From Pseudomonas sp. 31-12 (GTDB taxonomy: Bacteria; Pseudomonadota; Gammaproteobacteria; Pseudomonadales; Pseudomonadaceae): a stretch of DNA of 64,000 nt. Location: the NCBI RefSeq assembly GCF_003151075.1, contig NZ_CP029482.1:5518001-5582000 (forward strand), written 5' to 3'. Positions 1 through 64,000 of the stretch are shown here, piece after piece (the first letter of the stretch is position 1; each line of letters starts with the position of its first letter). The translations under genes were made by a program, and so were the position numbers. The notes beneath the pieces were generated by a model that worked only from the letters and a program-made list of their open reading frames with translations, did no database searches and was not told the DNA's origin.

Positions 1-702
1 ATCACCGTCACCGACCGCGCCCGTCCACGGCAGTTGAACCAGTTCCAGCAACTCAACTCGGCGATCCTGTCGGGGGTGCCGCTGGTGAGCATGGGTGAAG
101 CCATCGACACCGTGCGCCAGATCACGCAGGAAGAGGCGCCGGCCGGATTTGCCATGGATTACGCCGGCGCATCGCGCCAATACGTGCAGGAAGGCAGCGC
201 GCTGTGGGTGACCTTCGCCCTGGCGCTGGCGATCATCTTCCTGGTGCTGGCGGCCCAGTTCGAAAGCTTCCGCGATCCGTTGGTGATCCTGGTGACCGTG
301 CCGCTATCGATCTGCGGCGCCTTGATTCCGCTGTTCCTGGGCTGGTCGAGCATGAACATTTATACCCAGGTGGGCCTGGTGACCTTGATCGGGCTGATCA
401 GCAAGCACGGCATTCTGATCGTCGAGTTTGCCAACCAACTGCGCAAGGAGAAAGGCCTGACACCTCGTGAGGCTGTGGAGGAAGCGGCGGCTATTCGATT
501 GCGCCCGGTGTTGATGACCACGGCGGCGATGGTATTCGGCATGGTGCCGTTGATCATCGCCACAGGCGCGGGCGCGGTCAGCCGGTTCGATATCGGCATG
601 GTGATCGCAACGGGGATGTCGATCGGCACGTTGTTCACGCTGTTCGTGTTGCCATGCATCTACACCCTGCTGGCCAAACCCGACGCCAAAGAACACCCAT
701 AA
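1..702 (+). CDS. RND multidrug efflux permease, C-terminal part
   Basis: Open from the left edge, so only the last 233 residues are seen. It is the C-terminal membrane half of an inner-membrane RND proton antiporter, which with a periplasmic adaptor and an outer membrane channel expels drugs or solvents. Several hydrophobic helices are visible. The family motif around GLISKHGILIVEF holds the lysine (visible residue 135) equivalent to AcrB K940 in the proton relay. The end is intact, with a TAA stop followed at once by a REP-like palindrome and a terminator. The substrate cannot be told from this part. I recall an RND pump near colRS in P. putida too, which supports orthology of the locus. Confidence 0.93.
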   Translation: MTVTDRARPRQLNQFQQLNSAILSGVPLVSMGEAIDTVRQITQEEAPAGFAMDYAGASRQYVQEGSALWVTFALALAIIFLVLAAQFESFRDPLVILVTVPLSICGALIPLFLGWSSMNIYTQVGLVTLIGLISKHGILIVEFANQLRKEKGLTPREAVEEAAAIRLRPVLMTTAAMVFGMVPLIIATGAGAVSRFDIGMVIATGMSIGTLFTLFVLPCIYTLLAKPDAKEHP

Positions 703-706
703 ACCC

Positions 707-734
707 TGTGGGAGCCAGCCTGCTGGCTCCCACA
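707..734. repeat. Short REP-like palindrome, family A
   Basis: TGTGGGAGCCAGC and its inverse flank a one-base centre. It shares the TGTGGGAGC ends of the larger family-A elements in this window but has no long spacer. Confidence 0.7.
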
Positions 735-766
735 CTGGTCTGGTGCAAGGCTTTAAGTTCGGGCAC

Positions 767-803
767 AAAAAAAGGCCTCGCATTTGGCGAGGCCTTTTAT
801 TTT
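767..803. terminator. Bidirectional rho-independent terminator
   Basis: An 11-bp GC-rich stem (AAAGGCCTCGC with its complement) around a 5-base loop has an A-run on the left and a T-run on the right. It can stop both the efflux operon reading right and the small gene cluster reading left. Confidence 0.85.
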
Positions 804-816
804 GGCTTCAATCTGT

Positions 817-1044
817 TCAACTCTGCGGCCTCATTCCTTGAGAAAGTCCGAACATGAACAGCAATAAATCATGATCGGGTCGGGATGCCTCGGATGCCTT
901 CGCTACCCGAGGCAACGGACAGTGAGCATCAGCACTCACTGAACTGAGGACTTGCGTGCGGGGCTGCTCCCACGCCGCCACCGCCAATGAAGCAACTGCC
1001 AAGGCTCCTATCAGAAACACACCTCGTGCAATTTCTAGTTTCAT
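817..1044 (-). CDS. Small secreted or anchored protein of unknown function
   Basis: A 75-residue protein that begins with a clear hydrophobic signal or anchor (about residues 8-24, ending ASLAVAA). The rest is a short polar tail containing one cysteine. I do not recognise a domain. Its ATG lies 2 bases after the stop of the LPS-kinase-like gene, with AAAGG upstream, and it ends just before a terminator. It therefore looks like the last gene of the ColR-linked operon that begins at 2436. Co-transcription suggests an envelope role, but that is inference. Confidence 0.6.
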   Translation of the reverse strand: MKLEIARGVFLIGALAVASLAVAAWEQPRTQVLSSVSADAHCPLPRVAKASEASRPDHDLLLFMFGLSQGMRPQS

Positions 1045-1046
1045 TG

Positions 1047-1760
1047 CTATAAACCTTTGATAGCGCTGCCAAACGCCGTCTCATAAAAATAGACGAGTTT
1101 GCGCCAGTCTGCCGTGCTGAACGACGAGTGGCGGCGCAGCTGCTTCATGTCATGAGCAGCCGCGCGATAGGCAGTCAAACGCTGTCGGCATTTCTCCAGA
1201 TCGATCAAGGCAATCTCGACCTTGGCCGAGTCATCTTCACCCGTGACCCGCACAAAAACGTGCTTGATGTAGATGCAGCTGTGCTGCCATCGACCCTTGT
1301 GCATGCGGGCCAGATTGTCGGCCAGATCCTTCAGGACGCGATCATGAACCACTTCGCCGTGGCGCTCGCGACCACCGCCGGCGTACCAGTGTTCGATTTC
1401 CTCGAAGCCATCCAGCGCCTTGGTCACCAGCAAGGCGCGCCATTTGTGCACAGGGTCGCGCTGTGCGCCGCAGAAAACGATTTCCGGAACGCGCACGTCG
1501 AGCGCGCGAAGGCCAATGAGCGCATCGCGCTCGCGCAACACGGTCGGGCGACCGAACGGGTGCAGCCAGCTGCGATAGATATGCCCGGTCTGCCGCTTGG
1601 CGTAGAGCAGCTGTCCATCACTGCCCATGACACGCTGCACGCCACTTTCTCCGCCGCGACGGACGTTGGGTTCTTCTACCCACTCACCGCGCTGATTCCA
1701 GAAATAGTCGAAGCGGTCCTGAGAAGCGACGTCCGTTTCTGCTGCACATTGCACTGCCAT
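1047..1760 (-). CDS. wapQ: LPS-core kinase-like protein, InaA/WapQ family
   Basis: A 237-residue protein of the lipopolysaccharide kinase (InaA) family, cytoplasmic enzymes with a protein-kinase-like fold thought to phosphorylate heptose of the LPS core. Visible kinase-like signs are a YAKRQ segment near the N-terminus (ATP-site lysine), a catalytic-loop-like region HSCIYIKHVFV, and an IDLEKCR segment in the place of the metal-binding aspartate. A longer frame runs upstream, but ATG 1760 is preferred because it follows AAGAGGT and starts 4 bases after the methyltransferase stop. In P. fluorescens an inaA/wapQ gene is known beside colRS and affects outer membrane integrity. The symbol is assigned by that synteny. 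Confidence 0.85.
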   Translation of the reverse strand: MAVQCAAETDVASQDRFDYFWNQRGEWVEEPNVRRGGESGVQRVMGSDGQLLYAKRQTGHIYRSWLHPFGRPTVLRERDALIGLRALDVRVPEIVFCGAQRDPVHKWRALLVTKALDGFEEIEHWYAGGGRERHGEVVHDRVLKDLADNLARMHKGRWQHSCIYIKHVFVRVTGEDDSAKVEIALIDLEKCRQRLTAYRAAAHDMKQLRRHSSFSTADWRKLVYFYETAFGSAIKGL

Positions 1761-1764
1761 CCTG

Positions 1765-2436
1765 TTACCTCTTGCGTAATACGTAAACTCGCCACATGGC
1801 ATAGAGCGGTAAAAAGTCCAGTTGTTCCTGAATACGGAACCCTGCCTGTTCGAACTCCTTTTCTACCGTGGCCGCCGGTAACACAAATCGGTTTTGGTAA
1901 CCTTCCTGCCCACGCCGTTTCTCTGAGCGCTTGCGTTTCCAGGCCTTGAAATTGCCGTCCACCCACAACGAAAGGATCACGCTGTCACGCGTGACTCGTT
2001 CAAATTCGCGCAGGATGGCCAGTCGATGCTCGGATTCACCGATGTGATGGAGCAAACGCATGCAGAAAATGCTGTCGACGGCATTGTCAGGCAAGGCAAT
2101 GTCGAACGCGGAAGTGTGCAAGGGTTGTACCCGTTTCACCACGTCGGCCGGTTGCGCCTGGGTGGCAATCTTCAACATCGACTCGGAGTTGTCGGCCCCG
2201 ATGATCGCGCGATTGGCTTTTTCCGCCAGCAAGGGCCAGAAACGCCCCGCCCCACAGGGTAAATCGAGGACCAGCCCGGGCTCGCCGACCAGCGCCAGCG
2301 CCTTTCGCGCCAACTGCTCGTCACGCCAGTGGGATAGCTTACGACCGAGGCCATCCTGGTGCTTCTGCAAATACCTTTGAGCGTGTTGATCGTCGTACTT
2401 TTCGGAAAAATCGAGTTTGATCGGGCCGTCCATCAT
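1765..2436 (-). CDS. SAM-dependent methyltransferase, orf222-like
   Basis: A class I methyltransferase of 223 residues. The glycine-rich SAM loop is VLDLPCGAGRF (about residues 57-67) and is followed by an acidic strand end (GADN). The start chosen is the first of two adjacent ATGs because AGGAG lies 6 bases upstream; an upstream ATG frame lacks a ribosome site. In P. fluorescens the gene between colS and wapQ is known as orf222, and this length agrees. The substrate is unknown; the neighbourhood suggests an envelope lipid or LPS component. A candidate ColR box lies about 70 bases upstream, so it probably belongs to the ColR regulon with wapQ. Confidence 0.87.
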   Translation of the reverse strand: MMDGPIKLDFSEKYDDQHAQRYLQKHQDGLGRKLSHWRDEQLARKALALVGEPGLVLDLPCGAGRFWPLLAEKANRAIIGADNSESMLKIATQAQPADVVKRVQPLHTSAFDIALPDNAVDSIFCMRLLHHIGESEHRLAILREFERVTRDSVILSLWVDGNFKAWKRKRSEKRRGQEGYQNRFVLPAATVEKEFEQAGFRIQEQLDFLPLYAMWRVYVLRKR

Positions 2437-2504
2437 TAAGGTCTCCTGAACTTCTGATGACACCTACCATAGGTAGCGTAGTGTCAGTGTCAGGTCATGC
2501 CTTT

Positions 2505-2520
2505 GTGAAAAAATTGTTAT
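2505..2520 (-). promoter_or_regulatory. Candidate ColR box upstream of the methyltransferase operon
   Basis: On the minus strand the site reads ATAACAATTTTTTCAC. The ColR consensus as I recall it is YYNASNNYTTTTTCAC; only the first base differs. It lies between colS and the methyltransferase start, in the orientation that would drive the methyltransferase-wapQ operon. Confidence 0.65.
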
Positions 2521-2581
2521 GTAAACGCGCAATCATTTCAAGGTTTTTCAGGATGCTCGGAGCCGCGATTCTTGAGCGTCG

Positions 2582-3856
2582 CTATTGGTGGCCCAACTCC
2601 ACCTGAAAACGACAGCCATTAGGTTCCATATTGGTCAGGCTGACGTTCCAGCCCTGGTTCTCGCAGATCCGCTGTACCAGCGACAGGCCAAGCCCCAGGC
2701 CCTCGCCGCGCTTTTCGCTGCCACGCACAAAAGGCTCGAACATGGCCTCGCGTTTTTCCTCGGGAATACCTACGCCACTGTCCTCGACCATGAACCCCGT
2801 GGCCGTGAGGGTCAGGCGAATGAATCCCTGTTCGGTGTAATGCAGTGCGTTACGCAACAGGTTGCCCATGACGGCGTGCAAGAGGGTGGCGTTGTAGCAG
2901 GTGGCGAGCGGATTGCCCGGTTCGAAGATCAGCGTCAGCCCCTTGGCTTCAATCGGTTCGCGCCATTGGTTGAGCAGGCCGTCGGCAACCTGCCCCAGCG
3001 TCTGCTGCGGCGCCATGCTGGCGTCTTCGCGCTGGGCCCGGGCCAGCATCAGGAACGTTTGCACCAACTCACGCATCTCTGCGCAGGCGCGGGCAATCCG
3101 CTCGACCTGGGCACGGCCACGCTGGTCGATACCGGGGTTTTCCAACAGCAGCTCACAGGAACTGGCCAACACCATCAACGGCGTGCGCAGTTCGTGGCTG
3201 ACGTCGCTGGTAAACAATCGCTCGCGGGTCAGCGCCTGGCGCAAACGCCCAAGGGTGGCGTCGAAAGCAACAGCCAGCTCGCCCACTTCGTCGGCGGCAT
3301 AATCCGGCGCCAAGGGAGGGGCCAGCCCCAGCAGTTGATCGCGGTGACGCACCTGGCGGGCAAGGCGCACCACCGGCGCCATCACTTTTCGCGCCAACAC
3401 CCAGCCGAGAAAGACCGCCAGCGCCAGGCTCAGCACGAAGCCCACCAGCACCACGGCAAACAGCACCCGCTCACGCTCTTCGAAATCGCTCTGGTCCTGA
3501 AGCAAGACGTAACGCCGGCCATCGACGATTTCGACCATCGCGTGATACGACAGCTGTTCGCGAAAGACCTCGTGGAAACCGGAATCCAGATGCCGCAAAT
3601 CCTTGGGCAGCTCGAAGTCCCCCGGTCCACCGCTGAAATAGAACAGCTGGTCCGGCTCGGGACGATGGCTCCAGTCCGAGACGCTGTCCATCAGCAGCAG
3701 CCGTTGCAAATCGCCGCCCAGCCCGGCCGAAATCAGCTTTTCTTCCACCAGGTGCACGGTCGCCACAATGCCCATGGCGAAGGCGCCCGCCACCAGCGCA
3801 CTCATCAACGCAAAGGCAATGATGATCCGTTGAGCAAGGCTCTGCTTAAACTCCAT
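2582..3856 (-). CDS. colS: Sensor histidine kinase ColS
   Basis: A 424-residue inner-membrane sensor kinase that partners ColR in envelope and metal stress. There are two membrane segments (about 10-35 and 132-155) around a periplasmic loop of about 95 residues. A HAMP region follows, then the phospho-acceptor H221 in FTSDVSHELRTPL, and the N (NLLRNALHY), G1 (DSGVGIPEE) and G2 (GEGLGLGLSL) boxes. Acidic residues E96 and E100 with H95 sit in the periplasmic loop, where metal-sensing glutamates are reported in P. putida ColS. I cannot align them exactly. The start is the ATG at 3856, which overlaps the colR end by 11 bases, so the two genes are translationally coupled. Confidence 0.9.
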   Translation of the reverse strand: MEFKQSLAQRIIIAFALMSALVAGAFAMGIVATVHLVEEKLISAGLGGDLQRLLLMDSVSDWSHRPEPDQLFYFSGGPGDFELPKDLRHLDSGFHEVFREQLSYHAMVEIVDGRRYVLLQDQSDFEERERVLFAVVLVGFVLSLALAVFLGWVLARKVMAPVVRLARQVRHRDQLLGLAPPLAPDYAADEVGELAVAFDATLGRLRQALTRERLFTSDVSHELRTPLMVLASSCELLLENPGIDQRGRAQVERIARACAEMRELVQTFLMLARAQREDASMAPQQTLGQVADGLLNQWREPIEAKGLTLIFEPGNPLATCYNATLLHAVMGNLLRNALHYTEQGFIRLTLTATGFMVEDSGVGIPEEKREAMFEPFVRGSEKRGEGLGLGLSLVQRICENQGWNVSLTNMEPNGCRFQVELGHQ

Positions 3857-4529
3857 CACGGCCCTCGGCCAAGCGATAACCCACACCGTGCACGGTTTGC
3901 AGCAACGGCTTGGCGAACGGCTTGTCGATCACTTGGCGCAGTTGATGGACGTGGCTGCGCAGGCTGTCGCTGTCTGGGCAGTCATCGCCCCACAGGGCTT
4001 CTTCGAGAATTTCGCGGCGCAGTACATGCGGGCTTTTCTGCATCAGCACAGCCAGCAACTTCAGGCCGACCGGGTTGAGCTTCAGCAGGCGACCTTCGCG
4101 GGTCACCTCCAGGGTGTCGAGGTCGTAGCTCAGATCGCCGACCTGCAAGGCTCGTCGACCGCCACCCTGGGCACGCCGCATGACCGCTTCGATACGCGCC
4201 GCCAGTTCAGACAGGGCGAACGGTTTGATCAGGTAGTCATCGGCACCGGATTTGAAGCCTTGCAACCGGTCGTCAAGCTGATCGCGCGCGGTGAGCATGA
4301 TCACCGGCGTGTCGCGACGGGCGTCTTCGCGCAGGCGTTTGCACAAGGTATAGCCGTCGATGCCGGGCAACATGATGTCGAGCACGATCAAGTCATAGTG
4401 CTCGGTGGCCGCCAAGTGCAGGCCCGACAAACCGTCCTGCGCGCAATCCACGGTGTAGCCTTTGAGCCCCAGGTAATCGGCCAGATTGGCCAGGATATCG
4501 CGGTTGTCTTCAACCAATAGAATTCGCAT
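3846..4529 (-). CDS. colR: OmpR-type response regulator ColR
   Basis: A 227-residue DNA-binding regulator. The receiver domain (1-120) has the acidic pocket E7/D8, the phospho-acceptor D51 in LIVLDIMLPG, and a KPF motif. The C-terminal winged helix includes SLRSHVHQLRQVIDKPF. The sequence agrees closely with ColR proteins of P. putida and P. fluorescens as I remember them. ATG 4529 is chosen because AGGAGG lies 5 bases upstream; a GTG two codons earlier is less likely. It is divergent from a PAP2 phosphatase gene, whose leader carries a ColR-like box. This is one of the most secure calls by both sequence and synteny. Confidence 0.93.
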   Translation of the reverse strand: MRILLVEDNRDILANLADYLGLKGYTVDCAQDGLSGLHLAATEHYDLIVLDIMLPGIDGYTLCKRLREDARRDTPVIMLTARDQLDDRLQGFKSGADDYLIKPFALSELAARIEAVMRRAQGGGRRALQVGDLSYDLDTLEVTREGRLLKLNPVGLKLLAVLMQKSPHVLRREILEEALWGDDCPDSDSLRSHVHQLRQVIDKPFAKPLLQTVHGVGYRLAEGRDGV

Positions 4530-4645
4530 GGGCACCTCCTCCGTACACAGTAACGGCCGTCATGGCCCGCGCAGCTTAAGGCCAAGTGTGGCTCAGGGCT
4601 AGGATTGCGTGCAGTTGCCAATCCAATAGAAATGCAGAGAACCGC

Positions 4646-4661
4646 TTAACAAGTTTTTCAC
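4646..4661 (+). promoter_or_regulatory. Candidate ColR box upstream of the PAP2 gene
   Basis: TTAACAAGTTTTTCAC matches the remembered ColR consensus YYNASNNYTTTTTCAC at every fixed position except one degenerate base (G for Y). It lies in the colR/PAP2 divergent gap, oriented toward the phosphatase gene. Confidence 0.6.
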
Positions 4662-4747
4662 TATCGATTCACACACCGACGACAGTGCGGGGCTCAGACT
4701 CCGCGCGGATGCGCTTTTCAGAACCCTTCACCAACCAAGGAAATGCC

Positions 4748-5491
4748 ATGGCTTCGACCGCTGCCCGCCCCGCTTCCAGGCCCCTCAACTTTTGGGTATG
4801 CCTGGGGGTGCCCGCTATCACGGCGATCATTTTGGTGCTGCTTGAACTGACGTCCCTGGACATGGACCTGGCCAAACTGTTCTACGACCCGGTTGCCGGG
4901 GAGTTCATCGGGCGCCACAGTTACTTCCTTGAGAACATTCTGCATGACCGCGCCAAGCAGGTGGTCATCGCGTTTTCGGTGTTTGCGATTGTCGGCTTTA
5001 TTGGCTCGTTTTTTATCGCCAGGCTCAAGCCGTTCAAACGCGAACTGGGCTGCCTGGTGTTGTCGCTGGCGCTGGCGACCTCATTCGTGACGCCGGTCAA
5101 AGCGGTGACGGCTGTGCAGTGCCCTTGGAGCCTGGAGCAATTCGGCGGCCATGAAACCTACAGCGAACTGCTCAGCCCGCGTCCGCAAACCGACAAGCCT
5201 GGACGTTGCTGGCCCGGAGGCCATGCGGCGACCGGGTTTACGTTGTTTGCGCTGTTTTTTGTCCTGCGTGACCGTCGTCCGCGGCTGGCGCGCCAGGCGT
5301 TTGTGTTTGCGTTTGCACTGGGGGCGGTGTTTTCGGTGAGCCGGATGATGCAGGGGGCGCACTTCTTTTCGCATAACGTGTGGACGGCGGTTTTTTGCTG
5401 GCTGATTTGTTTGGGGTCTTACTACTACATCCTGTATCGACCGGCGGGCAAGGCTGAGCGAGTGGCCAAAGCACAACAAGCTACAGCCTGA
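4748..5491 (+). CDS. PAP2-family membrane phosphatase
   Basis: A 247-residue membrane protein with about six hydrophobic segments. The PAP2 signature is seen as CWPGGHAATGF (PSGH-like block) and SRMMQGAHFFSHN (SR-x5-H block), whose histidines form the phosphatase site. Such enzymes remove phosphates from lipid A, undecaprenyl pyrophosphate or phospholipids on the periplasmic side. A PAP2 gene stands at the same place beside colR in P. putida and is a reported ColR target, which fits the box at 4646. The ATG at 4748 follows AAGGA; the open frame upstream of it has no ribosome site. The actual substrate is not known. Confidence 0.88.
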   Translation: MASTAARPASRPLNFWVCLGVPAITAIILVLLELTSLDMDLAKLFYDPVAGEFIGRHSYFLENILHDRAKQVVIAFSVFAIVGFIGSFFIARLKPFKRELGCLVLSLALATSFVTPVKAVTAVQCPWSLEQFGGHETYSELLSPRPQTDKPGRCWPGGHAATGFTLFALFFVLRDRRPRLARQAFVFAFALGAVFSVSRMMQGAHFFSHNVWTAVFCWLICLGSYYYILYRPAGKAERVAKAQQATA

Positions 5492-5501
5492 AACACAGAT
5501 C

Positions 5502-5599
5502 CAAATGTGGGAGCGGGCTTGCTCGCGAAGGCGATGTGTCAGACAACATTGATGTCGACTGACACTCCCTCTTCGCGAGCAAGCCCGCTCCCACATTTG
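5502..5599. repeat. REPIN-like inverted repeat, family A
   Basis: Two inverted arms of 28-29 bases begin CAAATGTGGGAGCGGGCTTG and surround about 40 bases of less conserved spacer. The ends and arrangement match the elements at 26645, 32169 and, more distantly, 10129. Confidence 0.85.
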
Positions 5600-5622
5600 A
5601 TCGCGGTGAACCTGCGAGCAAT

Positions 5623-5658
5623 AAAAAACCCCGCCGGCTCATCGCCGGCGGGGTTTTT
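5623..5658. terminator. Terminator after groEL (bidirectional)
   Basis: A perfect 10-bp stem CCCCGCCGGC around TCATC, with A-run and T-run flanks. It ends groEL reading left and may also stop readthrough from the PAP2 gene. Confidence 0.9.
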
Positions 5659-5678
5659 ATGTACGGGGTAAGGCTGGC

Positions 5679-7334
<1,656 letters not shown>

Positions 7335-7371
7335 TTAAATACTTTGTAGTAGCGGGAAAATGAGCGGGGAA

Positions 7372-7665
7372 TCAGCCTTCGACAACAGCGAGGATTTCGC
7401 TCTCGCCGATGACCAGCAGGTCTTCGCCGTCAACTTTCACAGTGTTGCTGCCGGAGTAAGGGCCGAACACAACCTTGTCACCCACTTTCACGGACAGCGC
7501 ACGCACTTCACCGTTTTCCAGGACTTTGCCCGGGCCTACAGCGAGGACTTCGCCCTGGTTTGGCTTTTCAGCAGCCGAACCTGGCAGGACGATACCGCCA
7601 GCGGTTTTCTTTTCTTCTTCGCTGCGACGGACGACGACGCGGTCATGCAGAGGACGAAGCTTCAT
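7372..7665 (-). CDS. groES: Co-chaperonin GroES (Hsp10)
   Basis: A 97-residue lid of the GroEL chamber. The N-terminus [14 protein letters not shown] and the mobile-loop region after [11 protein letters not shown] are diagnostic. It is the first gene of the groESL operon. The leader of about 150 bases upstream carries a heat-shock-like promoter (7807-7839). Confidence 0.99.
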
Positions 7666-7806
7666 TGTCGATCTCTCCTAATTGTGGTTTTCATCGGCCG
7701 GTGTATTCCCGGCGGGTTTAACAAATCCGGCGGTGCCGGGTGCGGTTCGTCAAGCGAACCGCGGAAGTCTGTCTGGCGTGATCGCCAGAAACCTTGCGGT
7801 GACCGT

Positions 7807-7839
7807 TACATAAGGGCGCATAAGCTTATTACAAGGGCG
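7807..7839 (-). promoter_or_regulatory. Candidate sigma-32 heat-shock promoter of groESL
   Basis: On the minus strand CGCCCTTGTAA (-35-like) is followed after about 12 bases by CCCTTATGTA (-10-like). This resembles the CTTGAA / CCCCAT-T heat-shock pattern and lies about 140 bases before groES. Confidence 0.5.
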
Positions 7840-7877
7840 GGGATCGAAATTTTTTGCATCAATGCCCCGAAAACGAA

Positions 7878-7899
7878 CACGGCACCCGAAGGTGCCGTG
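7878..7899 (-). terminator. Probable terminator after fxsA
   Basis: CACGGCACC pairs with GGTGCCGTG across a CGAA/TTCG tetraloop. A T-rich but interrupted tract follows on the minus strand. Confidence 0.65.
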
Positions 7900-7912
7900 C
7901 AGCTGAAACGCT

Positions 7913-8389
7913 TTACTTGGAATCGCGGTGTTCGAACTCGCCTTCGATCACGTTGGGCTCGCGACCCAGCGGCTGCTGGGGAGCAGGACCGCCACGTGGT
8001 TGAAGATCGTCGGCGAACGCACGCTGACGGATCGCGGCCTCTTCGGCGCGCTGGCGCATTTTATTGGCCAGCAGTCGACGGGAGATCGGCAGCAGCATGA
8101 TCAGACCCAACACGTCCGTGACGAAGCCGGGCAGGATCAACAGACCGCCCGCCAGGGCCAGCATCAAGCCTTCGAGCATGGTCTGGGCTGGCAACTCGCC
8201 GCGGTTCAGGCTTTCACGAGCACGCAACGCGGTGGCCAGACCGGCGATACGCAGCACGAACACGCCGAGCATCGAGCCGAGAATGATCAGCAGCAAGGCC
8301 GGGAAAAACCCGATAGCCCCGCTGACCTTGACGAATACGAACAGCTCCAACACCGGAAACAGTACAAAGAGCAATAAAAAAGGGCGCAT
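7913..8389 (-). CDS. fxsA: FxsA-family cytoplasmic membrane protein
   Basis: A 158-residue inner membrane protein with hydrophobic segments near 2-22, 24-46 and 68-100 and a hydrophilic C-terminal tail rich in Gln, Arg and Glu. FxsA (suppressor of F exclusion of phage T7) is a conserved protein of unclear biochemical role. The ATG at 8389 is used because GAGGA lies 8 bases upstream; a TTG five codons earlier is possible. It lies upstream of groES in the same direction, a common arrangement in Pseudomonas, but is separated from it by its own hairpin. Confidence 0.87.
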   Translation of the reverse strand: MRPFLLLFVLFPVLELFVFVKVSGAIGFFPALLLIILGSMLGVFVLRIAGLATALRARESLNRGELPAQTMLEGLMLALAGGLLILPGFVTDVLGLIMLLPISRRLLANKMRQRAEEAAIRQRAFADDLQPRGGPAPQQPLGREPNVIEGEFEHRDSK

Positions 8390-8455
8390 CAAATGGTTCC
8401 TCAACGCAAGAATGCCTTGCCAGTCTTCCCTAGATGACGTCGCCGTTTCGTGAAT

Positions 8456-9187
8456 TCAAGCGTCGGCCACTTCATTTTTCGGCCAATGCTCGGCGTGAGC
8501 CAGGAAAACCAAGGCTTCGCGCACTTGTGTCGGCGTATTACAAGTTGCCTGGAACGGCAGCCAGTACAGGGCCTGACCAATTCGCAGGTGCATACCTTCG
8601 CTGTCGATGCCGGCCAGTTGCGCCGGTTCCGTTTTCGGCAGCCCCGCCAAATCGACGTAATGGGCGATGGCTTTGGCGTGATCGGCATTCATGTGCTCGA
8701 CCATGCTCAGTTCGGCTTTGCCGGCGAACGGGTTGGCCAAGGTCAGATGATCAACCCAGTGAATCGCGCCGAAACCGCCGATGTAACGGTGACGCACAGG
8801 CTTGAGCACCCAGAAATCGAAATCGTGGGCCTTGTGGTAGCTCTGTGAATCCGGGAAATAGCGGTAGTAACGCTCGGCCGCCGCTTCGATCGCGACCTCG
8901 TCTTCGAGTTTTTCTGCTTCAGCCAGGTAAGTCAGGCGACCAACGGCTTGCACGTCGTCAGCCTCACGCTCGCCCACAAACAGCGAGCATTTCGGATCTT
9001 TCTGTAGGTTATGAGTGTGCTGGGCGATGCGACTGATAAGGATCAGTGGCCGTCCTTGCTCGTCCAGGCAGTAAGGAACGACGGAGCCAAACGGGAAGCC
9101 GGGCATCGACTTGGAGTGCGTCGACAGCACTCCGCGGTATTCCTTGAGAAGCAATTCTCGGGCATTCTTGGCCGCTTCAACGCTCAA
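8456..9187 (-). CDS. HugZ-like haem-binding or PNPOx-fold protein
   Basis: A 243-residue protein. The N-terminal two-thirds have the pyridoxamine-phosphate-oxidase-like split barrel (LISRIAQHTHNLQKDPKCSLFV), and the C-terminal part resembles DUF2470 (MVEHMNADHAKAIAHY). Together they make the HugZ family, which includes haem oxygenases and haem-utilisation proteins. The repeated histidine-rich HMNADH segment is where haem or metal ligands lie in relatives. There is no signal peptide, so it is cytoplasmic. It is a single gene by its spacing. A haem-degrading role is possible but is not shown by the sequence. Confidence 0.82.
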   Translation of the reverse strand: MSVEAAKNARELLLKEYRGVLSTHSKSMPGFPFGSVVPYCLDEQGRPLILISRIAQHTHNLQKDPKCSLFVGEREADDVQAVGRLTYLAEAEKLEDEVAIEAAAERYYRYFPDSQSYHKAHDFDFWVLKPVRHRYIGGFGAIHWVDHLTLANPFAGKAELSMVEHMNADHAKAIAHYVDLAGLPKTEPAQLAGIDSEGMHLRIGQALYWLPFQATCNTPTQVREALVFLAHAEHWPKNEVADA

Positions 9188-9354
9188 TTTATGACTCCTT
9201 ATATAGAATCCGTCGAAAAAACGGACAGGCGCCTGGGGATAAGTTCCAGTACGTCATCGGGGCAGTTCTCATGTGCAACCAGGCCACATCAGGTGCAGAT
9301 CGAGAGGCCCTCTAGGAAGGAAAACCACTCTGAACCTGCTATTGGGGCATGCGA

Positions 9355-10113
9355 ATGCAACTCACTGACAAAGTAATCATTATCACTGGCGGTTGCCAGG
9401 GTTTAGGCCGTTCCATGGCCGAGTATTTCGCGGGCAAAGGCGCAAAGCTGGCGCTAGTGGATTTGAACCAGGAAAAGCTCGACGACACCGTCGCGGCGTG
9501 CAAAGCCAAGGGCGTAGAAGCCCGTGCTTACCTGTGCAACGTTGCCAATGAAGAGCAAGTGACGCATATGGTTGCCCAGGTGGCCGAAGATTTCGGCGCG
9601 ATTCATGGCCTGATCAACAACGCCGGCATCCTGCGCGACGGCTTGCTGCTGAAGGTCAAGGATGGCGAAATGACCAAGATGAGCCTGGCCCAATGGCAGG
9701 CGGTCATCGACGTCAACCTTACCGGCGTGTTCCTGTGCACCCGTGAAGTCGCGGCAAAAATGGTCGAGCTGAACAACAGCGGCGCGATCATCAATATCTC
9801 CTCGATCTCCCGCGCCGGCAACGTCGGCCAGACCAACTACTCCGCCGCCAAGGCTGGCGTGGCCGCGGCGACCGTGACCTGGGCCAAGGAACTGGCGCGC
9901 TATGGCATTCGCGTGGCGGGCATTGCCCCGGGCTTTATCGAAACCGAGATGACCTTGGGCATGAAGCCTGAAGCCCTGGAGAAGATGACAGCGGGGATCC
10001 CGCTCAAGCGCATGGGCAAACCAGAAGAGATCGCGCATTCGGCGGCGTACATCTTCGAGAACGACTACTACACCGGCCGGATTCTGGAAATGGATGGCGG
10101 GTTGCGGATCTAA
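9355..10113 (+). CDS. SDR-family oxidoreductase, FabG-like
   Basis: A 252-residue short-chain dehydrogenase. The cofactor loop is [10 protein letters not shown] near the N-terminus, followed by NNAG, the catalytic set S-Y-K in [20 protein letters not shown], and the C-terminal PGFIETEM. It resembles 3-oxoacyl-ACP reductase-like SDRs, but the true substrate is unknown. ATG 9355 is preferred over ATG 9349 because GGGG lies 7 bases before it. It appears monocistronic and is followed by a REP element. Confidence 0.88.
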
Positions 10114-10128
10114 GGCCCCATAGATCAA

Positions 10129-10218
10129 TGTGGGAGCTAGCCTGCTAGCGATTGCGGTGGTTCAGCCAACATATTTGTTGAATGTGAATCCGCTATCGCT
10201 AGCAGGCTAGCTCCCACA
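10129..10218. repeat. REPIN-like inverted repeat, family A variant
   Basis: Arms TGTGGGAGCTAGCCTGCTAG and its inverse are separated by about 45 bases. The outer end matches family A, while the inner arm is a GCTAGC-type variant. Confidence 0.85.
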
Positions 10219-10238
10219 GTTGATTGAGTTTCAGGCCA

Positions 10239-11333
10239 TCAGTCGTCGCTGATGGTGATGTTCGGCATGGCAGGCGATGCCGCTTCCTGCAACACAATCC
10301 GCGCGCCGACGTGGCGGGCGAGTTCCTGGTACACCAGCGCAATCGGGCTGTCCGGCTCGGCGATCACCGTTGGCTTGCCGCCATCGGCCTGTTCGCGGAT
10401 AGCCATTGCCAGCGGCAACGACGCCAGCAGTTCGACGCCATATTGATTGGCCAGCTTCACCCCGCCACCTTCACCGAACAGATGCTCGGCATGCCCGCAG
10501 TTTGAGCAGATGTGCACGGCCATGTTTTCCACCACGCCCAGTACCGGAATGTTGACCTTGCGGAACATCTCCACGCCTTTGCGCGCGTCCAGCAGCGCCA
10601 GGTCTTGCGGGGTGGTGACGATGACGGCACCGGCGACCGGGACTTTCTGCGCCAGGGTCAGCTGGATGTCACCGGTGCCTGGCGGCATGTCGATGACCAG
10701 GTAATCCAGATCGCCCCAGGCGGTTTGCGTGACCAGTTGCAGCAGCGCGCCGGAGACCATCGGCCCGCGCCAGACCATCGGGGTGTTGTCGTCGGTCAGG
10801 AAGGCCATGGACATCACTTCCACGCCATGGGATTCGATCGGCACGAACCATTTCTGATCCTTGACCTTCGGTCGGGTGCCTTCCGGGATGCCGAACATGA
10901 TGCCCTGGCTCGGACCGTAGATGTCCGCGTCGAGAATCCCGACCTTGGCGCCTTCACGGGCCAGTGCCAGTGCGAGGTTGGCGGCGGTGGTGGATTTGCC
11001 CACGCCGCCCTTGCCGGACGCCACGGCCACCACGTTCTTGACGTTGGCCAGGCCCGGAATCTGCGCCTGGGCCTTGTGTGCGGCGATCACGCTGGTGATG
11101 TCAACGCGAGCGTTCGTCACGCCGTCGAGACCTTCGATCGCCATTTGCAGCATCTGCGACCAGCCACTTTTGAACAGGCCGGCGGCGTAACCCAGCTCCA
11201 GCTGAACGCTGACGCGATCGCCCTGGATGTCGACGCCGCGCACGCACCCGGCGCTGACAGGATCCTGGTTCAGGTAAGGGTCGGTGTATTGGCGAAGGAC
11301 GGCTTCCACCGCTGCGCGATTGACGACGCTCAT
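10239..11333 (-). CDS. apbC: Iron-sulfur cluster carrier ATPase ApbC/Mrp
   Basis: A 364-residue P-loop ATPase that carries and delivers Fe-S clusters in the cytoplasm. An N-terminal DUF59/MIP18-like domain (about 1-80) precedes the Walker A motif GKGGVGKST and the Mrp signature. A C-terminal CSNCG pair is the likely cluster site. Translation starts at ATG 11333, which has GGAG upstream; the open frame extends further but without signals. Lying divergent from metG is the usual Pseudomonas order. Confidence 0.95.
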   Translation of the reverse strand: MSVVNRAAVEAVLRQYTDPYLNQDPVSAGCVRGVDIQGDRVSVQLELGYAAGLFKSGWSQMLQMAIEGLDGVTNARVDITSVIAAHKAQAQIPGLANVKNVVAVASGKGGVGKSTTAANLALALAREGAKVGILDADIYGPSQGIMFGIPEGTRPKVKDQKWFVPIESHGVEVMSMAFLTDDNTPMVWRGPMVSGALLQLVTQTAWGDLDYLVIDMPPGTGDIQLTLAQKVPVAGAVIVTTPQDLALLDARKGVEMFRKVNIPVLGVVENMAVHICSNCGHAEHLFGEGGGVKLANQYGVELLASLPLAMAIREQADGGKPTVIAEPDSPIALVYQELARHVGARIVLQEAASPAMPNITISDD

Positions 11334-11704
11334 GGGCAACTCCGATAGCAAGACTGGAAAATCAGGCGGGTATCCTAACCGTTCTAGATCATGGACGGCA
11401 TGCCCGCTGATGATTTGTGGCAAACACAATCCTGTGGCGAGGGAGCTTGCCTGTGGCGAGGGGATTTATCCCCGTTCGGCTGCGCAGCAGTCGTAAATCC
11501 ATAGCACTCGGTATACCGGATGTTCCGTGATGGCAAATTTAAGGGGCGGCTTCGCCACCCAACGGGGATAAATCCCCTCGCCACAGATAAATCTCCTTTC
11601 CACAACACTGTTGTGCGAACAAGCCCTCGGGCCCCTCGGGGGTGAAAAATATGCGCCGGCGCTTTATAGTGGCCGACCTCCGTTTCATCAAGTAGCCGAG
11701 CCCC
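11334..11704. other. apbC-metG intergenic gap
   Basis: This 371-base divergent gap is mostly filled by a family-B inverted repeat (11451-11586), with an extra copy of one arm end (CTGTGGCGAGGGAGCTTGC) directly before it at 11432. The remaining bases should hold the two promoters. No coding sequence is seen. Confidence 0.7.
11451..11586. repeat. Inverted-repeat element, family B
   Basis: 26-base arms (CTGTGGCGAGGGGATTTATC with its inverse) flank about 84 bases. It is the same family as the elements at 37206, 52673, 56457 and 58431. Confidence 0.85.
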
Positions 11705-13756
11705 ATGTCCGAGCCACGCAAGATCCTCGTCACCAGCGCCCTGCCCTATGCCAATGGTTCGATCCATCTTGGCCACATGTTGGAATACATCCAGACCGAT
11801 ATGTGGGTGCGCTTCCAGAAGCACCGCGGCAACCAATGCATTTATGTCTGCGCCGACGACGCTCACGGTTCGGCCATCATGCTGCGCGCGGAAAAGGAAG
11901 GCATCACCCCGGAACAACTGATCGCCAACGTCCAGGCTGAACACAGCGCCGACTTTGCCGAGTTCCTGGTGGACTTCGACAACTTTCACTCCACTCACGC
12001 CGAAGAAAACCGTGAGCTGTCGAGCCAGATCTACCTGAAGTTGCGCGACGCCGGGCACATCGCCCAGCGCTCGATCACCCAGTATTTCGACCCGGAAAAG
12101 AAAATGTTCCTGGCCGACCGCTTCATCAAGGGCACCTGCCCGAAGTGCGGCACTGAAGACCAGTACGGCGACAACTGCGAAAAATGCGGTGCGACCTACG
12201 CACCGACCGACCTGAAGGATCCGAAGTCGGCAATCTCTGGCGCCACCCCGGTGCTCAAGGATTCCCAGCACTTCTTCTTCAAACTGCCGGACTTCCAGGA
12301 AATGCTGCAGGCCTGGACCCGCAGCGGCACCCTGCAAGAAGCAGTCGCCAACAAGATCGCCGAATGGCTGGATGCCGGCCTGCAACAGTGGGACATCTCC
12401 CGCGATGCGCCGTACTTCGGTTTCGAAATCCCTGACGAGCCAGGCAAGTACTTCTACGTCTGGCTGGACGCGCCGATCGGCTACATGGCCAGCTTCAAGA
12501 ACCTCTGCGATCGCCGTCCGGAACTGGATTTCGACGCGTTCTGGGGCAAGGACTCCACCGCCGAGCTGTACCATTTCATCGGCAAGGACATCGTCAACTT
12601 CCACGCCCTGTTCTGGCCAGCGATGCTCGAAGGCGCCGGTTTCCGCAAGCCGACCGGCATCAACGTGCACGGTTACCTGACCGTCAACGGTCAGAAAATG
12701 TCCAAATCCCGCGGCACCTTCATCAAGGCCCGGACCTATCTCGACCACCTGTCGCCGGAATACCTGCGCTACTACTACGCGGCCAAGCTGAGCCGTGGCG
12801 TCGATGACCTGGACCTGAACCTTGAAGACTTCGTGCAGAAGGTCAACTCCGACCTGGTCGGCAAAGTCGTCAACATCGCCAGCCGTTGCGCCGGTTTCAT
12901 CCACAAAGGCAACGCCGGTGTGCTGGTGGCCGGCAACGCCGCGCCGGAACTGACCGAAGCGTTCCTGGCCGCAGCCCCGAGTATCGCCGAAGCCTACGAG
13001 GCACGCGACTTCGCCCGTGCCATGCGCGAGATCATGGGCCTGGCCGACCGCGCCAACGCCTGGATCGCCGACAAGGCGCCGTGGTCGCTGAACAAACAGG
13101 AAGGCAAGCAGGATGAAGTCCAGGCCATCTGCGCCCTGGGCGTCAACCTGTTCCGCCAGTTGGTGATTTTCCTCAAACCGGTACTGCCGTTGCTGGCCGC
13201 CGATGCCGAGGCATTCCTCAACGTCGCGCCGCTGACCTGGAACGACCACGCGACCTTGCTCAGCAATCATCAGCTGAACGAGTTCAAGCCGTTGATGACC
13301 CGTATCGACCCGGTAAAAGTGCAAGCCATGAGCGACGCCTCGAAAGAAGACCTGACCGCCAGCGCAACCGACACCGGTGATGCTGCGCCGGCCGGTAACG
13401 GTGAACTGGCCAAGGATCCGCTGTCGCCGGAAATCGACTTCGACGCCTTCGCCGCTATCGACCTGCGCGTGGCCCTGATCCTCAAGGCCGAACACGTAGA
13501 AGGTGCCGACAAACTGCTGCGCCTGACCCTCGACATCGGTGACGAGCAACGCAACGTGTTCTCCGGGATCAAAAGCGCTTATCCGGATCCGTCCAAGCTC
13601 AATGGTCGTCTGACCATGATGATCGCCAACCTCAAACCACGGAAAATGAAGTTCGGCATCTCCGAAGGCATGGTGATGGCGGCCGGCCCTGGCGGTGAAG
13701 AAATCTACCTGCTCAGCCCCGACAGCGGCGCCAAGCCGGGTCAGCGCATCAAGTAA
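11705..13756 (+). CDS. metG: Methionyl-tRNA synthetase
   Basis: A 683-residue class I aminoacyl-tRNA synthetase that charges tRNA-Met. The HIGH motif is H21-L-G-H24 and the KMSKS loop is K331-MSKS. A Zn-binding knuckle [18 protein letters not shown] lies between them. A linker of about 30 residues rich in Ala, Ser and Asp joins the C-terminal tRNA-binding/dimerisation domain (about 580-683). The length is normal for the two-domain type found in Pseudomonas. Confidence 0.99.
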
Positions 13757-13773
13757 GGTTCTGCGGTAAATCG

Positions 13774-13806
13774 ATCCCACAGTCGTGCCTGTCGCGACTG
13801 TGGGAT
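13774..13806 (+). terminator. Hairpin after metG, likely terminator
   Basis: ATCCCACAGTCG pairs with CGACTGTGGGAT around a short loop, 18 bases after the metG stop, followed by TTTTC. The T-run is short. Confidence 0.65.
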
Positions 13807-13899
13807 TTTCATATCTGGCCCCACCCTCCGTCCTTGCCGGATAATGCCTAAGCTTTTTAGACCGCTCTGTTAAAAAGCCCTATTTCAACCGGCACGATC

Positions 13900-14469
13900 A
13901 TGACCGAGATTCTGCTTACGCTTATCAGCACTGCCCTGATCAACAACCTCGTGTTGCACTGGCCGCTGGGCGTCGATCCGCTGATCGGCAGCGAGCGCGA
14001 TCAGGTTCATGCGCTGGGCATTGCGACGACATGCCTGATGCTGGTTGTCGGCCTATTGAGCTACTCGGCCTATCACTGGCTGCTGGTGCCGCTGGAACTG
14101 ACGTCGCTGCGCCTTTTCGTGTTCATGCCGTTGAGCGTTTTGCTGATCGGCCCACTGTTGAAGCTGCTTTCCCGTTTACTGCCCAGGCTTGCGTTCGATG
14201 GCCTCTGGCCGTTGCTGCTGGGCAACGCGGGTGTGCTGGGGCTGACCTTGCTCAACGCCCAGAACGACAAAGGATTCTTGCACGCCACTGCCCTGTGCCT
14301 CGGTGCCGGGCTGGGGTTCTGGCTGGTGCTGAGCCTGTTCAGCGACTTGCGCCAGCGCACAATCGATAATGATATTCCCCTGCCCTTTCGTGGCCTGCCG
14401 ATCGAGTTGATCGGCGCCGGACTGATCGCAGTGGCTTTTCTCGGATTCAGCGGACTGATCAAAACATGA
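13900..14469 (+). CDS. rnfA: RnfA-like membrane subunit lacking the cluster cysteines
   Basis: A 189-residue, six-helix membrane protein homologous over its length to RnfA/RsxA (start [16 protein letters not shown], end [27 protein letters not shown] split across the last helix). In RnfA/NqrE one cysteine in GLCP and one in TNC ligate the intramembrane iron-sulfur centre. Here they are D26 (GVDP) and A110 (GNAG). The scaffold is kept, but the electron-carrying site is gone. It is the first gene of a tightly overlapped rnfABDGE-nth run, with the next start 4 bases before its stop. It is probably expressed and folded but altered in function. Confidence 0.85.
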
Positions 14470-15476
14470 GTCTGATTCAACGCATCGACGCCCTCTTGCC
14501 GCAGACCCAATGCGGCAAGTGCGGCCACCCCGGATGCAAGCCGTACGCCGAAGGCATTGCCAGCGGCGAGCCGATCAACAAGTGCCCGCCGGGCGGCAGC
14601 GAAACCATCGCGGCGCTGGCTGACTTGCTGAAAGTGCCGGTGCTGGAACTGGACGTCAGTCGCGGTCCGGCCCCGGCGCAGATCGCCTACATTCGTGAAG
14701 CGGAGTGTATTGGCTGCACCAAGTGCATTCAGGCTTGCCCGGTGGATGCAATCGTCGGCGCGGCAAAATTGATGCACACGGTGATCGTCGACGAATGCAC
14801 CGGTTGCGACCTGTGTGTCGCGCCCTGCCCGGTGGACTGCATCGAGATGCGACCACTGCCCTTGGCCACGGTGCTGCCGATTGTCGGTGGCCTCGCGTTC
14901 AGCCTCGAGGAACAACAGGCGCGCACCGCCAAACGCAATCATGCGCGGCGTCGCTTTGAACAGCGCAACGCCCGCTTGTGTCGTGAAGAAGAACAGAAAC
15001 TCGCCGAACGTCAGGCCCGTGCCCAACGCACCGTGCCGCACAACGAAGTGATGACACTCGACCCGGTTCAGGCTGCGCTTGAGCGGGTGCGTGCGCAGAA
15101 AGCGGCCAACGCCGATGCGGCGCTGAAAAAAGCCAAGATCGATGTGGCGATGAGTCGTGCGCAACTGAACAAGTCGCTCAAGGCCTTCGGGCATCCGCCG
15201 ACCTTCGAGCAGCAGTCGCAGCTGATCGTGCTGCAACAGCAATTCGAAGCGGCGGAGCAAGCCTTGGCGAAGCTGGAAAGCAGCGCGCCGCCCACCCCGG
15301 CGCAGGCCGCGCCAGCGAAGGATGCCGAACTGAAACGGGCGAAGATCCAGCTGGCCATGCGTCGCGCCGAACTTAACAAAGCGCGAACCAACGAAGCAGC
15401 GGCTGAACAGATCGCAGCGCTGGAACTCGCGGTGAAGGACGCCGAGCACCAGGTGGATACCCATGCCGCCCCTTGA
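14466..15476 (+). CDS. rnfB: RnfB-like iron-sulfur protein, long C-terminal tail
   Basis: A 336-residue protein. An N-terminal Fe-S domain (C16-x2-C19-x4-C24-x15-C40) is followed by two 4Fe-4S ferredoxin motifs (C81/84/87/91 and C111/114/117/121). E. coli RsxB has an N-terminal membrane anchor before the first cluster; this one begins directly at the cluster, so it has no anchor. Residues about 150-336 form an Ala/Gln/Lys-rich helical tail with an internal repeat ([RK]AKI..AM.RA.LNK near 222-236 and 291-305). The tail recalls the C-terminal tail of RnfC, which is absent here. The gene overlaps both rnfA and rnfD. Confidence 0.87.
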
Positions 15477-16446
15477 ACCGGTGGACGAACGCCTTCAGCA
15501 GGCCATGAAACTGGTATTGCTGGCCACTGTGCCGGGGATGCTGGTGTTTTTCTGGTTGTATGGCTGGGGCGTTTTGATCAACCTGATTCTGACGGCCGTT
15601 ACCGCATTGGCCGTTGAGGCAGCGGTGTTGCAACTGCGCAGGCAACTCATCAAACCAACCCTGAGCGATGGCAGCGCCCTGGTCAGCGCAACGTTGCTGG
15701 CACTGGCCTTGCCGCCTTATTGCCCATGGTGGTTGACGGTCAGTGCGGCGGCGCTCGCGCTGCTCGGCAAACACCTCTACGGCGGAGTCGGCAAGAATCC
15801 GTTCAATCCGGCAATGCTCGGTTTTGCCTTCGTGCTGGTGGCCTTTCCCCAACAGATGACCCTCTGGCCGTCATCCCACGGCATGAATTTGCTCGAAGGT
15901 TTGCAGCAGGTCTTCGGCTTCGGACAGGCACCAGATGCCTGGGTGCAGGCCACGGCGCTGGACAGCCTGCGAATCAACAAAAGCCTGACCATGGATGAAC
16001 TCTTCGCGGGCAACCTTGCGTTCGGCCATTTCGGTGGACGCGGCGTGGAATGGGTCAACCTGGCTTTTCTCGCTGGTGGCGCATTCCTGCTACAACGGCG
16101 GGTGTTCACTTGGCACGCCCCGGTCGGCATGCTCGCCAGCCTGTTCGTTATCAGCCTGCTGTGCTGGAACGGCTCGGGCTCCGACTCCCATGGCTCGCCA
16201 CTGTTTCATCTGCTCACCGGCGCGACCATGCTGGGTGCATTCTTTATTGCCACCGAACCGGTGTCCGGCGCGAAAAGTCCCGGTGCCCGACTGCTGTTCG
16301 GTGCTGGCGTGGGATTACTCACCTACCTGATTCGAACCTGGGGGGGTTATCCGGACGGCGTGGCGTTCGCCGTGCTGCTGATGAACCTGTGCGTCCCTGC
16401 GCTGGAGCGGTTTGTCGCGGCCAGGCATGAGCAGGTGGCCCCATGA
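15463..16446 (+). CDS. rnfD: RnfD-like flavin-carrying membrane subunit
   Basis: A 327-residue multi-helix protein of the NqrB/RnfD family. Conserved blocks are [17 protein letters not shown] (about 107-123) and [19 protein letters not shown] (about 251-269). The covalent FMN threonine of the family (D-x2-[ST]-G-A-T) would be T164, in D-A-W-V-Q-A-T. The threonine and aspartate remain but the SG is changed. It starts 14 bases inside the end of rnfB, exactly where rnfC would be expected, with no remnant of rnfC between. Confidence 0.88.
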
Positions 16447-17054
16447 ACCGAGCGACGAGCGTTGGGATTCTGGTGCTGCTGAGCGGACTGGGGATTGGCG
16501 CGACGTACTTCGTGCAACACGCCAGCGAACCGCGCATCAGTGCGCAACAACGCTTGATCGACAGCCGCAACCTGCTGGACTTGCTACCGTTGGGCAGCTA
16601 CGACAATCAACCGCTGGAGCAGCCGCTCGCCCTCAAAAACATCCCGCTGCCCAATAGCACGCTGCTGGGTGGTTATCTGGCGACCCAGGCCGGCCAATCT
16701 CGCGCGGTGTTGCTGCGCAGTCAGTCCCTGGGTTACGAGGGCTCCATCGAACTGCTGATTGCCATCGGCGCAAACGGAAAGTTGTTGGGGGTCAAAACCC
16801 TCAAGCAATCGGAAACCCCTGCGCTGGGTGGCAAGATCGCTGACTGGCCCAATGCCTGGCTTCAGGTGTTTACCGGCAAGTCTCGCACTGAGCCCGGCGA
16901 TATGGGCTGGGCCTTGAAAAAAGATCAGGGCCAATTCGATCAGATAGCGGGCGCGACCATCACTTCAAGAGCGGTGATCAGCGCTGTCCATGACGCGTTG
17001 CGCTACTTTGATGAACACCCGCAACAGTTGATCGGGAGCGAGGTTCATGAATAA
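16443..17054 (+). CDS. rnfG: RnfG-like FMN-binding subunit
   Basis: A 203-residue protein with one N-terminal membrane anchor (about 6-24) and a periplasmic FMN-binding domain. The flavin attachment motif is well kept: D166-Q-I-A-G-A-T172, then ITSRAV. The ETPALGGKI block (124-132) is also conserved. In intact Rnf complexes it passes electrons on the outer side of the membrane. It overlaps rnfD by ATGA and rnfE by 8 bases. Confidence 0.9.
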   Translation: MNRATSVGILVLLSGLGIGATYFVQHASEPRISAQQRLIDSRNLLDLLPLGSYDNQPLEQPLALKNIPLPNSTLLGGYLATQAGQSRAVLLRSQSLGYEGSIELLIAIGANGKLLGVKTLKQSETPALGGKIADWPNAWLQVFTGKSRTEPGDMGWALKKDQGQFDQIAGATITSRAVISAVHDALRYFDEHPQQLIGSEVHE

Positions 17055-17556
17055 GTCATCGACGCTGCGTAACTCACTGATGCTTGCGCCGCTGATCGGC
17101 GCTACGGACGCTTGGCAGACGGCGTTGGGCCTCTGGCTGATGTTCTTCGTGGTGATCAATGCGTATGGCGCCAGCATGGTCGCCTTGCGATCACGGCTGA
17201 TCCCGTCCACCCGATTGCTTGCCAGCCTCCTGCTGGCGGCCGCGTTGACCAGTTGCGCGGAACTTGCCGCACAGGTCTTGTCACTTCAATGGCATCAGCA
17301 CGTGGGGATCTATGCAGGATTGATCGCCGTGCAATGCCTGGTGCTGGAACACAATGGTTTTTTCCAGGAATCCTGGCTCGATCGCCTGCGCTTGTGTGGC
17401 CTGTTTGGCGCGTTGATGGTGGGCCTTGGCTTGCTGCGCGAGCTCATCGGCAACGGCGGCCTGCACCTGGCCACGCTGGTTCCCGGCGGATTTATTCTCT
17501 TGGGACTGCTGATCGCCGCCTGGCAGGCCTGGCACCGGCCGGCTCCCTCACACTGA
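17047..17556 (+). CDS. rnfE: RnfE-like membrane subunit, shortened
   Basis: A 169-residue membrane protein; E. coli RsxE is about 230. The N-terminal NSLMLAPLIGATDA aligns with the NSALVQLLGLCPLLAVT block, but the first cluster cysteine is A14. The second cysteine position is kept as C97 (AVQCLVL). RELIGNGGLH and VPGGFILLGL are conserved. With RnfA, three of the four cysteines that hold the membrane iron-sulfur centre are therefore missing. It is followed by nth after 25 bases. Confidence 0.83.
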   Translation: MNKSSTLRNSLMLAPLIGATDAWQTALGLWLMFFVVINAYGASMVALRSRLIPSTRLLASLLLAAALTSCAELAAQVLSLQWHQHVGIYAGLIAVQCLVLEHNGFFQESWLDRLRLCGLFGALMVGLGLLRELIGNGGLHLATLVPGGFILLGLLIAAWQAWHRPAPSH

Positions 17557-17581
17557 CCGAATTCGAGGAAACGCACTGTCC

Positions 17582-18220
17582 ATGAATGCCGCAAAACGCC
17601 TGGAAATTTTCCGCAGGTTTCACGAAGACAACCCGGAACCGAAGACCGAACTGGCCTATTCCTCGCCGTTCGAATTGCTGATTGCCGTCATTCTTTCCGC
17701 CCAGTCGACGGATGTCGGCGTGAATAAGGCTACCGCCAAACTCTACCCGGTGGCCAATACGCCGGCGGCGATTTATGCCTTGGGCGTTGAAGGGCTGTCG
17801 GAATACATCAAGACCATCGGCCTGTTCAACAGCAAAGCGAAAAACGTGATCGAAACCTGTCGTTTGCTCGTGGAGCGCCATGGCGGCGAGGTTCCGCAAA
17901 CCCGAGAGGAACTGGAAGCGCTGCCCGGCGTCGGCCGCAAGACCGCCAACGTGGTGCTCAACACCGCTTTTCGGCAACTGACCATGGCGGTGGATACCCA
18001 CATTTTTCGGGTCAGCAACCGCACGGGCATCGCTCCGGGCAAGAACGTGGTCGAGGTGGAGATGAAGCTGATGAAGTTTGTCCCCAAGCAATACCTGCTC
18101 GATTCCCACCATTGGCTGATCTTGCATGGGCGCTACGTTTGCCTGGCCCGCAAGCCCCGTTGCGGCAGCTGCCGGATCGAAGACCTGTGCGAATACAAGC
18201 TGAAGACCTCGGACGATTGA
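17582..18220 (+). CDS. nth: Endonuclease III (DNA glycosylase/AP lyase)
   Basis: A 212-residue base-excision repair enzyme that removes oxidised pyrimidines. The helix-hairpin-helix LPGVGRKTANVV carries the catalytic lysine, VDTHIFRVSNR the catalytic aspartate, and CLARKPRCGSCRIEDLC the four cluster cysteines near the C-terminus. GAGGAAA lies upstream of the ATG. An nth gene ending an rnf operon is the classic arrangement in gammaproteobacteria. Confidence 0.98.
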   Translation: MNAAKRLEIFRRFHEDNPEPKTELAYSSPFELLIAVILSAQSTDVGVNKATAKLYPVANTPAAIYALGVEGLSEYIKTIGLFNSKAKNVIETCRLLVERHGGEVPQTREELEALPGVGRKTANVVLNTAFRQLTMAVDTHIFRVSNRTGIAPGKNVVEVEMKLMKFVPKQYLLDSHHWLILHGRYVCLARKPRCGSCRIEDLCEYKLKTSDD

Positions 18221-18327
18221 GGCGCTATTAGATTTATTGATCCATCGATTGAAAAAATCTTTTTTACCCGCCGGGAGTTTGTCGATATAAGGAGCGCCAA
18301 AGGCAGTCTTAGCCTGGAGTTAACCTT

Positions 18328-18507
18328 ATGAGCACTGGCAAAGAGCAATTGGACGTAGAAGACGACTTCACACCCGTTGAGGCCGATGACGCTGAACCGG
18401 TGGTTGAAGTGGCGAAGACCAACCTGAGCAAACGCCGCACCATCGACAATCTGCTGGAGGAGCGCCGACTGCAAAAGCAATTGGCCGATTACGATTTTGA
18501 CCTGTGA
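18328..18507 (+). CDS. Short PA3496-family protein
   Basis: A 59-residue hydrophilic protein, too short for a typical ORF cut-off. It starts MSTGKEQLDVEDDF, has an acidic first half, and then has the conserved basic stretch NLSKRRTIDNLLEERRLQKQ. In P. aeruginosa PA3496 lies directly after nth, and its family is described as a putative envelope integrity protein. Position and sequence both fit. Rho-independent termination follows 6 bases after the stop, supporting a real transcript. The function is not established. Confidence 0.8.
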   Translation: MSTGKEQLDVEDDFTPVEADDAEPVVEVAKTNLSKRRTIDNLLEERRLQKQLADYDFDL

Positions 18508-18512
18508 CACCT

Positions 18513-18539
18513 AAAAGCCTCCCGAAACGGAGGCTTTTT
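18513..18539 (+). terminator. Terminator after the PA3496-family gene
   Basis: AAAAGCCTCC pairs with GGAGGCTTTT around a 6-base loop, followed by T residues. It may also act leftward on the opposite strand. Confidence 0.85.
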
Positions 18540-18571
18540 ACTAAGTGCCAATCCCTCAGTCGCCAGTGCAC

Positions 18572-19198
18572 TCATACCAGCCCATTGCGTTGAGCCAGTT
18601 CAATCAGGTCGACCAAGGACCGAGCATTGAGCTTCAACAACAGGCGAGTCTTGTAGGTGCTGACGGTTTTATTGCTGAGGAACATGCCATCGGCAATCTC
18701 CTTGTTTGTCTTTCCTCTAGCCAACTGTTGCAGCACCATCATTTCGCGCCCGGACAAACGATCCACCATATCGGCTTCACTGGCATTCCCGAGACTGGAG
18801 CGAACGGTATGCAGCGCTTGATTCGGAAAGTAGCTGTAGCCAGAGAGTACGGCTTTTATCGCACTGAGCAATTCAGTGAGGTCCTGTTGTTTGCAGACAT
18901 ATCCGGCGGCACCCGATTGCATGCAACGCATGGAAAAATGTCCGGGTGCCTGAGAGGTCAATATCAACACTTTAAGAGGCATTGCCGTAGAGGTCAGACG
19001 CGCGATGACTTCCAACCCGTCCAGCTTCGGTATTCCAATATCCAGAATGACAATATCCGGCATAAGTTCGCGGGCAAGTTGTAACGCATCCACGCCGTTA
19101 TCTGTTTCTGCAATGACTTCGTAGCCATGACGCTCCATCAGCATACGTACCGCAAGACGAATGACGGGGTGATCATCCACGATCAGCACTTTATTCAT
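18572..19198 (-). CDS. LuxR/NarL-type response regulator
   Basis: A 208-residue two-component regulator. The receiver has the D-D pair at VDDH, the phospho-acceptor aspartate in DIVILDIGIPKLDG, and a switch lysine region replaced by GYVCKQQDL. The C-terminal LuxR helix-turn-helix runs from LSGREMMVLQQLARGKTNKEI to STYKTRLLLKLN. No histidine kinase is adjacent, so it is an orphan here. The ATG at 19198 begins the receiver exactly (MNKVLIVDDH). It resembles BvgA/EvgA-type regulators; the target is unknown. Confidence 0.9.
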   Translation of the reverse strand: MNKVLIVDDHPVIRLAVRMLMERHGYEVIAETDNGVDALQLARELMPDIVILDIGIPKLDGLEVIARLTSTAMPLKVLILTSQAPGHFSMRCMQSGAAGYVCKQQDLTELLSAIKAVLSGYSYFPNQALHTVRSSLGNASEADMVDRLSGREMMVLQQLARGKTNKEIADGMFLSNKTVSTYKTRLLLKLNARSLVDLIELAQRNGLV

Positions 19199-19777
19199 GG
19201 GCAAGTCCAATTTCGCTGTTCGAATTTTTAGAGCCCGCACAATAGCCTAGTCGTTTCATCCGTGGCACGCCGCCCCCCTCGCCCACCCGCAGCGAGAGAC
19301 ATTCCCTACAAACAAGCAGGATATGTCTTACAAAAATCAGACAAATACTGTGTGTCTTAAATTTTATCGCCCAGCCAGCGCTGTGCTTTCAAAACTGTTT
19401 TTGTATCGATTTACATCAAGAAATCAAAGAAACCAGAAGCTGATAGAGAGATCCGGCAAGCGCTGACGATTGAGCTACGCTTAAAAAGTAACCGATATTG
19501 TCAAACCGACACTCATACCGGACAGTTAAACCCTGAATAGACCCATTACAAAAAGCCTTACATCAGGCAACACTTGAGAAACAGCAACACCATAGACTTA
19601 CAAAAACAAAAATACCCGACTCACAAACAATACAGCTACTATGACCCCTACTAACAAATCAACTAAGAGGACACCACCAAAACAGTAGACAGCTTTCTCC
19701 GCCACACCTTTAACTTACCAGCACTCTTAACTTCCACGAACCCATCGAGAAAAGACAATCTTTCATGAGCAAAAAAC
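19199..19777. other. AT-rich intergenic gap
   Basis: 579 bases visibly richer in A and T than the surrounding genes, with several AAAAA/CAAAAA tracts. No convincing coding frame, RNA gene or terminator is seen. It presumably holds the promoters of the divergent response regulator and membrane protein genes. Its composition suggests acquired or strongly regulated DNA. Confidence 0.6.
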
Positions 19778-20347
19778 ATGAACAAATTAAAAACAAGAAT
19801 CTCCAACCCCATGACAATCATCGCGATATTTGCAACCCTGTCTGAAACATCGGCCGCTATTTCTCTTCCCTTTCTCGGCGATGAGGAGAGAGAGATCTAT
19901 ATCTGGTTCCTTATCAGCTTCCCTTTTTATTTGCTCTTCCTGTTCTTCGCCACACTAAACTTCAACTATAGATCGCTTTACGCGCCCTCTGATTTTGAAA
20001 AAGGAAAGCATTTCATAAAGGCCATGAGCGATGCCGATCAACCACAAGGAGGCACACCTGAGCCGTTGATTGAGCATCACGTACGCTCAACGGTGCTGTT
20101 AAAGGATCTGCACATCGTCGACGCACGATGGATGAGCAGCAAAATGGATTTCAACACCTTGATGGAAAAGGTCCAGCAACCACAGGAAAACCCTGCGCGC
20201 GTTATCGTGTTTCTCACGTGTACTGATTCAGAGGCATTGCTGAAGGAAGGCGCACACAAGCATGCGAAACAAACAAAGAAGCGCAACAGCACTGCGTTCT
20301 GGGTTGCCTACAATTTGAGCTCGCATGGCATGACGATGATGGCTTGA
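19778..20347 (+). CDS. Orphan membrane protein with two N-terminal helices
   Basis: A 189-residue protein that I cannot assign to a family. Two hydrophobic segments (about 12-30 and 42-60) are joined by a short acidic hairpin. A NFNYRSLYAPSDFEKGKHF stretch follows, and then about 100 residues of soluble sequence with a strand-like ARVIVFLTC. Base composition is AT-rich compared with neighbours, and no good ribosome site precedes the ATG. Both points suggest horizontal origin. The gene is alone, divergent from a LuxR-type regulator and convergent with argG. The anchored soluble-domain layout would suit a sensor or effector, but that is only inference. Confidence 0.65.
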   Translation: MNKLKTRISNPMTIIAIFATLSETSAAISLPFLGDEEREIYIWFLISFPFYLLFLFFATLNFNYRSLYAPSDFEKGKHFIKAMSDADQPQGGTPEPLIEHHVRSTVLLKDLHIVDARWMSSKMDFNTLMEKVQQPQENPARVIVFLTCTDSEALLKEGAHKHAKQTKKRNSTAFWVAYNLSSHGMTMMA

Positions 20348-20469
20348 ATACCGGTAGCAGAAGACAGCGCTCGAAGGGCAATCGGAGCGCAAAAGCAGAC
20401 GAAAGCGTATTTGTAACAACAATAAGAAAGTTGAAACATGATGCACGGCAGGAAACATCCCTCTTTCAG

Positions 20470-20503
20470 AAATGTGGCCTTGTCACCGACAAGGCCACAT
20501 TTC
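20470..20503. terminator. Hairpin between the orphan gene and argG
   Basis: A near-perfect 15-bp stem (AAATGTGGCCTTGTC with its inverse) around ACC lies in the convergent gap. T-runs are short, so it may act as a bidirectional terminator or 3' stabiliser. Confidence 0.6.
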
Positions 20504-20531
20504 CATTACCGTCGTTGCAGCTTCAAAGGTC

Positions 20532-21749
<1,218 letters not shown>

Positions 21750-21878
21750 GCCATCACTCCACGGGGTTCTACGGAAAGCCGTGAAGTCTACCGGTCATAC
21801 GGAATAATTTACAGAGGCGCGACAGCTTATGACGACGAAGCGACAGATTCTGTCGAGCGAGCGACGAATTCAGCTGGA

Positions 21879-22787
21879 TCAGGAGGTCGCCGAGGAGCTT
21901 CCCGGCGTGGTGGTTTGAGGCGCGACTTTCTCGGTCGGTGCCACCCGTTCCAGGCGCACGGCTACCCGGCGATTCTTCGCGCGGTTGGTGGCATTGGTGT
22001 TTGGCACCACAGGATAGCGTTCACCGTGGAAACGCATGGTGATCTGCGATTCCTGGATGCCATTGGCCTTGAAATACTCCATTACCGCCAGCGCCCGGCG
22101 GCGTGACAGCTCGCGGTTGGTCAGGCGATTGCCGCTGTTGTCGGAGTGCCCATCGAGTTCGATGTGATTGACCGTCGGATCCGCCTTCATGAACTCCAGC
22201 ATCACCTGCAACTGCGCCTTGGCTTGCGGATTGAGATCGACGCCTTCACCCGGGAAGCCGATCTCGGACTGTTTGACCTGCTCGAAATTCTTCGGCAGCA
22301 GCTTCGCGACGCAACCCTGATAGTCGTTGAAAGCCTTGCTGAACTTGACCGGCAACAGGCGTACCTCAGACACGCGACCATCGCCAGAGGAATGGCGGAT
22401 GACCGGGCTGCGGCCGTCCATCAACCCGCTGATCAGGCGCCCGGCCTGAACTTGCGAACTGTTGAACAACACATTGCCGCTGCCGATTCTCACCGAGCCC
22501 AGGTTGATGTCGCCACGTCCCGGTTGCCACGGTGCAGCGGCCGCCAGCAGCGTCGCGGAACCGCCGCCGATCATCGCGTTGTAGGCTTTGAGACGAAACG
22601 TCGCCTGCTCACCGGCACGGCGCACGAATTCACCCGAACCGAAATCGGTGATCGGTTGAGTCAGGCGGCATTCGAACTTGTCACCTTCGACCGTCCACTC
22701 GATGCTCTCCAGACGCGTCTGGAAAGTGAGCGCCATCGCAGGGAGGCTGGCAAACACACTGAGCAAGGCTAAATAACGCTGGCGCAC
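21879..22787 (-). CDS. motY: Flagellar T-ring protein MotY (OmpA-like)
   Basis: A 302-residue exported protein. A signal peptide ends about SLPAMA. An N-terminal MotY-type domain (LTFQTRLESIEWTVEGDKFECRL) leads to a C-terminal OmpA-like peptidoglycan-binding domain (about 170-280) with HSDNSGNRLTNRELSRRR. MotY forms the T ring that steadies the stator in polar flagella. The gene between argG and pyrC is motY in P. aeruginosa. A GTG at 22787 is chosen because GGAG lies 6 bases before it and it begins a proper signal sequence; a GTG four codons earlier is also open. Confidence 0.88.
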   Translation of the reverse strand: MRQRYLALLSVFASLPAMALTFQTRLESIEWTVEGDKFECRLTQPITDFGSGEFVRRAGEQATFRLKAYNAMIGGGSATLLAAAAPWQPGRGDINLGSVRIGSGNVLFNSSQVQAGRLISGLMDGRSPVIRHSSGDGRVSEVRLLPVKFSKAFNDYQGCVAKLLPKNFEQVKQSEIGFPGEGVDLNPQAKAQLQVMLEFMKADPTVNHIELDGHSDNSGNRLTNRELSRRRALAVMEYFKANGIQESQITMRFHGERYPVVPNTNATNRAKNRRVAVRLERVAPTEKVAPQTTTPGSSSATS

Positions 22788-22944
22788 GGGAGGCTCCACT
22801 GGCTTCTACAACAAAAAGACCGATACACATATTTACGGCATACCTGTTGGATATCGGAAGCTTCCTGCAAAACTTGATAGCGAGTGCCTGAGAGAGTCTT
22901 TTCCGGTAGCATTCCCCAGAGTTTGACCCGCCTGGAATCCCCTC

Positions 22945-23991
22945 ATGTCCGACCGCCTGACCCTGCTGCGTCCCGACGACTGGCATATTCATCTTCGCGA
23001 TGGTGCTGTGTTGACCAATACCGTTGCGGATGTCGCGCGCACCTTTGGTCGCGCAATCATCATGCCCAACCTGGTACCTCCGGTGCGTAACGCCGCTGAA
23101 GCCGACGGCTATCGCCAGCGGATTCTCGCTGCACGCCCGGCCGGCAGTCGTTTCGAACCGTTGATGGTGCTGTACCTGACCGACCGCACCCAGCCCGACG
23201 AAATTCGCGAGGCCAAGGCCAGCGGCTTCGTCTACGCCGCCAAGCTGTACCCGGCCGGCGCGACCACCAACTCGGATTCTGGTGTCACCAGTATCGACAA
23301 GATCTTCCCTGCACTTGAGGCCATGGCCGACGTCGGGATGCCCTTGCTGATTCACGGTGAAGTCACCCGTGGCGATGTCGATGTGTTCGACCGCGAAAAA
23401 CTCTTCATCGATGAGCACATGCGTCGTGTGGTCGAGCGTTTCCCGACGCTCAAAGTGGTGTTCGAACACATCACCACCGCAGACGCCGTGCAGTTCGTCA
23501 ACGAGGCTTCGGCCAACGTTGGCGCGACCATCACCGCGCATCACCTGCTGTACAACCGCAACCACATGCTGGTGGGCGGGATTCGGCCGCACTTCTATTG
23601 CCTGCCGATCCTCAAGCGCAATACCCATCAGGAAGCCTTGCTCGACGCCGCTACCAGCGGCAGTGACAAGTTCTTCCTCGGCACCGATTCGGCGCCGCAC
23701 GCCCAGCACGCCAAGGAAGCCGCTTGCGGCTGTGCCGGTTGCTATACCGCTTATGCAGCGATCGAGATGTATGCCGAAGCCTTCGAACAGCGCAACGCGC
23801 TGGACAAGCTCGAAGCCTTCGCCAGCCTCAACGGCCCGCGCTTCTATGGCCTGCCGGCGAACACCGATCGCATCACCCTGGTCCGCGATGAGTGGACCGC
23901 CCCGACCAGCCTGCCATTTGGCGAGCTGACCGTAATCCCGCTGCGCGCCGGTGAAAAACTGCGCTGGCGCCTGCTGGAGGAACACGCGTGA
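22945..23991 (+). CDS. pyrC: Dihydroorotase
   Basis: A 348-residue zinc amidohydrolase that closes carbamoyl-aspartate to dihydroorotate in pyrimidine synthesis. Metal ligands H14 and H16 (DWHIHLRDG), the lysine expected to be carbamylated (K100 in AAKLYPAG), LLIHGE, and a late GTDSAPH are visible. It is the monofunctional E. coli PyrC type. It overlaps rnt by GTGA and so is translationally coupled to it. Confidence 0.98.
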
Positions 23992-24665
23992 GTGAAGACC
24001 ATTTCGACGACGAACAGGACGGTCAAGGCGGCGGAGGTGGTTCACGCCACCCGATGGCTGAACGCTTCCGTGGATACCTGCCCGTTGTTGTCGACGTTGA
24101 AACCGGTGGTTTCAACTCTGCCACTGACGCCTTGCTGGAAATCGCCGCGACCACGATCGCCATGGATGAAAAAGGGTTTGTGTACCCCGATCACACCTAT
24201 TTCTTCCGTGTCGAGCCTTTTGAAGGCGCGAATATTGAAGCAGCCGCACTGGAATTCACCGGAATCAAGCTCGATCACCCGCTGCGTATGGCGGTAAGCG
24301 AAGAAGCAGCCCTGACCGATATTTTCCGCGGCATCCGCAAGGCCCTGAAAGCCAACGGTTGCAAACGGGCGATTCTGGTCGGGCACAACAGCAGCTTCGA
24401 CCTGGGCTTCCTCAACGCCGCTGTCGCGCGTCTGGACATGAAACGTAACCCGTTTCATCCGTTCTCCAGTTTCGATACCGCGACCCTCGCCGGTCTGGCT
24501 TACGGTCAAACCGTACTGGCCAAGGCTTGCCAGGCGGCGGACATCGACTTTGACGGTCGCGAGGCTCACTCGGCGCGCTACGACACCGAGAAGACGGCCG
24601 AGCTGTTCTGCGGCATCGTCAATCGCTGGAAACAAATGGGCGGCTGGGAAGACTTCAACGACTGA
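23988..24665 (+). CDS. rnt: Ribonuclease T
   Basis: A 225-residue DEDD-family 3'-5' exoribonuclease that trims tRNA and other stable RNAs. Exo I is [10 protein letters not shown], with the catalytic acidic pair; the Exo II and Exo III regions are [12 protein letters not shown] and [14 protein letters not shown]. The GTG start lies inside the pyrC stop. About 20 extra acidic and Gly residues precede the fold. A strong terminator follows. Confidence 0.97.
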
Positions 24666-24692
24666 TCCCGGTCGCTGGATTTCTCCCGCCCA

Positions 24693-24725
24693 TAAAAAAA
24701 CCGGCCTCAGCGGCCGGTTTTTTTG
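24693..24725. terminator. Bidirectional terminator between rnt and the peroxiredoxin gene
   Basis: An AAAAAAACCGGCC stem with its inverse around a short loop has A- and T-runs on both sides, in a convergent gap. Confidence 0.9.
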
Positions 24726-24740
24726 TGCCTCGAACGTGCC

Positions 24741-25343
24741 TTACAGCGCAGCAGCGTTCTCGGTCAGGTAAGCCGCGACGCCTTCGGTCGAAGCGGTCAT
24801 GCCTTTGTCGCCTTTTTTCCAGTTGGCAGGGCAGACTTCGCCGTGCTCTTCGTGGAATTGCAGGGCGTCGACCAGACGGATCAGCTCTTCCATGTTACGG
24901 CCCAGCGGCAGGTCGTTGATGATCTGCGAACGGACAATGCCTTTGTCGTCGATCAGGAACGCGCCACGGAAAGCCACGCCGCCTTCGGACTCAACGTCGT
25001 AGGCCTTGGCGATTTCGTGTTTCATGTCGGCAGCCATGGTGTAGCGAACCTGGCCGATACCGCCATTGTTCACCGGGGTGTTGCGCCATGCGTTGTGGGT
25101 GAAGTGCGAATCGATCGACACCGCGACCACTTCAACATTACGCGCCTTGAAGTCAGCCATGCGGTTGTCCAGAGCGATCAGCTCGGATGGGCAAACGAAG
25201 GTGAAGTCCAGTGGGTAGAAGAACACCAGGCCGTATTTGCCTTTGATGGCCGAGGACAGGGTGTAGCTATCCACGATTTCGCCATTGCCGAGGACGGCAG
25301 GTACGGTGAAGTCCGGGGCTTGTTTGCCTACGAGTACGCTCAT
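24741..25343 (-). CDS. 2-Cys peroxiredoxin (AhpC/Tsa type)
   Basis: A 200-residue thiol peroxidase that reduces hydrogen peroxide and organic peroxides. The peroxidatic cysteine is C51 in DFTFVCPSEL and the resolving cysteine C171 in GEVCPANW. The GGIGQ and YL-type C-terminal elements mark the typical 2-Cys type that is sensitive to overoxidation. It is a single gene beside the iron-storage genes bfd and bfr, the same order as in P. aeruginosa (PA3529 region). That suggests shared duty in limiting iron-driven oxidative damage. Confidence 0.96.
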   Translation of the reverse strand: MSVLVGKQAPDFTVPAVLGNGEIVDSYTLSSAIKGKYGLVFFYPLDFTFVCPSELIALDNRMADFKARNVEVVAVSIDSHFTHNAWRNTPVNNGGIGQVRYTMAADMKHEIAKAYDVESEGGVAFRGAFLIDDKGIVRSQIINDLPLGRNMEELIRLVDALQFHEEHGEVCPANWKKGDKGMTASTEGVAAYLTENAAAL

Positions 25344-25657
25344 TGAATATCTCCTGGTCTATTAACGTGAAGAACTGGGTTCGCGCCAGCCTGCCACCCT
25401 CAGGCGACAGCCCTGTGACACGACCCCCTTCGCAAGGACCGACCATCATACACGGCGTTTTTGAGCTGTCCTCAACGGTTTTTCACCGACGCACCAAATA
25501 GGCTGTCTCGGCAGGTAATGGCAGATCGCTAGATGAAAACCGTTCGTCAGTCATACGCGCTTATAACGCGAAGCTTTCAGAAAGCACTTTGACAATCATT
25601 CTCGTTAACATTAAGATCCATCGCAACTGAGTCACCACCAGCGACGGTTCTTAGCTT
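25344..25657. other. Divergent gap with iron-linked regulation
   Basis: 314 bases between the divergent peroxiredoxin and bfd genes. The right third carries a Fur-like box. The rest shows no coding frame with signals and presumably holds the peroxiredoxin promoter. Confidence 0.6.
25591..25609 (+). promoter_or_regulatory. Candidate Fur box before bfd
   Basis: GACAATCATTCTCGTTAAC matches the 19-base Fur consensus at about 13 positions and lies about 50 bases upstream of bfd. Bfd is known to be induced by iron limitation in Pseudomonas. Confidence 0.6.
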
Positions 25658-25876
25658 ATGTATGTCTGCCTCTGCACTGGCGTCACCGACGGTCAAATCC
25701 GCGATGCAATCTACGAAGGTTGCTGCAGCTACAAAGAAGTCCGTCAGGCGACTGGCGTAGCCAGCCAATGCGGCAAATGCGCCTGCCTTGCCAAGGAAGT
25801 GGTCCGCGAAACCCTGACCAAATTGCAATCGGCCCAGGCCGCGATTCCTTTCCCTGTAGAATTTACTGCAGCGTAA
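25658..25876 (+). CDS. bfd: Bacterioferritin-associated ferredoxin
   Basis: A 72-residue 2Fe-2S ferredoxin that docks on bacterioferritin and reduces its core to release iron. The cluster cysteines are C4, C6, C38 and C41 (MYVCLC...QCGKC). It is followed by its own terminator and then bfr. The Fur-like site upstream fits expression under iron shortage. Confidence 0.97.
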   Translation: MYVCLCTGVTDGQIRDAIYEGCCSYKEVRQATGVASQCGKCACLAKEVVRETLTKLQSAQAAIPFPVEFTAA

Positions 25877-25891
25877 ATACCGTATTCCAAA

Positions 25892-25918
25892 GAACCGGAC
25901 TTGAAGTCCGGTTTTTTT
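25892..25918 (+). terminator. Terminator after bfd
   Basis: ACCGGACTT pairs with AAGTCCGGT, followed by seven T residues. Confidence 0.9.
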
Positions 25919-26075
25919 ATGTCTGAAAATCAATTGCTTACGGGCTAGACGCGGAACACAAACATTCTTATTCCGATTAATTTTCATTTAAGTTTCAATA
26001 ACTTAGGTTTGACACTCTTAGTTGCGCGGCTCAAACTCTGCCTTATAGACAGCTAATACAGGGCAGGACCCCATC

Positions 26076-26549
26076 ATGAAAGGCGACATTACAGTCATCC
26101 AGCATCTCAACAAGATCCTTGCCAATGAACTGGTCGCGATCAATCAGTATTTTCTGCATGCGCGCATGTACGAAGATTGGGGTCTGAACAAGCTTGGCAA
26201 GCACGAATACCACGAATCCATCGACGAGATGAAACACGCGGACAAGCTGATCAAGCGCATCCTGTTCCTCGAAGGCCTGCCGAACGTTCAGGACCTGGGC
26301 AAGCTGCAGATCGGCGAGCACACCCAGGAAATGCTTGAGTGTGACCTGCGTATCGAAAAAACCGGTCATGCCGACCTCAAGGTCGCCATCGCACATTGCG
26401 AAACCGTTGGCGATTTCGGTAGCCGTGAATTGCTCGAAGACATTCTTGAGTCCGAAGAAGAACATATCGACTGGCTGGAAACCCAACTGGGCCTGATCGA
26501 TAAAATCGGTCTTGAGAACTATCTGCAATCGCAGATGGGCGAAGAGTAA
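26076..26549 (+). CDS. bfr: Bacterioferritin
   Basis: A 157-residue, 24-mer iron-storage protein. The haem-ligating M52 and the ferroxidase residues E18, E51 and H54 (E-M-K-H) are all present, so it is a true haem-binding, BfrB-like subunit. It works with Bfd encoded just upstream. The gene has a separate promoter region of about 150 bases after the bfd terminator and its own terminator. Confidence 0.97.
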
Positions 26550-26575
26550 GTTAGCGCCCGCTAAACTCGAGACAT

Positions 26576-26615
26576 TAAAAAGCCCCGCGCTCTTTTGAAG
26601 AGGCGGGGCTTTTTC
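26576..26615 (+). terminator. Terminator after bfr
   Basis: AAAAAGCCCCGC and GCGGGGCTTTTT form the stem, with flanking A- and T-runs. Confidence 0.9.
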
Positions 26616-26644
26616 ATGACCGGCTTCAGGTTCACCCTGAAACA

Positions 26645-26738
26645 AATGTGGGAGCGGGCTTGCTCGCGAAGGCGGTAGGTCAGTCAACTAATCTGTTGAA
26701 TGTTGTACCGCTTTCGCGAGCAAGCCCGCTCCCACATT
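26645..26738. repeat. REPIN-like inverted repeat, family A
   Basis: Arms AATGTGGGAGCGGGCTTGCT and its inverse surround about 36 bases. The arms are nearly identical to those of the element at 5502. Confidence 0.88.
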
Positions 26739-26745
26739 GAGAGGA

Positions 26746-27087
26746 TCAGGCTTCGGTCTTGCCAGCAGCAGCCGCTTCAACAGCAGCCTTGATCGTGGCC
26801 TGCAGCGAACCATCAGCCGACATTTCAGTCATGATGTCGCTACCGCCGACCAGCTCACCACCGACCCACAGTTGCGGGAAGGTTGGCCAGTTGGCGTATT
26901 TTGGCAGGTTGGCGCGGATTTCCGGGTTCTGCAGGATGTCCACGTACGCAAACTTTTCACCACATGCCATCACGGCCTGCGCGGCTTTCGCGGAGAAGCC
27001 ACACTGCGGGGCATTCGGCGAACCTTTCATGTAAAGCAGAATGGTGTTGTTAGCAATCTGCTCTTTAATCGTTTCGATGATATCCAT
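26746..27087 (-). CDS. grxD: Monothiol glutaredoxin Grx4
   Basis: A 113-residue CGFS-type glutaredoxin. The active-site cysteine is C29 in APQCGFSAKA. It binds a bridging 2Fe-2S cluster and acts in Fe-S transfer and iron homeostasis. The ATG at 27087 has GAGGTG upstream; ten extra open codons before it lack signals. Its place after bfr agrees with the P. aeruginosa order. Confidence 0.96.
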   Translation of the reverse strand: MDIIETIKEQIANNTILLYMKGSPNAPQCGFSAKAAQAVMACGEKFAYVDILQNPEIRANLPKYANWPTFPQLWVGGELVGGSDIMTEMSADGSLQATIKAAVEAAAAGKTEA

Positions 27088-27184
27088 GGAGCACCTCGGC
27101 TGAACTTTCCGACTCAAGGGTCGGCACGGTGGCGCATTGTAACGGAAACCCGAGCGCCATGCTCGGTCTCCCCGACAGACACAA

Positions 27185-29293
27185 TCAAGCTGCCGCCACA
27201 GTCACCGGAACACCGTTCAACGCCGCATTCCCCGACAACTCATCGAGCTGGCATTCATCGGTCAGGTCATTGGCGCTGGAGCCTGGTTGACCACTGGCGA
27301 TCGTCATCTGCACGCCGGGCCGCGCATGGCCCCAACCGTGAGGCAGGCTGACCACGCCTTTCATCATATCCAGGCTGGCGACCACTTCCACTTCGATCAT
27401 GCCGACCCGCGAACTGACCCGCACGCGCTGCCCATCGCTGAGCCCACGGCTGGCCAGGTCATCCGGGTGCATCAACAATTGATGGCGCGGCTTGCCCTTC
27501 ACCAGACGGTGGTAGTTGTGCATCCACGAGTTGTTGCTGCGCACATGGCGACGACCAATCATCAGCAATTCATCGGCGGCCGGTGCCTGCAGCGCGGCGA
27601 AGCGCGCCAGGTCGGCGAGAATCGCGGCAGGCGCAGCCTGGACTCGCTGGTTAGCGGTTTTCAGGCGCGGCGCGAGGTTGGATTTGAGCGCGCCCAGATC
27701 GACACCGTGCGGATGATCGAACAGCGTTGCGAGCGAAAGCTTGTGTTCAGAGGCATCACCATAAAGCCCCATTCGAAGTCCGCGATCGATCATCTGTGCG
27801 GGAGGAATGGTCGGCTTCAGGTCCTTGCCGGTCTTCGCCGCAAAGGCCTGGGCCAGGCCGACAAAGATCTCCCAGTCATGCAATGCCCCTTCGGGCTTGC
27901 CCAGAATCGCTCGGTTGAAACGGGTGACGTTGCGCACCGCGAACATGTTGAACGTGGTGTCGTAGTGATCGTTTTCCAGTGCCGAGGTCGACGGCAGGAT
28001 CAGGTCGGCATAGCGCGTGGTTTCATTGATGTACAGGTCGATGCTGACCATGAACTCCAACCCGTCCAGTGCCTGTTCCAGTTGCCGGCCATTGGGTGTG
28101 GACAGCACCGGATTGCCGGCCACGGTGATCAGCGCACGGACCTGCCCTTCCCCGCCGGTCAGCATCTCTTCCGCCAGGGCCGACACCGGCAGCTCGCCGC
28201 CGTACTCGGGACGCCCGGATACCCGGCTCTGCCACAGATTGAAATGGCCGCCCGAAGTGGACGCCACCAGATCCACCGCAGGTTCTGTGCACAACGCCCC
28301 GCCGACGCGGTCGAGGTTGCCGGTGACCAGGTTGATCAGTTGCACCAGCCAATGGCACAAAGTGCCGAAGGCCTGGGTGGAAACGCCCATCCGGCCATAA
28401 CAGACCGCAGTCGGCGCTGCTGCAAAATCACGGGCCAGTTGGCGAATCTGCTCTGCCGGCACCGCGCACAAAGGGCTCATGGTGTCGGCGGTGAATGTGG
28501 CGATGGCCTGACGGACTTCATCCAGACCGTCCACCGGTAAATGACTGTCGCGGGTCAGGCCTTCGGCGAACAAGGTATTGAGCAGCCCGAACAACAGCGC
28601 CGCATCACCACCGGGGCGCACGAACAGATGTTGATCGGCAATCGCAGCCGTTTCACTGCGACGCGGATCGACCACCACCACTTTGCCGCCCCGGGCCTGA
28701 ATCGCCTTCAGGCGTTTTTCCACATCCGGCACGGTCATGATGCTGCCGTTGGAGGCCAGTGGATTGCCCCCGAGGATCAACATGAAGTCGGTGTGATCGA
28801 TGTCCGGGATCGGCAACAGCAAGCCGTGGCCGTACATCAAATGGCTGGTCAGGTGATGAGGCAACTGGTCGACCGAGGTCGCGGAAAACCGGTTGCGTGT
28901 TTTCAGCAGGCCCAGGAAGTAATTGCTGTGGGTCATCAACCCATAGTTGTGCACGCTGGGATTGCCTTGATAAACCGCCACCGCGTTCTGCCCGTGACGC
29001 TCCTGAATCGCCGCCAGGCGTTCGGCGACAAGGCTGAAGGCGTCTTCCCACTCGACAGGCTGCCATTCGCTGCCCACTCGCAGCATCGGCTGACGCAGGC
29101 GATCCGGATCGTTCTGGATGTCTTGCAGGGCAACCGCCTTGGGGCAGATGTGCCCACGGCTGAACGTATCCAGTGGGTCGCCTTTTATTGAGGTGATCTG
29201 TACGCCGCTGCCTTCGACCTCGGAGGTCTCGATAGTCAGGCCGCAAATGGCTTCACACAGGTGGCAGGCACGGTGATGGAGAGTCTTGGTCAT
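27185..29293 (-). CDS. Molybdopterin oxidoreductase (4Fe-4S type)
   Basis: A 702-residue member of the DMSO reductase/formate dehydrogenase superfamily. The N-terminal 4Fe-4S ligands are C10-x2-C13-x3-C17 and C50 (ICPK). The molybdopterin domains include ILGGNPLASNGS and VVVDPRRSE, and the C-terminal dinucleotide-binding domain has the HPDDLASRGLSDGQ pattern. There is no twin-arginine signal, so it is cytoplasmic. No cysteine or selenocysteine is evident at the usual molybdenum-ligand position. No partner subunit gene is adjacent. An equivalent lone oxidoreductase stands near argF in P. aeruginosa. The substrate is unknown. Confidence 0.9.
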   Translation of the reverse strand: MTKTLHHRACHLCEAICGLTIETSEVEGSGVQITSIKGDPLDTFSRGHICPKAVALQDIQNDPDRLRQPMLRVGSEWQPVEWEDAFSLVAERLAAIQERHGQNAVAVYQGNPSVHNYGLMTHSNYFLGLLKTRNRFSATSVDQLPHHLTSHLMYGHGLLLPIPDIDHTDFMLILGGNPLASNGSIMTVPDVEKRLKAIQARGGKVVVVDPRRSETAAIADQHLFVRPGGDAALLFGLLNTLFAEGLTRDSHLPVDGLDEVRQAIATFTADTMSPLCAVPAEQIRQLARDFAAAPTAVCYGRMGVSTQAFGTLCHWLVQLINLVTGNLDRVGGALCTEPAVDLVASTSGGHFNLWQSRVSGRPEYGGELPVSALAEEMLTGGEGQVRALITVAGNPVLSTPNGRQLEQALDGLEFMVSIDLYINETTRYADLILPSTSALENDHYDTTFNMFAVRNVTRFNRAILGKPEGALHDWEIFVGLAQAFAAKTGKDLKPTIPPAQMIDRGLRMGLYGDASEHKLSLATLFDHPHGVDLGALKSNLAPRLKTANQRVQAAPAAILADLARFAALQAPAADELLMIGRRHVRSNNSWMHNYHRLVKGKPRHQLLMHPDDLASRGLSDGQRVRVSSRVGMIEVEVVASLDMMKGVVSLPHGWGHARPGVQMTIASGQPGSSANDLTDECQLDELSGNAALNGVPVTVAAA

Positions 29294-29427
29294 GGCCAGT
29301 CTCTGTTTTGTTCTGGGCGGGCAATATCGGCCGCGGGAACAAAACTATGGCGCGTGACCCGCCACTGCGCCAGCGACGTTCGTCTTGTGAATCGGCGACC
29401 ATCAGGCCAGCCGATGACCGCGCTCGA

Positions 29428-29721
29428 TCAGTTTGGCGGCAACCCGGGTGGCGGCGTCTGCAACTGGATCTCCTGAATGGTTTCGATCTGCTCCTGGGCG
29501 ACATGTACGCCGGTGAGCTCGCCGATCAGTCGCCAGTGCTCATCGAGCCCGGTGCTGATGGTTGCCATGCGGTCGATCATGCGTCGACCGGCCGCCTTGG
29601 TCACTTCGTCTTCACTGCGCATCAATTCAAAGGACATCGACGTCATGGAAGCGGTGAGGTGGGTCAGAGAACGGGCCGTGAGGCCAAGTAAATCCATTAA
29701 CAGCTGTTCTTTCGATTCCAT
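29428..29721 (-). CDS. Small helical protein of unknown function
   Basis: A 97-residue, mostly helical protein (ESKEQLLMDLLGLTARSL at the start) with alternating hydrophobic residues, ending in a Pro-rich tail PPPGLPPN. It has no signal peptide. The ATG at 29721 follows GGGAG at 8 bases; longer frames upstream lack signals. It lies 134 bases before the oxidoreductase gene in the same direction, so the two could be co-transcribed. I recognise no domain. Confidence 0.65.
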   Translation of the reverse strand: MESKEQLLMDLLGLTARSLTHLTASMTSMSFELMRSEDEVTKAAGRRMIDRMATISTGLDEHWRLIGELTGVHVAQEQIETIQEIQLQTPPPGLPPN

Positions 29722-30126
29722 TCCGAAGGCTCCCTGCATCATTCGTGAGCTAGTTATAACCCAGCACTTTGCATTAGCAAATGTTTCATCCCGGCACATC
29801 GCCAGCCACCGTCGCGAATATCAGGTCAGAAACCGACCCGTGGCCATGCGATCCCCGCCCGGTTTGATTGCCAACCCCAAGGAGCCCAGTGTACAAATGA
29901 CAGGCTGCTGTCAGTAAACCGGCTTCAAAAGCGCTACTGCGGACACCCCGTAGCCCCTCTGAAATCCCCAAACACCGTAGCCCATTGGAAAAACGCGACA
30001 TTTAATGTCAATATCGCGCCTCCCCCTATTTCGTCGCCCCGTGCGGCTTACGCCGCAGGTCTCGCCCGTTTTTCAGTTAAACAAGGCTTTGAGTATCTGC
30101 GGTCTGTTGCAAAAAGGTAGTCAATG
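29722..30126. other. Divergent gap upstream of argF
   Basis: 405 bases between the small helical gene and argF. An ArgR-like site lies about 140 bases before argF. No coding frame with signals is seen in the remainder. Confidence 0.6.
29985..30000 (-). promoter_or_regulatory. Candidate ArgR site before argF
   Basis: On the minus strand the site reads TGTCGC-N8-AA, an exact fit to the half-site rule I recall for the AraC-type ArgR of P. aeruginosa, which represses argF in the presence of arginine. Confidence 0.55.
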
Positions 30127-31047
30127 ATGAGCGCAAGGCACTTTCTCTCCCTGATGGATTGCACGCCCGAAGAGCTGGTCAGCGTGATCCGTCGAGGCGT
30201 TGAGCTCAAGGACCTGCGTAACCGCGGCGTACTGTTCGAGCCTCTGAAAAACCGCGTGCTCGGGATGATTTTCGAGAAGTCCTCGACCCGCACCCGAATT
30301 TCGTTCGAAGCCGGCATGATCCAGCTCGGCGGCCAGGCCATTTTCCTGTCACCGCGCGACACGCAGCTGGGCCGTGGCGAACCAATTGGAGACGCCGCCA
30401 TTGTCATGTCGAGCATGCTCGATGCGGTGATGATCCGCACGTATTCCCACAGCACCCTGACCGAATTCGCCGCCAATTCGCGCGTCCCGCTGATCAACGG
30501 CCTGTCCGATGACCTGCACCCGTGCCAGTTGCTGGCGGACATGCAAACCTTCCTCGAACATCGCGGCTCGATCCAGGGCAAGACCGTGGCCTGGATCGGC
30601 GACGGCAACAACATGTGCAACAGCTATATAGAAGCGGCAATCCAGTTCGACTTCCAGTTGCGTATCGCCTGCCCTGAAGGTTTTGAACCCAACCCGCAAT
30701 TCGTGGCCAAGGCCGGTGATCGCGTGACCATCGTCCGCGATCCAAAGGAAGCCGTGCGCGGCGCCCACCTGGTGAGCACCGATGTCTGGACCTCCATGGG
30801 CCAGGAAGAAGAAACCGCCAAGCGCCTGAAGCTGTTCGCGCCGTTCCAGGTGACTCGCGCCCTGCTCGACCTCGCGGCTGAGGATGTGCTGTTCATGCAC
30901 TGCCTGCCGGCCCACCGTGGCGAGGAAATCAGCCTCGACGTGCTCGATGACAAGCGCTCCGTCGCCTGGGATCAAGCGGAAAACCGCCTTCACGCACAAA
31001 AGGCCCTGCTCGAGTTTCTCGTCCCGCCTTCGTACCATCACGCATGA
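30127..31047 (+). CDS. argF: Ornithine carbamoyltransferase, anabolic
   Basis: A 306-residue enzyme making citrulline from ornithine and carbamoyl phosphate. The carbamoyl-phosphate motif is [12 protein letters not shown], and [11 protein letters not shown] and [12 protein letters not shown] bind ornithine. The sequence follows the Pseudomonas anabolic ArgF (MSARHFL start) rather than catabolic ArcB. Two adjacent ATGs exist, and the second is taken by family comparison. It is co-directional with the ABC ATPase gene and overlaps it by 4 bases. Confidence 0.98.
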
Positions 31048-32153
31048 GCCATCCATTACTGCTTAACCTGCGCAACCTCGCCTGTGGCTATCAAGACCAG
31101 CGCGTGGTGCAGAACCTCAACCTGCACTTGAATGTCGGCGACATCGGTTGCCTGCTGGGCTCTTCAGGCTGCGGCAAGACCACAACGCTACGGGCGATTG
31201 CCGGTTTCGAACCGGTGCACGAAGGTGAAATCACGCTGGCGGGCGAGACCATTTCCCGCGCCGGTTTCACCCTCGCCCCGGAGAAACGCCGAATCGGCAT
31301 GGTGTTCCAGGACTACGCGCTGTTTCCGCATTTGAGCGTGGCCGAGAACATCGCTTTCGGGATCCGCAAGCATCCGCAAAAGGATCGCGTCACCGAAGAA
31401 CTGCTGGAACTGGTCAACCTGAAAAACCTTGGCAAGCGCTTCCCGCATGAGTTGTCCGGTGGTCAGCAACAACGTGTCGCACTGGCCCGCGCTCTGGCAC
31501 CGGAACCGCAACTGCTGTTGCTCGACGAACCGTTCTCCAACCTCGATGGCGAACTGCGGCGCAAGCTCAGCCATGAGGTGCGCGACATTCTCAAGGCCCG
31601 TGGCACCAGCGCGATTCTGGTAACCCACGACCAGGAAGAAGCCTTCGCGGTGAGCGATCACGTTGGAGTGTTCAAGGAAGGCCGGCTGGAACAGTGGGAC
31701 ACGCCCTACAACCTGTATCACGAACCGCTGACGCCTTATGTGGCCAGCTTCATTGGCCAGGGTTATTTCATCCGCGGCCAATTGAGCAGCCCGGAGTCGG
31801 TGCAGACAGAATTGGGTGAGTTACGCGGCAATCGTGCCTACACCTGGCCAGTGGGCGGTGCGGTGGACGTGTTGCTGCGCCCGGACGATATCGTTTATGC
31901 ACCCGACAGCGGTTTGAAGGCACGGATTGTCGGGAAGTCCTTCCAGGGTGCGTCGACGCTGTATCGTTTGCAGCTGCCGACCGGTGCACAGCTGGAATCG
32001 ATCTTTCCCAGCCATGCTGATCATCACGTCGGTGCCGAGGTGGGTATTCGAGTCGCGGCTGAACACCTGGTGCTGTTCCAGGCGTCCGGTAGCACGGCAG
32101 CGCAGATTCTGGCGGTCGAGTCCGGTGTTCGCCGCTACAGCACCGCCAGCTGA
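31044..32153 (+). CDS. ABC transporter ATPase, Fe(3+)/spermidine-type
   Basis: A 369-residue importer ATPase. Walker A is [10 protein letters not shown] (about 38-47), followed by the Q-loop VFQDYALFP, signature [15 protein letters not shown], Walker B LLLLDEPF and H-loop THDQEEA. A C-terminal TOBE-type regulatory domain (about 240-350) resembles FbpC/PotA proteins. No permease or binding protein gene is adjacent, so its partner must be encoded elsewhere. It is coupled to argF, as in P. aeruginosa (PA3538 after argF). Confidence 0.92.
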
Positions 32154-32168
32154 CATACACGAATAAAC

Positions 32169-32258
32169 TGTGGGAGCGTGCTTGCTCGCGAAAGCGCCGG
32201 ACCAGTCAACATCTTCGTTGAATGTAATATCGCTTTCGCGAGCAAGCCCGCTCCCACA
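32169..32258. repeat. REPIN-like inverted repeat, family A
   Basis: TGTGGGAGCGTGCTTGCTCG and its inverse surround about 40 bases. It lies between convergent genes. Confidence 0.85.
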
Positions 32259-32269
32259 TAAGATTTGTG

Positions 32270-33052
32270 TCAACCGAGAATAAGTGTTCCGCTCGCAACC
32301 AGCGTCGCATTCCCGCCAATCTTCACCCGATCCCCTTCCAGCCGGCAGAACAACTCTCCGCCTCGATTCGAGCACTGATACGCCGTGAGGCTCGACTTGC
32401 CCAACCGCTTCGACCAATACGGAATCAAGCTGCAATGGGTCGAACCGGTCACCGGATCTTCATTGATGCCGATCGCCGGGGCAAAGTAACGCGACACAAA
32501 ATCATGCTTGCCGCCCTTGGCGGTGACGATCGCGCCCGGCCACGGCAGTTTGGCCAGGGCGACCATGTCTGGCTGACAATCGAGCACCGCCTGCTCCGAT
32601 TCCAGCACCACGAACAATTCATTTGAACCCAACACGTCGACCACTTCGACACCCAAGGCGCGTTCGACATCCAGCGTCACGCCCACTTCAGACGGCACGA
32701 TGGCCGGAAAATCCAGCCACAAGCGTCCGTCCTCACGACTCACACTCAACGGGCCGGACTTGCAGATGAAGTCCAGGCGTTCGACCGGTTCCTTATAGAT
32801 TTCAAACAAAACATGCGCACTGGCGAGGGTCGCATGGCCGCACAACGGCACCTCAGTGGTCGGGGTAAACCAGCGAATGTGCCAGCCCTGCCCCTCGCGC
32901 ACCACGAAGGCGGTTTCAGCGAGGTTGTGCTCGGCAGCGATCTTCTGCATCAACTCATCGGCGAGCCAGGCCTCAAGCCGGTACACCATCGCCGGATTCC
33001 CACTGAACGGGCGATCGCTGAACGCGTCGACCTGATGAAACTCAAGCTGCAT
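32270..33052 (-). CDS. PhzF-family isomerase-like protein
   Basis: A 260-residue PhzF fold protein made of two similar halves. The N-terminal start MQLEFHQVDAFSDRPFSGNP, the NLAETAF segment bearing the catalytic glutamate, PLCGHATLASAHVL, and the second-half EDPVTGSTHCSL are diagnostic. Known members isomerise a phenazine intermediate; most are of unknown substrate. There are no phenazine genes nearby, so that function should not be assumed. It is separated by 15 bases from the ybaK gene and likely forms an operon with it. Confidence 0.92.
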   Translation of the reverse strand: MQLEFHQVDAFSDRPFSGNPAMVYRLEAWLADELMQKIAAEHNLAETAFVVREGQGWHIRWFTPTTEVPLCGHATLASAHVLFEIYKEPVERLDFICKSGPLSVSREDGRLWLDFPAIVPSEVGVTLDVERALGVEVVDVLGSNELFVVLESEQAVLDCQPDMVALAKLPWPGAIVTAKGGKHDFVSRYFAPAIGINEDPVTGSTHCSLIPYWSKRLGKSSLTAYQCSNRGGELFCRLEGDRVKIGGNATLVASGTLILG

Positions 33053-33067
33053 AACCTTCTCCCTGAT

Positions 33068-33538
33068 TTAGGCGCGACCGATATCGGCAAACTTGGCCTG
33101 AGTGTGTTCGGCCAGCACGGTCGGCGCCAATTCCACTTCCAGACCACGCCGACCGGCACTGACGAAAATAGTCGCAAAGGGCTGAGCAGAGTTATCGATA
33201 AACGTACGCAAACGCTTCTTCTGCCCCAGCGGGCTGATCCCACCCAACAGATAACCCGTCGTGCGTTGCGCGGCGGCAGGGTCGGCCATTTCGACTTTTT
33301 TCACCCCCGCCGCGTGCGCCAGATGCTTCAAGTCCAGACTTCCGACGACCGGCACCACCGCCACCAGCAATTCACCTTTCTCACTGGCCGCCAGCAAGGT
33401 CTTGAACACCTGCGCCGGGTTCAGTCCCAGCTTCTCCGCGGCCTCCAGCCCATAAGACGCTGCCTTCGGATCATGTTCATAACTGTGCACGCGATGTTCG
33501 GCTCGAACTTTTTTCAACAAATCCAATGCGGGGGTCAT
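33068..33538 (-). CDS. ybaK: Cys-tRNA(Pro) deacylase YbaK
   Basis: A 156-residue trans-editing enzyme that hydrolyses cysteine mischarged on tRNA-Pro. The family signs are KTLLA (substrate lysine region), the [12 protein letters not shown] segment, and [15 protein letters not shown]. The length is typical. It is the first gene of a two-gene unit with the PhzF-like gene. Confidence 0.93.
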
Positions 33539-33909
33539 GGCAGCTCCAGACTGGGCGGCAGTAGAAAAATCCTGCGCTGGATTCTAGGACATTGAACGGC
33601 AAAAGGCTCTATTGCGCCACTGTTTCAAAGGCTTGGCAGCGCCACGTGCCACTCGTCCGCGCTCGGCCCGCGGCGTGAACGATACGATCATTCACGTGAC
33701 TAATAGTTGAATTGTGACTGACGGTTCACTTTCGACCTTTGACAGCAGCGTTTCTTGTCTATATTTTTTCGAATCTGAATACTGTACGAATGTGTCATCG
33801 CAGCACCCCAGTAGCAGGCCGAGAACAGGATGGGGATTCTGCCTCGGTGGAAAACGCGCTTTGGCCATGACGAATGAAGCGCCAGACAACAACAAAAACG
33901 AGGTTTCCA
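33539..33909. other. Divergent gap upstream of glpF
   Basis: 371 bases. A possible promoter is TTGACA (33739) with TATATT (33760), though the spacer is only 15 bases. A TACGAATGT sequence near 33785 resembles half of the glpD operator repeat. No coding frame with signals is present. Confidence 0.5.
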
Positions 33910-34761
33910 ATGACAACTGCTTTACAACAACCGTCGCTCTCAAGCCAATGCATGGCCGAGTTTCTGGGCACTGCACTGCTTATCTTTTTCGGCACCGGTT
34001 GCGTTGCTGCGCTCAAGGTCGCAGGTGCCAGCTTTGGCCTGTGGGAAATCAGCATCATCTGGGGCGTCGGCGTGAGCATGGCGATCTACTTGACCGCCGG
34101 GGTTTCCGGGGCTCACCTCAATCCTGCCGTCAGCATCGCCCTGAGCATTTTCGCTGACTTCGAAAAGCGCAAACTGCCGTTCTATATCCTCTCTCAAATT
34201 GCTGGCGCATTCTGCGGCGCATTTTTGGTGTACACGCTGTACAGCAATCTATTCTTCGATTTCGAACAAACTCACCATATGGTTCGTGGCACCCAGGCCA
34301 GCCTCGAATTGGCGTCGGTGTTCTCCACCTTCCCCAACCCGTCCCTGTCCACCGCCCAGGCGTTCCTGGTTGAGGTGATCATCACCGCCATCCTGATGGG
34401 CGTGATCATGTCCCTGACCGACGACAACAATGGTTTGCCAAAAGGCCCCATGGCACCGTTGCTGATTGGCTTGCTGATTGCGGTGATTGGCAGCTCCATG
34501 GGCCCGCTCACCGGTTTTGCGATGAACCCGGCGCGAGATTTCGGTCCCAAGCTGATGACTTTCTTTACAGGCTGGGGTGAAATTTCCCTCACCGGCGGCC
34601 GCGATATCCCATATTTCCTGATTCCGATTTTTGCACCGATTGTCGGTGCCTGCCTCGGTGCTGCCGCGTATCGCGGGCTGATTGCCCGTCATCTGCCCAG
34701 CGCCCTACCTGCTACAAAGGACGCAACACCGGCCATTGACGGCAAACCAAGAACTTCTTGA
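33910..34761 (+). CDS. glpF: Glycerol uptake facilitator
   Basis: A 283-residue aquaglyceroporin of the inner membrane with six helices and two pore half-helices, marked by HLNPAVSIA and MNPARDFGP. The aspartate after the second NPAR is the glycerol-channel signature. The ATG at 33910 follows a weak AGG; twelve upstream codons are open but improbable. It leads into glpK with a 75-base gap as the first gene of the glycerol regulon. Confidence 0.97.
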   Translation: MTTALQQPSLSSQCMAEFLGTALLIFFGTGCVAALKVAGASFGLWEISIIWGVGVSMAIYLTAGVSGAHLNPAVSIALSIFADFEKRKLPFYILSQIAGAFCGAFLVYTLYSNLFFDFEQTHHMVRGTQASLELASVFSTFPNPSLSTAQAFLVEVIITAILMGVIMSLTDDNNGLPKGPMAPLLIGLLIAVIGSSMGPLTGFAMNPARDFGPKLMTFFTGWGEISLTGGRDIPYFLIPIFAPIVGACLGAAAYRGLIARHLPSALPATKDATPAIDGKPRTS

Positions 34762-34791
34762 TACCGTAGGCGCGTGATCCTGCCCATTTGA

Positions 34792-36342
<1,551 letters not shown>

Positions 36343-36426
36343 GCCAACAGCAGGGTTGTAACTGGTCGGGAGCAGATTCCTGCGGCATCATGGGCAAATT
36401 TTTGCACGGCAGCCAAAGGAAGCCCC

Positions 36427-37182
36427 ATGAATCTGCCTCCCCGTCAGCAGCAAATCCTCGAACTGGTCCGCGAACGCGGCTATGTCAGCATCGAGGAAAT
36501 GGCCACGCTGTTCGTCGTTACACCGCAGACCATCCGCCGCGATATCAATCAGCTCGCGGAAGCCAATTTGTTGCGTCGCTACCACGGCGGCGCAGCCTAC
36601 GATTCCAGTGTCGAAAACACCGCCTACGCCATGCGCGCCGACCAGATGCGCGATGAAAAGCAGCGTATCGGCGAAGCCATTGCGGCGCAGATCCCGGATC
36701 ACGCCTCGCTGTTTATCAATATCGGCACCACCACCGAATCGATTGCCCGGGCGCTGCTCAATCACAATCACCTGAAGATCATCACCAACAACCTGCACGT
36801 GGCCTCAATGCTCAGCGCCAAGGACGACTTCGACGTTCTGCTGACCGGTGGCAATGTGCGGCGCGACGGTGGCGTGGTCGGTCAGGCGAGTGTCGACTTC
36901 ATCAACCAGTTCAAGGTCGACTTTGCCTTGGTTGGTATCAGCGGTATCGATGAAGACGGCAGCCTGCTCGATTTCGATTACCAGGAAGTGCGGGTGTCGC
37001 AGGCGATCATCGCCAATGCCCGGAAGGTGATCCTGGCGGCTGACTCCAGCAAATTCGGGCGCAACGCCATGATTCGCCTGGGGCCGATCAGTTTGATTGA
37101 TTGCCTGGTGACCGATCAGCAGCCTGTGCCGGCGTTGGCGCAGTTGTTGAGTCAGCACAAGATTCGGCTGGAAGTGGTTTAA
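36427..37182 (+). CDS. glpR: Glycerol regulon repressor GlpR (DeoR family)
   Basis: A 251-residue repressor. The DeoR helix-turn-helix is at 6-57 ([20 protein letters not shown]), and the sugar-phosphate-binding domain contains [10 protein letters not shown]. In Pseudomonas GlpR represses glpFKRD and is relieved by glycerol 3-phosphate. AAGGA precedes the ATG. The candidate operators lie in front of glpD. Confidence 0.97.
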
Positions 37183-37205
37183 CCCTTTCCAAACAGCGCG
37201 CTCCC

Positions 37206-37339
37206 TTGTGGCGAGGGAGCTTGCTCCCGCTGGGCTGCGAAGCAGCCCTAAAACCGGTAATCGTTGTATTTCAGGAAGAGCGTGTCGTCTGATTTGCGTC
37301 TGCTGCGCAGCCGATCGGGAGCAAGCTCCCTCGCCACAA
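37206..37339. repeat. Inverted-repeat element, family B
   Basis: TTGTGGCGAGGGAGCTTGCT and its inverse form the ends. Inside are shorter GGGCTGC/GCAGCC-type palindromes shared with other family-B copies. Confidence 0.85.
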
Positions 37340-37457
37340 AAGCCTCCATCCCGCTCATTTAATGTTCGTAAATTTTCCTTTCTCGGCCCTTCGATCAGTA
37401 TTTTCAATCGAAGTTAACTGGCTGTGGGCGGTTTAATGGGCTACTATTTTCGCAAAT

Positions 37458-37474
37458 GAACATTAATGTTCGTA
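37458..37474 (+). promoter_or_regulatory. Candidate GlpR operator in the glpD leader
   Basis: GAACATTAATGTTC is a perfect 14-base palindrome. Its right half is the decamer AATGTTCGTA (37465), repeated exactly at 37361. Both resemble the TTCG-containing GlpR operators of other bacteria and would bracket the promoter. Confidence 0.6.
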
Positions 37475-37512
37475 TTCCAATACAGAAAATCAAAAGAGCC
37501 CGAGGCCAGCCG

Positions 37513-39051
37513 ATGCCCACTTCTACCTTGCCTACGCCCCCTCTCGCTGAGGTCTACGACATCGCCGTCATCGGTGGTGGGATCAATGGCGTCGGGATCG
37601 CAGCGGATGCCGCCGGTCGCGGTCTCTCGGTGTTCCTTTGCGAAAAGGATGACCTGGCCAGCCACACGTCATCGGCCAGCAGCAAGCTGATCCACGGTGG
37701 CCTGCGCTACCTCGAACATTACGAATTCCGCCTGGTGCGCGAAGCCCTTGCCGAACGCGAAGTGCTGTTGGCCAAGGCGCCGCACATCGTCAAACAAATG
37801 CGCTTCGTGCTGCCGCACCGTCCTCACCTGCGTCCGGCCTGGATGATCCGCGCCGGCCTGTTCCTGTATGACCACCTCGGCAAGCGGGAAAAACTCGAAG
37901 GCTCGAAAAGCCTGAAGTTCGGTCCGGACAGCCCGCTGAAAAGCGAAATCACCAAAGGCTTCGAATACTCCGATTGCTGGGTCGACGATGCCCGTTTGGT
38001 GGTGCTGAACGCCATGGCCGCCCGCGAGAAAGGCGCCCACGTTCACACCCAGACCCGTTGCGTCAGCGCTCGCCGCACCAAGGGTTTGTGGCATCTGCAC
38101 CTGGAACGCGCCGATGGCAGCCTGTTTTCGATCCGCGCCAAAGCGCTGGTTAACGCCGCCGGCCCATGGGTCGCCAAGTTCATTCGTGACGACCTGAAGA
38201 TGGAATCGCCGTATGGCATCCGCCTGATCCAGGGCAGCCACCTGATCGTGCCGAAACTGTATGAAGGCGAACACGCGCACATTCTGCAAAACGAAGATCA
38301 GCGCATCGTGTTCACCATTCCGTACCTGAACCACTTCACCCTGATCGGCACCACCGACCGCGAGTACACCGGCGATCCGGCAAAAGTGGCGATCACCGAA
38401 GGCGAAACCGATTACCTGTTGAAAGTGGTCAACGCGCACTTCAAGAAGCGGATCAGCCGCGACGACATCCTGCACAGCTATTCCGGCGTTCGTCCGCTGT
38501 GCAACGACGAATCCGATAACCCGTCGGCCGTCACCCGCGATTACACCCTGGCACTGTCGGGCACAGGTGAAGAAGCGCCATTGCTGTCGGTGTTCGGCGG
38601 CAAGCTGACCACCTACCGCAAACTGGCCGAGTCGGCGCTGGCACAACTGGCACCGTACTTCACGCACATCAAGCCCACCTGGACCGTCAGCGCCACTCTG
38701 CCAGGCGGCGAAGACATGACCACCCCGCAGGCGTTGAGCTCGCTGATTCGCGACAAGTTCGACTGGGTCCCGACCGAAATTTCGCGCCGCTGGGCCACCA
38801 CCTACGGCAGCCGTACCTGGCGCATGCTGGAAGGCGTGCAGAACCTCAGCGACTTGGGCGATCACATCGGCGGCGGTCTCTACACCCGGGAAGTCGATTA
38901 CCTGTGCAGCGAAGAATGGGCGACCACCGCCCATGACATCCTGTGGCGCCGCAGCAAGCTGGGCCTGTTCACCACCCCGGCGGAACAGCAGAAACTGGCG
39001 GATTACCTGAGCAAGGTCGAGCAGAACCGCAGCAAGATCGAAGCGGCCTGA
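37513..39051 (+). CDS. glpD: Glycerol-3-phosphate dehydrogenase, aerobic
   Basis: A 512-residue FAD-dependent membrane-associated enzyme that oxidises glycerol 3-phosphate and passes electrons to the quinone pool. The FAD fold is AVIGGGINGVGIAADAAGRG near the N-terminus. The conserved HTSSASSKLIHGGLRYLEH block follows. The ATG at 37513 has GAGG upstream and gives the family's usual length; an ATG 57 bases earlier falls in the operator. Confidence 0.98.
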   Translation: MPTSTLPTPPLAEVYDIAVIGGGINGVGIAADAAGRGLSVFLCEKDDLASHTSSASSKLIHGGLRYLEHYEFRLVREALAEREVLLAKAPHIVKQMRFVLPHRPHLRPAWMIRAGLFLYDHLGKREKLEGSKSLKFGPDSPLKSEITKGFEYSDCWVDDARLVVLNAMAAREKGAHVHTQTRCVSARRTKGLWHLHLERADGSLFSIRAKALVNAAGPWVAKFIRDDLKMESPYGIRLIQGSHLIVPKLYEGEHAHILQNEDQRIVFTIPYLNHFTLIGTTDREYTGDPAKVAITEGETDYLLKVVNAHFKKRISRDDILHSYSGVRPLCNDESDNPSAVTRDYTLALSGTGEEAPLLSVFGGKLTTYRKLAESALAQLAPYFTHIKPTWTVSATLPGGEDMTTPQALSSLIRDKFDWVPTEISRRWATTYGSRTWRMLEGVQNLSDLGDHIGGGLYTREVDYLCSEEWATTAHDILWRRSKLGLFTTPAEQQKLADYLSKVEQNRSKIEAA

Positions 39052-39072
39052 TAGCAAAACCCGCTTGAACGA

Positions 39073-39106
39073 AAGCCCCTGAATCTCACGATTCAGGGGC
39101 TTTTTT
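39073..39106. terminator. Terminator between glpD and the LysR gene
   Basis: AAGCCCCTGAATC with its exact inverse around a 3-4 base loop and six T residues, in a convergent gap. Confidence 0.92.
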
Positions 39107-39114
39107 GCAGGGGC

Positions 39115-40017
39115 TCATTGCGCCAGATGCAGCAGCAGGAAATCAATGAACGCCCTCGATTTGTGGGGCAGATGCGGGCTGTTGGGGAACACCACGCTGA
39201 CGGACTGCAAGGGCAGCGAATAGTCGGGCAACAGACGGATCAGCCGCTCGCTGGCGATGTCATCCTTGACCACCCACGCGGGCAGCACCGAAACACCCAG
39301 CGACGACAACGTCATGGAGCGGATGGCCGTGGATGAGTTGGATTCATACTGATTGATCCCGTTGATCTCGACAGTCCCCAATTGTGGATGGCGCAACGTC
39401 CACTGGGTCGGTGCCTGCAAGTTGCTGTTGGCAATCCACGGCAGCGAATTCAGGTCCTGAGGATTTTGCACCGGGTGACGCGCAAGAAACGCCTCGGTAG
39501 CCACCAGGACAATTTCATAATCCGCCAGTTTACGGCTCTTGAATGCCGAGTCCGCCAAGTTGCCCAAACGGATAACCAGGTCTAACTTCTCCGCCACCAG
39601 GTCATTGAGTGACGAGTTAAAGTTATAACAGAGTTTTATCTCCGGGTAGCGCTCTATGAATTGCGGAATCAACGGCAGAATATACGCCTCACCGTACTCA
39701 CTGGTGGAACTGAAGCGCAACTTCCCGGAAACTCGGTTATGCCCTTTTAATACATTATCAAAGGCGTTATCGATGTCCGCGACAATACCTTTGAACTCTT
39801 CATAAAAGTCCTGACCGATTTCGGTGAGGGATATATTTCGGGTATTTCTAATCAACAGCGTCGCTGACAGTACGTCCTCCAGCGCCTTGACATGCAGGCT
39901 GGCCATGGCTTTGCTGATGCTCAGGTAATTGGCCGCCTTGGTGTAAGAACCAAAATCGACCACCGCCAGAAAAGTCTGGACCCGATTAAGATGGGTGTGC
40001 ATAGCAATATGGCTCAC
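39115..40017 (-). CDS. LysR-family regulator of the aromatic amino acid operon
   Basis: A 300-residue LysR regulator. The N-terminal winged helix-turn-helix (about 10-65) is FLAVVDFGSYTKAANYLSIS, and the rest is the co-inducer domain. The start is probably GTG 40017 (AGGA 7 bases upstream), with ATG 40002 possible. It is divergent from the eight-gene operon starting at 40108 across a 90-base gap, the standard layout for a LysR controlling its neighbour. The inducer is likely an aromatic amino acid or its arylacetate product, by context only. Confidence 0.88.
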   Translation of the reverse strand: MSHIAMHTHLNRVQTFLAVVDFGSYTKAANYLSISKAMASLHVKALEDVLSATLLIRNTRNISLTEIGQDFYEEFKGIVADIDNAFDNVLKGHNRVSGKLRFSSTSEYGEAYILPLIPQFIERYPEIKLCYNFNSSLNDLVAEKLDLVIRLGNLADSAFKSRKLADYEIVLVATEAFLARHPVQNPQDLNSLPWIANSNLQAPTQWTLRHPQLGTVEINGINQYESNSSTAIRSMTLSSLGVSVLPAWVVKDDIASERLIRLLPDYSLPLQSVSVVFPNSPHLPHKSRAFIDFLLLHLAQ

Positions 40018-40029
40018 TGTTAAATCCTG

Positions 40030-40044
40030 TCAAACATTGTTTCA
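40030..40044. promoter_or_regulatory. Possible LysR operator
   Basis: TCAAACATTGTTTCA is a nearly symmetric 15-base site in the divergent LysR/MFS gap. It is the best palindrome there, but its binding protein is only presumed. Confidence 0.35.
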
Positions 40045-40107
40045 AGGATAGTCGTATCGACAGCTCAAGTCCACCGCCCCTATGCTTTGCGGCAAAGGGG
40101 AAACACC

Positions 40108-41475
40108 ATGACCTATCGCTACAAAGTTGCACTGATATTTCTCATCGGCTTTTTTATAGACTGCATTAACATCTTTATGTCAGCGGTCGCATTACCGAGT
40201 ATATCGGCGGCGCTGCACGTTAGTACTTCAGACGTTGCCTGGGTGGCCAATGCTTATATTCTGGGACTGACGCTGATCATTCCGGTCAGCACCTGGTTGG
40301 CCGGTCGTTTTGGCAGCCGGGAAATCCTCACCGCCTCGATGCTCGTGTTCACAGGTTCCGTGTGGATGTGCGGGCTGGCCAACAGTTTCAACGAGCTGGT
40401 GATCTGGCGCTTCGTCCAGGGGATTGGCGGTGGCCTGTTGATTCCAGTCGGCCAGGCGCTGACGTTCAACCTGTTCAAGGGTGAGCAGCGGGCGAAAATA
40501 TCCACCTTGGTCATGGCCGTTGCCCTGATAGCGCCCGCCATTTCACCAACCATCGGCGGAGTCATCGTCGACAGCAGCTCCTGGCGCTGGGTGTTCTACA
40601 GCAACATCCCGTTCTCGCTGATCGCGGCAGTGCTGTCCTGGTTCTGGATTAACGAAGCGCGGCCGACGAGTTTGCCCCGACCCGACATCAAGGGCTTGCT
40701 GCTGGTCAGCGCAGCACTCGGCAGCCTGCTGATGGGCATGTCGTTGTACGGCGGCGATGCTCCGGCATGGGTGGCCGCCCTCTTCGTCATGGCCGGCGTT
40801 GCTTTCGTGGTGCTGTACGGGCTGCATTACCGCACCTGCAAAAACCCGATCATTGAACTGAGCCTGCTCAAAAGCAAAAAACTCAGCACCTCCATCTTTA
40901 TCTATTACGCGATTCCCGGTGTGTTCACGGGGGTCAACTTGATGAGCATCTTCTTCCTGCAAAACACCCTGCACTTCAGCGCCCGCCTGACAGGGATGTT
41001 CATGATCCTCTACGCCATCGGCGCGTTCATCGCGATGCTGATCTGTGGCCGGGTCTACAACCGGATGGGCGCAAAGCGCCTGTTTGCCCTCGGCATGCTG
41101 TTGCACAGCGCCGGCATTGCCACCCTGCTACTGGTGAACAATCCCTCAGACCTTCTGGTGATTGTCATCGCCTACAGCTTGATGGGGATCGGCGGCGGCA
41201 TCGGAGCCAACACAGCACAAACCACGTCGTTGATGGATTTCGAGGGCAGTGACACGCACAAGGCCAGTGTCATCTGGAACATCAACCGACAGATGTCATT
41301 CAGCATCGGCGCCGCCCTCTTCCTGATGGTTTTCAACCTGCTCCTGAAGCATTTCGATACCACCCAGGCCTACCACGTGACGTTCGCCATTGCCGCGCTG
41401 GTGGGCCTGTTCCCACTCTTTCAACTGAGTCAGTTGAACACTCAAAAGGACTGTCATGCACAACAAAATAGTTGA
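40108..41475 (+). CDS. MFS transporter, DHA2/EmrB-like
   Basis: A 455-residue major facilitator with about 12-14 hydrophobic segments. The family signs include a motif A-like AGRFGSREILT, WRFVQGIGGGLLIPVGQAL (motif C-like region) and SWRWVFYSNIPF, typical of drug:proton antiporters of the DHA2 group. AGGGGA precedes the ATG. It is the first gene of the operon and overlaps the NTF2-like gene by 20 bases. Export of an oxygenated or acidic aromatic product is a reasonable inference; import of substrate is less likely for this subfamily. Confidence 0.88.
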   Translation: MTYRYKVALIFLIGFFIDCINIFMSAVALPSISAALHVSTSDVAWVANAYILGLTLIIPVSTWLAGRFGSREILTASMLVFTGSVWMCGLANSFNELVIWRFVQGIGGGLLIPVGQALTFNLFKGEQRAKISTLVMAVALIAPAISPTIGGVIVDSSSWRWVFYSNIPFSLIAAVLSWFWINEARPTSLPRPDIKGLLLVSAALGSLLMGMSLYGGDAPAWVAALFVMAGVAFVVLYGLHYRTCKNPIIELSLLKSKKLSTSIFIYYAIPGVFTGVNLMSIFFLQNTLHFSARLTGMFMILYAIGAFIAMLICGRVYNRMGAKRLFALGMLLHSAGIATLLLVNNPSDLLVIVIAYSLMGIGGGIGANTAQTTSLMDFEGSDTHKASVIWNINRQMSFSIGAALFLMVFNLLLKHFDTTQAYHVTFAIAALVGLFPLFQLSQLNTQKDCHAQQNS

Positions 41476-41866
41476 ACAGGCGCACCACAGCATTCATCAC
41501 GTGCACGAGTTGATCCACACCCTGTTCACCGACGCCAACGGTAAGGGGCAGGCCGCGCTCGAGCCGCTGATGTCGGCATTCGTCGAGCACTTCACCATGG
41601 TCACCACCTCGGCCGCCATCGTCAGCCGGGCGACGGTCGAACAGATGTTCAAGGGTGCAATCGGCGCCAAACCGGGCCTGGAAATCGTCATCAGCGACCT
41701 GCAGACGGTGTGGCAAGAAGGCGCCAGCGTGGCGATCCGCTACAAGGAAACCCATCGCCTGGACCAGCGCGAAAGCTCACGGATTTCGGTGGCGATCATT
41801 GGCCTGCATCACCACAACGCCCAATGGATCTACCTGCATGAAACGCCGCTAAGCCAGGAAAGCTGA
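41456..41866 (+). CDS. NTF2/SnoaL-like small protein
   Basis: A 136-residue protein that looks like an NTF2-fold (cone-shaped alpha+beta barrel). It has an N-terminal helix pair with several histidines (HHSIHHVHELIH), then AFVEHFTMVTTSAAIVSR and a C-terminal run of strands (VWQEGASVAIRYKETHRL, ARISVAII-like). Relatives are either ring-hydroxylating oxygenase beta subunits or small enzymes and binding proteins such as SnoaL. A genuine beta subunit is encoded separately at 44117, so this one is an extra. It may be an isomerase, cyclase or ligand-binding helper. Confidence 0.7.
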   Translation: MHNKIVEQAHHSIHHVHELIHTLFTDANGKGQAALEPLMSAFVEHFTMVTTSAAIVSRATVEQMFKGAIGAKPGLEIVISDLQTVWQEGASVAIRYKETHRLDQRESSRISVAIIGLHHHNAQWIYLHETPLSQES

Positions 41867-41873
41867 TTTTCGT

Positions 41874-42821
41874 ATGAACTACACAATCACTGATTGCCGA
41901 ATGCTCTCGGCCTCTATCAAAGAAATCACCGTCAGCCCGCAAACACCAGGGCATGCCGCGCTGGATGCGGGCGCGCATTTCAAATGGTTCATCCCCGAAC
42001 TGAATGAATGGCGGCACTACTCGGCGGTACAACTGGCGGACCGCATGACGGCGCAAGGCAGCGTCGTCTTTGCCATCCGGCTCACGGCCGACTCGGCCAG
42101 CAGTCGCTACATTCGTTCGCTGGCAATCAACGACACGGTGCAGCTCGATGGCCCGTTCAATACGTTCACCTACCCGCTCACTGAAGGCGTCGGCAGGGAC
42201 ATTGCGATTGCCGGCGGCATCGGCATTACGCCGCTGACCGGGATCCTTCATCACCTGACGTCATTGAATCGAAGCGCACACCTGCACTACTTCGCCAGGA
42301 ACGACGACGACGCGGCCTATGCCTTGCCCCTGCAGGCACTGTTGCAGGAACGCCTGCACTTGCACTTCTCCAATAAACCCGATGGCCGCCCCGCTGTCAG
42401 TCAGGTGCTCGCAGATCTGGCACCACACGACCGGCTCTACGTCTGCGGTCCGCAGGCGATGCTCAACGACGTGTTTTGCCATGCCGAGGACAGTGGCCTG
42501 GCGCGCGAGCGCATCCATTTTGAAATCTTCAACGTGGTTCGGGAAGACGATGCGTCGGCCTTTGTGATTGACGCCGTCGAGTCGGGTATCAGCGTCAACG
42601 TCAATCAAGACCAAACCTTGCTGGAGGCGCTGGAGGCGGCCGGCCTGGATCCGCTCTACGACTGCCGACGCGGTGAGTGCGGTGTCTGCGCGCTGGAGGT
42701 CCTTGAGGGTGAAGTCGACCATCGCGACTTCATCATGAGCGAAAAAGAAGCTGCCTGCAGCGCAAGGATTTATCCCTGCGTCTCCCGGGCCAAAAGCCAA
42801 CGCCTGAAGCTGGCGATCTAA
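41874..42821 (+). CDS. Phthalate-dioxygenase-type reductase (FMN, NAD(P)H, 2Fe-2S)
   Basis: A 315-residue electron-transfer protein for an oxygenase. The flavin-binding RHYS is at 47-50, the nucleotide-binding GGIGITP at 114-120, and YVCGP at 189-193. A C-terminal plant-type ferredoxin domain has C264-x4-C269-x2-C272-x29-C302. This domain order is that of class IA reductases such as phthalate dioxygenase reductase. It lies 13 bases before the oxygenase alpha gene, its likely partner. Confidence 0.92.
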   Translation: MNYTITDCRMLSASIKEITVSPQTPGHAALDAGAHFKWFIPELNEWRHYSAVQLADRMTAQGSVVFAIRLTADSASSRYIRSLAINDTVQLDGPFNTFTYPLTEGVGRDIAIAGGIGITPLTGILHHLTSLNRSAHLHYFARNDDDAAYALPLQALLQERLHLHFSNKPDGRPAVSQVLADLAPHDRLYVCGPQAMLNDVFCHAEDSGLARERIHFEIFNVVREDDASAFVIDAVESGISVNVNQDQTLLEALEAAGLDPLYDCRRGECGVCALEVLEGEVDHRDFIMSEKEAACSARIYPCVSRAKSQRLKLAI

Positions 42822-42834
42822 CGAGGAACACCGT

Positions 42835-44139
42835 TTGGACAATTACTTCAACGGCAGAGAAGTGCATAAATCGCTCTACCTTGATCAACAGCTCTTCGAC
42901 CAGGAACAACACAGCGTCTTCGCCGCCAGCTGGTGTTACGTGGGGCACGACAGTCTGATCCCGCAGCCCGGCGACTTTTTCACCACCGACATTGCACAGC
43001 AACCCTTGGCAATGGTCCGGCAAAAAAATGGCGACATCGTTGTCCTGCACAACCGCTGCCCGCACAAAGGCGTGAAAGTGCTGGCCGAGCCTCGCGGCAA
43101 TGTCGGTCGGTTTATCCGCTGCCCTTACCATGCGTGGACCTTCAAGACCGATGGCGAACTGCTGAGTATTCCGGTGAAAAAGGAATACGACGATTGCGAC
43201 CTCAGCGCGTGCTCCGCCCACAAAGGCATGCAAGCCGTCGCGGCGGTGGAGAACTATCGCGGTTTTGTATTTGTCCGCCTCCAGGCAGAAGGCATCGACT
43301 TCAACACCTTTTTTGGCGAGTCGTTATCGACGCTGGACAACATGGTGCTGCGCTCGCCCCTGGGCCAGTTGCGCGTCGTTGGCCAGCCGCTCCTGCACCG
43401 CCATCGCTGCAACTGGAAAATGGTGGTCGATAACCAGACCGACACCTGTCACCCGATGATTGCCCATGAGTCCTCGGCGGGCGAAGCGATTCGCTTGTGG
43501 AAGGAAACCAGCGACCAGAGCAGCCCTTCGCCCATGGCGGTCGAGCTATTTTCACCGTTCATGGCGTCCTACGAGTTCTTCGCCAACATGGGTATTCGCA
43601 TCTGGCCCAACGGCCACGGGCATACCGGCGTCAGCAACTCAATCCATAAAGCCTATGCCGATATTCCGGGTTATTGGGACTTGATGGTCCAGAGCTATGG
43701 CGAACGCCAGGCCACCGAGATTCTCGAAGACACCCGACACAACACCGTCTATTTCCCGAACCTGATGGTCAAGGGCCCGATCCAGACGTTGCGGGTGATC
43801 AAGCCGATCAGCGCTCAGGAGACGGTGGTCGAGTCGTGGATCTTTGAATTGGTGGGCGCCCCCATCCAGTTGCTGGAACGAACCGTCCAGTACAACAACC
43901 TGATCAATTCCCCTTGCTCGATGGTCGCCCACGACGATGTGGAAATGTACGAGCGGGCAACGGAGGGATTGCGCAGTGATTCCAACGAGTGGGTCAACGT
44001 GGCGCGACTCTTTGAATCGACCGAATCCTATGAGCGGACCCAGGTGGTTTCGGGCACCAGCGAAATGGCGATGCGCAATTTTTACAACAGCTGGCAGCAC
44101 TTGATGCGGGATAACCATGCAACTCGATCAGAACAATAA
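42835..44139 (+). CDS. Rieske ring-hydroxylating oxygenase, alpha subunit
   Basis: A 434-residue catalytic subunit. The Rieske 2Fe-2S ligands are C75-x-H77 and C96-x2-H99 (NRCPHKG, CPYHAW). The mononuclear iron site shows the bridging D203 and ligands H206 and H211 in DNQTDTCHPMIAHE. The start is TTG at 42835, supported by GAGGA 7 bases upstream and by the absence of any nearby ATG before the conserved fold. It overlaps the beta gene by 23 bases. Its neighbours suggest an indole- or phenyl-acetic acid or acetamide as substrate; sequence alone does not fix this. Confidence 0.93.
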   Translation: MDNYFNGREVHKSLYLDQQLFDQEQHSVFAASWCYVGHDSLIPQPGDFFTTDIAQQPLAMVRQKNGDIVVLHNRCPHKGVKVLAEPRGNVGRFIRCPYHAWTFKTDGELLSIPVKKEYDDCDLSACSAHKGMQAVAAVENYRGFVFVRLQAEGIDFNTFFGESLSTLDNMVLRSPLGQLRVVGQPLLHRHRCNWKMVVDNQTDTCHPMIAHESSAGEAIRLWKETSDQSSPSPMAVELFSPFMASYEFFANMGIRIWPNGHGHTGVSNSIHKAYADIPGYWDLMVQSYGERQATEILEDTRHNTVYFPNLMVKGPIQTLRVIKPISAQETVVESWIFELVGAPIQLLERTVQYNNLINSPCSMVAHDDVEMYERATEGLRSDSNEWVNVARLFESTESYERTQVVSGTSEMAMRNFYNSWQHLMRDNHATRSEQ

Positions 44140-44602
44140 ACACGCCATCGAACAGTTGATCGCCAGCGAAATCCAGCTACTGGACCAACAAGACTTCAGT
44201 GCCTGGCAACAACTGCTGACCCCCGACTACACCTACTGGATTCCGTTGCGACGAGAACAGACCAGCCCTCTTCATGAGTCCTCGCTGCTGTATGAAGACC
44301 GGTTTCTGACCACGCTGCGCATCAACCGATTGGCCAACGCGCGCAACTACTCGCAACAGCCCAAGAGTCGCAGTTTGCATATTGCCCAGTGTTCGTTGAT
44401 CCGTCTGGAAGACGACGAACTGGGCGCATCGAGTAGCACCAACATGCTCTATTGCGAAGCCCGAGGGGACAGCGAATGGCATTACCCGGTCACCGTCGAG
44501 CATCAACTGATTAACGTCGAAGGCAACTGGAAAATCCAAGGCAAAAAAGTACTTCTGCTCAATCCCTCCCGAGCGATTGAAAGCCTGCAGTTAATCATCT
44601 GA
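44117..44602 (+). CDS. Ring-hydroxylating oxygenase, beta subunit
   Basis: A 161-residue NTF2-fold small subunit. LLTPDYTYWIPLRRE, YEDRFLTTLRINRL and the C-terminal NVEGNWKIQGKKVLLLN are characteristic of beta subunits that form alpha3beta3 oxygenases. It overlaps the alpha gene and is followed 17 bases later by the flavin monooxygenase. Confidence 0.92.
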   Translation: MQLDQNNKHAIEQLIASEIQLLDQQDFSAWQQLLTPDYTYWIPLRREQTSPLHESSLLYEDRFLTTLRINRLANARNYSQQPKSRSLHIAQCSLIRLEDDELGASSSTNMLYCEARGDSEWHYPVTVEHQLINVEGNWKIQGKKVLLLNPSRAIESLQLII

Positions 44603-44619
44603 TTTATCGAGAATCACAC

Positions 44620-46329
44620 GTGAACGTTATGACTGCCGGCTTCGACGAAGCCACATTTCCCGGTTCTTTTCCGTATGTCGACCTGTTGTACGACTACGGC
44701 CAGTTTTTGCGCAATGCCAGTGATGCGATCGGTTACTTGCCACCCGAAGCGGCCAATAAACACATCGGCATTGTCGGCGCCGGGCTGACCGGGCTGGTCG
44801 CCGCCTACGAACTGCTCCGTGCCGGTGCCCAGCGAGTCACGCTGTTCGAGGCCGCCGAAGAACACTTGGGCGGGCGCTTGCTGACCCAGCGCTTTGACGA
44901 TGACCACCCGCAATTCATCGCCGAAATGGGCGCGATGCGCTTTCCTCCCAGCGAGGTCGGGTTGTTTCACTACCTGAACCGGTTTGGCATCGAAACCACT
45001 GAAGCGTTTCCCGACCCCGGTGTCGTGGACACCGAAATCCACTACCGCGGTGAGACTCATCACTGGGCGGCCATGCAGCCTCCACCTGCGATTTTCAGCA
45101 CGGTCCATCGGGGCTGGAGTGCGTTTTTGAAAGAGGGCGTGACCTTCGATGACGGCACCTGCCTGGCGCCACCGTTGTTACTGACCGAGTTACTCAAGCA
45201 ACACAACTACGCGGAAGTGCAGCCGGAATGGCAACGCTATCTGGATTACTTCGGCGACAGCTCGTTCTATTCGGCCATGGTGCAGATTTTCACCGGCAGC
45301 AACCCGCCCGGCGGACAACCGTGGCGCAAACCCGAAGACTTTCATCTATTCGGTTCACTGGGGATCGGCTCGGGCGGTTTCCAATCGGTATACCGCGCCT
45401 CCTTTACCGAGATTCTGCGGCTCGTGGTCAATGGCCTCGAAGTCAATCAACGGCTGGTGCCGATGGGCATCTCATCGCTGTCGGAGTTGATTGCCGATAC
45501 GTCATTCCATGGCATGCCCCTGCGCGACCGAATCTGCCGCACCCGCATCGAGTCCATCAACAAGGGCAATAACGGTGAAATCCTGCTGGCCGGCAGCAAT
45601 GGTGAAACCTATGCCTGCGACCGGGTGATCACCACGACGACCACCCGGGCGCTGCAAGTGAACATGAAGCTCACACAGAACCAGGCCTTCGTGAATCGTG
45701 ACGTGGCCCGGGCGATCAACGAAACCCACATGGTCGGTTCGTCCAAGCTGTTCATCCTGACCAAAGACAAGTTCTGGTTGAAACACGGGCTGCCACAGAA
45801 CATCCAGACAGACACCTTGGTGAAGGGCGTGTATTGCCTCGATTACGCACCGCAGGACCCTGAGTCCTGGGGCGTGGTATTGATCAGTTACACCTGGGAA
45901 GACGACTCCCACAAGATGGTTTCTATGACCGACAAAGTTCAACGCTGCTTGCGCCTTGTCGATGAACTGGCCATGAGCGCACCTGAGTTTGCCAGCCACC
46001 TTCTACCGCTCAATGGCAACTACCAGCGCTATGTCCTGGAGTATGACTGGCTGACCGACAAGCATTCGCTGGGCGCCTTCAAACTCAACTTTCCGGGTGA
46101 CGATATCTACTCGGAACGCTTGTTCTATCAATTCAAAACGGCCCTCGATCCACAGCAGGACACGGGGTTGTACCTCGCCGGGTGCGGCTGCTCTTTCACC
46201 GGTGGCTGGGCGGAAGGCGCCATTCAAACAGCACTCAACGGTGCCTGTGCGGTGATCAGCAGTCTGGGTGGCGACTTGATTGCCGACAATCCGCTGGACG
46301 GACTGCACGCTCAATACCGCTATTGCTGA
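44620..46329 (+). CDS. Tryptophan 2-monooxygenase-like flavoenzyme (IaaM family)
   Basis: A 569-residue flavin amine oxidase. Relatives convert tryptophan plus O2 to indole-3-acetamide and CO2. The FAD loop GAGLTG is at 53-58. EMGAMRFPP holds R107, equivalent to the substrate-carboxylate arginine of the P. savastanoi enzyme, and CGCSFTGGWAEGA holds W530, equivalent to its active-site tryptophan. The agreement with IaaM as I recall it extends along nearly the whole chain. Specificity for tryptophan over phenylalanine or tyrosine is not proven. The next gene encodes the amidase that completes the indoleacetamide route. Confidence 0.9.
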   Translation: MNVMTAGFDEATFPGSFPYVDLLYDYGQFLRNASDAIGYLPPEAANKHIGIVGAGLTGLVAAYELLRAGAQRVTLFEAAEEHLGGRLLTQRFDDDHPQFIAEMGAMRFPPSEVGLFHYLNRFGIETTEAFPDPGVVDTEIHYRGETHHWAAMQPPPAIFSTVHRGWSAFLKEGVTFDDGTCLAPPLLLTELLKQHNYAEVQPEWQRYLDYFGDSSFYSAMVQIFTGSNPPGGQPWRKPEDFHLFGSLGIGSGGFQSVYRASFTEILRLVVNGLEVNQRLVPMGISSLSELIADTSFHGMPLRDRICRTRIESINKGNNGEILLAGSNGETYACDRVITTTTTRALQVNMKLTQNQAFVNRDVARAINETHMVGSSKLFILTKDKFWLKHGLPQNIQTDTLVKGVYCLDYAPQDPESWGVVLISYTWEDDSHKMVSMTDKVQRCLRLVDELAMSAPEFASHLLPLNGNYQRYVLEYDWLTDKHSLGAFKLNFPGDDIYSERLFYQFKTALDPQQDTGLYLAGCGCSFTGGWAEGAIQTALNGACAVISSLGGDLIADNPLDGLHAQYRYC

Positions 46330-46371
46330 TGCCTTCATCGCAAGCCTCCTCTCTATCGCCGAGACCGTTTT

Positions 46372-47709
46372 ATGTACAGCCAGCTTTCAATTGAAGAACT
46401 CGTCAGCGGATTTCGCAGTGGTCGCCATTGCCTGGATGCCTGGCACCAATCCCTGCGCGATAAACAGTTTGATCATCAACACCTGAACAGCTTCATCACG
46501 TTCGACCCGACGGCGTTCGAGGTTGCCCTCGGGGCCGACCGGGAGGCGAGCCTGTATGGCATTCCCGTTTCCTTCAAGGACAACATCAATGTCAGCGGCA
46601 TGCCGACCACCGCAGGAACGCCGGGGCTCGCTGCTTACTACCCGTTGTCCGATGCCGGGATTGTCGAGCGTTTCAAGACGCTGGGCGCGAGGGTCGTTGG
46701 CAAGAACAACATGCATGAACTGTCGTTCGGGGTGACGTCGGCCAACCAAACTTACGGCGCCGTGGTCAACCCGGCTGACGAACGCTACAGCGCGGGCGGC
46801 AGCAGCGGTGGTTGTGCGGCAGCCGTCGCAGCCGGTCTTGTGCCCTGCGCCGTGGGTACCGACACCGGCGGGTCAGTGCGCATACCCGCGGCGTTCTGCG
46901 GGATCGTCGGGTTTCGCCCCACCACGGGGTGTTACCCGGTGGACGGCATCGTGCCCGTTTCCCAGACCAAGGACACGCCAGGGCTACTGACCCGCACACT
47001 GCAAGACTGTCAGTACATCCACCGTCACCTGACCGGGAACCACCCAGCGCCCCCGGACGACAACAGACCCCTACGGGTGGGCATACCGGAAAAATTCTTC
47101 TGGGCCGACCTCGACGAAAAAGTCCGACGCGACTGCTTCGCGGCTATCGAGGTGTTGGCAGATCGGGGCGTGGAGCTGGTTCCGGTCGATGACCTGTTGA
47201 TCGGGGAAATCAATGAGAGCATTCAATTCCCATTACCTATTTACGAGTTCTTTATCGACTTCCCGCGCTTCTTGATGAAAGAAGGCTGGGGCGACCAATT
47301 TTTGAGCATCCTGGCGCAGATCCGGGACCCGGGCATCAAGAAAATACTGACGGCGCAACTTGAGAGCCCGGCGATTTCCTACACCGACTATGTACAGGCA
47401 TTGATGAGCAAACTGCAGCTGAGTCGTGAATACAGCCGTCTGTTCAACGCCCATCAACTGGATGTGATTGCCTACCCCACCGTCAGCTGTACGGCACCGT
47501 TGCTCACGGAGTGCGAGGCAGAAAGCAACTTCGAGACCTTCGTGCGCAACACCGACCCGGCGAGCAACCTGGCGGCGCCCAGTGTCACCGTGCCGGTAGC
47601 GGAAAAACACTCGCTGCCGGTGGGGCTCTCGTTCGACGCGTTGCCCGGGCAGGACAGCTTGCTGCTGGAGAGATCCCGCCAATTATCCCGTTTGCTGGCC
47701 ATGCGTTAA
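46372..47709 (+). CDS. Indoleacetamide hydrolase-like amidase (IaaH family)
   Basis: A 445-residue amidase-signature enzyme with the full triad K69 (SFKDN), S144 (AGGSSGG) and S168 (GTDTGGS). The spacing between them is as in well-studied family members. [13 protein letters not shown] and [17 protein letters not shown] match IaaH of P. savastanoi closely from memory. It would hydrolyse the arylacetamide made by the upstream monooxygenase to the arylacetic acid (auxin, if the substrate is tryptophan) and ammonia. Confidence 0.9.
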
Positions 47710-47817
47710 CGCGCTGTCGGCGCCATTCACTGAATGGCGCTGATCCTTTCTGACGCGCGCCTGCAACCTGGCCCGCCGAAAGAACAGCCCTCTAATAACT
47801 CAAATGCAGGCCTTGCC

Positions 47818-49086
47818 ATGCGCAGCACTTCTACGTCCACTTCCGCTCCCTCCGTCGCACTCGAACGGTCGCCCTCGGTGCTCGGCGGCGCCATGATGAT
47901 CGGTGGCACCATCGTCGGTGCCGGCATGTTTTCGCTGCCGGTCGTCATGTCCGGCCTGTGGTTTTACGGCTCCGTCGCGGTCCTGTTGTTTGCCTGGTTC
48001 TGCACCTTGCATTCCGGCCTGATGATTCTTGAGGCCAACCTTAACTATCGTTCCGGTGCCAGTTTTTCAACGATCACCAAAGACCTGTTGGGTCGTCGCT
48101 GGAATGTGTTGAACGGCTTGAGCATCGTCTTTGTCCTGTACACGCTGACCTACGCCTACATCTCGGCCAGCGGTTCGGTGATTCATCACAGCGCCCAATC
48201 ATTGGGAGTGAATCTGTCGGCACGCGCCGGGGGCTTGTATTTCACCCTGACGGTCGCGCTCATCGTGTGGCTGAGCACGGCAGCGGTGAGCCGGGTGACC
48301 ACAGTGATCTTCGGTGCAAAGATCATCGCGTTCTTCCTGACCTTCGGCGGGCTGCTCGATCACGTGCAACCGGCGACACTGCTCAATCGAAACGCCACGG
48401 ATAGCCACTACCTTCCTTACCTGCTGATGACCCTGCCCTTCTGCCTGACCTCCTTCGGTTTTCACGGCAACGTTCCCAGCCTGATGAAACACTTCGGCAA
48501 AGACCCGCAGCGTATCCGTGCCTGCCTGGTCAGCGGCACCCTCATCGCGCTTGGGCTGTACGTTGTCTGGATGGTTTGCAGCATGGGCAACATTCCCCGG
48601 GACGGGTTCAAGGACATCGCTCAGCGTGGCGGCAATATCGACGTGCTGATCAGCGCGCTGGGGGCGATGCTCAACAGTGCGAAAATCGATGTATTCCTCA
48701 GCCTTTTTTCCAACTTCGCCGTCGCCTGCTCCTTTCTCGGCGTGTCCTTGGGGCTCTTCGATTATCTGGCCGATGTGCTGGGGTTTGACGACAGCCCGCG
48801 AGGTCGCCTGAAAACCGCAGCCACCACCTTCCTACCACCTATGCTCTGCGGGCTGTTGTGGCCAGAAGGGTTTATCCATGCCATCGGTTTCGCCGGTCTG
48901 GCGGCGACCCTCTGGGCCGTCATTACCCCGGCATTGCTGGCCAGCGCATCACGCAAGCGCTTTGGCAGCCCGCGGTATCGCGTCTGGGGAGGCCAGCCCA
49001 TGATTGCCCTGATATTGTTTTTCGGCGTGATCAGCGCGATTTCACATGTGCTGTTTTCATTGGATTTGTTGCCGGTGTGGCGCTAG
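47818..49086 (+). CDS. Aromatic amino acid permease, Mtr/TnaB/TyrP family
   Basis: A 422-residue transporter with about 11 membrane helices. The family start [20 protein letters not shown] and the [11 protein letters not shown] block are typical of tryptophan/tyrosine proton symporters. ATG 47818 is chosen (AGG upstream, 108 bases after the amidase); an open frame from 47734 is less likely. As the last gene of the operon it probably brings in the amino acid used by the monooxygenase. Confidence 0.9.
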
Positions 49087-49101
49087 CGGTCTCAAACGCC
49101 A

Positions 49102-49115
49102 TTCGGTTTTCCGAA
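49102..49115. promoter_or_regulatory. AauR-like operator 1
   Basis: TTCGG-TTTT-CCGAA exactly fits the TTCGGNNNNCCGAA motif that I recall for AauR of P. putida. It lies 108 bases before the sigma-54 site. Confidence 0.7.
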
Positions 49116-49132
49116 CGCGACCTGTCGGTCGA

Positions 49133-49146
49133 TTCGGTTTACCGGA
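49133..49146. promoter_or_regulatory. AauR-like operator 2
   Basis: TTCGG-TTTA-CCGGA differs from the motif at one base and is centred about 31 bases (three helical turns) from operator 1. Confidence 0.6.
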
Positions 49147-49222
49147 TTATCCTTCGCCAAAATCAGCGCCATAAATATTTAATACCCTTATAAATCAATA
49201 ACTTGATCTATCTCGCCTGGCC

Positions 49223-49238
49223 TGGCACGAGTCATGCT
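49223..49238 (+). promoter_or_regulatory. Sigma-54 promoter of aatJ
   Basis: TGGCAC-N5-ATGCT has the invariant GG and GC elements ten bases apart, about 115 bases upstream of aatJ. It fits control by the sigma-54 activator encoded at 54777. Confidence 0.75.
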
Positions 49239-49351
49239 CTACACTCTTGGACGAATGCCTGTTGCACCTCACTTCAGGAGCCGTCAGGCATTCGAAGCAC
49301 AAAAGGGCCATGAACTGGCTCCATAAAAAAAACAATGTCGAGGAAAATTTG

Positions 49352-50266
49352 ATGCGCATCGTTCCCCATATCCTGGGCGCAGCCATTGCTGCCGCTCTGA
49401 TTAGCACTCCAGTTTTCGCTGCCGAACTCACCGGCACACTGAAGAAGATCAAAGAGTCCGGTGTGATCACCCTCGGGCATCGTGACGCTTCCATCCCGTT
49501 TTCCTATATCGCGGACGCTTCCGGCAAACCGGTCGGCTACTCCCACGATATCCAGCTGAAAATCGTCGAAGCCATCAAGAAAGACCTGGACATGCCGAAC
49601 CTCCAGGTCAAATACAACCTCGTAACCTCGCAAACCCGTATCCCGCTGGTGCAGAACGGCACCGTGGACGTCGAATGCGGCTCCACCACCAACAACGTAG
49701 AACGTCAGCAGCAAGTGGCCTTCTCCGTCGGCATCTTCGAAATCGGTACGCGTCTTCTCTCCAAGAAAGACTCCGCGTACAAGGACTTCGACAACCTCAA
49801 AGGCAAGAACGTCGTGACCACCGCGGGCACCACGTCCGAGCGCATCCTCAAGTCGATGAACGCCGACAAGCAGATGGGCATGAACGTCATCTCCGCCAAA
49901 GACCACGGCGAGTCCTTCCAGATGCTGGAAACCGGCCGCGCAGTGGCTTTCATGATGGACGACGCGTTGCTGGCGGGTGAAGCGGCCAAGGCCAAGAATG
50001 CGAAGGACTGGGAAGTGACCGGTACTCCTCAATCCTACGAAATCTACGGCTGCATGGTTCGCAAGGGCGACGAGCCGTTCAAGAAGGCTGTCGACGACGC
50101 GATCGTGGCGACCTACAAGTCGGGCGAGATCAACAAGATCTACGACAAATGGTTCATGTCGCCAATCCCGCCAAAGGGCTTGAACCTGAACTTCCCGATG
50201 AGCGACGAGCTCAAGACCCTGATCGCCAATCCGACCGATAAAGCGGCTGACGACAAGAAGTCCTGA
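49352..50266 (+). CDS. aatJ: Glutamate/aspartate-binding periplasmic protein
   Basis: A 304-residue ABC solute-binding protein. The signal peptide ends about STPVFA-AE. LGHRDASIPFSY, SQTRIPLVQNGTVDVECGSTTNN and the GTTSER segment are those of the GltI family. GAGGA precedes the ATG at 49352. It is the first gene of the aatJQMP transporter for acidic amino acids. A stable hairpin follows it and should favour excess production of the binding protein over the membrane parts. The alternative name is gltI. Confidence 0.95.
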   Translation: MRIVPHILGAAIAAALISTPVFAAELTGTLKKIKESGVITLGHRDASIPFSYIADASGKPVGYSHDIQLKIVEAIKKDLDMPNLQVKYNLVTSQTRIPLVQNGTVDVECGSTTNNVERQQQVAFSVGIFEIGTRLLSKKDSAYKDFDNLKGKNVVTTAGTTSERILKSMNADKQMGMNVISAKDHGESFQMLETGRAVAFMMDDALLAGEAAKAKNAKDWEVTGTPQSYEIYGCMVRKGDEPFKKAVDDAIVATYKSGEINKIYDKWFMSPIPPKGLNLNFPMSDELKTLIANPTDKAADDKKS

Positions 50267-50280
50267 TTTCTGACTAATCT

Positions 50281-50316
50281 TATCTCCTGAGAGGGCCTCT
50301 GCCCTTTCAGGAGATA
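50281..50316 (+). promoter_or_regulatory. mRNA hairpin between aatJ and aatQ
   Basis: TATCTCCTGAGAGGGC pairs with GCCCTTTCAGGAGATA over 16 base pairs (one G-U) around CTCT. No T-run follows, so it looks like a 3' stabiliser or attenuator rather than a full terminator. Confidence 0.75.
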
Positions 50317-50458
50317 GTCACTCCCTGCTGGCATTTTTGGAAACACTCGAACCGGTGGCTGTCGAGCCGCTCGTGTGTGCCTGATCGTCAAGGTCGGGCG
50401 GGAACGGAGCTTCCCCAGGCGGGCATTTGTACATCGAACGATCTGAGGGGAGACCCTA

Positions 50459-51205
50459 ATGAATTACAACTGGGACTGGAGCGTATTCTTCAAGTCCACC
50501 GGCGTGGGCAGCGAAATTTATTTCGACTGGTACCTATCCGGTTTGGGCTGGACCATCGCCATCGCCGTCGCCGCCTGGATCATCGCGCTGCTGCTGGGCT
50601 CGGTTCTGGGCGTCATGCGCACCGTGCCGAATCGCATCGTATCGGGCATCGCGACCTGCTACGTCGAACTCTTCCGTAATGTGCCGTTGCTGGTTCAGCT
50701 GTTCATCTGGTACTTCCTGGTACCCGATCTGCTGCCGCAAAACCTGCAGGACTGGTACAAGCAGGACCTGAACCCGACCACCTCGGCTTTCCTCAGCGTC
50801 GTCGTCTGCCTGGGCCTGTTTACCGCCGCTCGAGTGTGCGAACAAGTGCGTACCGGCATCCAGGCGCTACCTCGCGGCCAGGAAGCTGCCGCTCGCGCCA
50901 TGGGCTTCAAGCTGCCGCAGATCTACTGGAACGTGCTGCTGCCCCAGGCGTACCGGATCATCATTCCGCCGCTTACCTCGGAATTCCTGAACGTGTTCAA
51001 GAACTCCTCCGTGGCGTCGCTGATCGGCCTGATGGAGCTGCTCGCGCAGACCAAACAGACCGCCGAGTTCTCCGCCAACCTGTTCGAAGCGTTCACCCTG
51101 GCCACCCTGATCTACTTCACCCTGAACATGAGCCTGATGCTGCTGATGCGTGGGGTCGAGAAGAAAGTGGCCGTACCGGGCCTGATCTCCGTAGGGGGTA
51201 AATGA
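50459..51205 (+). CDS. aatQ: Acidic amino acid ABC permease
   Basis: A 248-residue inner membrane permease of the HisMQ family. Several helices are visible, and the EAA loop (AARAMGFKLPQIYWNVLLPQA) contacts the ATPase. NYNWDWSVFF at the start and the NVPLLVQLFIWYF segment are typical of GltJ. GAGGGGAG precedes the ATG. It is coupled to the second permease. The alternative name is gltJ. Confidence 0.95.
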   Translation: MNYNWDWSVFFKSTGVGSEIYFDWYLSGLGWTIAIAVAAWIIALLLGSVLGVMRTVPNRIVSGIATCYVELFRNVPLLVQLFIWYFLVPDLLPQNLQDWYKQDLNPTTSAFLSVVVCLGLFTAARVCEQVRTGIQALPRGQEAAARAMGFKLPQIYWNVLLPQAYRIIIPPLTSEFLNVFKNSSVASLIGLMELLAQTKQTAEFSANLFEAFTLATLIYFTLNMSLMLLMRGVEKKVAVPGLISVGGK

Positions 51206-51876
51206 TGGAATTCGACTTCTCGGGCATCGTCCCGTCCCTGCCGGGCCTGTGGAACGGCATGGTCATGACCCTGCAACTGATGGCGTTGGGCGTCGTCGGC
51301 GGGATCATCCTCGGCACGATCCTGGCCCTGATGCGCCTGTCCCACAGCAAGCTGCTGTCGAACATCGCGGGCGCCTACGTCAACTACTTCCGTTCGATCC
51401 CACTGCTGCTGGTCATCACCTGGTTCTACCTGGCGGTGCCGTTCGTACTGCGCTGGATCACCGGCGAAGACACCCCGATCGGCGCGTTCGCCTCCTGCAT
51501 CGTGGCCTTCATGATGTTCGAAGCGGCGTACTTCTGCGAAATCGTCCGGGCCGGCGTTCAGTCGATTCCCAAGGGCCAGATGGGTGCTGCCCAGGCCCTG
51601 GGCATGACGTATGGCCAGATGATGCGCTTGATCATCCTGCCGCAAGCGTTCCGCAAGATGACCCCCCTGCTACTGCAACAGAGCATTATCCTGTTCCAGG
51701 ACACCTCGCTGGTCTATGCGGTCGGCCTGGTGGACTTCCTGAATGCTTCGCGTGCCAGTGGCGACATCATCGGTCGCTCCAATGAGTTCCTGATCTTTGC
51801 AGGTCTCACGTACTTCACAATCAGCTTTGCCGCCTCGCTGCTGGTCAAGCGTCTGCAAAAAAGGTTTGCCGTATGA
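51205..51876 (+). CDS. aatM: Acidic amino acid ABC permease
   Basis: A 223-residue partner permease (GltK type) starting [16 protein letters not shown], with helices and an EAA loop ([21 protein letters not shown]). Two adjacent ATGs exist. The second is preferred because the GGGGG ribosome site is then 6 bases away. It overlaps aatP by ATGA. The alternative name is gltK. Confidence 0.95.
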
Positions 51877-52607
51877 TCTCTATCAAGAATGTCAACAAGT
51901 GGTATGGCGACTTCCAGGTACTGACTGACTGCAGCACCGAGGTCAAAAAAGGCGAAGTGATCGTGGTGTGCGGGCCGTCCGGCTCCGGCAAATCCACCCT
52001 GATCAAATGCGTCAACGCCCTGGAACCGTTCCAGAAAGGCGATGTGGTGGTTGATGGCACGTCCATCGCCGACCCGAAGACCAACCTGCCGAAACTGCGT
52101 TCGCGCGTGGGCATGGTGTTCCAGCATTTCGAACTGTTCCCGCACCTGACCATCACCGAGAACCTGACCATCGCGCAGATCAAGGTGTTGGGCCGCAGCA
52201 AGGAAGAAGCCACCAAGAAAGGCCTGCAACTGCTTGAGCGCGTTGGCCTCTCGGCTCACGCCCACAAGCACCCGGGCCAGCTCTCCGGTGGTCAGCAACA
52301 GCGTGTGGCGATTGCCCGTGCGCTGGCGATGGACCCGATCGTCATGCTGTTTGACGAACCGACCTCGGCGCTCGACCCGGAAATGGTCAACGAAGTGCTG
52401 GACGTGATGGTGCAACTGGCCCACGAAGGCATGACCATGATGTGCGTAACCCACGAAATGGGCTTCGCCCGCAAAGTGGCGGACCGCGTGATCTTCATGG
52501 ACCAGGGCAAGATCATCGAAGACTGCAAGAAAGAAGACTTCTTCGGCGACATCACCCATCGTGCCGAGCGTACACAGCACTTCCTTAACAAGATTCTGCA
52601 GCACTAA
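51873..52607 (+). CDS. aatP: Acidic amino acid ABC ATPase
   Basis: A 244-residue polar amino acid transporter ATPase. Walker A is [10 protein letters not shown], followed by the Q-loop [13 protein letters not shown], signature [16 protein letters not shown], Walker [15 protein letters not shown] and H-loop VTHEMGFA. It powers AatQM. Overlapping starts show a single operon unit. The alternative name is gltL. Confidence 0.97.
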
Positions 52608-52627
52608 GAAAGACACCGCTCCCCAAC

Positions 52628-52641
52628 TGTGGGAGCGGGCT
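52628..52641 (+). repeat. Lone family-A repeat arm
   Basis: The sequence TGTGGGAGCGGGCT matches one arm of family A, with no inverted partner nearby. It is probably a decayed or single REP. Confidence 0.55.
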
Positions 52642-52672
52642 TTTGTGCTGAGGGATTTGGGATAGTGGGTTT

Positions 52673-52792
52673 TGTGGCGAGGGGATTTATCCCCGTTGGG
52701 CTGCGAAGCGGCCCCAGCACTTCAAATTCGAACCGAATTTGATGGGTTGACGACTGCTGCGCAGCCGAACGGGGATAAATCCCCTCGCCACA
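52673..52792. repeat. Inverted-repeat element, family B
   Basis: TGTGGCGAGGGGATTTATCC and its inverse flank about 70 bases. It lies between aatP and aauS. Confidence 0.87.
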
Positions 52793-52878
52793 GAAATCCC
52801 CCACCACAAAGGCTCGCTCCTACAAGGGGTCGGTGGTGGTCTGGAGATTTGTGTTGTGGTTGACCCAAGGCATCTGTG

Positions 52879-54780
52879 ATGAAATGCGACCCCACTCTCT
52901 ATCGCGCCGCGCCGCCATCACTCGCCGTGAAACCCCGTCTGATTCGCCATCTGTTCCTGCCGCCGCTGGTCATCGCCCTGATGATCGGATTGGGTTTCCT
53001 CGGCTTCTGGATCAGTGAACACTACGGGATACGCAGCCTCAGCGAGAACGGTCAGCGTCAGCTCGAACTGCACGCCCGCGCCGTCGAGAGCGAGATCAGC
53101 AAGTACACCTACCTCCCCAGCCTGCTGGAACTGGAATCCAGTGTTTCAAAACTGCTGGCCGCCCCGTCACCGGAACACCGGCAGACCGTCAACGATTACC
53201 TCGAAGGCCTGAACCGGCGCAGCCGCAGTCGGGCCATCTACGTGATGGACACCACCGGCCGCGTCATGGCCACCAGCAACTGGCGCGATGTCGACAGTTA
53301 CCTGGGTGAAGACCTGTCCTTTCGCGCCTATTTCCAGAACGCGGTGCGCGGTCAGCCGGGACGCTTCTACGGCATCGGCAGCACCAGCGGCGAACCCGGT
53401 TATTACCTGGCCCACGGCCTGGAAGAACACGGCAAGATCATCGGCGTCGCCGTGGTCAAAGTCCGCCTCGAAGCCATGGAAGAACGCTGGCAGCGCGCAC
53501 GCCTCGAAGCCTTCGTCAGCGACGAGAACGGCATCATCATTCTGTCCAGCGATCCGGCACGACGGCTGAAATCGGTTGTGCCGTTGAGCGACGAAACCAA
53601 GGAAAAACTGGCCCGCAGCCTGCAGTACTACTGGTTCCCGCTGAACGAACTGCAACCGCTGGCCCGGGAACAACTGGCCGAAGGCGAGGAAAAACTGACC
53701 TTCCCCGCCAACAGTGAAGTGGAGTCCGACGAAGAGGACATCAGTTACCTCTCGCAGACCCGCCCCCTGAGCGACACCCCGTGGAATTTCACCCTGCTCA
53801 CGCCGCTACAGGATTTGCGCCGCGAAGCGATCAACCAGGGGATTCTGGTAGCCGTGGCATTTGCCCTCGTGGCGTTCCTGCTGATTGCCTGGAACGAGCG
53901 ACGCAAGGTGATCTCCACCCGCCTCGCCGCCCGTGAAGCCCTGCAGGAAGCCAACAATCAACTGGAGCGTCGGATTACCGAACGCACCACCGACCTGCGC
54001 GCCAGCAACGAGCGGCTCAAGGGTCAGATCCGCGAACGGCGTCAGGCTGAAGAGACCTTGCGCCGCGCTCAGGATGAACTGGTGCAGGCCGGCAAACTCG
54101 CGGCCATCGGCCAAATGTCGACCAGCATCGCCCACGAACTGAACCAGCCGCTGGCGGCGCTACGCACCCTGTCTGGCAATACCGTGCGCTTTCTGGAGCG
54201 CGGTCAACTGGACGTGGCCAGCACCAACCTCAAGACCATCAATGAATTGATCGACCGCATGGGCCGGATCACCGCCAGCCTGCGCTCCTTCGCCCGCCGC
54301 GGTGACGACAAGGGCCAGGCCTGCCTCGGCAAAGCCGTGGACGCCGCGATGCAACTGCTGGGTGGGCGAGTCGAAAGTGTCCATCTGACAGTGCACCGCG
54401 AATTCGACGACAGGCAAGTGCAGATCGACCAGACCCGCCTTGAGCAGATTCTGGTCAACCTGATCGGCAACGCCCTCGACGCCATGCAGGCACAACCATT
54501 GCCCGAACTGTGGCTGGAAGGCGAGGAGTTCGACGGTAAATATCGCCTGCGCGTACGCGACAACGGCCACGGTATCGATGCCGAAGCGCGCAAGCATCTG
54601 TTCGAACCGTTTTTCACCACTAAACCCGGCGAACAAGGCCTGGGCCTCGGCCTGACCCTGTCCGCCAGCCTGGCCGCCGCCACCGGCGGGCATCTGGGTG
54701 TCGAACACCCGGCCAGCGGTGGCACCACCTTCGTCCTCAGTTTACCGTTGGTAAGCCCCCTTCACGCCGAGCCAATATGA
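52879..54780 (+). CDS. aauS: Sensor histidine kinase AauS (DctB-like)
   Basis: A 633-residue sensor. Two membrane helices (about 25-45 and 315-335) surround a large periplasmic double-PAS-like domain, as in DctB. A coiled coil leads to the H-box IGQMSTSIAHELNQPLAALR, then the N box NLIGNALDAM and G boxes RDNGHGI and GLGLGLTLS. It would sense acidic amino acids directly or through transport. ATG 52879 is preferred to the adjacent GTG. It is coupled to aauR by ATGA. Confidence 0.92.
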   Translation: MKCDPTLYRAAPPSLAVKPRLIRHLFLPPLVIALMIGLGFLGFWISEHYGIRSLSENGQRQLELHARAVESEISKYTYLPSLLELESSVSKLLAAPSPEHRQTVNDYLEGLNRRSRSRAIYVMDTTGRVMATSNWRDVDSYLGEDLSFRAYFQNAVRGQPGRFYGIGSTSGEPGYYLAHGLEEHGKIIGVAVVKVRLEAMEERWQRARLEAFVSDENGIIILSSDPARRLKSVVPLSDETKEKLARSLQYYWFPLNELQPLAREQLAEGEEKLTFPANSEVESDEEDISYLSQTRPLSDTPWNFTLLTPLQDLRREAINQGILVAVAFALVAFLLIAWNERRKVISTRLAAREALQEANNQLERRITERTTDLRASNERLKGQIRERRQAEETLRRAQDELVQAGKLAAIGQMSTSIAHELNQPLAALRTLSGNTVRFLERGQLDVASTNLKTINELIDRMGRITASLRSFARRGDDKGQACLGKAVDAAMQLLGGRVESVHLTVHREFDDRQVQIDQTRLEQILVNLIGNALDAMQAQPLPELWLEGEEFDGKYRLRVRDNGHGIDAEARKHLFEPFFTTKPGEQGLGLGLTLSASLAAATGGHLGVEHPASGGTTFVLSLPLVSPLHAEPI

Positions 54781-56105
54781 ACAACGACCTTAGTGTGCTG
54801 ATCGTCGAAGACGACCCCCATGTGCTGCTCGGCTGCCAACAGGCGCTGACCCTGGAAGACATTCCCTGCGTGGGCGTGGGCAGCGCCGAAGAAGCGCTGG
54901 AGCGGGTTGGCGACAACTTTGCCGGCATCGTCATCAGCGATATCCGCCTGCCGGGCATCGATGGCCTGGAATTGCTGACCCGGCTCAAGGCCCGGGATCG
55001 CAGCCTGCCGGTGGTGCTGATCACCGGCCACGGCGACATCTCCATGGCCGTCGGCGCGATGCAGAAAGGCGCCTATGACTTCATGGAGAAACCCTTCTCC
55101 CCGGAACGCCTCGTCGATGTCGCCCGCCGAGCGCTGGAGCAACGCAGCCTGGCCCGGGAAGTGTCTTCGTTGCGCCGGCAACTGGCGGAGCGTGATTCCC
55201 TGGAAGGCCGGATCATCGGTCGCTCGCCGGCCATGCAGAACCTGCGCGAACTGATCGCCAACGTCGCCGATACGTCGGCCAACGTGCTGATCGAAGGTGA
55301 AACCGGCACTGGTAAGGAACTGGTCGCGCGTTGCCTGCACGACTTCAGTCGCCGCCACACCAAACAGTTTGTCGCGCTGAACTGCGGTGGCCTGCCGGAG
55401 AACCTGTTCGAAAGCGAGATCTTCGGCCATGAAGCCAACGCCTTCACTGGCGCCGGCAAACGACGGATCGGCAAGATCGAACACGCCGATGGCGGCACGC
55501 TGTTCCTCGACGAAGTGGAAAGCATGCCCCTGCCCTTGCAGATCAAACTGCTGCGGGTGTTGCAAGAACGCACCCTGGAACGCCTGGGTTCGAACCAGAG
55601 CGTGGCCGTGGATTGCCGGGTGATTGCGGCGACCAAATCCGACCTCGACGAGTCGAGCAAAGCCGGCGAGTTTCGCAGCGACCTGTATTACCGCCTGAAC
55701 GTGGTGACCCTGGAATTGCCGCCCCTGCGCGAACGTCGCGAAGACATCCTGCAATTGTTCGAACACTTCCTGCAGCAGTCGTCCTTGCGCTTCGACCGCG
55801 CCGTGCCGGAGTTGGACAACCAGACCTTGTCGAACCTGATGAGCCACGACTGGCCCGGCAACGTGCGCGAACTGCGCAATGTCGCCGAGCGGTATGCCCT
55901 CGGCCTGCCGGCCTTCAAGAAGCCCGGCGCCAGCGGTAGCAATCAGGGTTTGGCCTTCGCTGAAGCGGTGGAAGCCTTCGAACGTAACTTGCTCAACGAT
56001 GCTTTGCAGCGCAGCGGCGGCAACCTGACCCAGGCCAGCCTGGAACTGGGAATGGCCAAGACCACGCTGTTCGACAAAGTCAAAAAGTACGGGCTGAGCC
56101 ACTGA
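54777..56105 (+). CDS. aauR: Sigma-54 response regulator AauR (DctD-like)
   Basis: A 442-residue activator. The receiver (1-120) has a phospho-acceptor in IVISDIRLPGIDG. The AAA+ domain has Walker A EGETGTGKE and Walker B GGTLFLDEVES. The loop that contacts sigma-54, normally GAFTGA, reads NAFTGA. A C-terminal Fis-type helix-turn-helix is GNLTQASLELGMAKTTLFDK. Its expected sites are the two boxes and the sigma-54 promoter in front of aatJ. It overlaps glpM by one base. Confidence 0.93.
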   Translation: MNNDLSVLIVEDDPHVLLGCQQALTLEDIPCVGVGSAEEALERVGDNFAGIVISDIRLPGIDGLELLTRLKARDRSLPVVLITGHGDISMAVGAMQKGAYDFMEKPFSPERLVDVARRALEQRSLAREVSSLRRQLAERDSLEGRIIGRSPAMQNLRELIANVADTSANVLIEGETGTGKELVARCLHDFSRRHTKQFVALNCGGLPENLFESEIFGHEANAFTGAGKRRIGKIEHADGGTLFLDEVESMPLPLQIKLLRVLQERTLERLGSNQSVAVDCRVIAATKSDLDESSKAGEFRSDLYYRLNVVTLELPPLRERREDILQLFEHFLQQSSLRFDRAVPELDNQTLSNLMSHDWPGNVRELRNVAERYALGLPAFKKPGASGSNQGLAFAEAVEAFERNLLNDALQRSGGNLTQASLELGMAKTTLFDKVKKYGLSH

Positions 56106-56443
56106 TGGACCTGTTATTGAAAGCGGCGCTCGGTGCGACAGTGGTCGTCATCCTTGCCGCGCTGGCCAAGACCAAAAACTATTACATCGCAGGGTTAGTG
56201 CCGCTGTTTCCGACCTTTGCGCTGATTGCGCATTACATTGTCGGCAAGGGGCGTTCGCTGGAGGATTTGAAGACCACCATTGTGTTCGGGATGTGGTCGA
56301 TTATTCCGTACTTCGTTTACCTGGCGACGTTGTATGTGATGGTGGACCGGATGCGGCTGGAAGCCTCGCTCGCCGTCGCGGCAGTGGCGTGGTTGATGGC
56401 GGCTACCGTGCTCGTCACCGTCTGGGTCCGCCTCCACGCCTGA
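56105..56443 (+). CDS. glpM: GlpM-like small membrane protein
   Basis: A 112-residue protein with four membrane helices, starting MDLLLKAALGATVVVILAAL and containing GLVPLFPTFALIAHY. GlpM-family proteins were named in P. aeruginosa for an effect on alginate production; the mechanism is unknown. The ATG overlaps the aauR stop, so it is coupled to the regulator gene, although that may be only positional. Confidence 0.85.
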   Translation: MDLLLKAALGATVVVILAALAKTKNYYIAGLVPLFPTFALIAHYIVGKGRSLEDLKTTIVFGMWSIIPYFVYLATLYVMVDRMRLEASLAVAAVAWLMAATVLVTVWVRLHA

Positions 56444-56456
56444 CCCCCCCCAATTC

Positions 56457-56593
56457 CTGTGGCGAGGGAGCTTGCCCCCGTTGGGTGGCGAAGCCGCCCT
56501 AAAAACTCAGCCATTGCAGTGATTCCAGCAGACCGCGTTTACAGGGTTTACGACTGCTGCGCAGCCGAACGGGGGCAAGCCCCCTCGCCACAG
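56457..56593. repeat. Inverted-repeat element, family B
   Basis: CTGTGGCGAGGGAGCTTGCC and its near inverse form the ends (arms slightly diverged), with GCTGCGCAGCCGAAC inside as in other copies. Confidence 0.85.
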
Positions 56594-56714
56594 GGACCCC
56601 AGCGTTCTCAGGTCTGGCCCGCCCCTTGCATTTACCCCCAAAAGCCCTCTCGGCCGGCCTTCATGATGGATGAAGCCGGTGTCTGGGAGGGTCTGCCAAG
56701 GGTGAATTGCGACC

Positions 56715-57635
56715 TTGAACATTTTAGATCTCGACCACAGCCTGACAGCCCAGGCGCCCATCTCGCGGCTGCTGGACAGCGGCCGTGCCAAACGCCTCGA
56801 CCTGCTCGACCTCGGCCCGAAATTGCGCCTGTGGTCCAGCGAACGGACCTTTCGCCGCTTTGCCGAACGCTTGCAGCAACGGCCCCGGCACAGCGGCCCG
56901 CAACCAGAAATTTTCTTCGTCGGCTCCGGTGATTACCACCATCTGACCCCGGCCTTCCTGAGCGATTTGCCGGAGCCAGTGAGCCTGATCCACTTCGACA
57001 ACCACCCCGACTGGGTCCGCTTCGCCCCGCGCCGGCATTGCGGTTCGTGGGTCAATCAGGCGCTGAAGCTGCCGAACATCCAGCGCATCGTCACCCTCGG
57101 CCCGTGCAGCGATGACCTGCAAAATCCGCAGCTCAAGGGCGGCAATGTGCGGGCGCTGAAACGCGGCGTGTTGCAGCTGTTTCCGTGGCAGCGTCCGCCC
57201 TCGAAAGTGTGGGGCCGGGTGGGTGACGGCGCGGGCCATCAACAGCAGGAAAACCTGCTGCACTGGCGCAATCTGGCGGAGCTCGACTGGCCGGTGTTTC
57301 TCGACCAGATGATCTCCAGCCTGCCCACCCACGCGGTGTGGATCACCGTCGACAAGGACGTGCTGGCCAGCGAAGACGCGGCGACCAATTGGGACCAGGG
57401 CGGCATGCGCCTCAGCCATTTACTGCAAGCCATCAGAGCCCTGGCGGCCAGCAAGCGAATCATCGGCATCGACATCTGCGGCGAGTACGCTCGCCCGGCC
57501 TTCAGCAACGCCCTCAAACGCTGGGAAGCCAAGTCCGACCAGCCCCCGGCCGAACGCTGGAGCGAAGCGGATCTACTGCGCAACTCGACGACCAACCAGG
57601 CGTTGATCGACCTGTTCGAGGAGCTGTTCCCATGA
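56715..57635 (+). CDS. Arginase-fold (ureohydrolase-like) protein
   Basis: A 306-residue protein of the arginase/deacetylase-like superfamily. GSGDYHH (about 71-77), HFDNHPDW (about 92-99) and TVDKDVL (about 212-218) take the places of the metal-binding GxxH, DxHxD and DxD motifs. The first D-x-H-x-D is complete. The start is TTG at 56715, with no strong ribosome site and no earlier ATG. Function is unknown; hydrolysis of a guanidino or amide compound is possible. Its stop overlaps the first of two small transporter genes by ATGA. Confidence 0.8.
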   Translation: MNILDLDHSLTAQAPISRLLDSGRAKRLDLLDLGPKLRLWSSERTFRRFAERLQQRPRHSGPQPEIFFVGSGDYHHLTPAFLSDLPEPVSLIHFDNHPDWVRFAPRRHCGSWVNQALKLPNIQRIVTLGPCSDDLQNPQLKGGNVRALKRGVLQLFPWQRPPSKVWGRVGDGAGHQQQENLLHWRNLAELDWPVFLDQMISSLPTHAVWITVDKDVLASEDAATNWDQGGMRLSHLLQAIRALAASKRIIGIDICGEYARPAFSNALKRWEAKSDQPPAERWSEADLLRNSTTNQALIDLFEELFP

Positions 57636-58006
57636 CCTTCACCGTGATTGTGCTGGTGGCGTTTTCCATCGTGCTGGACGTCATCGGCCAGCTCTGTTTC
57701 AAGCTCGGCCTGGACCGATTGCCGGAACTCGAAGGCGGCTTTCGCCTGAATGCGTTCTGGGGCCAGGTGTTCAACGCACCGCTGTTGTGGTGCGGCATCG
57801 GCGCCTACGTGATCGAGTTTTTCGTCTGGCTCGAAGCCCTGTCCCGGGCGCCGCTGAGCCTGTTGTTTCCGGCGGCGGCGCTGGCGTACTGCGGCGTGGT
57901 GCTGGCTGGCAAACTGATCCTCGGCGAGACCGTCAGCCGGCGGCGTTGGCTCGGCACCCTGGTGATTACGGCGGGCGTGATGCTCGTGTGTGTCACCCAT
58001 GCATGA
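57632..58006 (+). CDS. Small DMT/SMR-type membrane protein, first of pair
   Basis: A 124-residue protein with four helices, resembling EmrE-like and ArnE/F-like half-transporters. The charged residue of helix 1 that is Glu14 in EmrE appears as D16 (IVLDVIGQ). GETVSRRRWLGTLVITAGV is the usual end of such folds. It likely pairs with the next gene product as a heterodimer. It is coupled to the arginase-fold gene. Confidence 0.83.
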   Translation: MTFTVIVLVAFSIVLDVIGQLCFKLGLDRLPELEGGFRLNAFWGQVFNAPLLWCGIGAYVIEFFVWLEALSRAPLSLLFPAAALAYCGVVLAGKLILGETVSRRRWLGTLVITAGVMLVCVTHA

Positions 58007-58016
58007 GGTTCAATCG

Positions 58017-58415
58017 ATGATCAGAGGCAAGACCGACTGGCTGCAAGAGCGCCTCGGCACGGTGGTGCTGTGGGCGTTGTTGATCGGCTTTGAAAGCGCC
58101 GGCCAGATCGCTACCAAGATTGGCGGAGATCAACTGGGGCAGATGGATTTCAACCTGCAATGGTTGCTGGCCGTGGCGGTGAATCCGGGGGTTTGGTTCG
58201 CGATTGCCTGCTACATCGGCGCGTTTTTCGTGTGGATGCTGATCTTGCGGCGCAGCAGTTTGTCCCTCGCGTTTCCGTTGAGTTCGCTGGTGTTTGTGGG
58301 GGTGTTGCTCGGGTCATGGCTGGGGTTGGGCGAGCAGATCAGCGTGCTGCACTGGGTCGGGGTGGTGGTGATTATGGGCGGGATTGCGTTGCTGGCAGAG
58401 GGTGAAAAAACCTGA
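58017..58415 (+). CDS. Small DMT/SMR-type membrane protein, second of pair
   Basis: A 132-residue four-helix protein. Here the helix-1 charge is a glutamate, E26 (GFESAGQIATK). GLGEQISVLHWVGVVVIMGGI ends the fold. ATG 58017 follows TGAGG at 8 bases; an in-frame ATG at 57999 has no ribosome site. The pairing of one Asp-type and one Glu-type subunit suggests an obligate heterodimer. Confidence 0.83.
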   Translation: MIRGKTDWLQERLGTVVLWALLIGFESAGQIATKIGGDQLGQMDFNLQWLLAVAVNPGVWFAIACYIGAFFVWMLILRRSSLSLAFPLSSLVFVGVLLGSWLGLGEQISVLHWVGVVVIMGGIALLAEGEKT

Positions 58416-58430
58416 AATCACCGCAATTTC

Positions 58431-58552
58431 TGTGGCGAGGGAGCTTGCTCCCGTTCGGCTGCGCAGCAGTCGTAAATTCAGGCAACTCGGTGGACTTGAA
58501 GGATTGCAGGGGGCCGCTTCGCAGCCCAGCGGGAGCAAGCTCCCTCGCCACA
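58431..58552. repeat. Inverted-repeat element, family B
   Basis: TGTGGCGAGGGAGCTTGCTC and its inverse are the ends. It stands only a few bases past the stop of the convergent MipA gene and may affect its 3' end. Confidence 0.87.
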
Positions 58553-58557
58553 AGTGC

Positions 58558-59319
58558 TTAGTTGAATTTGTAGGCCAGTGCAGCCTGCACTTCCCCTTGG
58601 TTGGTATCCCCGACCTCTTTGACAATGCTGCTATCCGCCGCCGAACCCGTCAGGTGAACCCAGCTCGCGCTGGTCAACAACGACCACTGCGGCGCCAGCG
58701 GAAACTCGAAACTCTGGGTCAACGCCACATTCTGCAAACCACCGCCCGCGTTGTAAGGCCTGATCCCCGAGGCTTGTGACTCATTGGCACTGACGCCGAA
58801 GAACGTCTGACTCTGCCGCGCATCAGCGAAATGCGCAGTCAGGTTGGAGCTGCCAATTACCCCGCCACCCAGTGGATAACCCACCTCCCCGCCAACGCGC
58901 CCCAACACCCCGCCCTGGCCGCCGCGCCCTCCAATCGCTTGCCCGACCGAGGCAAACACCCGCCAGAAATCAGCCGGCGCGTACTGCACAAATCCGCCCA
59001 CCTCGCCCATGTCCGGCACGTCGCGCAACCCCTGCAGCTCGCCGTTGGAGGTGCGCCCCGGCAGGTAATTCACGAACGGTCCGGCGCTGAAACCCTTGGT
59101 GTTCAACGCGTCCCAGGTCAACCCGTCGTCCGTGCCGAGGCTGACATCGCCCCAGTCGAGATCGACGTACGGCACCGGCCGGGTTTCGTAGCGGCTGCCG
59201 GTCGGATCGTGTGGCTGATAGCTGAGGCCAGCCCCCGCTTCACCGGTGATGCCGTCTGCTAAAACGCTGCCCGAAAGGCACGTCAGCGCGGCGAAGAGAG
59301 CAATCGTAATCCTCGACAT
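58558..59319 (-). CDS. MipA/OmpV-family outer membrane protein
   Basis: A 253-residue beta-barrel protein with a signal peptide ending SGSVLA-DG. The family blocks are GLTWDALNTKGFSAGPFVNY, FFGVSANESQASG and a C-terminal aromatic-flanked strand ending YKFN. MipA links murein enzymes in E. coli; most relatives have no proven role. The ATG at 59319 has AAGGA upstream, and the open frame extends 20 codons further without support. It is encoded opposite to its neighbours. Confidence 0.87.
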   Translation of the reverse strand: MSRITIALFAALTCLSGSVLADGITGEAGAGLSYQPHDPTGSRYETRPVPYVDLDWGDVSLGTDDGLTWDALNTKGFSAGPFVNYLPGRTSNGELQGLRDVPDMGEVGGFVQYAPADFWRVFASVGQAIGGRGGQGGVLGRVGGEVGYPLGGGVIGSSNLTAHFADARQSQTFFGVSANESQASGIRPYNAGGGLQNVALTQSFEFPLAPQWSLLTSASWVHLTGSAADSSIVKEVGDTNQGEVQAALAYKFN

Positions 59320-59539
59320 GAGGCCATTCCTTGATCTGGATGTGCGCGCATCAATCCCCGAATCGCATCTCCCGCGCAAGCACTCATGTTGTTTGTAGCG
59401 ACCTACAAAAATTGTAGCTTCGCCGACACAAACCCTCGCCAGAACCCCAGCCCCGTTGGGCCAGACCCGGTTGGCACAGTCCCTGCTCTACCCCCTTGGC
59501 AAGCGCAAACAGCGCCTCCTGCCAAGATAGGTACAACAG

Positions 59540-60238
59540 ATGATTGACTGGCATATCGTGTGTGATTTCGACGGGACCATCACCCGCACCGACGTGATCG
59601 ACAGCATCCTCCAACGGTTCGCCGACCCAAGCTGGGAAGCGATCGAAAACGAGTGGCTGGCGGGTGACATTGGTTCCCGTGAATGCCTCAGCCGCCAGCT
59701 CGCGCTGGTCAAGGCGACGTCCACCGAACTGCTCGGGTTCTTCGACACCATCGAAATCGACCCGGACTTCCCCGACTTCGTCGACCACGTGATCGGCCTC
59801 GGCGCGACCCTCGAAGTGGTTAGCGACGGCATCGAGCAAGGCATCGCACGGATCCTGGCGCGCCACTACGTCAGCCTCTTGCCGATCCTCGCCAACCGCT
59901 TGCGGCAACTCGACCACCAGAGCTGGCGCATCGACTTCCCGCATGCCAGCGACGCCTGCCGCGCCGCCTCCGGCAACTGCAAATGCAAATCCACCCCCAG
60001 CACCAAACGCGTGCTGGTGATCGGCGACGGCCAGTCCGACATGTGCGTGGCCGCCACCGCCGATTTCGTGTTCGCCAAGGATCGCCTGGCCGAGCACTGC
60101 GAGCGTAACGGCATCGCCTATGCGCGCTTCGACAGCTTCGCCGAACTGCCCGAGTTACTCGCCCTGCTGCCAAGCGCCAACGCCGCCAACGCCACCTCTT
60201 TCAACCTAGAAACACAGGAACGCTTCCACCATGTCTGA
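59540..60238 (+). CDS. HAD-IB phosphatase, MtnX-like
   Basis: A 232-residue haloacid dehalogenase-fold phosphatase. Motif I is CDFDGTITRTD (nucleophile D9, D11), motif II EVVSDG, and motif IV VIGDGQSDMCVA. A cysteine-containing CKCK insert near residue 150 resembles MtnX-type and phosphoserine-phosphatase-like members. No methionine salvage gene is nearby, so its phosphomonoester is unknown. It is the first gene of a five-gene co-directional run and overlaps the aminotransferase gene by 8 bases. Confidence 0.88.
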   Translation: MIDWHIVCDFDGTITRTDVIDSILQRFADPSWEAIENEWLAGDIGSRECLSRQLALVKATSTELLGFFDTIEIDPDFPDFVDHVIGLGATLEVVSDGIEQGIARILARHYVSLLPILANRLRQLDHQSWRIDFPHASDACRAASGNCKCKSTPSTKRVLVIGDGQSDMCVAATADFVFAKDRLAEHCERNGIAYARFDSFAELPELLALLPSANAANATSFNLETQERFHHV

Positions 60239-61625
60239 TATTCGAATCGCTACGCCTGAAGACCAGGTCCTTCTGGATAAAGAAGCCAAATACTGCTCCT
60301 ACGGCGACACCGTTCACTACATCGACCCGCCGCGCATCTTCAGCCGCTGCGAAGGCTCCTACGTCTGGGACACCGAAGACCAGGCCTACCTCGACCTGCA
60401 AATGTGGTACTCGGCGGTCAACTTCGGTTACGCCAACCCGCGCCTGAACAACGCGCTGAAACAGCAGATCGACACCCTGCCGCAGATCGCCAGCCAGTAC
60501 CTGCACAAAGGCAAGATCGAGCTCTCGGAAATGATCGCGGTGGACGCGAAGAACAAGTTCGGCCTCGACGGTCGCGTGCACTTCAACGTCGGCGGTTCGC
60601 AGTCCATCGAGGACTCGCTGAAGGTGGTGCGTAACGCCACCAACGGCAAAAGCCTGATGTTCGCCTTCGAGGGCGGTTACCACGGTCGCACCCTCGGCGC
60701 GTCGTCGATCACCTCCAGCTACCGCTATCGCCGCCGCTACGGCCACTTCGGCGAACGCGCCAATTTCATCCCGTTCCCGTACCACTTCCGCGGCCCCAAA
60801 GGCATGACCAAGGAAGAATACGGCAGCCATTGCGTGCAGCAATTCGCCCGGTTGTTCGAGACCGAATACAACGGCGTCTGGGACCCGAAAGTCGGCCAGA
60901 GCGAATACGCCGCCTTCTACGTCGAGCCGATCCAGGGCACCGGCGGCTACGTGATTCCGCCGATGAACTTCTACAGCGAACTCAAGCATGTGCTGGACCA
61001 GCACGGCATCTTGATGGTGGTCGACGAAATCCAGATGGGCTTCTACCGCACCGGCAAGCTGTGGTCGATCGAGCACTTCGACGTCAAACCGGACGTCATC
61101 GTCTTCGGTAAAGCCTTGACCAACGGCCTCAATCCGCTGGGCGGGATCTGGGCCAAGGAAGAGCTGATCAACCCGAAAATCTTCCCGCCAGGCTCCACCC
61201 ACTCGACCTTCGCCTCCAACCCGTTGGGCACGGCGGTGGGCCTGGAGATGTTCAAGATGACCAGCGAAGTCGACTACGGTGCGATGGTCATGAACAAGGG
61301 TAAATACTTCCTCGAAGGCCTGAAAGACTTGCAGAAACGCTACCCGATCATCGGCGATGTCGACGGTCTGGGCCTGGCCCTGCGTTGTGAAATCTGCGGT
61401 CCGGACGGCTTCACGCCGGACAAGGCAACCCTCGATTTCATGGTCGAAGAAGGCATGAAAGGCGACATCGAAATCGACGGCAAACGCCTCGGCTTGATCC
61501 TCGATGTGGGCGGTTACTACAAGAACGTGATCACCCTCGCGCCGTCGCTGGAAATCAGCTATCCGGAAATCGACCTCGGCATCGCGTTGCTCGACCGTCT
61601 GCTGCACCGGGCGATGACAAGATGA
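60231..61625 (+). CDS. Class III PLP aminotransferase
   Basis: A 464-residue fold-type I enzyme of the ornithine/omega-amino acid aminotransferase group. The cofactor lysine is K294 (VFGKALTNGLNPLGG). The pyridine-nitrogen aspartate is D265 in VVDEIQMG, and NVGGSQSIEDSLK binds phosphate. The alternating specificity residues do not identify a substrate. AGGA precedes the ATG. It is translationally coupled to the hydrolase that follows. Confidence 0.92.
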   Translation: MSDIRIATPEDQVLLDKEAKYCSYGDTVHYIDPPRIFSRCEGSYVWDTEDQAYLDLQMWYSAVNFGYANPRLNNALKQQIDTLPQIASQYLHKGKIELSEMIAVDAKNKFGLDGRVHFNVGGSQSIEDSLKVVRNATNGKSLMFAFEGGYHGRTLGASSITSSYRYRRRYGHFGERANFIPFPYHFRGPKGMTKEEYGSHCVQQFARLFETEYNGVWDPKVGQSEYAAFYVEPIQGTGGYVIPPMNFYSELKHVLDQHGILMVVDEIQMGFYRTGKLWSIEHFDVKPDVIVFGKALTNGLNPLGGIWAKEELINPKIFPPGSTHSTFASNPLGTAVGLEMFKMTSEVDYGAMVMNKGKYFLEGLKDLQKRYPIIGDVDGLGLALRCEICGPDGFTPDKATLDFMVEEGMKGDIEIDGKRLGLILDVGGYYKNVITLAPSLEISYPEIDLGIALLDRLLHRAMTR

Positions 61626-62500
61626 GCCAGCCTGAGATCGACATGGGCGAAGGCAGCGCCGGTTTCGTTCTCGGCAACGGCGAGGTCGCGGTGTTGTTGA
61701 TCCACGGCCTCACCGGCACGCCGACCGAGTTGCGCCGGGTCGCGATGGGCCTGGCCAAGGCCGGTTGCACGGTGTACGTGCCGACCCTGGCCGGCCACTG
61801 CGGGGACAACGCTGACCTGCAAGCCACCGGTTGGCGCGACTGGTACGAGAGCGCGCGCAACACCTTCATCGGTGTGCGGCGCAAACACCAGCACGTGTTC
61901 GTCGGCGGCTTGTCGATGGGTGCGGTGCTGGCGATGTACCTGGCCGCCGAGCATCCGGGGCAGATCGAGGGCTTGCTGCTGTATTCGACCACCCTGCGCT
62001 ACGACGGCTGGAACATGCCCAAAGTCGCGGTGCTCACGCCGTTGTTGATGGCAATTCCGTATGGCGTGCACCTGTGCCGCTTCAACGAAAAGTCGCCATT
62101 CGGCATCAAGGACGAACGCTTGCGCGCCATCGTCGAGCGGCAGATGAAGGCCGGTGAAAGCAGCAACGCCGGGCTGCTGACCATGTCCGGGGTGAGTGTC
62201 CGGGAACTGCATCGATTGGTGGCTGCGGTGAAAAAGCGCATGCCACAGATCACCACCCAGGCGCTGGTGTTGCACTCACGGGAAGACGACATCACCAGCC
62301 GCTGGAACGCCGACTATGTGGAACGCAAACTCGGCGGCCCGGTGGTGAAAATTCTCCTCGACGACTGCTACCACATGATCACCGTCGACCTGCAATACCG
62401 TCGCGTGGTGGAGCTGAGCGCAGACTTCATCCAGCACCGGTTCATGCAACAAGTCACCGCCCCGCAACCCATCCGCCAGGACTACCGGCAACTGGCCTGA
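61622..62500 (+). CDS. Alpha/beta hydrolase (carboxylesterase-like)
   Basis: A 292-residue hydrolase. The oxyanion motif is HGLTGTP (28-34), the nucleophile S98 is in GGLSMG, and a later LVLHSREDDITS and a C-terminal CYHMITVD supply the aspartate and histidine. It resembles monoglyceride lipase and thermostable carboxylesterase types. Within the run it may release an acyl or ester group from the aminotransferase or acyltransferase product. ATGA overlap upstream. Confidence 0.9.
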   Translation: MSQPEIDMGEGSAGFVLGNGEVAVLLIHGLTGTPTELRRVAMGLAKAGCTVYVPTLAGHCGDNADLQATGWRDWYESARNTFIGVRRKHQHVFVGGLSMGAVLAMYLAAEHPGQIEGLLLYSTTLRYDGWNMPKVAVLTPLLMAIPYGVHLCRFNEKSPFGIKDERLRAIVERQMKAGESSNAGLLTMSGVSVRELHRLVAAVKKRMPQITTQALVLHSREDDITSRWNADYVERKLGGPVVKILLDDCYHMITVDLQYRRVVELSADFIQHRFMQQVTAPQPIRQDYRQLA

Positions 62501-62514
62501 CCCAAGGAAACGAT

Positions 62515-63642
62515 GTGATCACTGCCCTTGCCTTTTCAACCATCGAAGCCATCGACCGCAGTGCCTGGAATGACTGTTTCCCCGGTGAACTGGAGGACTG
62601 GGATTATTACCGGGCCGTTGAACAGGCGGGCATTGCGGATTTCCAGTGGCGTTATCTGGCGCTGTACGAAGACGAGGTGTTGGTCGCAGCGGCGGTGGCG
62701 TTCACCACCGCGTATTCGCTGGACACCACGGTTCAAGGTTCGGGCAAACGCGTCACCGAACAGTTGCGCCGCTGGTGGCCGGGGCTGTTGGACGTGCACC
62801 TGTACGCCGTCGGTTCGCCGGTGGCCGAGCAATGCCATGTCGGGACCACACGCCAGATCGACCCCGCCCGGCGTCCGGCCTTGCTTGAGCAATTGTTAAT
62901 CCTGGCGCGCAACGACGCCGATCAAGCCGGCATCGGTCTGCTGGCGGTCAAGGACGCGTCCCACCGGGATCCGCAGTGGTTGCAGGTGTGCCAGGCAGCC
63001 GGTCTGCAAAGCATGCCAGGCCTGCCCAGCGCCGAACTGCCGATCCGTTTTGGCTCGGTGGACGCGTACCTCGGCACGCTCGGCAAATCCACTCGCAAAG
63101 ACCTGCGCCGCACGTTGCGCGGGCATGGTCCGCGCATCGAATGGCGGCGCTCAGTCGAAGACCTGCTCCCGCGAATGATGGCGCTGTACGAAGCCACCCT
63201 TTCACGCAGCGACCTGACCTTCGAACGCCTGCCGCCGGCCTACTTCCGCCAGGTCCTCGAACACCTCGATGAGCGCGCCGCGTGCGTGCTCTATTGGGTC
63301 GGCGAAGAGCTGGTAGCGTTCAACCTGGTGTTGCTCGACGAGCAACGCCTGGTCGATAAATTCTTCGCCCACGACCTGGCGAAAACCCGCGATCACAACC
63401 TGTACGTGCGCAGCTGGCTGGCCAATGTCGACTACTGTATTGAACACGGCATCCCGATCTACGCGTGCGGTCAGGCCGGCTATGCCAGTAAGCTGCGCCT
63501 GGGTTGCTCGTTTAGCGGCAACACCGTGTTTTTCCGCCACCGCAACCGAGTGCTCGACGGTTTGTTGCGACTGGTGAAAATGTTCATTCGACCGGACCGT
63601 TCCGATTCCGCCATGGCTGCTGCGATAAGCGAAGCACAATGA
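62515..63642 (+). CDS. GNAT/FemAB-like acyltransferase
   Basis: A 375-residue protein. The C-terminal half (about 180-330) contains the BioF2/GNAT-like pattern LGKSTRKDLRRTLR, YEATLSRSDLTFERLPPAYF and the terminal IYACGQAGYASKLRLG. Such proteins transfer acyl or aminoacyl groups. The start is GTG at 62515 (AAGGA upstream). It overlaps the sensor gene by ATGA. No substrate can be assigned. Confidence 0.82.
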   Translation: MITALAFSTIEAIDRSAWNDCFPGELEDWDYYRAVEQAGIADFQWRYLALYEDEVLVAAAVAFTTAYSLDTTVQGSGKRVTEQLRRWWPGLLDVHLYAVGSPVAEQCHVGTTRQIDPARRPALLEQLLILARNDADQAGIGLLAVKDASHRDPQWLQVCQAAGLQSMPGLPSAELPIRFGSVDAYLGTLGKSTRKDLRRTLRGHGPRIEWRRSVEDLLPRMMALYEATLSRSDLTFERLPPAYFRQVLEHLDERAACVLYWVGEELVAFNLVLLDEQRLVDKFFAHDLAKTRDHNLYVRSWLANVDYCIEHGIPIYACGQAGYASKLRLGCSFSGNTVFFRHRNRVLDGLLRLVKMFIRPDRSDSAMAAAISEAQ

Positions 63643-64000
63643 TCAAAGACCCACGCGCCACCGCCCGACCTTTCGCCCTCTCCGGCTGGAGCCTGCAGCG
63701 CAAACTGGTGCTGGCGTTCTGGCTGGTCAGCGTGATCCCGACCATGATCGCCGCGGAACTGGCGGCCACCACCCTGTCGCAGATTTTCGACAGCAACGTG
63801 CGGATCTGGCTGCAGGAATCGACCCAGATTGTCGAGGACGAGATCAGCGAAATCCTGCGGGATAACGCCCGAGCCGCGCAGTTGTTCCTGCGTTATACGC
63901 GCCCGCCCACGGATCGGTTGTCGAGCAAACACGACAAATTGACCACCGACATCGCCGACTCCATGGGCATCGACGTCGTGGCACTGGTGCGCGACAGCGA
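63639..64000 (+). CDS. Sensor kinase-like membrane protein, N-terminal part
   Basis: Only 120 residues are present before the window ends. An N-terminal helix (about 20-45, WSLQRKLVLAFWLVSVIPTM) leads to a periplasmic region with an amphipathic helix (IWLQESTQIVEDEISEILRD), a layout typical of sensor histidine kinases. No kinase domain is visible, so the type is inferred. It is coupled to the acyltransferase gene, so the run may encode its own sensing part. Confidence 0.7.
   Translation, partial: MIKDPRATARPFALSGWSLQRKLVLAFWLVSVIPTMIAAELAATTLSQIFDSNVRIWLQESTQIVEDEISEILRDNARAAQLFLRYTRPPTDRLSSKHDKLTTDIADSMGIDVVALVRDS

Follow-up and report, generated by a model that had tools for sequence, protein, structure and literature searches.

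In genomes of plant-associated Pseudomonas, the genes iaaM and iaaH serve to mark auxin producers, as applied in PMC8719888 and PMC12513076. According to PMC10374108, the oxygenase IadDE converts IAA and, less well, 4-Cl-IAA, and does not convert IBA and IPA. Achromobacter is named as an iad carrier (PMC9613470, PMC11630574).

In Pseudomonas sp. 31-12, counterparts of both gene sets lie side by side in the window, i.e. the whole stretch of 64,000 nucleotides of contig NZ_CP029482.1 that was analysed. In soil and insect-associated bacteria, a group of adjacent genes appears to make auxin from tryptophan and to oxidise it at once. We regard the locus as probably a tryptophan-to-oxidised-auxin operon, leading from tryptophan via indole-3-acetamide and the intermediate IAA to an exported oxidised IAA. 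The literature matches listed included neither a description of the whole gene unit nor an oxidised product of IAA from Pseudomonas, Photorhabdus or Xenorhabdus. The features of the locus are:

39115..40017, minus strand: divergent LysR-type regulator (Pfam PF03466, PF00126), part of a separable LysR-MFS-NTF2 module
40018..40107, no strand: conserved divergent promoter region with promoter-like sites, a block conserved in the window and eight relatives
40108..41475, plus strand: MFS transporter, DHA2/EmrB-like, probable exporter (PF07690; ORF listed from TTG 40087)
41456..41866, plus strand: NTF2-fold protein (named DUF4440 in relatives; fold from model)
41874..42821, plus strand: IadC-like flavin and [2Fe-2S] reductase of the oxygenase (best solved match 7YLR)
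42835..44139, plus strand: IadD-like Rieske oxygenase alpha subunit (best solved matches 9O71, 7YLS)
44117..44602, plus strand: IadE-like oxygenase beta subunit (best solved match 7YLS_A, also 9O71)
44620..46329, plus strand: IaaM, tryptophan 2-monooxygenase (best solved match 4IV9)
46372..47709, plus strand: IaaH-like amidase (best NCBIfam NF005688)
47734..49086, plus strand: tryptophan permease (NCBIfam NF007789, above cut-off)

The initial annotation had described a divergent LysR gene and an eight-gene row with short or overlapping gaps. All nine genes were found as intact, full-length ORFs between 39115 and 49086, and their families agree with it (Pfam LysR, MFS, Fer2/FAD/NAD reductase, Rieske and Ring_hydroxyl_A, Ring_hydroxyl_B, Amino_oxidase, Amidase and Trp_Tyr_perm). 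The intergenic gaps from the MFS gene to the permease gene measure -20, 7, 13, -23, 17, 42 and 24 bases. The gene arrangement is not due to chance, since all 11 Pseudomonas loci (L007-L017) among the 24 compared have the identical nine-gene order; the order recurs in Photorhabdus and Pantoea, two plasmids included.

The best NCBIfam match of the LysR protein, YafC, reached 180.2 bits (cut-off 470), and the MFS transporter scored just under the cut-off of TIGR00711 (225.4 versus 230.2 bits). An MFS protein of 455 aa appears likelier than one of 462 aa, because the listed TTG start at 40087 directly follows a -10-like hexamer (promoter-like site 40057-40086, plus strand) and all eight relatives aligned with the window share its ATG at 40108. 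Another promoter-like site lies at 40033-40006 on the minus strand; the scan found three sites versus 4.0 expected from shuffles, and neither promoter nor terminator scans of the locus gave a clear excess over shuffles. The NTF2-like protein had no Pfam match, its fold being taken from a model. A limonene-type epoxide hydrolase was considered for this protein; none was among the matches listed, the best of which is of unknown function.

For the alpha subunit, beta subunit and reductase, the top solved matches are IadD, IadE and IadC of the Variovorax IAA oxygenase, respectively. The alpha subunit matched 9O71 and 7YLS with 490 bits (next 126; 49.8% identity to 7YLS over 416 columns), the beta subunit 7YLS_A, and also 9O71, with 83.6 bits (next 44.3) and the reductase 7YLR with 189 bits (next 107). 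The codes 7YLR and 7YLS are absent from the main text of PMC10374108. Numbering identifies 7YLS as IadD, as seven of seven metal ligands land on the published numbers, and we infer that 7YLR, whose record reads ferredoxin with 330 aa, is IadC. The Rieske and mononuclear iron ligands (C85, H87, C106, H109, H216, H221 and D377) are all identical in the window alpha, as are eight of the nine residues of the published IAA pocket (N210, H216, H221, F251, H311, K322, R329 and Y362). The ninth, L211, is replaced by Q, likewise in Achromobacter, Bordetella and alphaproteobacterial rows, and this exchange is common to the iad-type rows with data at at least 53% identity to the window alpha. All nine residues are also kept in rows merely 40–49% identical to it, and the pocket does not separate iad-type enzymes from each other. 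Three other Rieske alphas of the window genome (L002, L003 and L005) differ at four of the nine pocket sites, with one additional gap in two of them. The genome has a further full-length Rieske set (L006/L061), which was set aside at 37% identity and two pocket differences in its alpha, L006.

An alpha tree, suggested in the initial annotation, was built after removal of 14 of 59 rows (duplicates, near-copies and the fragments L030, L028 and L001) and with IacC left out; its P rows were placed by sequence and not by gene context. The alphas of the operon group in a single clade (100/100, stem 0.84), which lies within the iad-type rows (nesting nodes 99/97 and 100/100). Judged from its sequence, the oxygenase is of the IadDE auxin oxygenase type, which makes the acid IAA a likelier substrate than the amide and tryptophan a likelier start than phenylalanine. 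Given the distance to IadD and the long stem, the enzyme may have changed in substrate or product.

Of the key catalytic residues claimed for the locus, those compared in IaaM and the amidase are present, as are the metal ligands of the alpha subunit. IaaM matched 4IV9 with 717.5 bits (next 196) and is 57.0% identical to tryptophan 2-monooxygenase (TMO) of P. savastanoi over 549 columns. It shares with that enzyme all five residues R98, F244, K365, W466 and F476, positions which we take to form the TMO active site. The amidase carries the Lys and Ser motifs and scored 432 bits against the indoleacetamide hydrolase family NF005688, leading the next family (218) by 214 bits; it is named only IaaH-like because this score is below the family cut-off of 532. 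The permease exceeds the cut-off of the tryptophan permease family NF007789 (695.3 versus 515 bits).

In the genus draw, the oxygenase alpha was present in 10 of 398 Pseudomonas genomes. All ten also have IaaM, in line with the co-occurrence that the initial annotation had proposed to check. IaaM without the oxygenase was found in two more of 396 genomes; in 10 of the 12 IaaM-bearing genomes the oxygenase lies in the same gene row. The genome of L017, a P. chlororaphis, has one close IaaM (82%), which is in the operon; its others reach 31–36%. Across the operon-type loci with CDE, the LysR-MFS-NTF2 genes lie upstream of CDE in 19 of 19 (L007-L022, L028, L144 and L145), which span Pseudomonadaceae and three further families; the LysR gene looks broken in L020. 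IaaH is present in 15 of 16 IaaM-bearing loci (L007-L018, L020-L022 and L028). Both Xenorhabdus loci contain an O-methyltransferase inside the cluster, between LysR-MFS-NTF2 and CDE, which would suit a tailored metabolite. XszenFHal, a tryptophan halogenase of X. szentirmaii described in PMC6823310, was considered as the extra Xenorhabdus gene and rejected, the inserted gene being that O-methyltransferase.

The claim that all genes form one unit under one regulator was not supported in that form. The LysR-MFS-NTF2 module is separable and occurs mostly without the enzymes: it stood alone, with LysR in the same place, in all 23 Pseudomonas contexts that were retrieved without the oxygenase (matches of at least 28% identity considered), and it also stood alone in 8 of 8 Xenorhabdus contexts, and NTF2 relatives were found in 58 of 396 Pseudomonas genomes versus the 10 of 398 with alpha. 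Since the module is commoner without pathway enzymes than with them, MFS and NTF2 need not serve the pathway. Marinomonas has the oxygenase without iaaM and iaaH (no IaaM at E 1e-20), and Xenorhabdus stockiae keeps iaaM and CDE with no IaaH better than 37%. In nine close relatives, the other six genes have been lost and LysR-MFS-NTF2 is what is left; reductase gene remnants in close three-gene relatives show their origin from longer loci. The retained genes are under purifying selection (dN/dS 0.09–0.15; pairs with dS ≤0.02 dropped, 1 of 36 each for lysR and ntf2). Their retention is consistent with former producers keeping a means of export or self-protection; it is also consistent with a general efflux unit.

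Gene identities, pocket, clade, synteny and loss pattern are read directly from the sequences; we infer each reaction, co-transcription, the LysR ligand, the MFS cargo and the NTF2 role. The permease would import tryptophan, which IaaM would oxidise to indole-3-acetamide, and the amidase would hydrolyse this to IAA. The IadCDE-type reductase and oxygenase would then oxidise the indole ring, the first product being, by analogy with Variovorax, presumably a C10H9NO3 compound. One study reports the Variovorax compound as oxIAA; a later preprint instead reports another compound, which probably arises from a 2,3-epoxide. Because the operon lacks the iad genes leading toward anthranilate, the pathway probably ends at or near the oxidised indole-acetate, which would exit via the MFS transporter. 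Binding or processing of this compound is a possible role of the NTF2-fold protein, and the ligand of LysR is probably a compound of the pathway; IAA would be an intermediate rather than the main product. The flow from amino acid via acetamide and acid to an oxygenated product, as initially annotated, is supported at the level of sequence, and the unit is conserved. The product, originally given as an oxidised auxin or another arylacetate with the order of steps left open, can be narrowed to one probably derived from IAA, the oxygenase likelier acting after the amidase.

In another reading of the locus, IaaM and IaaH might make IAA as a plant signal whose level the oxygenase limits, with nothing new being exported. 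Auxin was found in P. chlororaphis O6 and not in strain 30-84, both with iaaM/iaaH (PMC3390384, where faulty IaaH or low expression is suggested for 30-84), and iadCDE alone sufficed to reverse root growth inhibition by auxin (PMC12633357). However, a single gene row would then both make and destroy IAA, and auxin control has no need of a tryptophan permease and MFS transporter beside the oxygenase, of insect-associated Photorhabdus and Xenorhabdus carriers or of an O-methyltransferase; we consider it unlikely. O6 accumulates auxin (PMC3390384), and if its genes lie in the operon, as the L017 genome suggests, IAA oxidation would be incomplete or conditional. Action of the oxygenase on indole-3-acetamide before the amidase, or an optional amidase, would suit X. 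stockiae with its missing close IaaH, whose alpha is the sole operon alpha with full data to show a second pocket change (F251 to L). This reading is nevertheless improbable, as the alpha retains H311, K322, R329 and Y362 of the IAA-binding enzyme and IaaH accompanies IaaM in all but one of the 16 loci.

IaaM-type enzymes accept phenylalanine, and the alpha weakly resembles benzoate-type oxygenases (TIGR03229, 157.9 bits, cut-off 781), so that the pathway could start from phenylalanine or another aromatic amino acid and yield an oxidised phenylacetate. With a permease above the tryptophan equivalog cut-off and an oxygenase nested in the indole-acetate lineage, this is highly improbable. The frequency of the module without enzymes would agree with LysR-MFS-NTF2 being a general efflux module for unrelated aromatics that acquired the six genes as neighbours without forming one pathway with them. 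We hold this to be rather unlikely, although less so than the foregoing readings, as the module stands upstream of CDE in every operon-type locus across the four families and the reductase remnants derive close three-gene relatives from longer loci.

A tryptophan-to-oxidised-auxin operon remains our preferred reading, and genes commonly taken to indicate auxin synthesis may here yield another compound, which is exported. Tentatively, one may go further: a possible new family of small tryptophan-derived metabolites (oxidised and, in Xenorhabdus, also methylated indole-acetates) would have arisen when an operon for auxin synthesis recruited an auxin-destroying oxygenase. LysR, MFS and NTF2 would then sense, pump and handle the product for self-protection, and many strains that have ceased to produce it would keep the module as immunity. 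If so, iaaM/iaaH in Pseudomonas outside the P. savastanoi type would mark this metabolite and not auxin. As 10 of the 12 IaaM-bearing Pseudomonas genomes of the draw have an auxin-type oxygenase in the row, the iaaM/iaaH marker may mislead for many of them. Auxin oxidation could also explain iaaM/iaaH carriers without detected auxin, and the former-producer pattern opens the biological activity of the product to direct testing.

Compared with known systems, the stand-alone LysR-MFS-NTF2 module, to which PA1312-PA1314 of P. aeruginosa may belong, has the three genes and arrangement of the window but no pathway enzymes beside them. The iac cluster resembles the locus in its link to auxin and in having both a Rieske oxygenase and an amidase. 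By Pfam, no IacA/IacE-like gene is among the nine genes, and the iac cluster is degradative, ending in catechol according to PMC9613470, unlike the pathway proposed here. In the iaaM-iaaH pathway of the P. savastanoi type, probably represented by L056 and L057, IaaM likewise adjoins IaaH (56% and 44–45% identity to the window genes), whereas no oxygenase, tryptophan permease or LysR-MFS-NTF2 was found in the two 16-kb stretches. Genes for MarR, CoA ligase, thiolase, ChsH2-like, cyclase and SDR proteins occur in iad-type loci (L059 scanned in full; L023 and L029 in part). By Pfam, MarR and iadF-J (CoA ligase, thiolase, dehydrogenases, cyclase) are not among the nine genes, and the L029 thiolase had no match in the window genome in a search without positive control; the cluster was rejected as an iad degradation locus, the downstream iad genes being absent from it. 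The iadCDE genes of Variovorax (PDB 7YLS, 8H2T and 9O71, with 7YLR taken as IadC) are the closest solved match for each of the three components, alike in metal ligands and nearly the whole IAA pocket at about half identity in the alpha subunit. They adjoin MarR, uptake proteins and iadF-J, whereas the oxygenase of the window adjoins IAA-making genes, LysR and an MFS transporter.

The genome, a single contig of 6.73 Mb, was judged to belong to Pseudomonas by its relatives. An ORF check of the window found the nine genes claimed in the initial annotation to be present and intact, with correct coordinates. A divergent lysR gene is followed by eight genes on the plus strand (MFS transporter, NTF2-like protein, Rieske reductase, alpha and beta subunits, IaaM, IaaH-like amidase, tryptophan permease) with successive gaps of -20, 7, 13, -23, 17, 42 and 24. 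ATG 40108 is preferable to TTG 40087 as start of the MFS gene. The operon is flanked by glpD on one side and an aatJ-type amino-acid transport set on the other (names assigned from sequence), a site that it also occupies in seven of eleven Pseudomonas relatives (L008-L014); neither flank is visible in L007 and L015-L017. The closest nine-gene relative is P. frederiksbergensis AS1 (L007), with proteins 90-98% identical. An inverted repeat between glpD and lysR (39072-39103), probably a terminator, was found too in L086, L087 and L090, three loci lacking the alpha gene.

Among solved structures, the alpha subunit matched IadD of the Variovorax auxin (IAA) oxygenase with 490 bits (second-best 126), the reductase matched 7YLR, taken as IadC, with 189 bits (second-best 107) and the beta subunit matched IadE with 83.6 bits (second-best 44). 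Over 416 columns alpha is 49.8% identical to IadD, and for the three rows compared from Achromobacter/Bordetella the values are 58.9-59.7%. Nine residues are reported for the IAA pocket of IadD (PMC10374108). Eight are the same in the window's alpha, while L211 is replaced by Q, a residue common to Achromobacter, Bordetella and alphaproteobacterial rows. All nine are kept in the iad-type rows L053-L055, which are only 40-49% identical to the window's alpha, so that the pocket is a lineage marker and alone no proof of substrate. Since the IAA degraders in passages of PMC11630574 include Achromobacter and Sphingopyxis, the latter 40-60% identical to IadD/IadE, an IAA substrate is compatible with the distance of alpha from IadD.

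An alpha tree was built from 45 rows, for whose outer members the tool cautions about long branches. In it, the alphas of operons in Pseudomonas, Photorhabdus, Xenorhabdus, Pantoea and Marinomonas group as a single clade (100/100), which has a long stem (0.84) and falls within the iad-type rows (node 99/97). The database rows P0006, P0009 and P0011 were counted as operon-like with their gene context unseen (P0011 is nearly identical to the alpha of L020, from Pantoea wallisii), and P0014, its context likewise unseen, also falls inside the clade. The window's genome carries a second reductase-alpha-beta Rieske set (L061 6904-10398; G000:C1, about 4.497-4.500 Mb), whose alpha is 37% identical and which is followed by SDR and dienelactone-hydrolase genes.

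IaaM has its best match among solved structures in the tryptophan 2-monooxygenase of P. savastanoi (717.5 bits, runner-up 196; 57.0% identity), and five active-site positions of that enzyme are identical. Indoleacetamide hydrolase is the top family of the amidase, at 432 bits and below the family cut-off of 532, and the permease score exceeds the tryptophan permease family cut-off.

In a draw from the genus Pseudomonas, which included the window's genome, 10 of 398 genomes had alpha (E 1e-100) and 12 of 396 had IaaM (E 1e-60). The co-occurrence suggested for checking in the initial annotation was borne out: all ten alpha-bearing genomes are among the twelve with IaaM, which lies directly behind beta. 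The remaining two (L056, L057) have IaaM-IaaH without the rest of the operon, and the start of their IaaM protein resembles the P. savastanoi enzyme by eye. The draw and the set of named loci share some genomes, so that their counts are not additive. A class-wide draw yielded alpha-like proteins (E 1e-100) in 4 of 369, one being the window's genome and the others 40-49% identical. Outside Pseudomonas, nine-gene loci occur in Photorhabdus caribbeanensis (L018), Photorhabdus noenieputensis (L028; alpha looks broken in the assembly, 9983-11275) and Pantoea wallisii (L020; LysR and IaaM look broken in the assembly, 126-1012 and 5516-7250). The row is not confined to chromosomes, because two large Pantoea plasmids carry it in full (L144, P. 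agglomerans 33.1, with the MFS gene missing from the gene table and recovered by tblastn; L145, Pantoea sp. Nvir). Marinomonas spartinae (L019) has LysR-MFS-NTF2 and the oxygenase genes only, and IaaM is absent from its genome at E 1e-20.

One unit under one regulator, as the initial annotation had it, is not supported in that form: LysR-MFS-NTF2 is a separable module that stands alone in 23 Pseudomonas and eight Xenorhabdus contexts. Of 396 Pseudomonas genomes, 58 have NTF2 relatives (E 1e-12), and the 10 alpha-bearing genomes are all among them. The context count covers 23 of the 48 alpha-less genomes (three from eight glpD-site stretches and 20 chosen, mostly better matches), the other 25 being mostly weaker matches. 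All 23 show LysR-MFS-NTF2 (L086, L087, L090, L124-L143), and in two of them the MFS match is interrupted by an in-frame stop. Reductase remnants excepted, the 23 stretches hold no oxygenase, IaaM or IaaH, and none of these genomes has IaaM at E 1e-60. Three of the eight glpD-site stretches carry the module, four have aatJ adjoining glpD and one has neither. For Xenorhabdus, 20 of 30 genomes have NTF2 relatives (in 12 cases at about 49% identity or more) and two of 30 have alpha; the eight contexts (best matches without alpha, L158-L165) all consist of the module alone.

Nine of the 23 module loci are near-copies of the window (NTF2 90-95%). Six (L087, L090, L125, L126, L128, L129) match it as far as 41892, which lies 19 bases inside the reductase gene, and again from 49071-49081, in the last permease codons; L086 matches up to 41870 and again from 49082. 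L124 retains two pieces of the reductase gene (up to 41984; 42247-42428), and in L127 the match ends at 41899 and the right flank differs. The near-copies are read as losses, because remnants of this kind would not result from an insertion of the six genes between module and flank; these genes would have been lost at least twice, and probably three times. Five three-gene loci that are more distant but occupy the same site (L131, L133, L135, L138, L139) gave no clear sign of a reductase piece when viewed by eye. By a quick method, the states with and without the enzymes require seven changes on the MFS tree, and strongly supported branches force at least four; each change could be either a gain or a loss.

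The three retained genes are under purifying selection among the nine near-copies, with median dN/dS of 0.09 for lysR (35 pairs), 0.11 for mfs (36) and 0.15 for ntf2 (35). Keeping pump and regulator after loss of production is the pattern expected if they export, or give resistance against, a bioactive compound that kin produce. A general efflux unit would fit as well, its retention after loss being equally expected.

The proposed pathway probably runs from tryptophan uptake via indoleacetamide and IAA to ring-oxidised IAA and its export, all reactions being predicted. The IadCDE product is disputed between two studies: it is oxIAA in one (PMC10374108) and a different C10H9NO3 compound in the other, a preprint (PMC12633357), which proposes that this compound forms via a 2,3-epoxide and is hydrated to C10H11NO4 ahead of the step of the dehydrogenase IadJ. 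In the iad-type locus L059, the oxygenase is adjoined by MarR, CoA ligase, thiolase, ChsH2/SDR, cyclase and SDR genes, part of which are present in L023 and L029. The nine operon genes include no IadJ-kind dehydrogenase and no iadF-I, and the L029 thiolase found no match in the window's genome (search without positive control); an oxidised acid is therefore the likely product, as judged from gene content.

The permease is missing from the Xenorhabdus szentirmaii locus (L021), and both IaaH and permease from that of X. stockiae (L022), the sole locus without IaaH among the IaaM-bearing loci compared. Both carry an additional gene between NTF2 and reductase, pointing to a methylated product:
L021 7825-8796, O-methyltransferase (PF00891)
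L022 7895-8869, O-methyltransferase (PF00891)
Among the operon alphas with full data, that of X. stockiae (L022 9983-11278) alone differs at a second pocket position, F251 being L.

According to passages of earlier studies, P. chlororaphis O6 and 30-84 have iaaM/iaaH, and auxin was found only in O6 (PMC3390384); the gene pair defines an 'IAA 1' cluster in a study of the P. fluorescens group (PMC8719888) and is cited for IAA production of P. granadensis CT364 (PMC12513076). An adjacent oxygenase is not mentioned in these passages. Based on L017, a nine-gene Pseudomonas locus, and NTF2 relatives in P. chlororaphis and P. granadensis, we infer that iaaMH of those strains would be located in this operon. 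The initial annotation had allowed for the gene set being already described; the literature matches listed, judged mainly by titles and abstract starts, contain no description of iaaM/iaaH and iadCDE in one operon. Taken together, the operon is a real, conserved combination of two known auxin modules and a separable efflux module. This combination is apparently undescribed, and the operon represents a clear, testable challenge to a common annotation.
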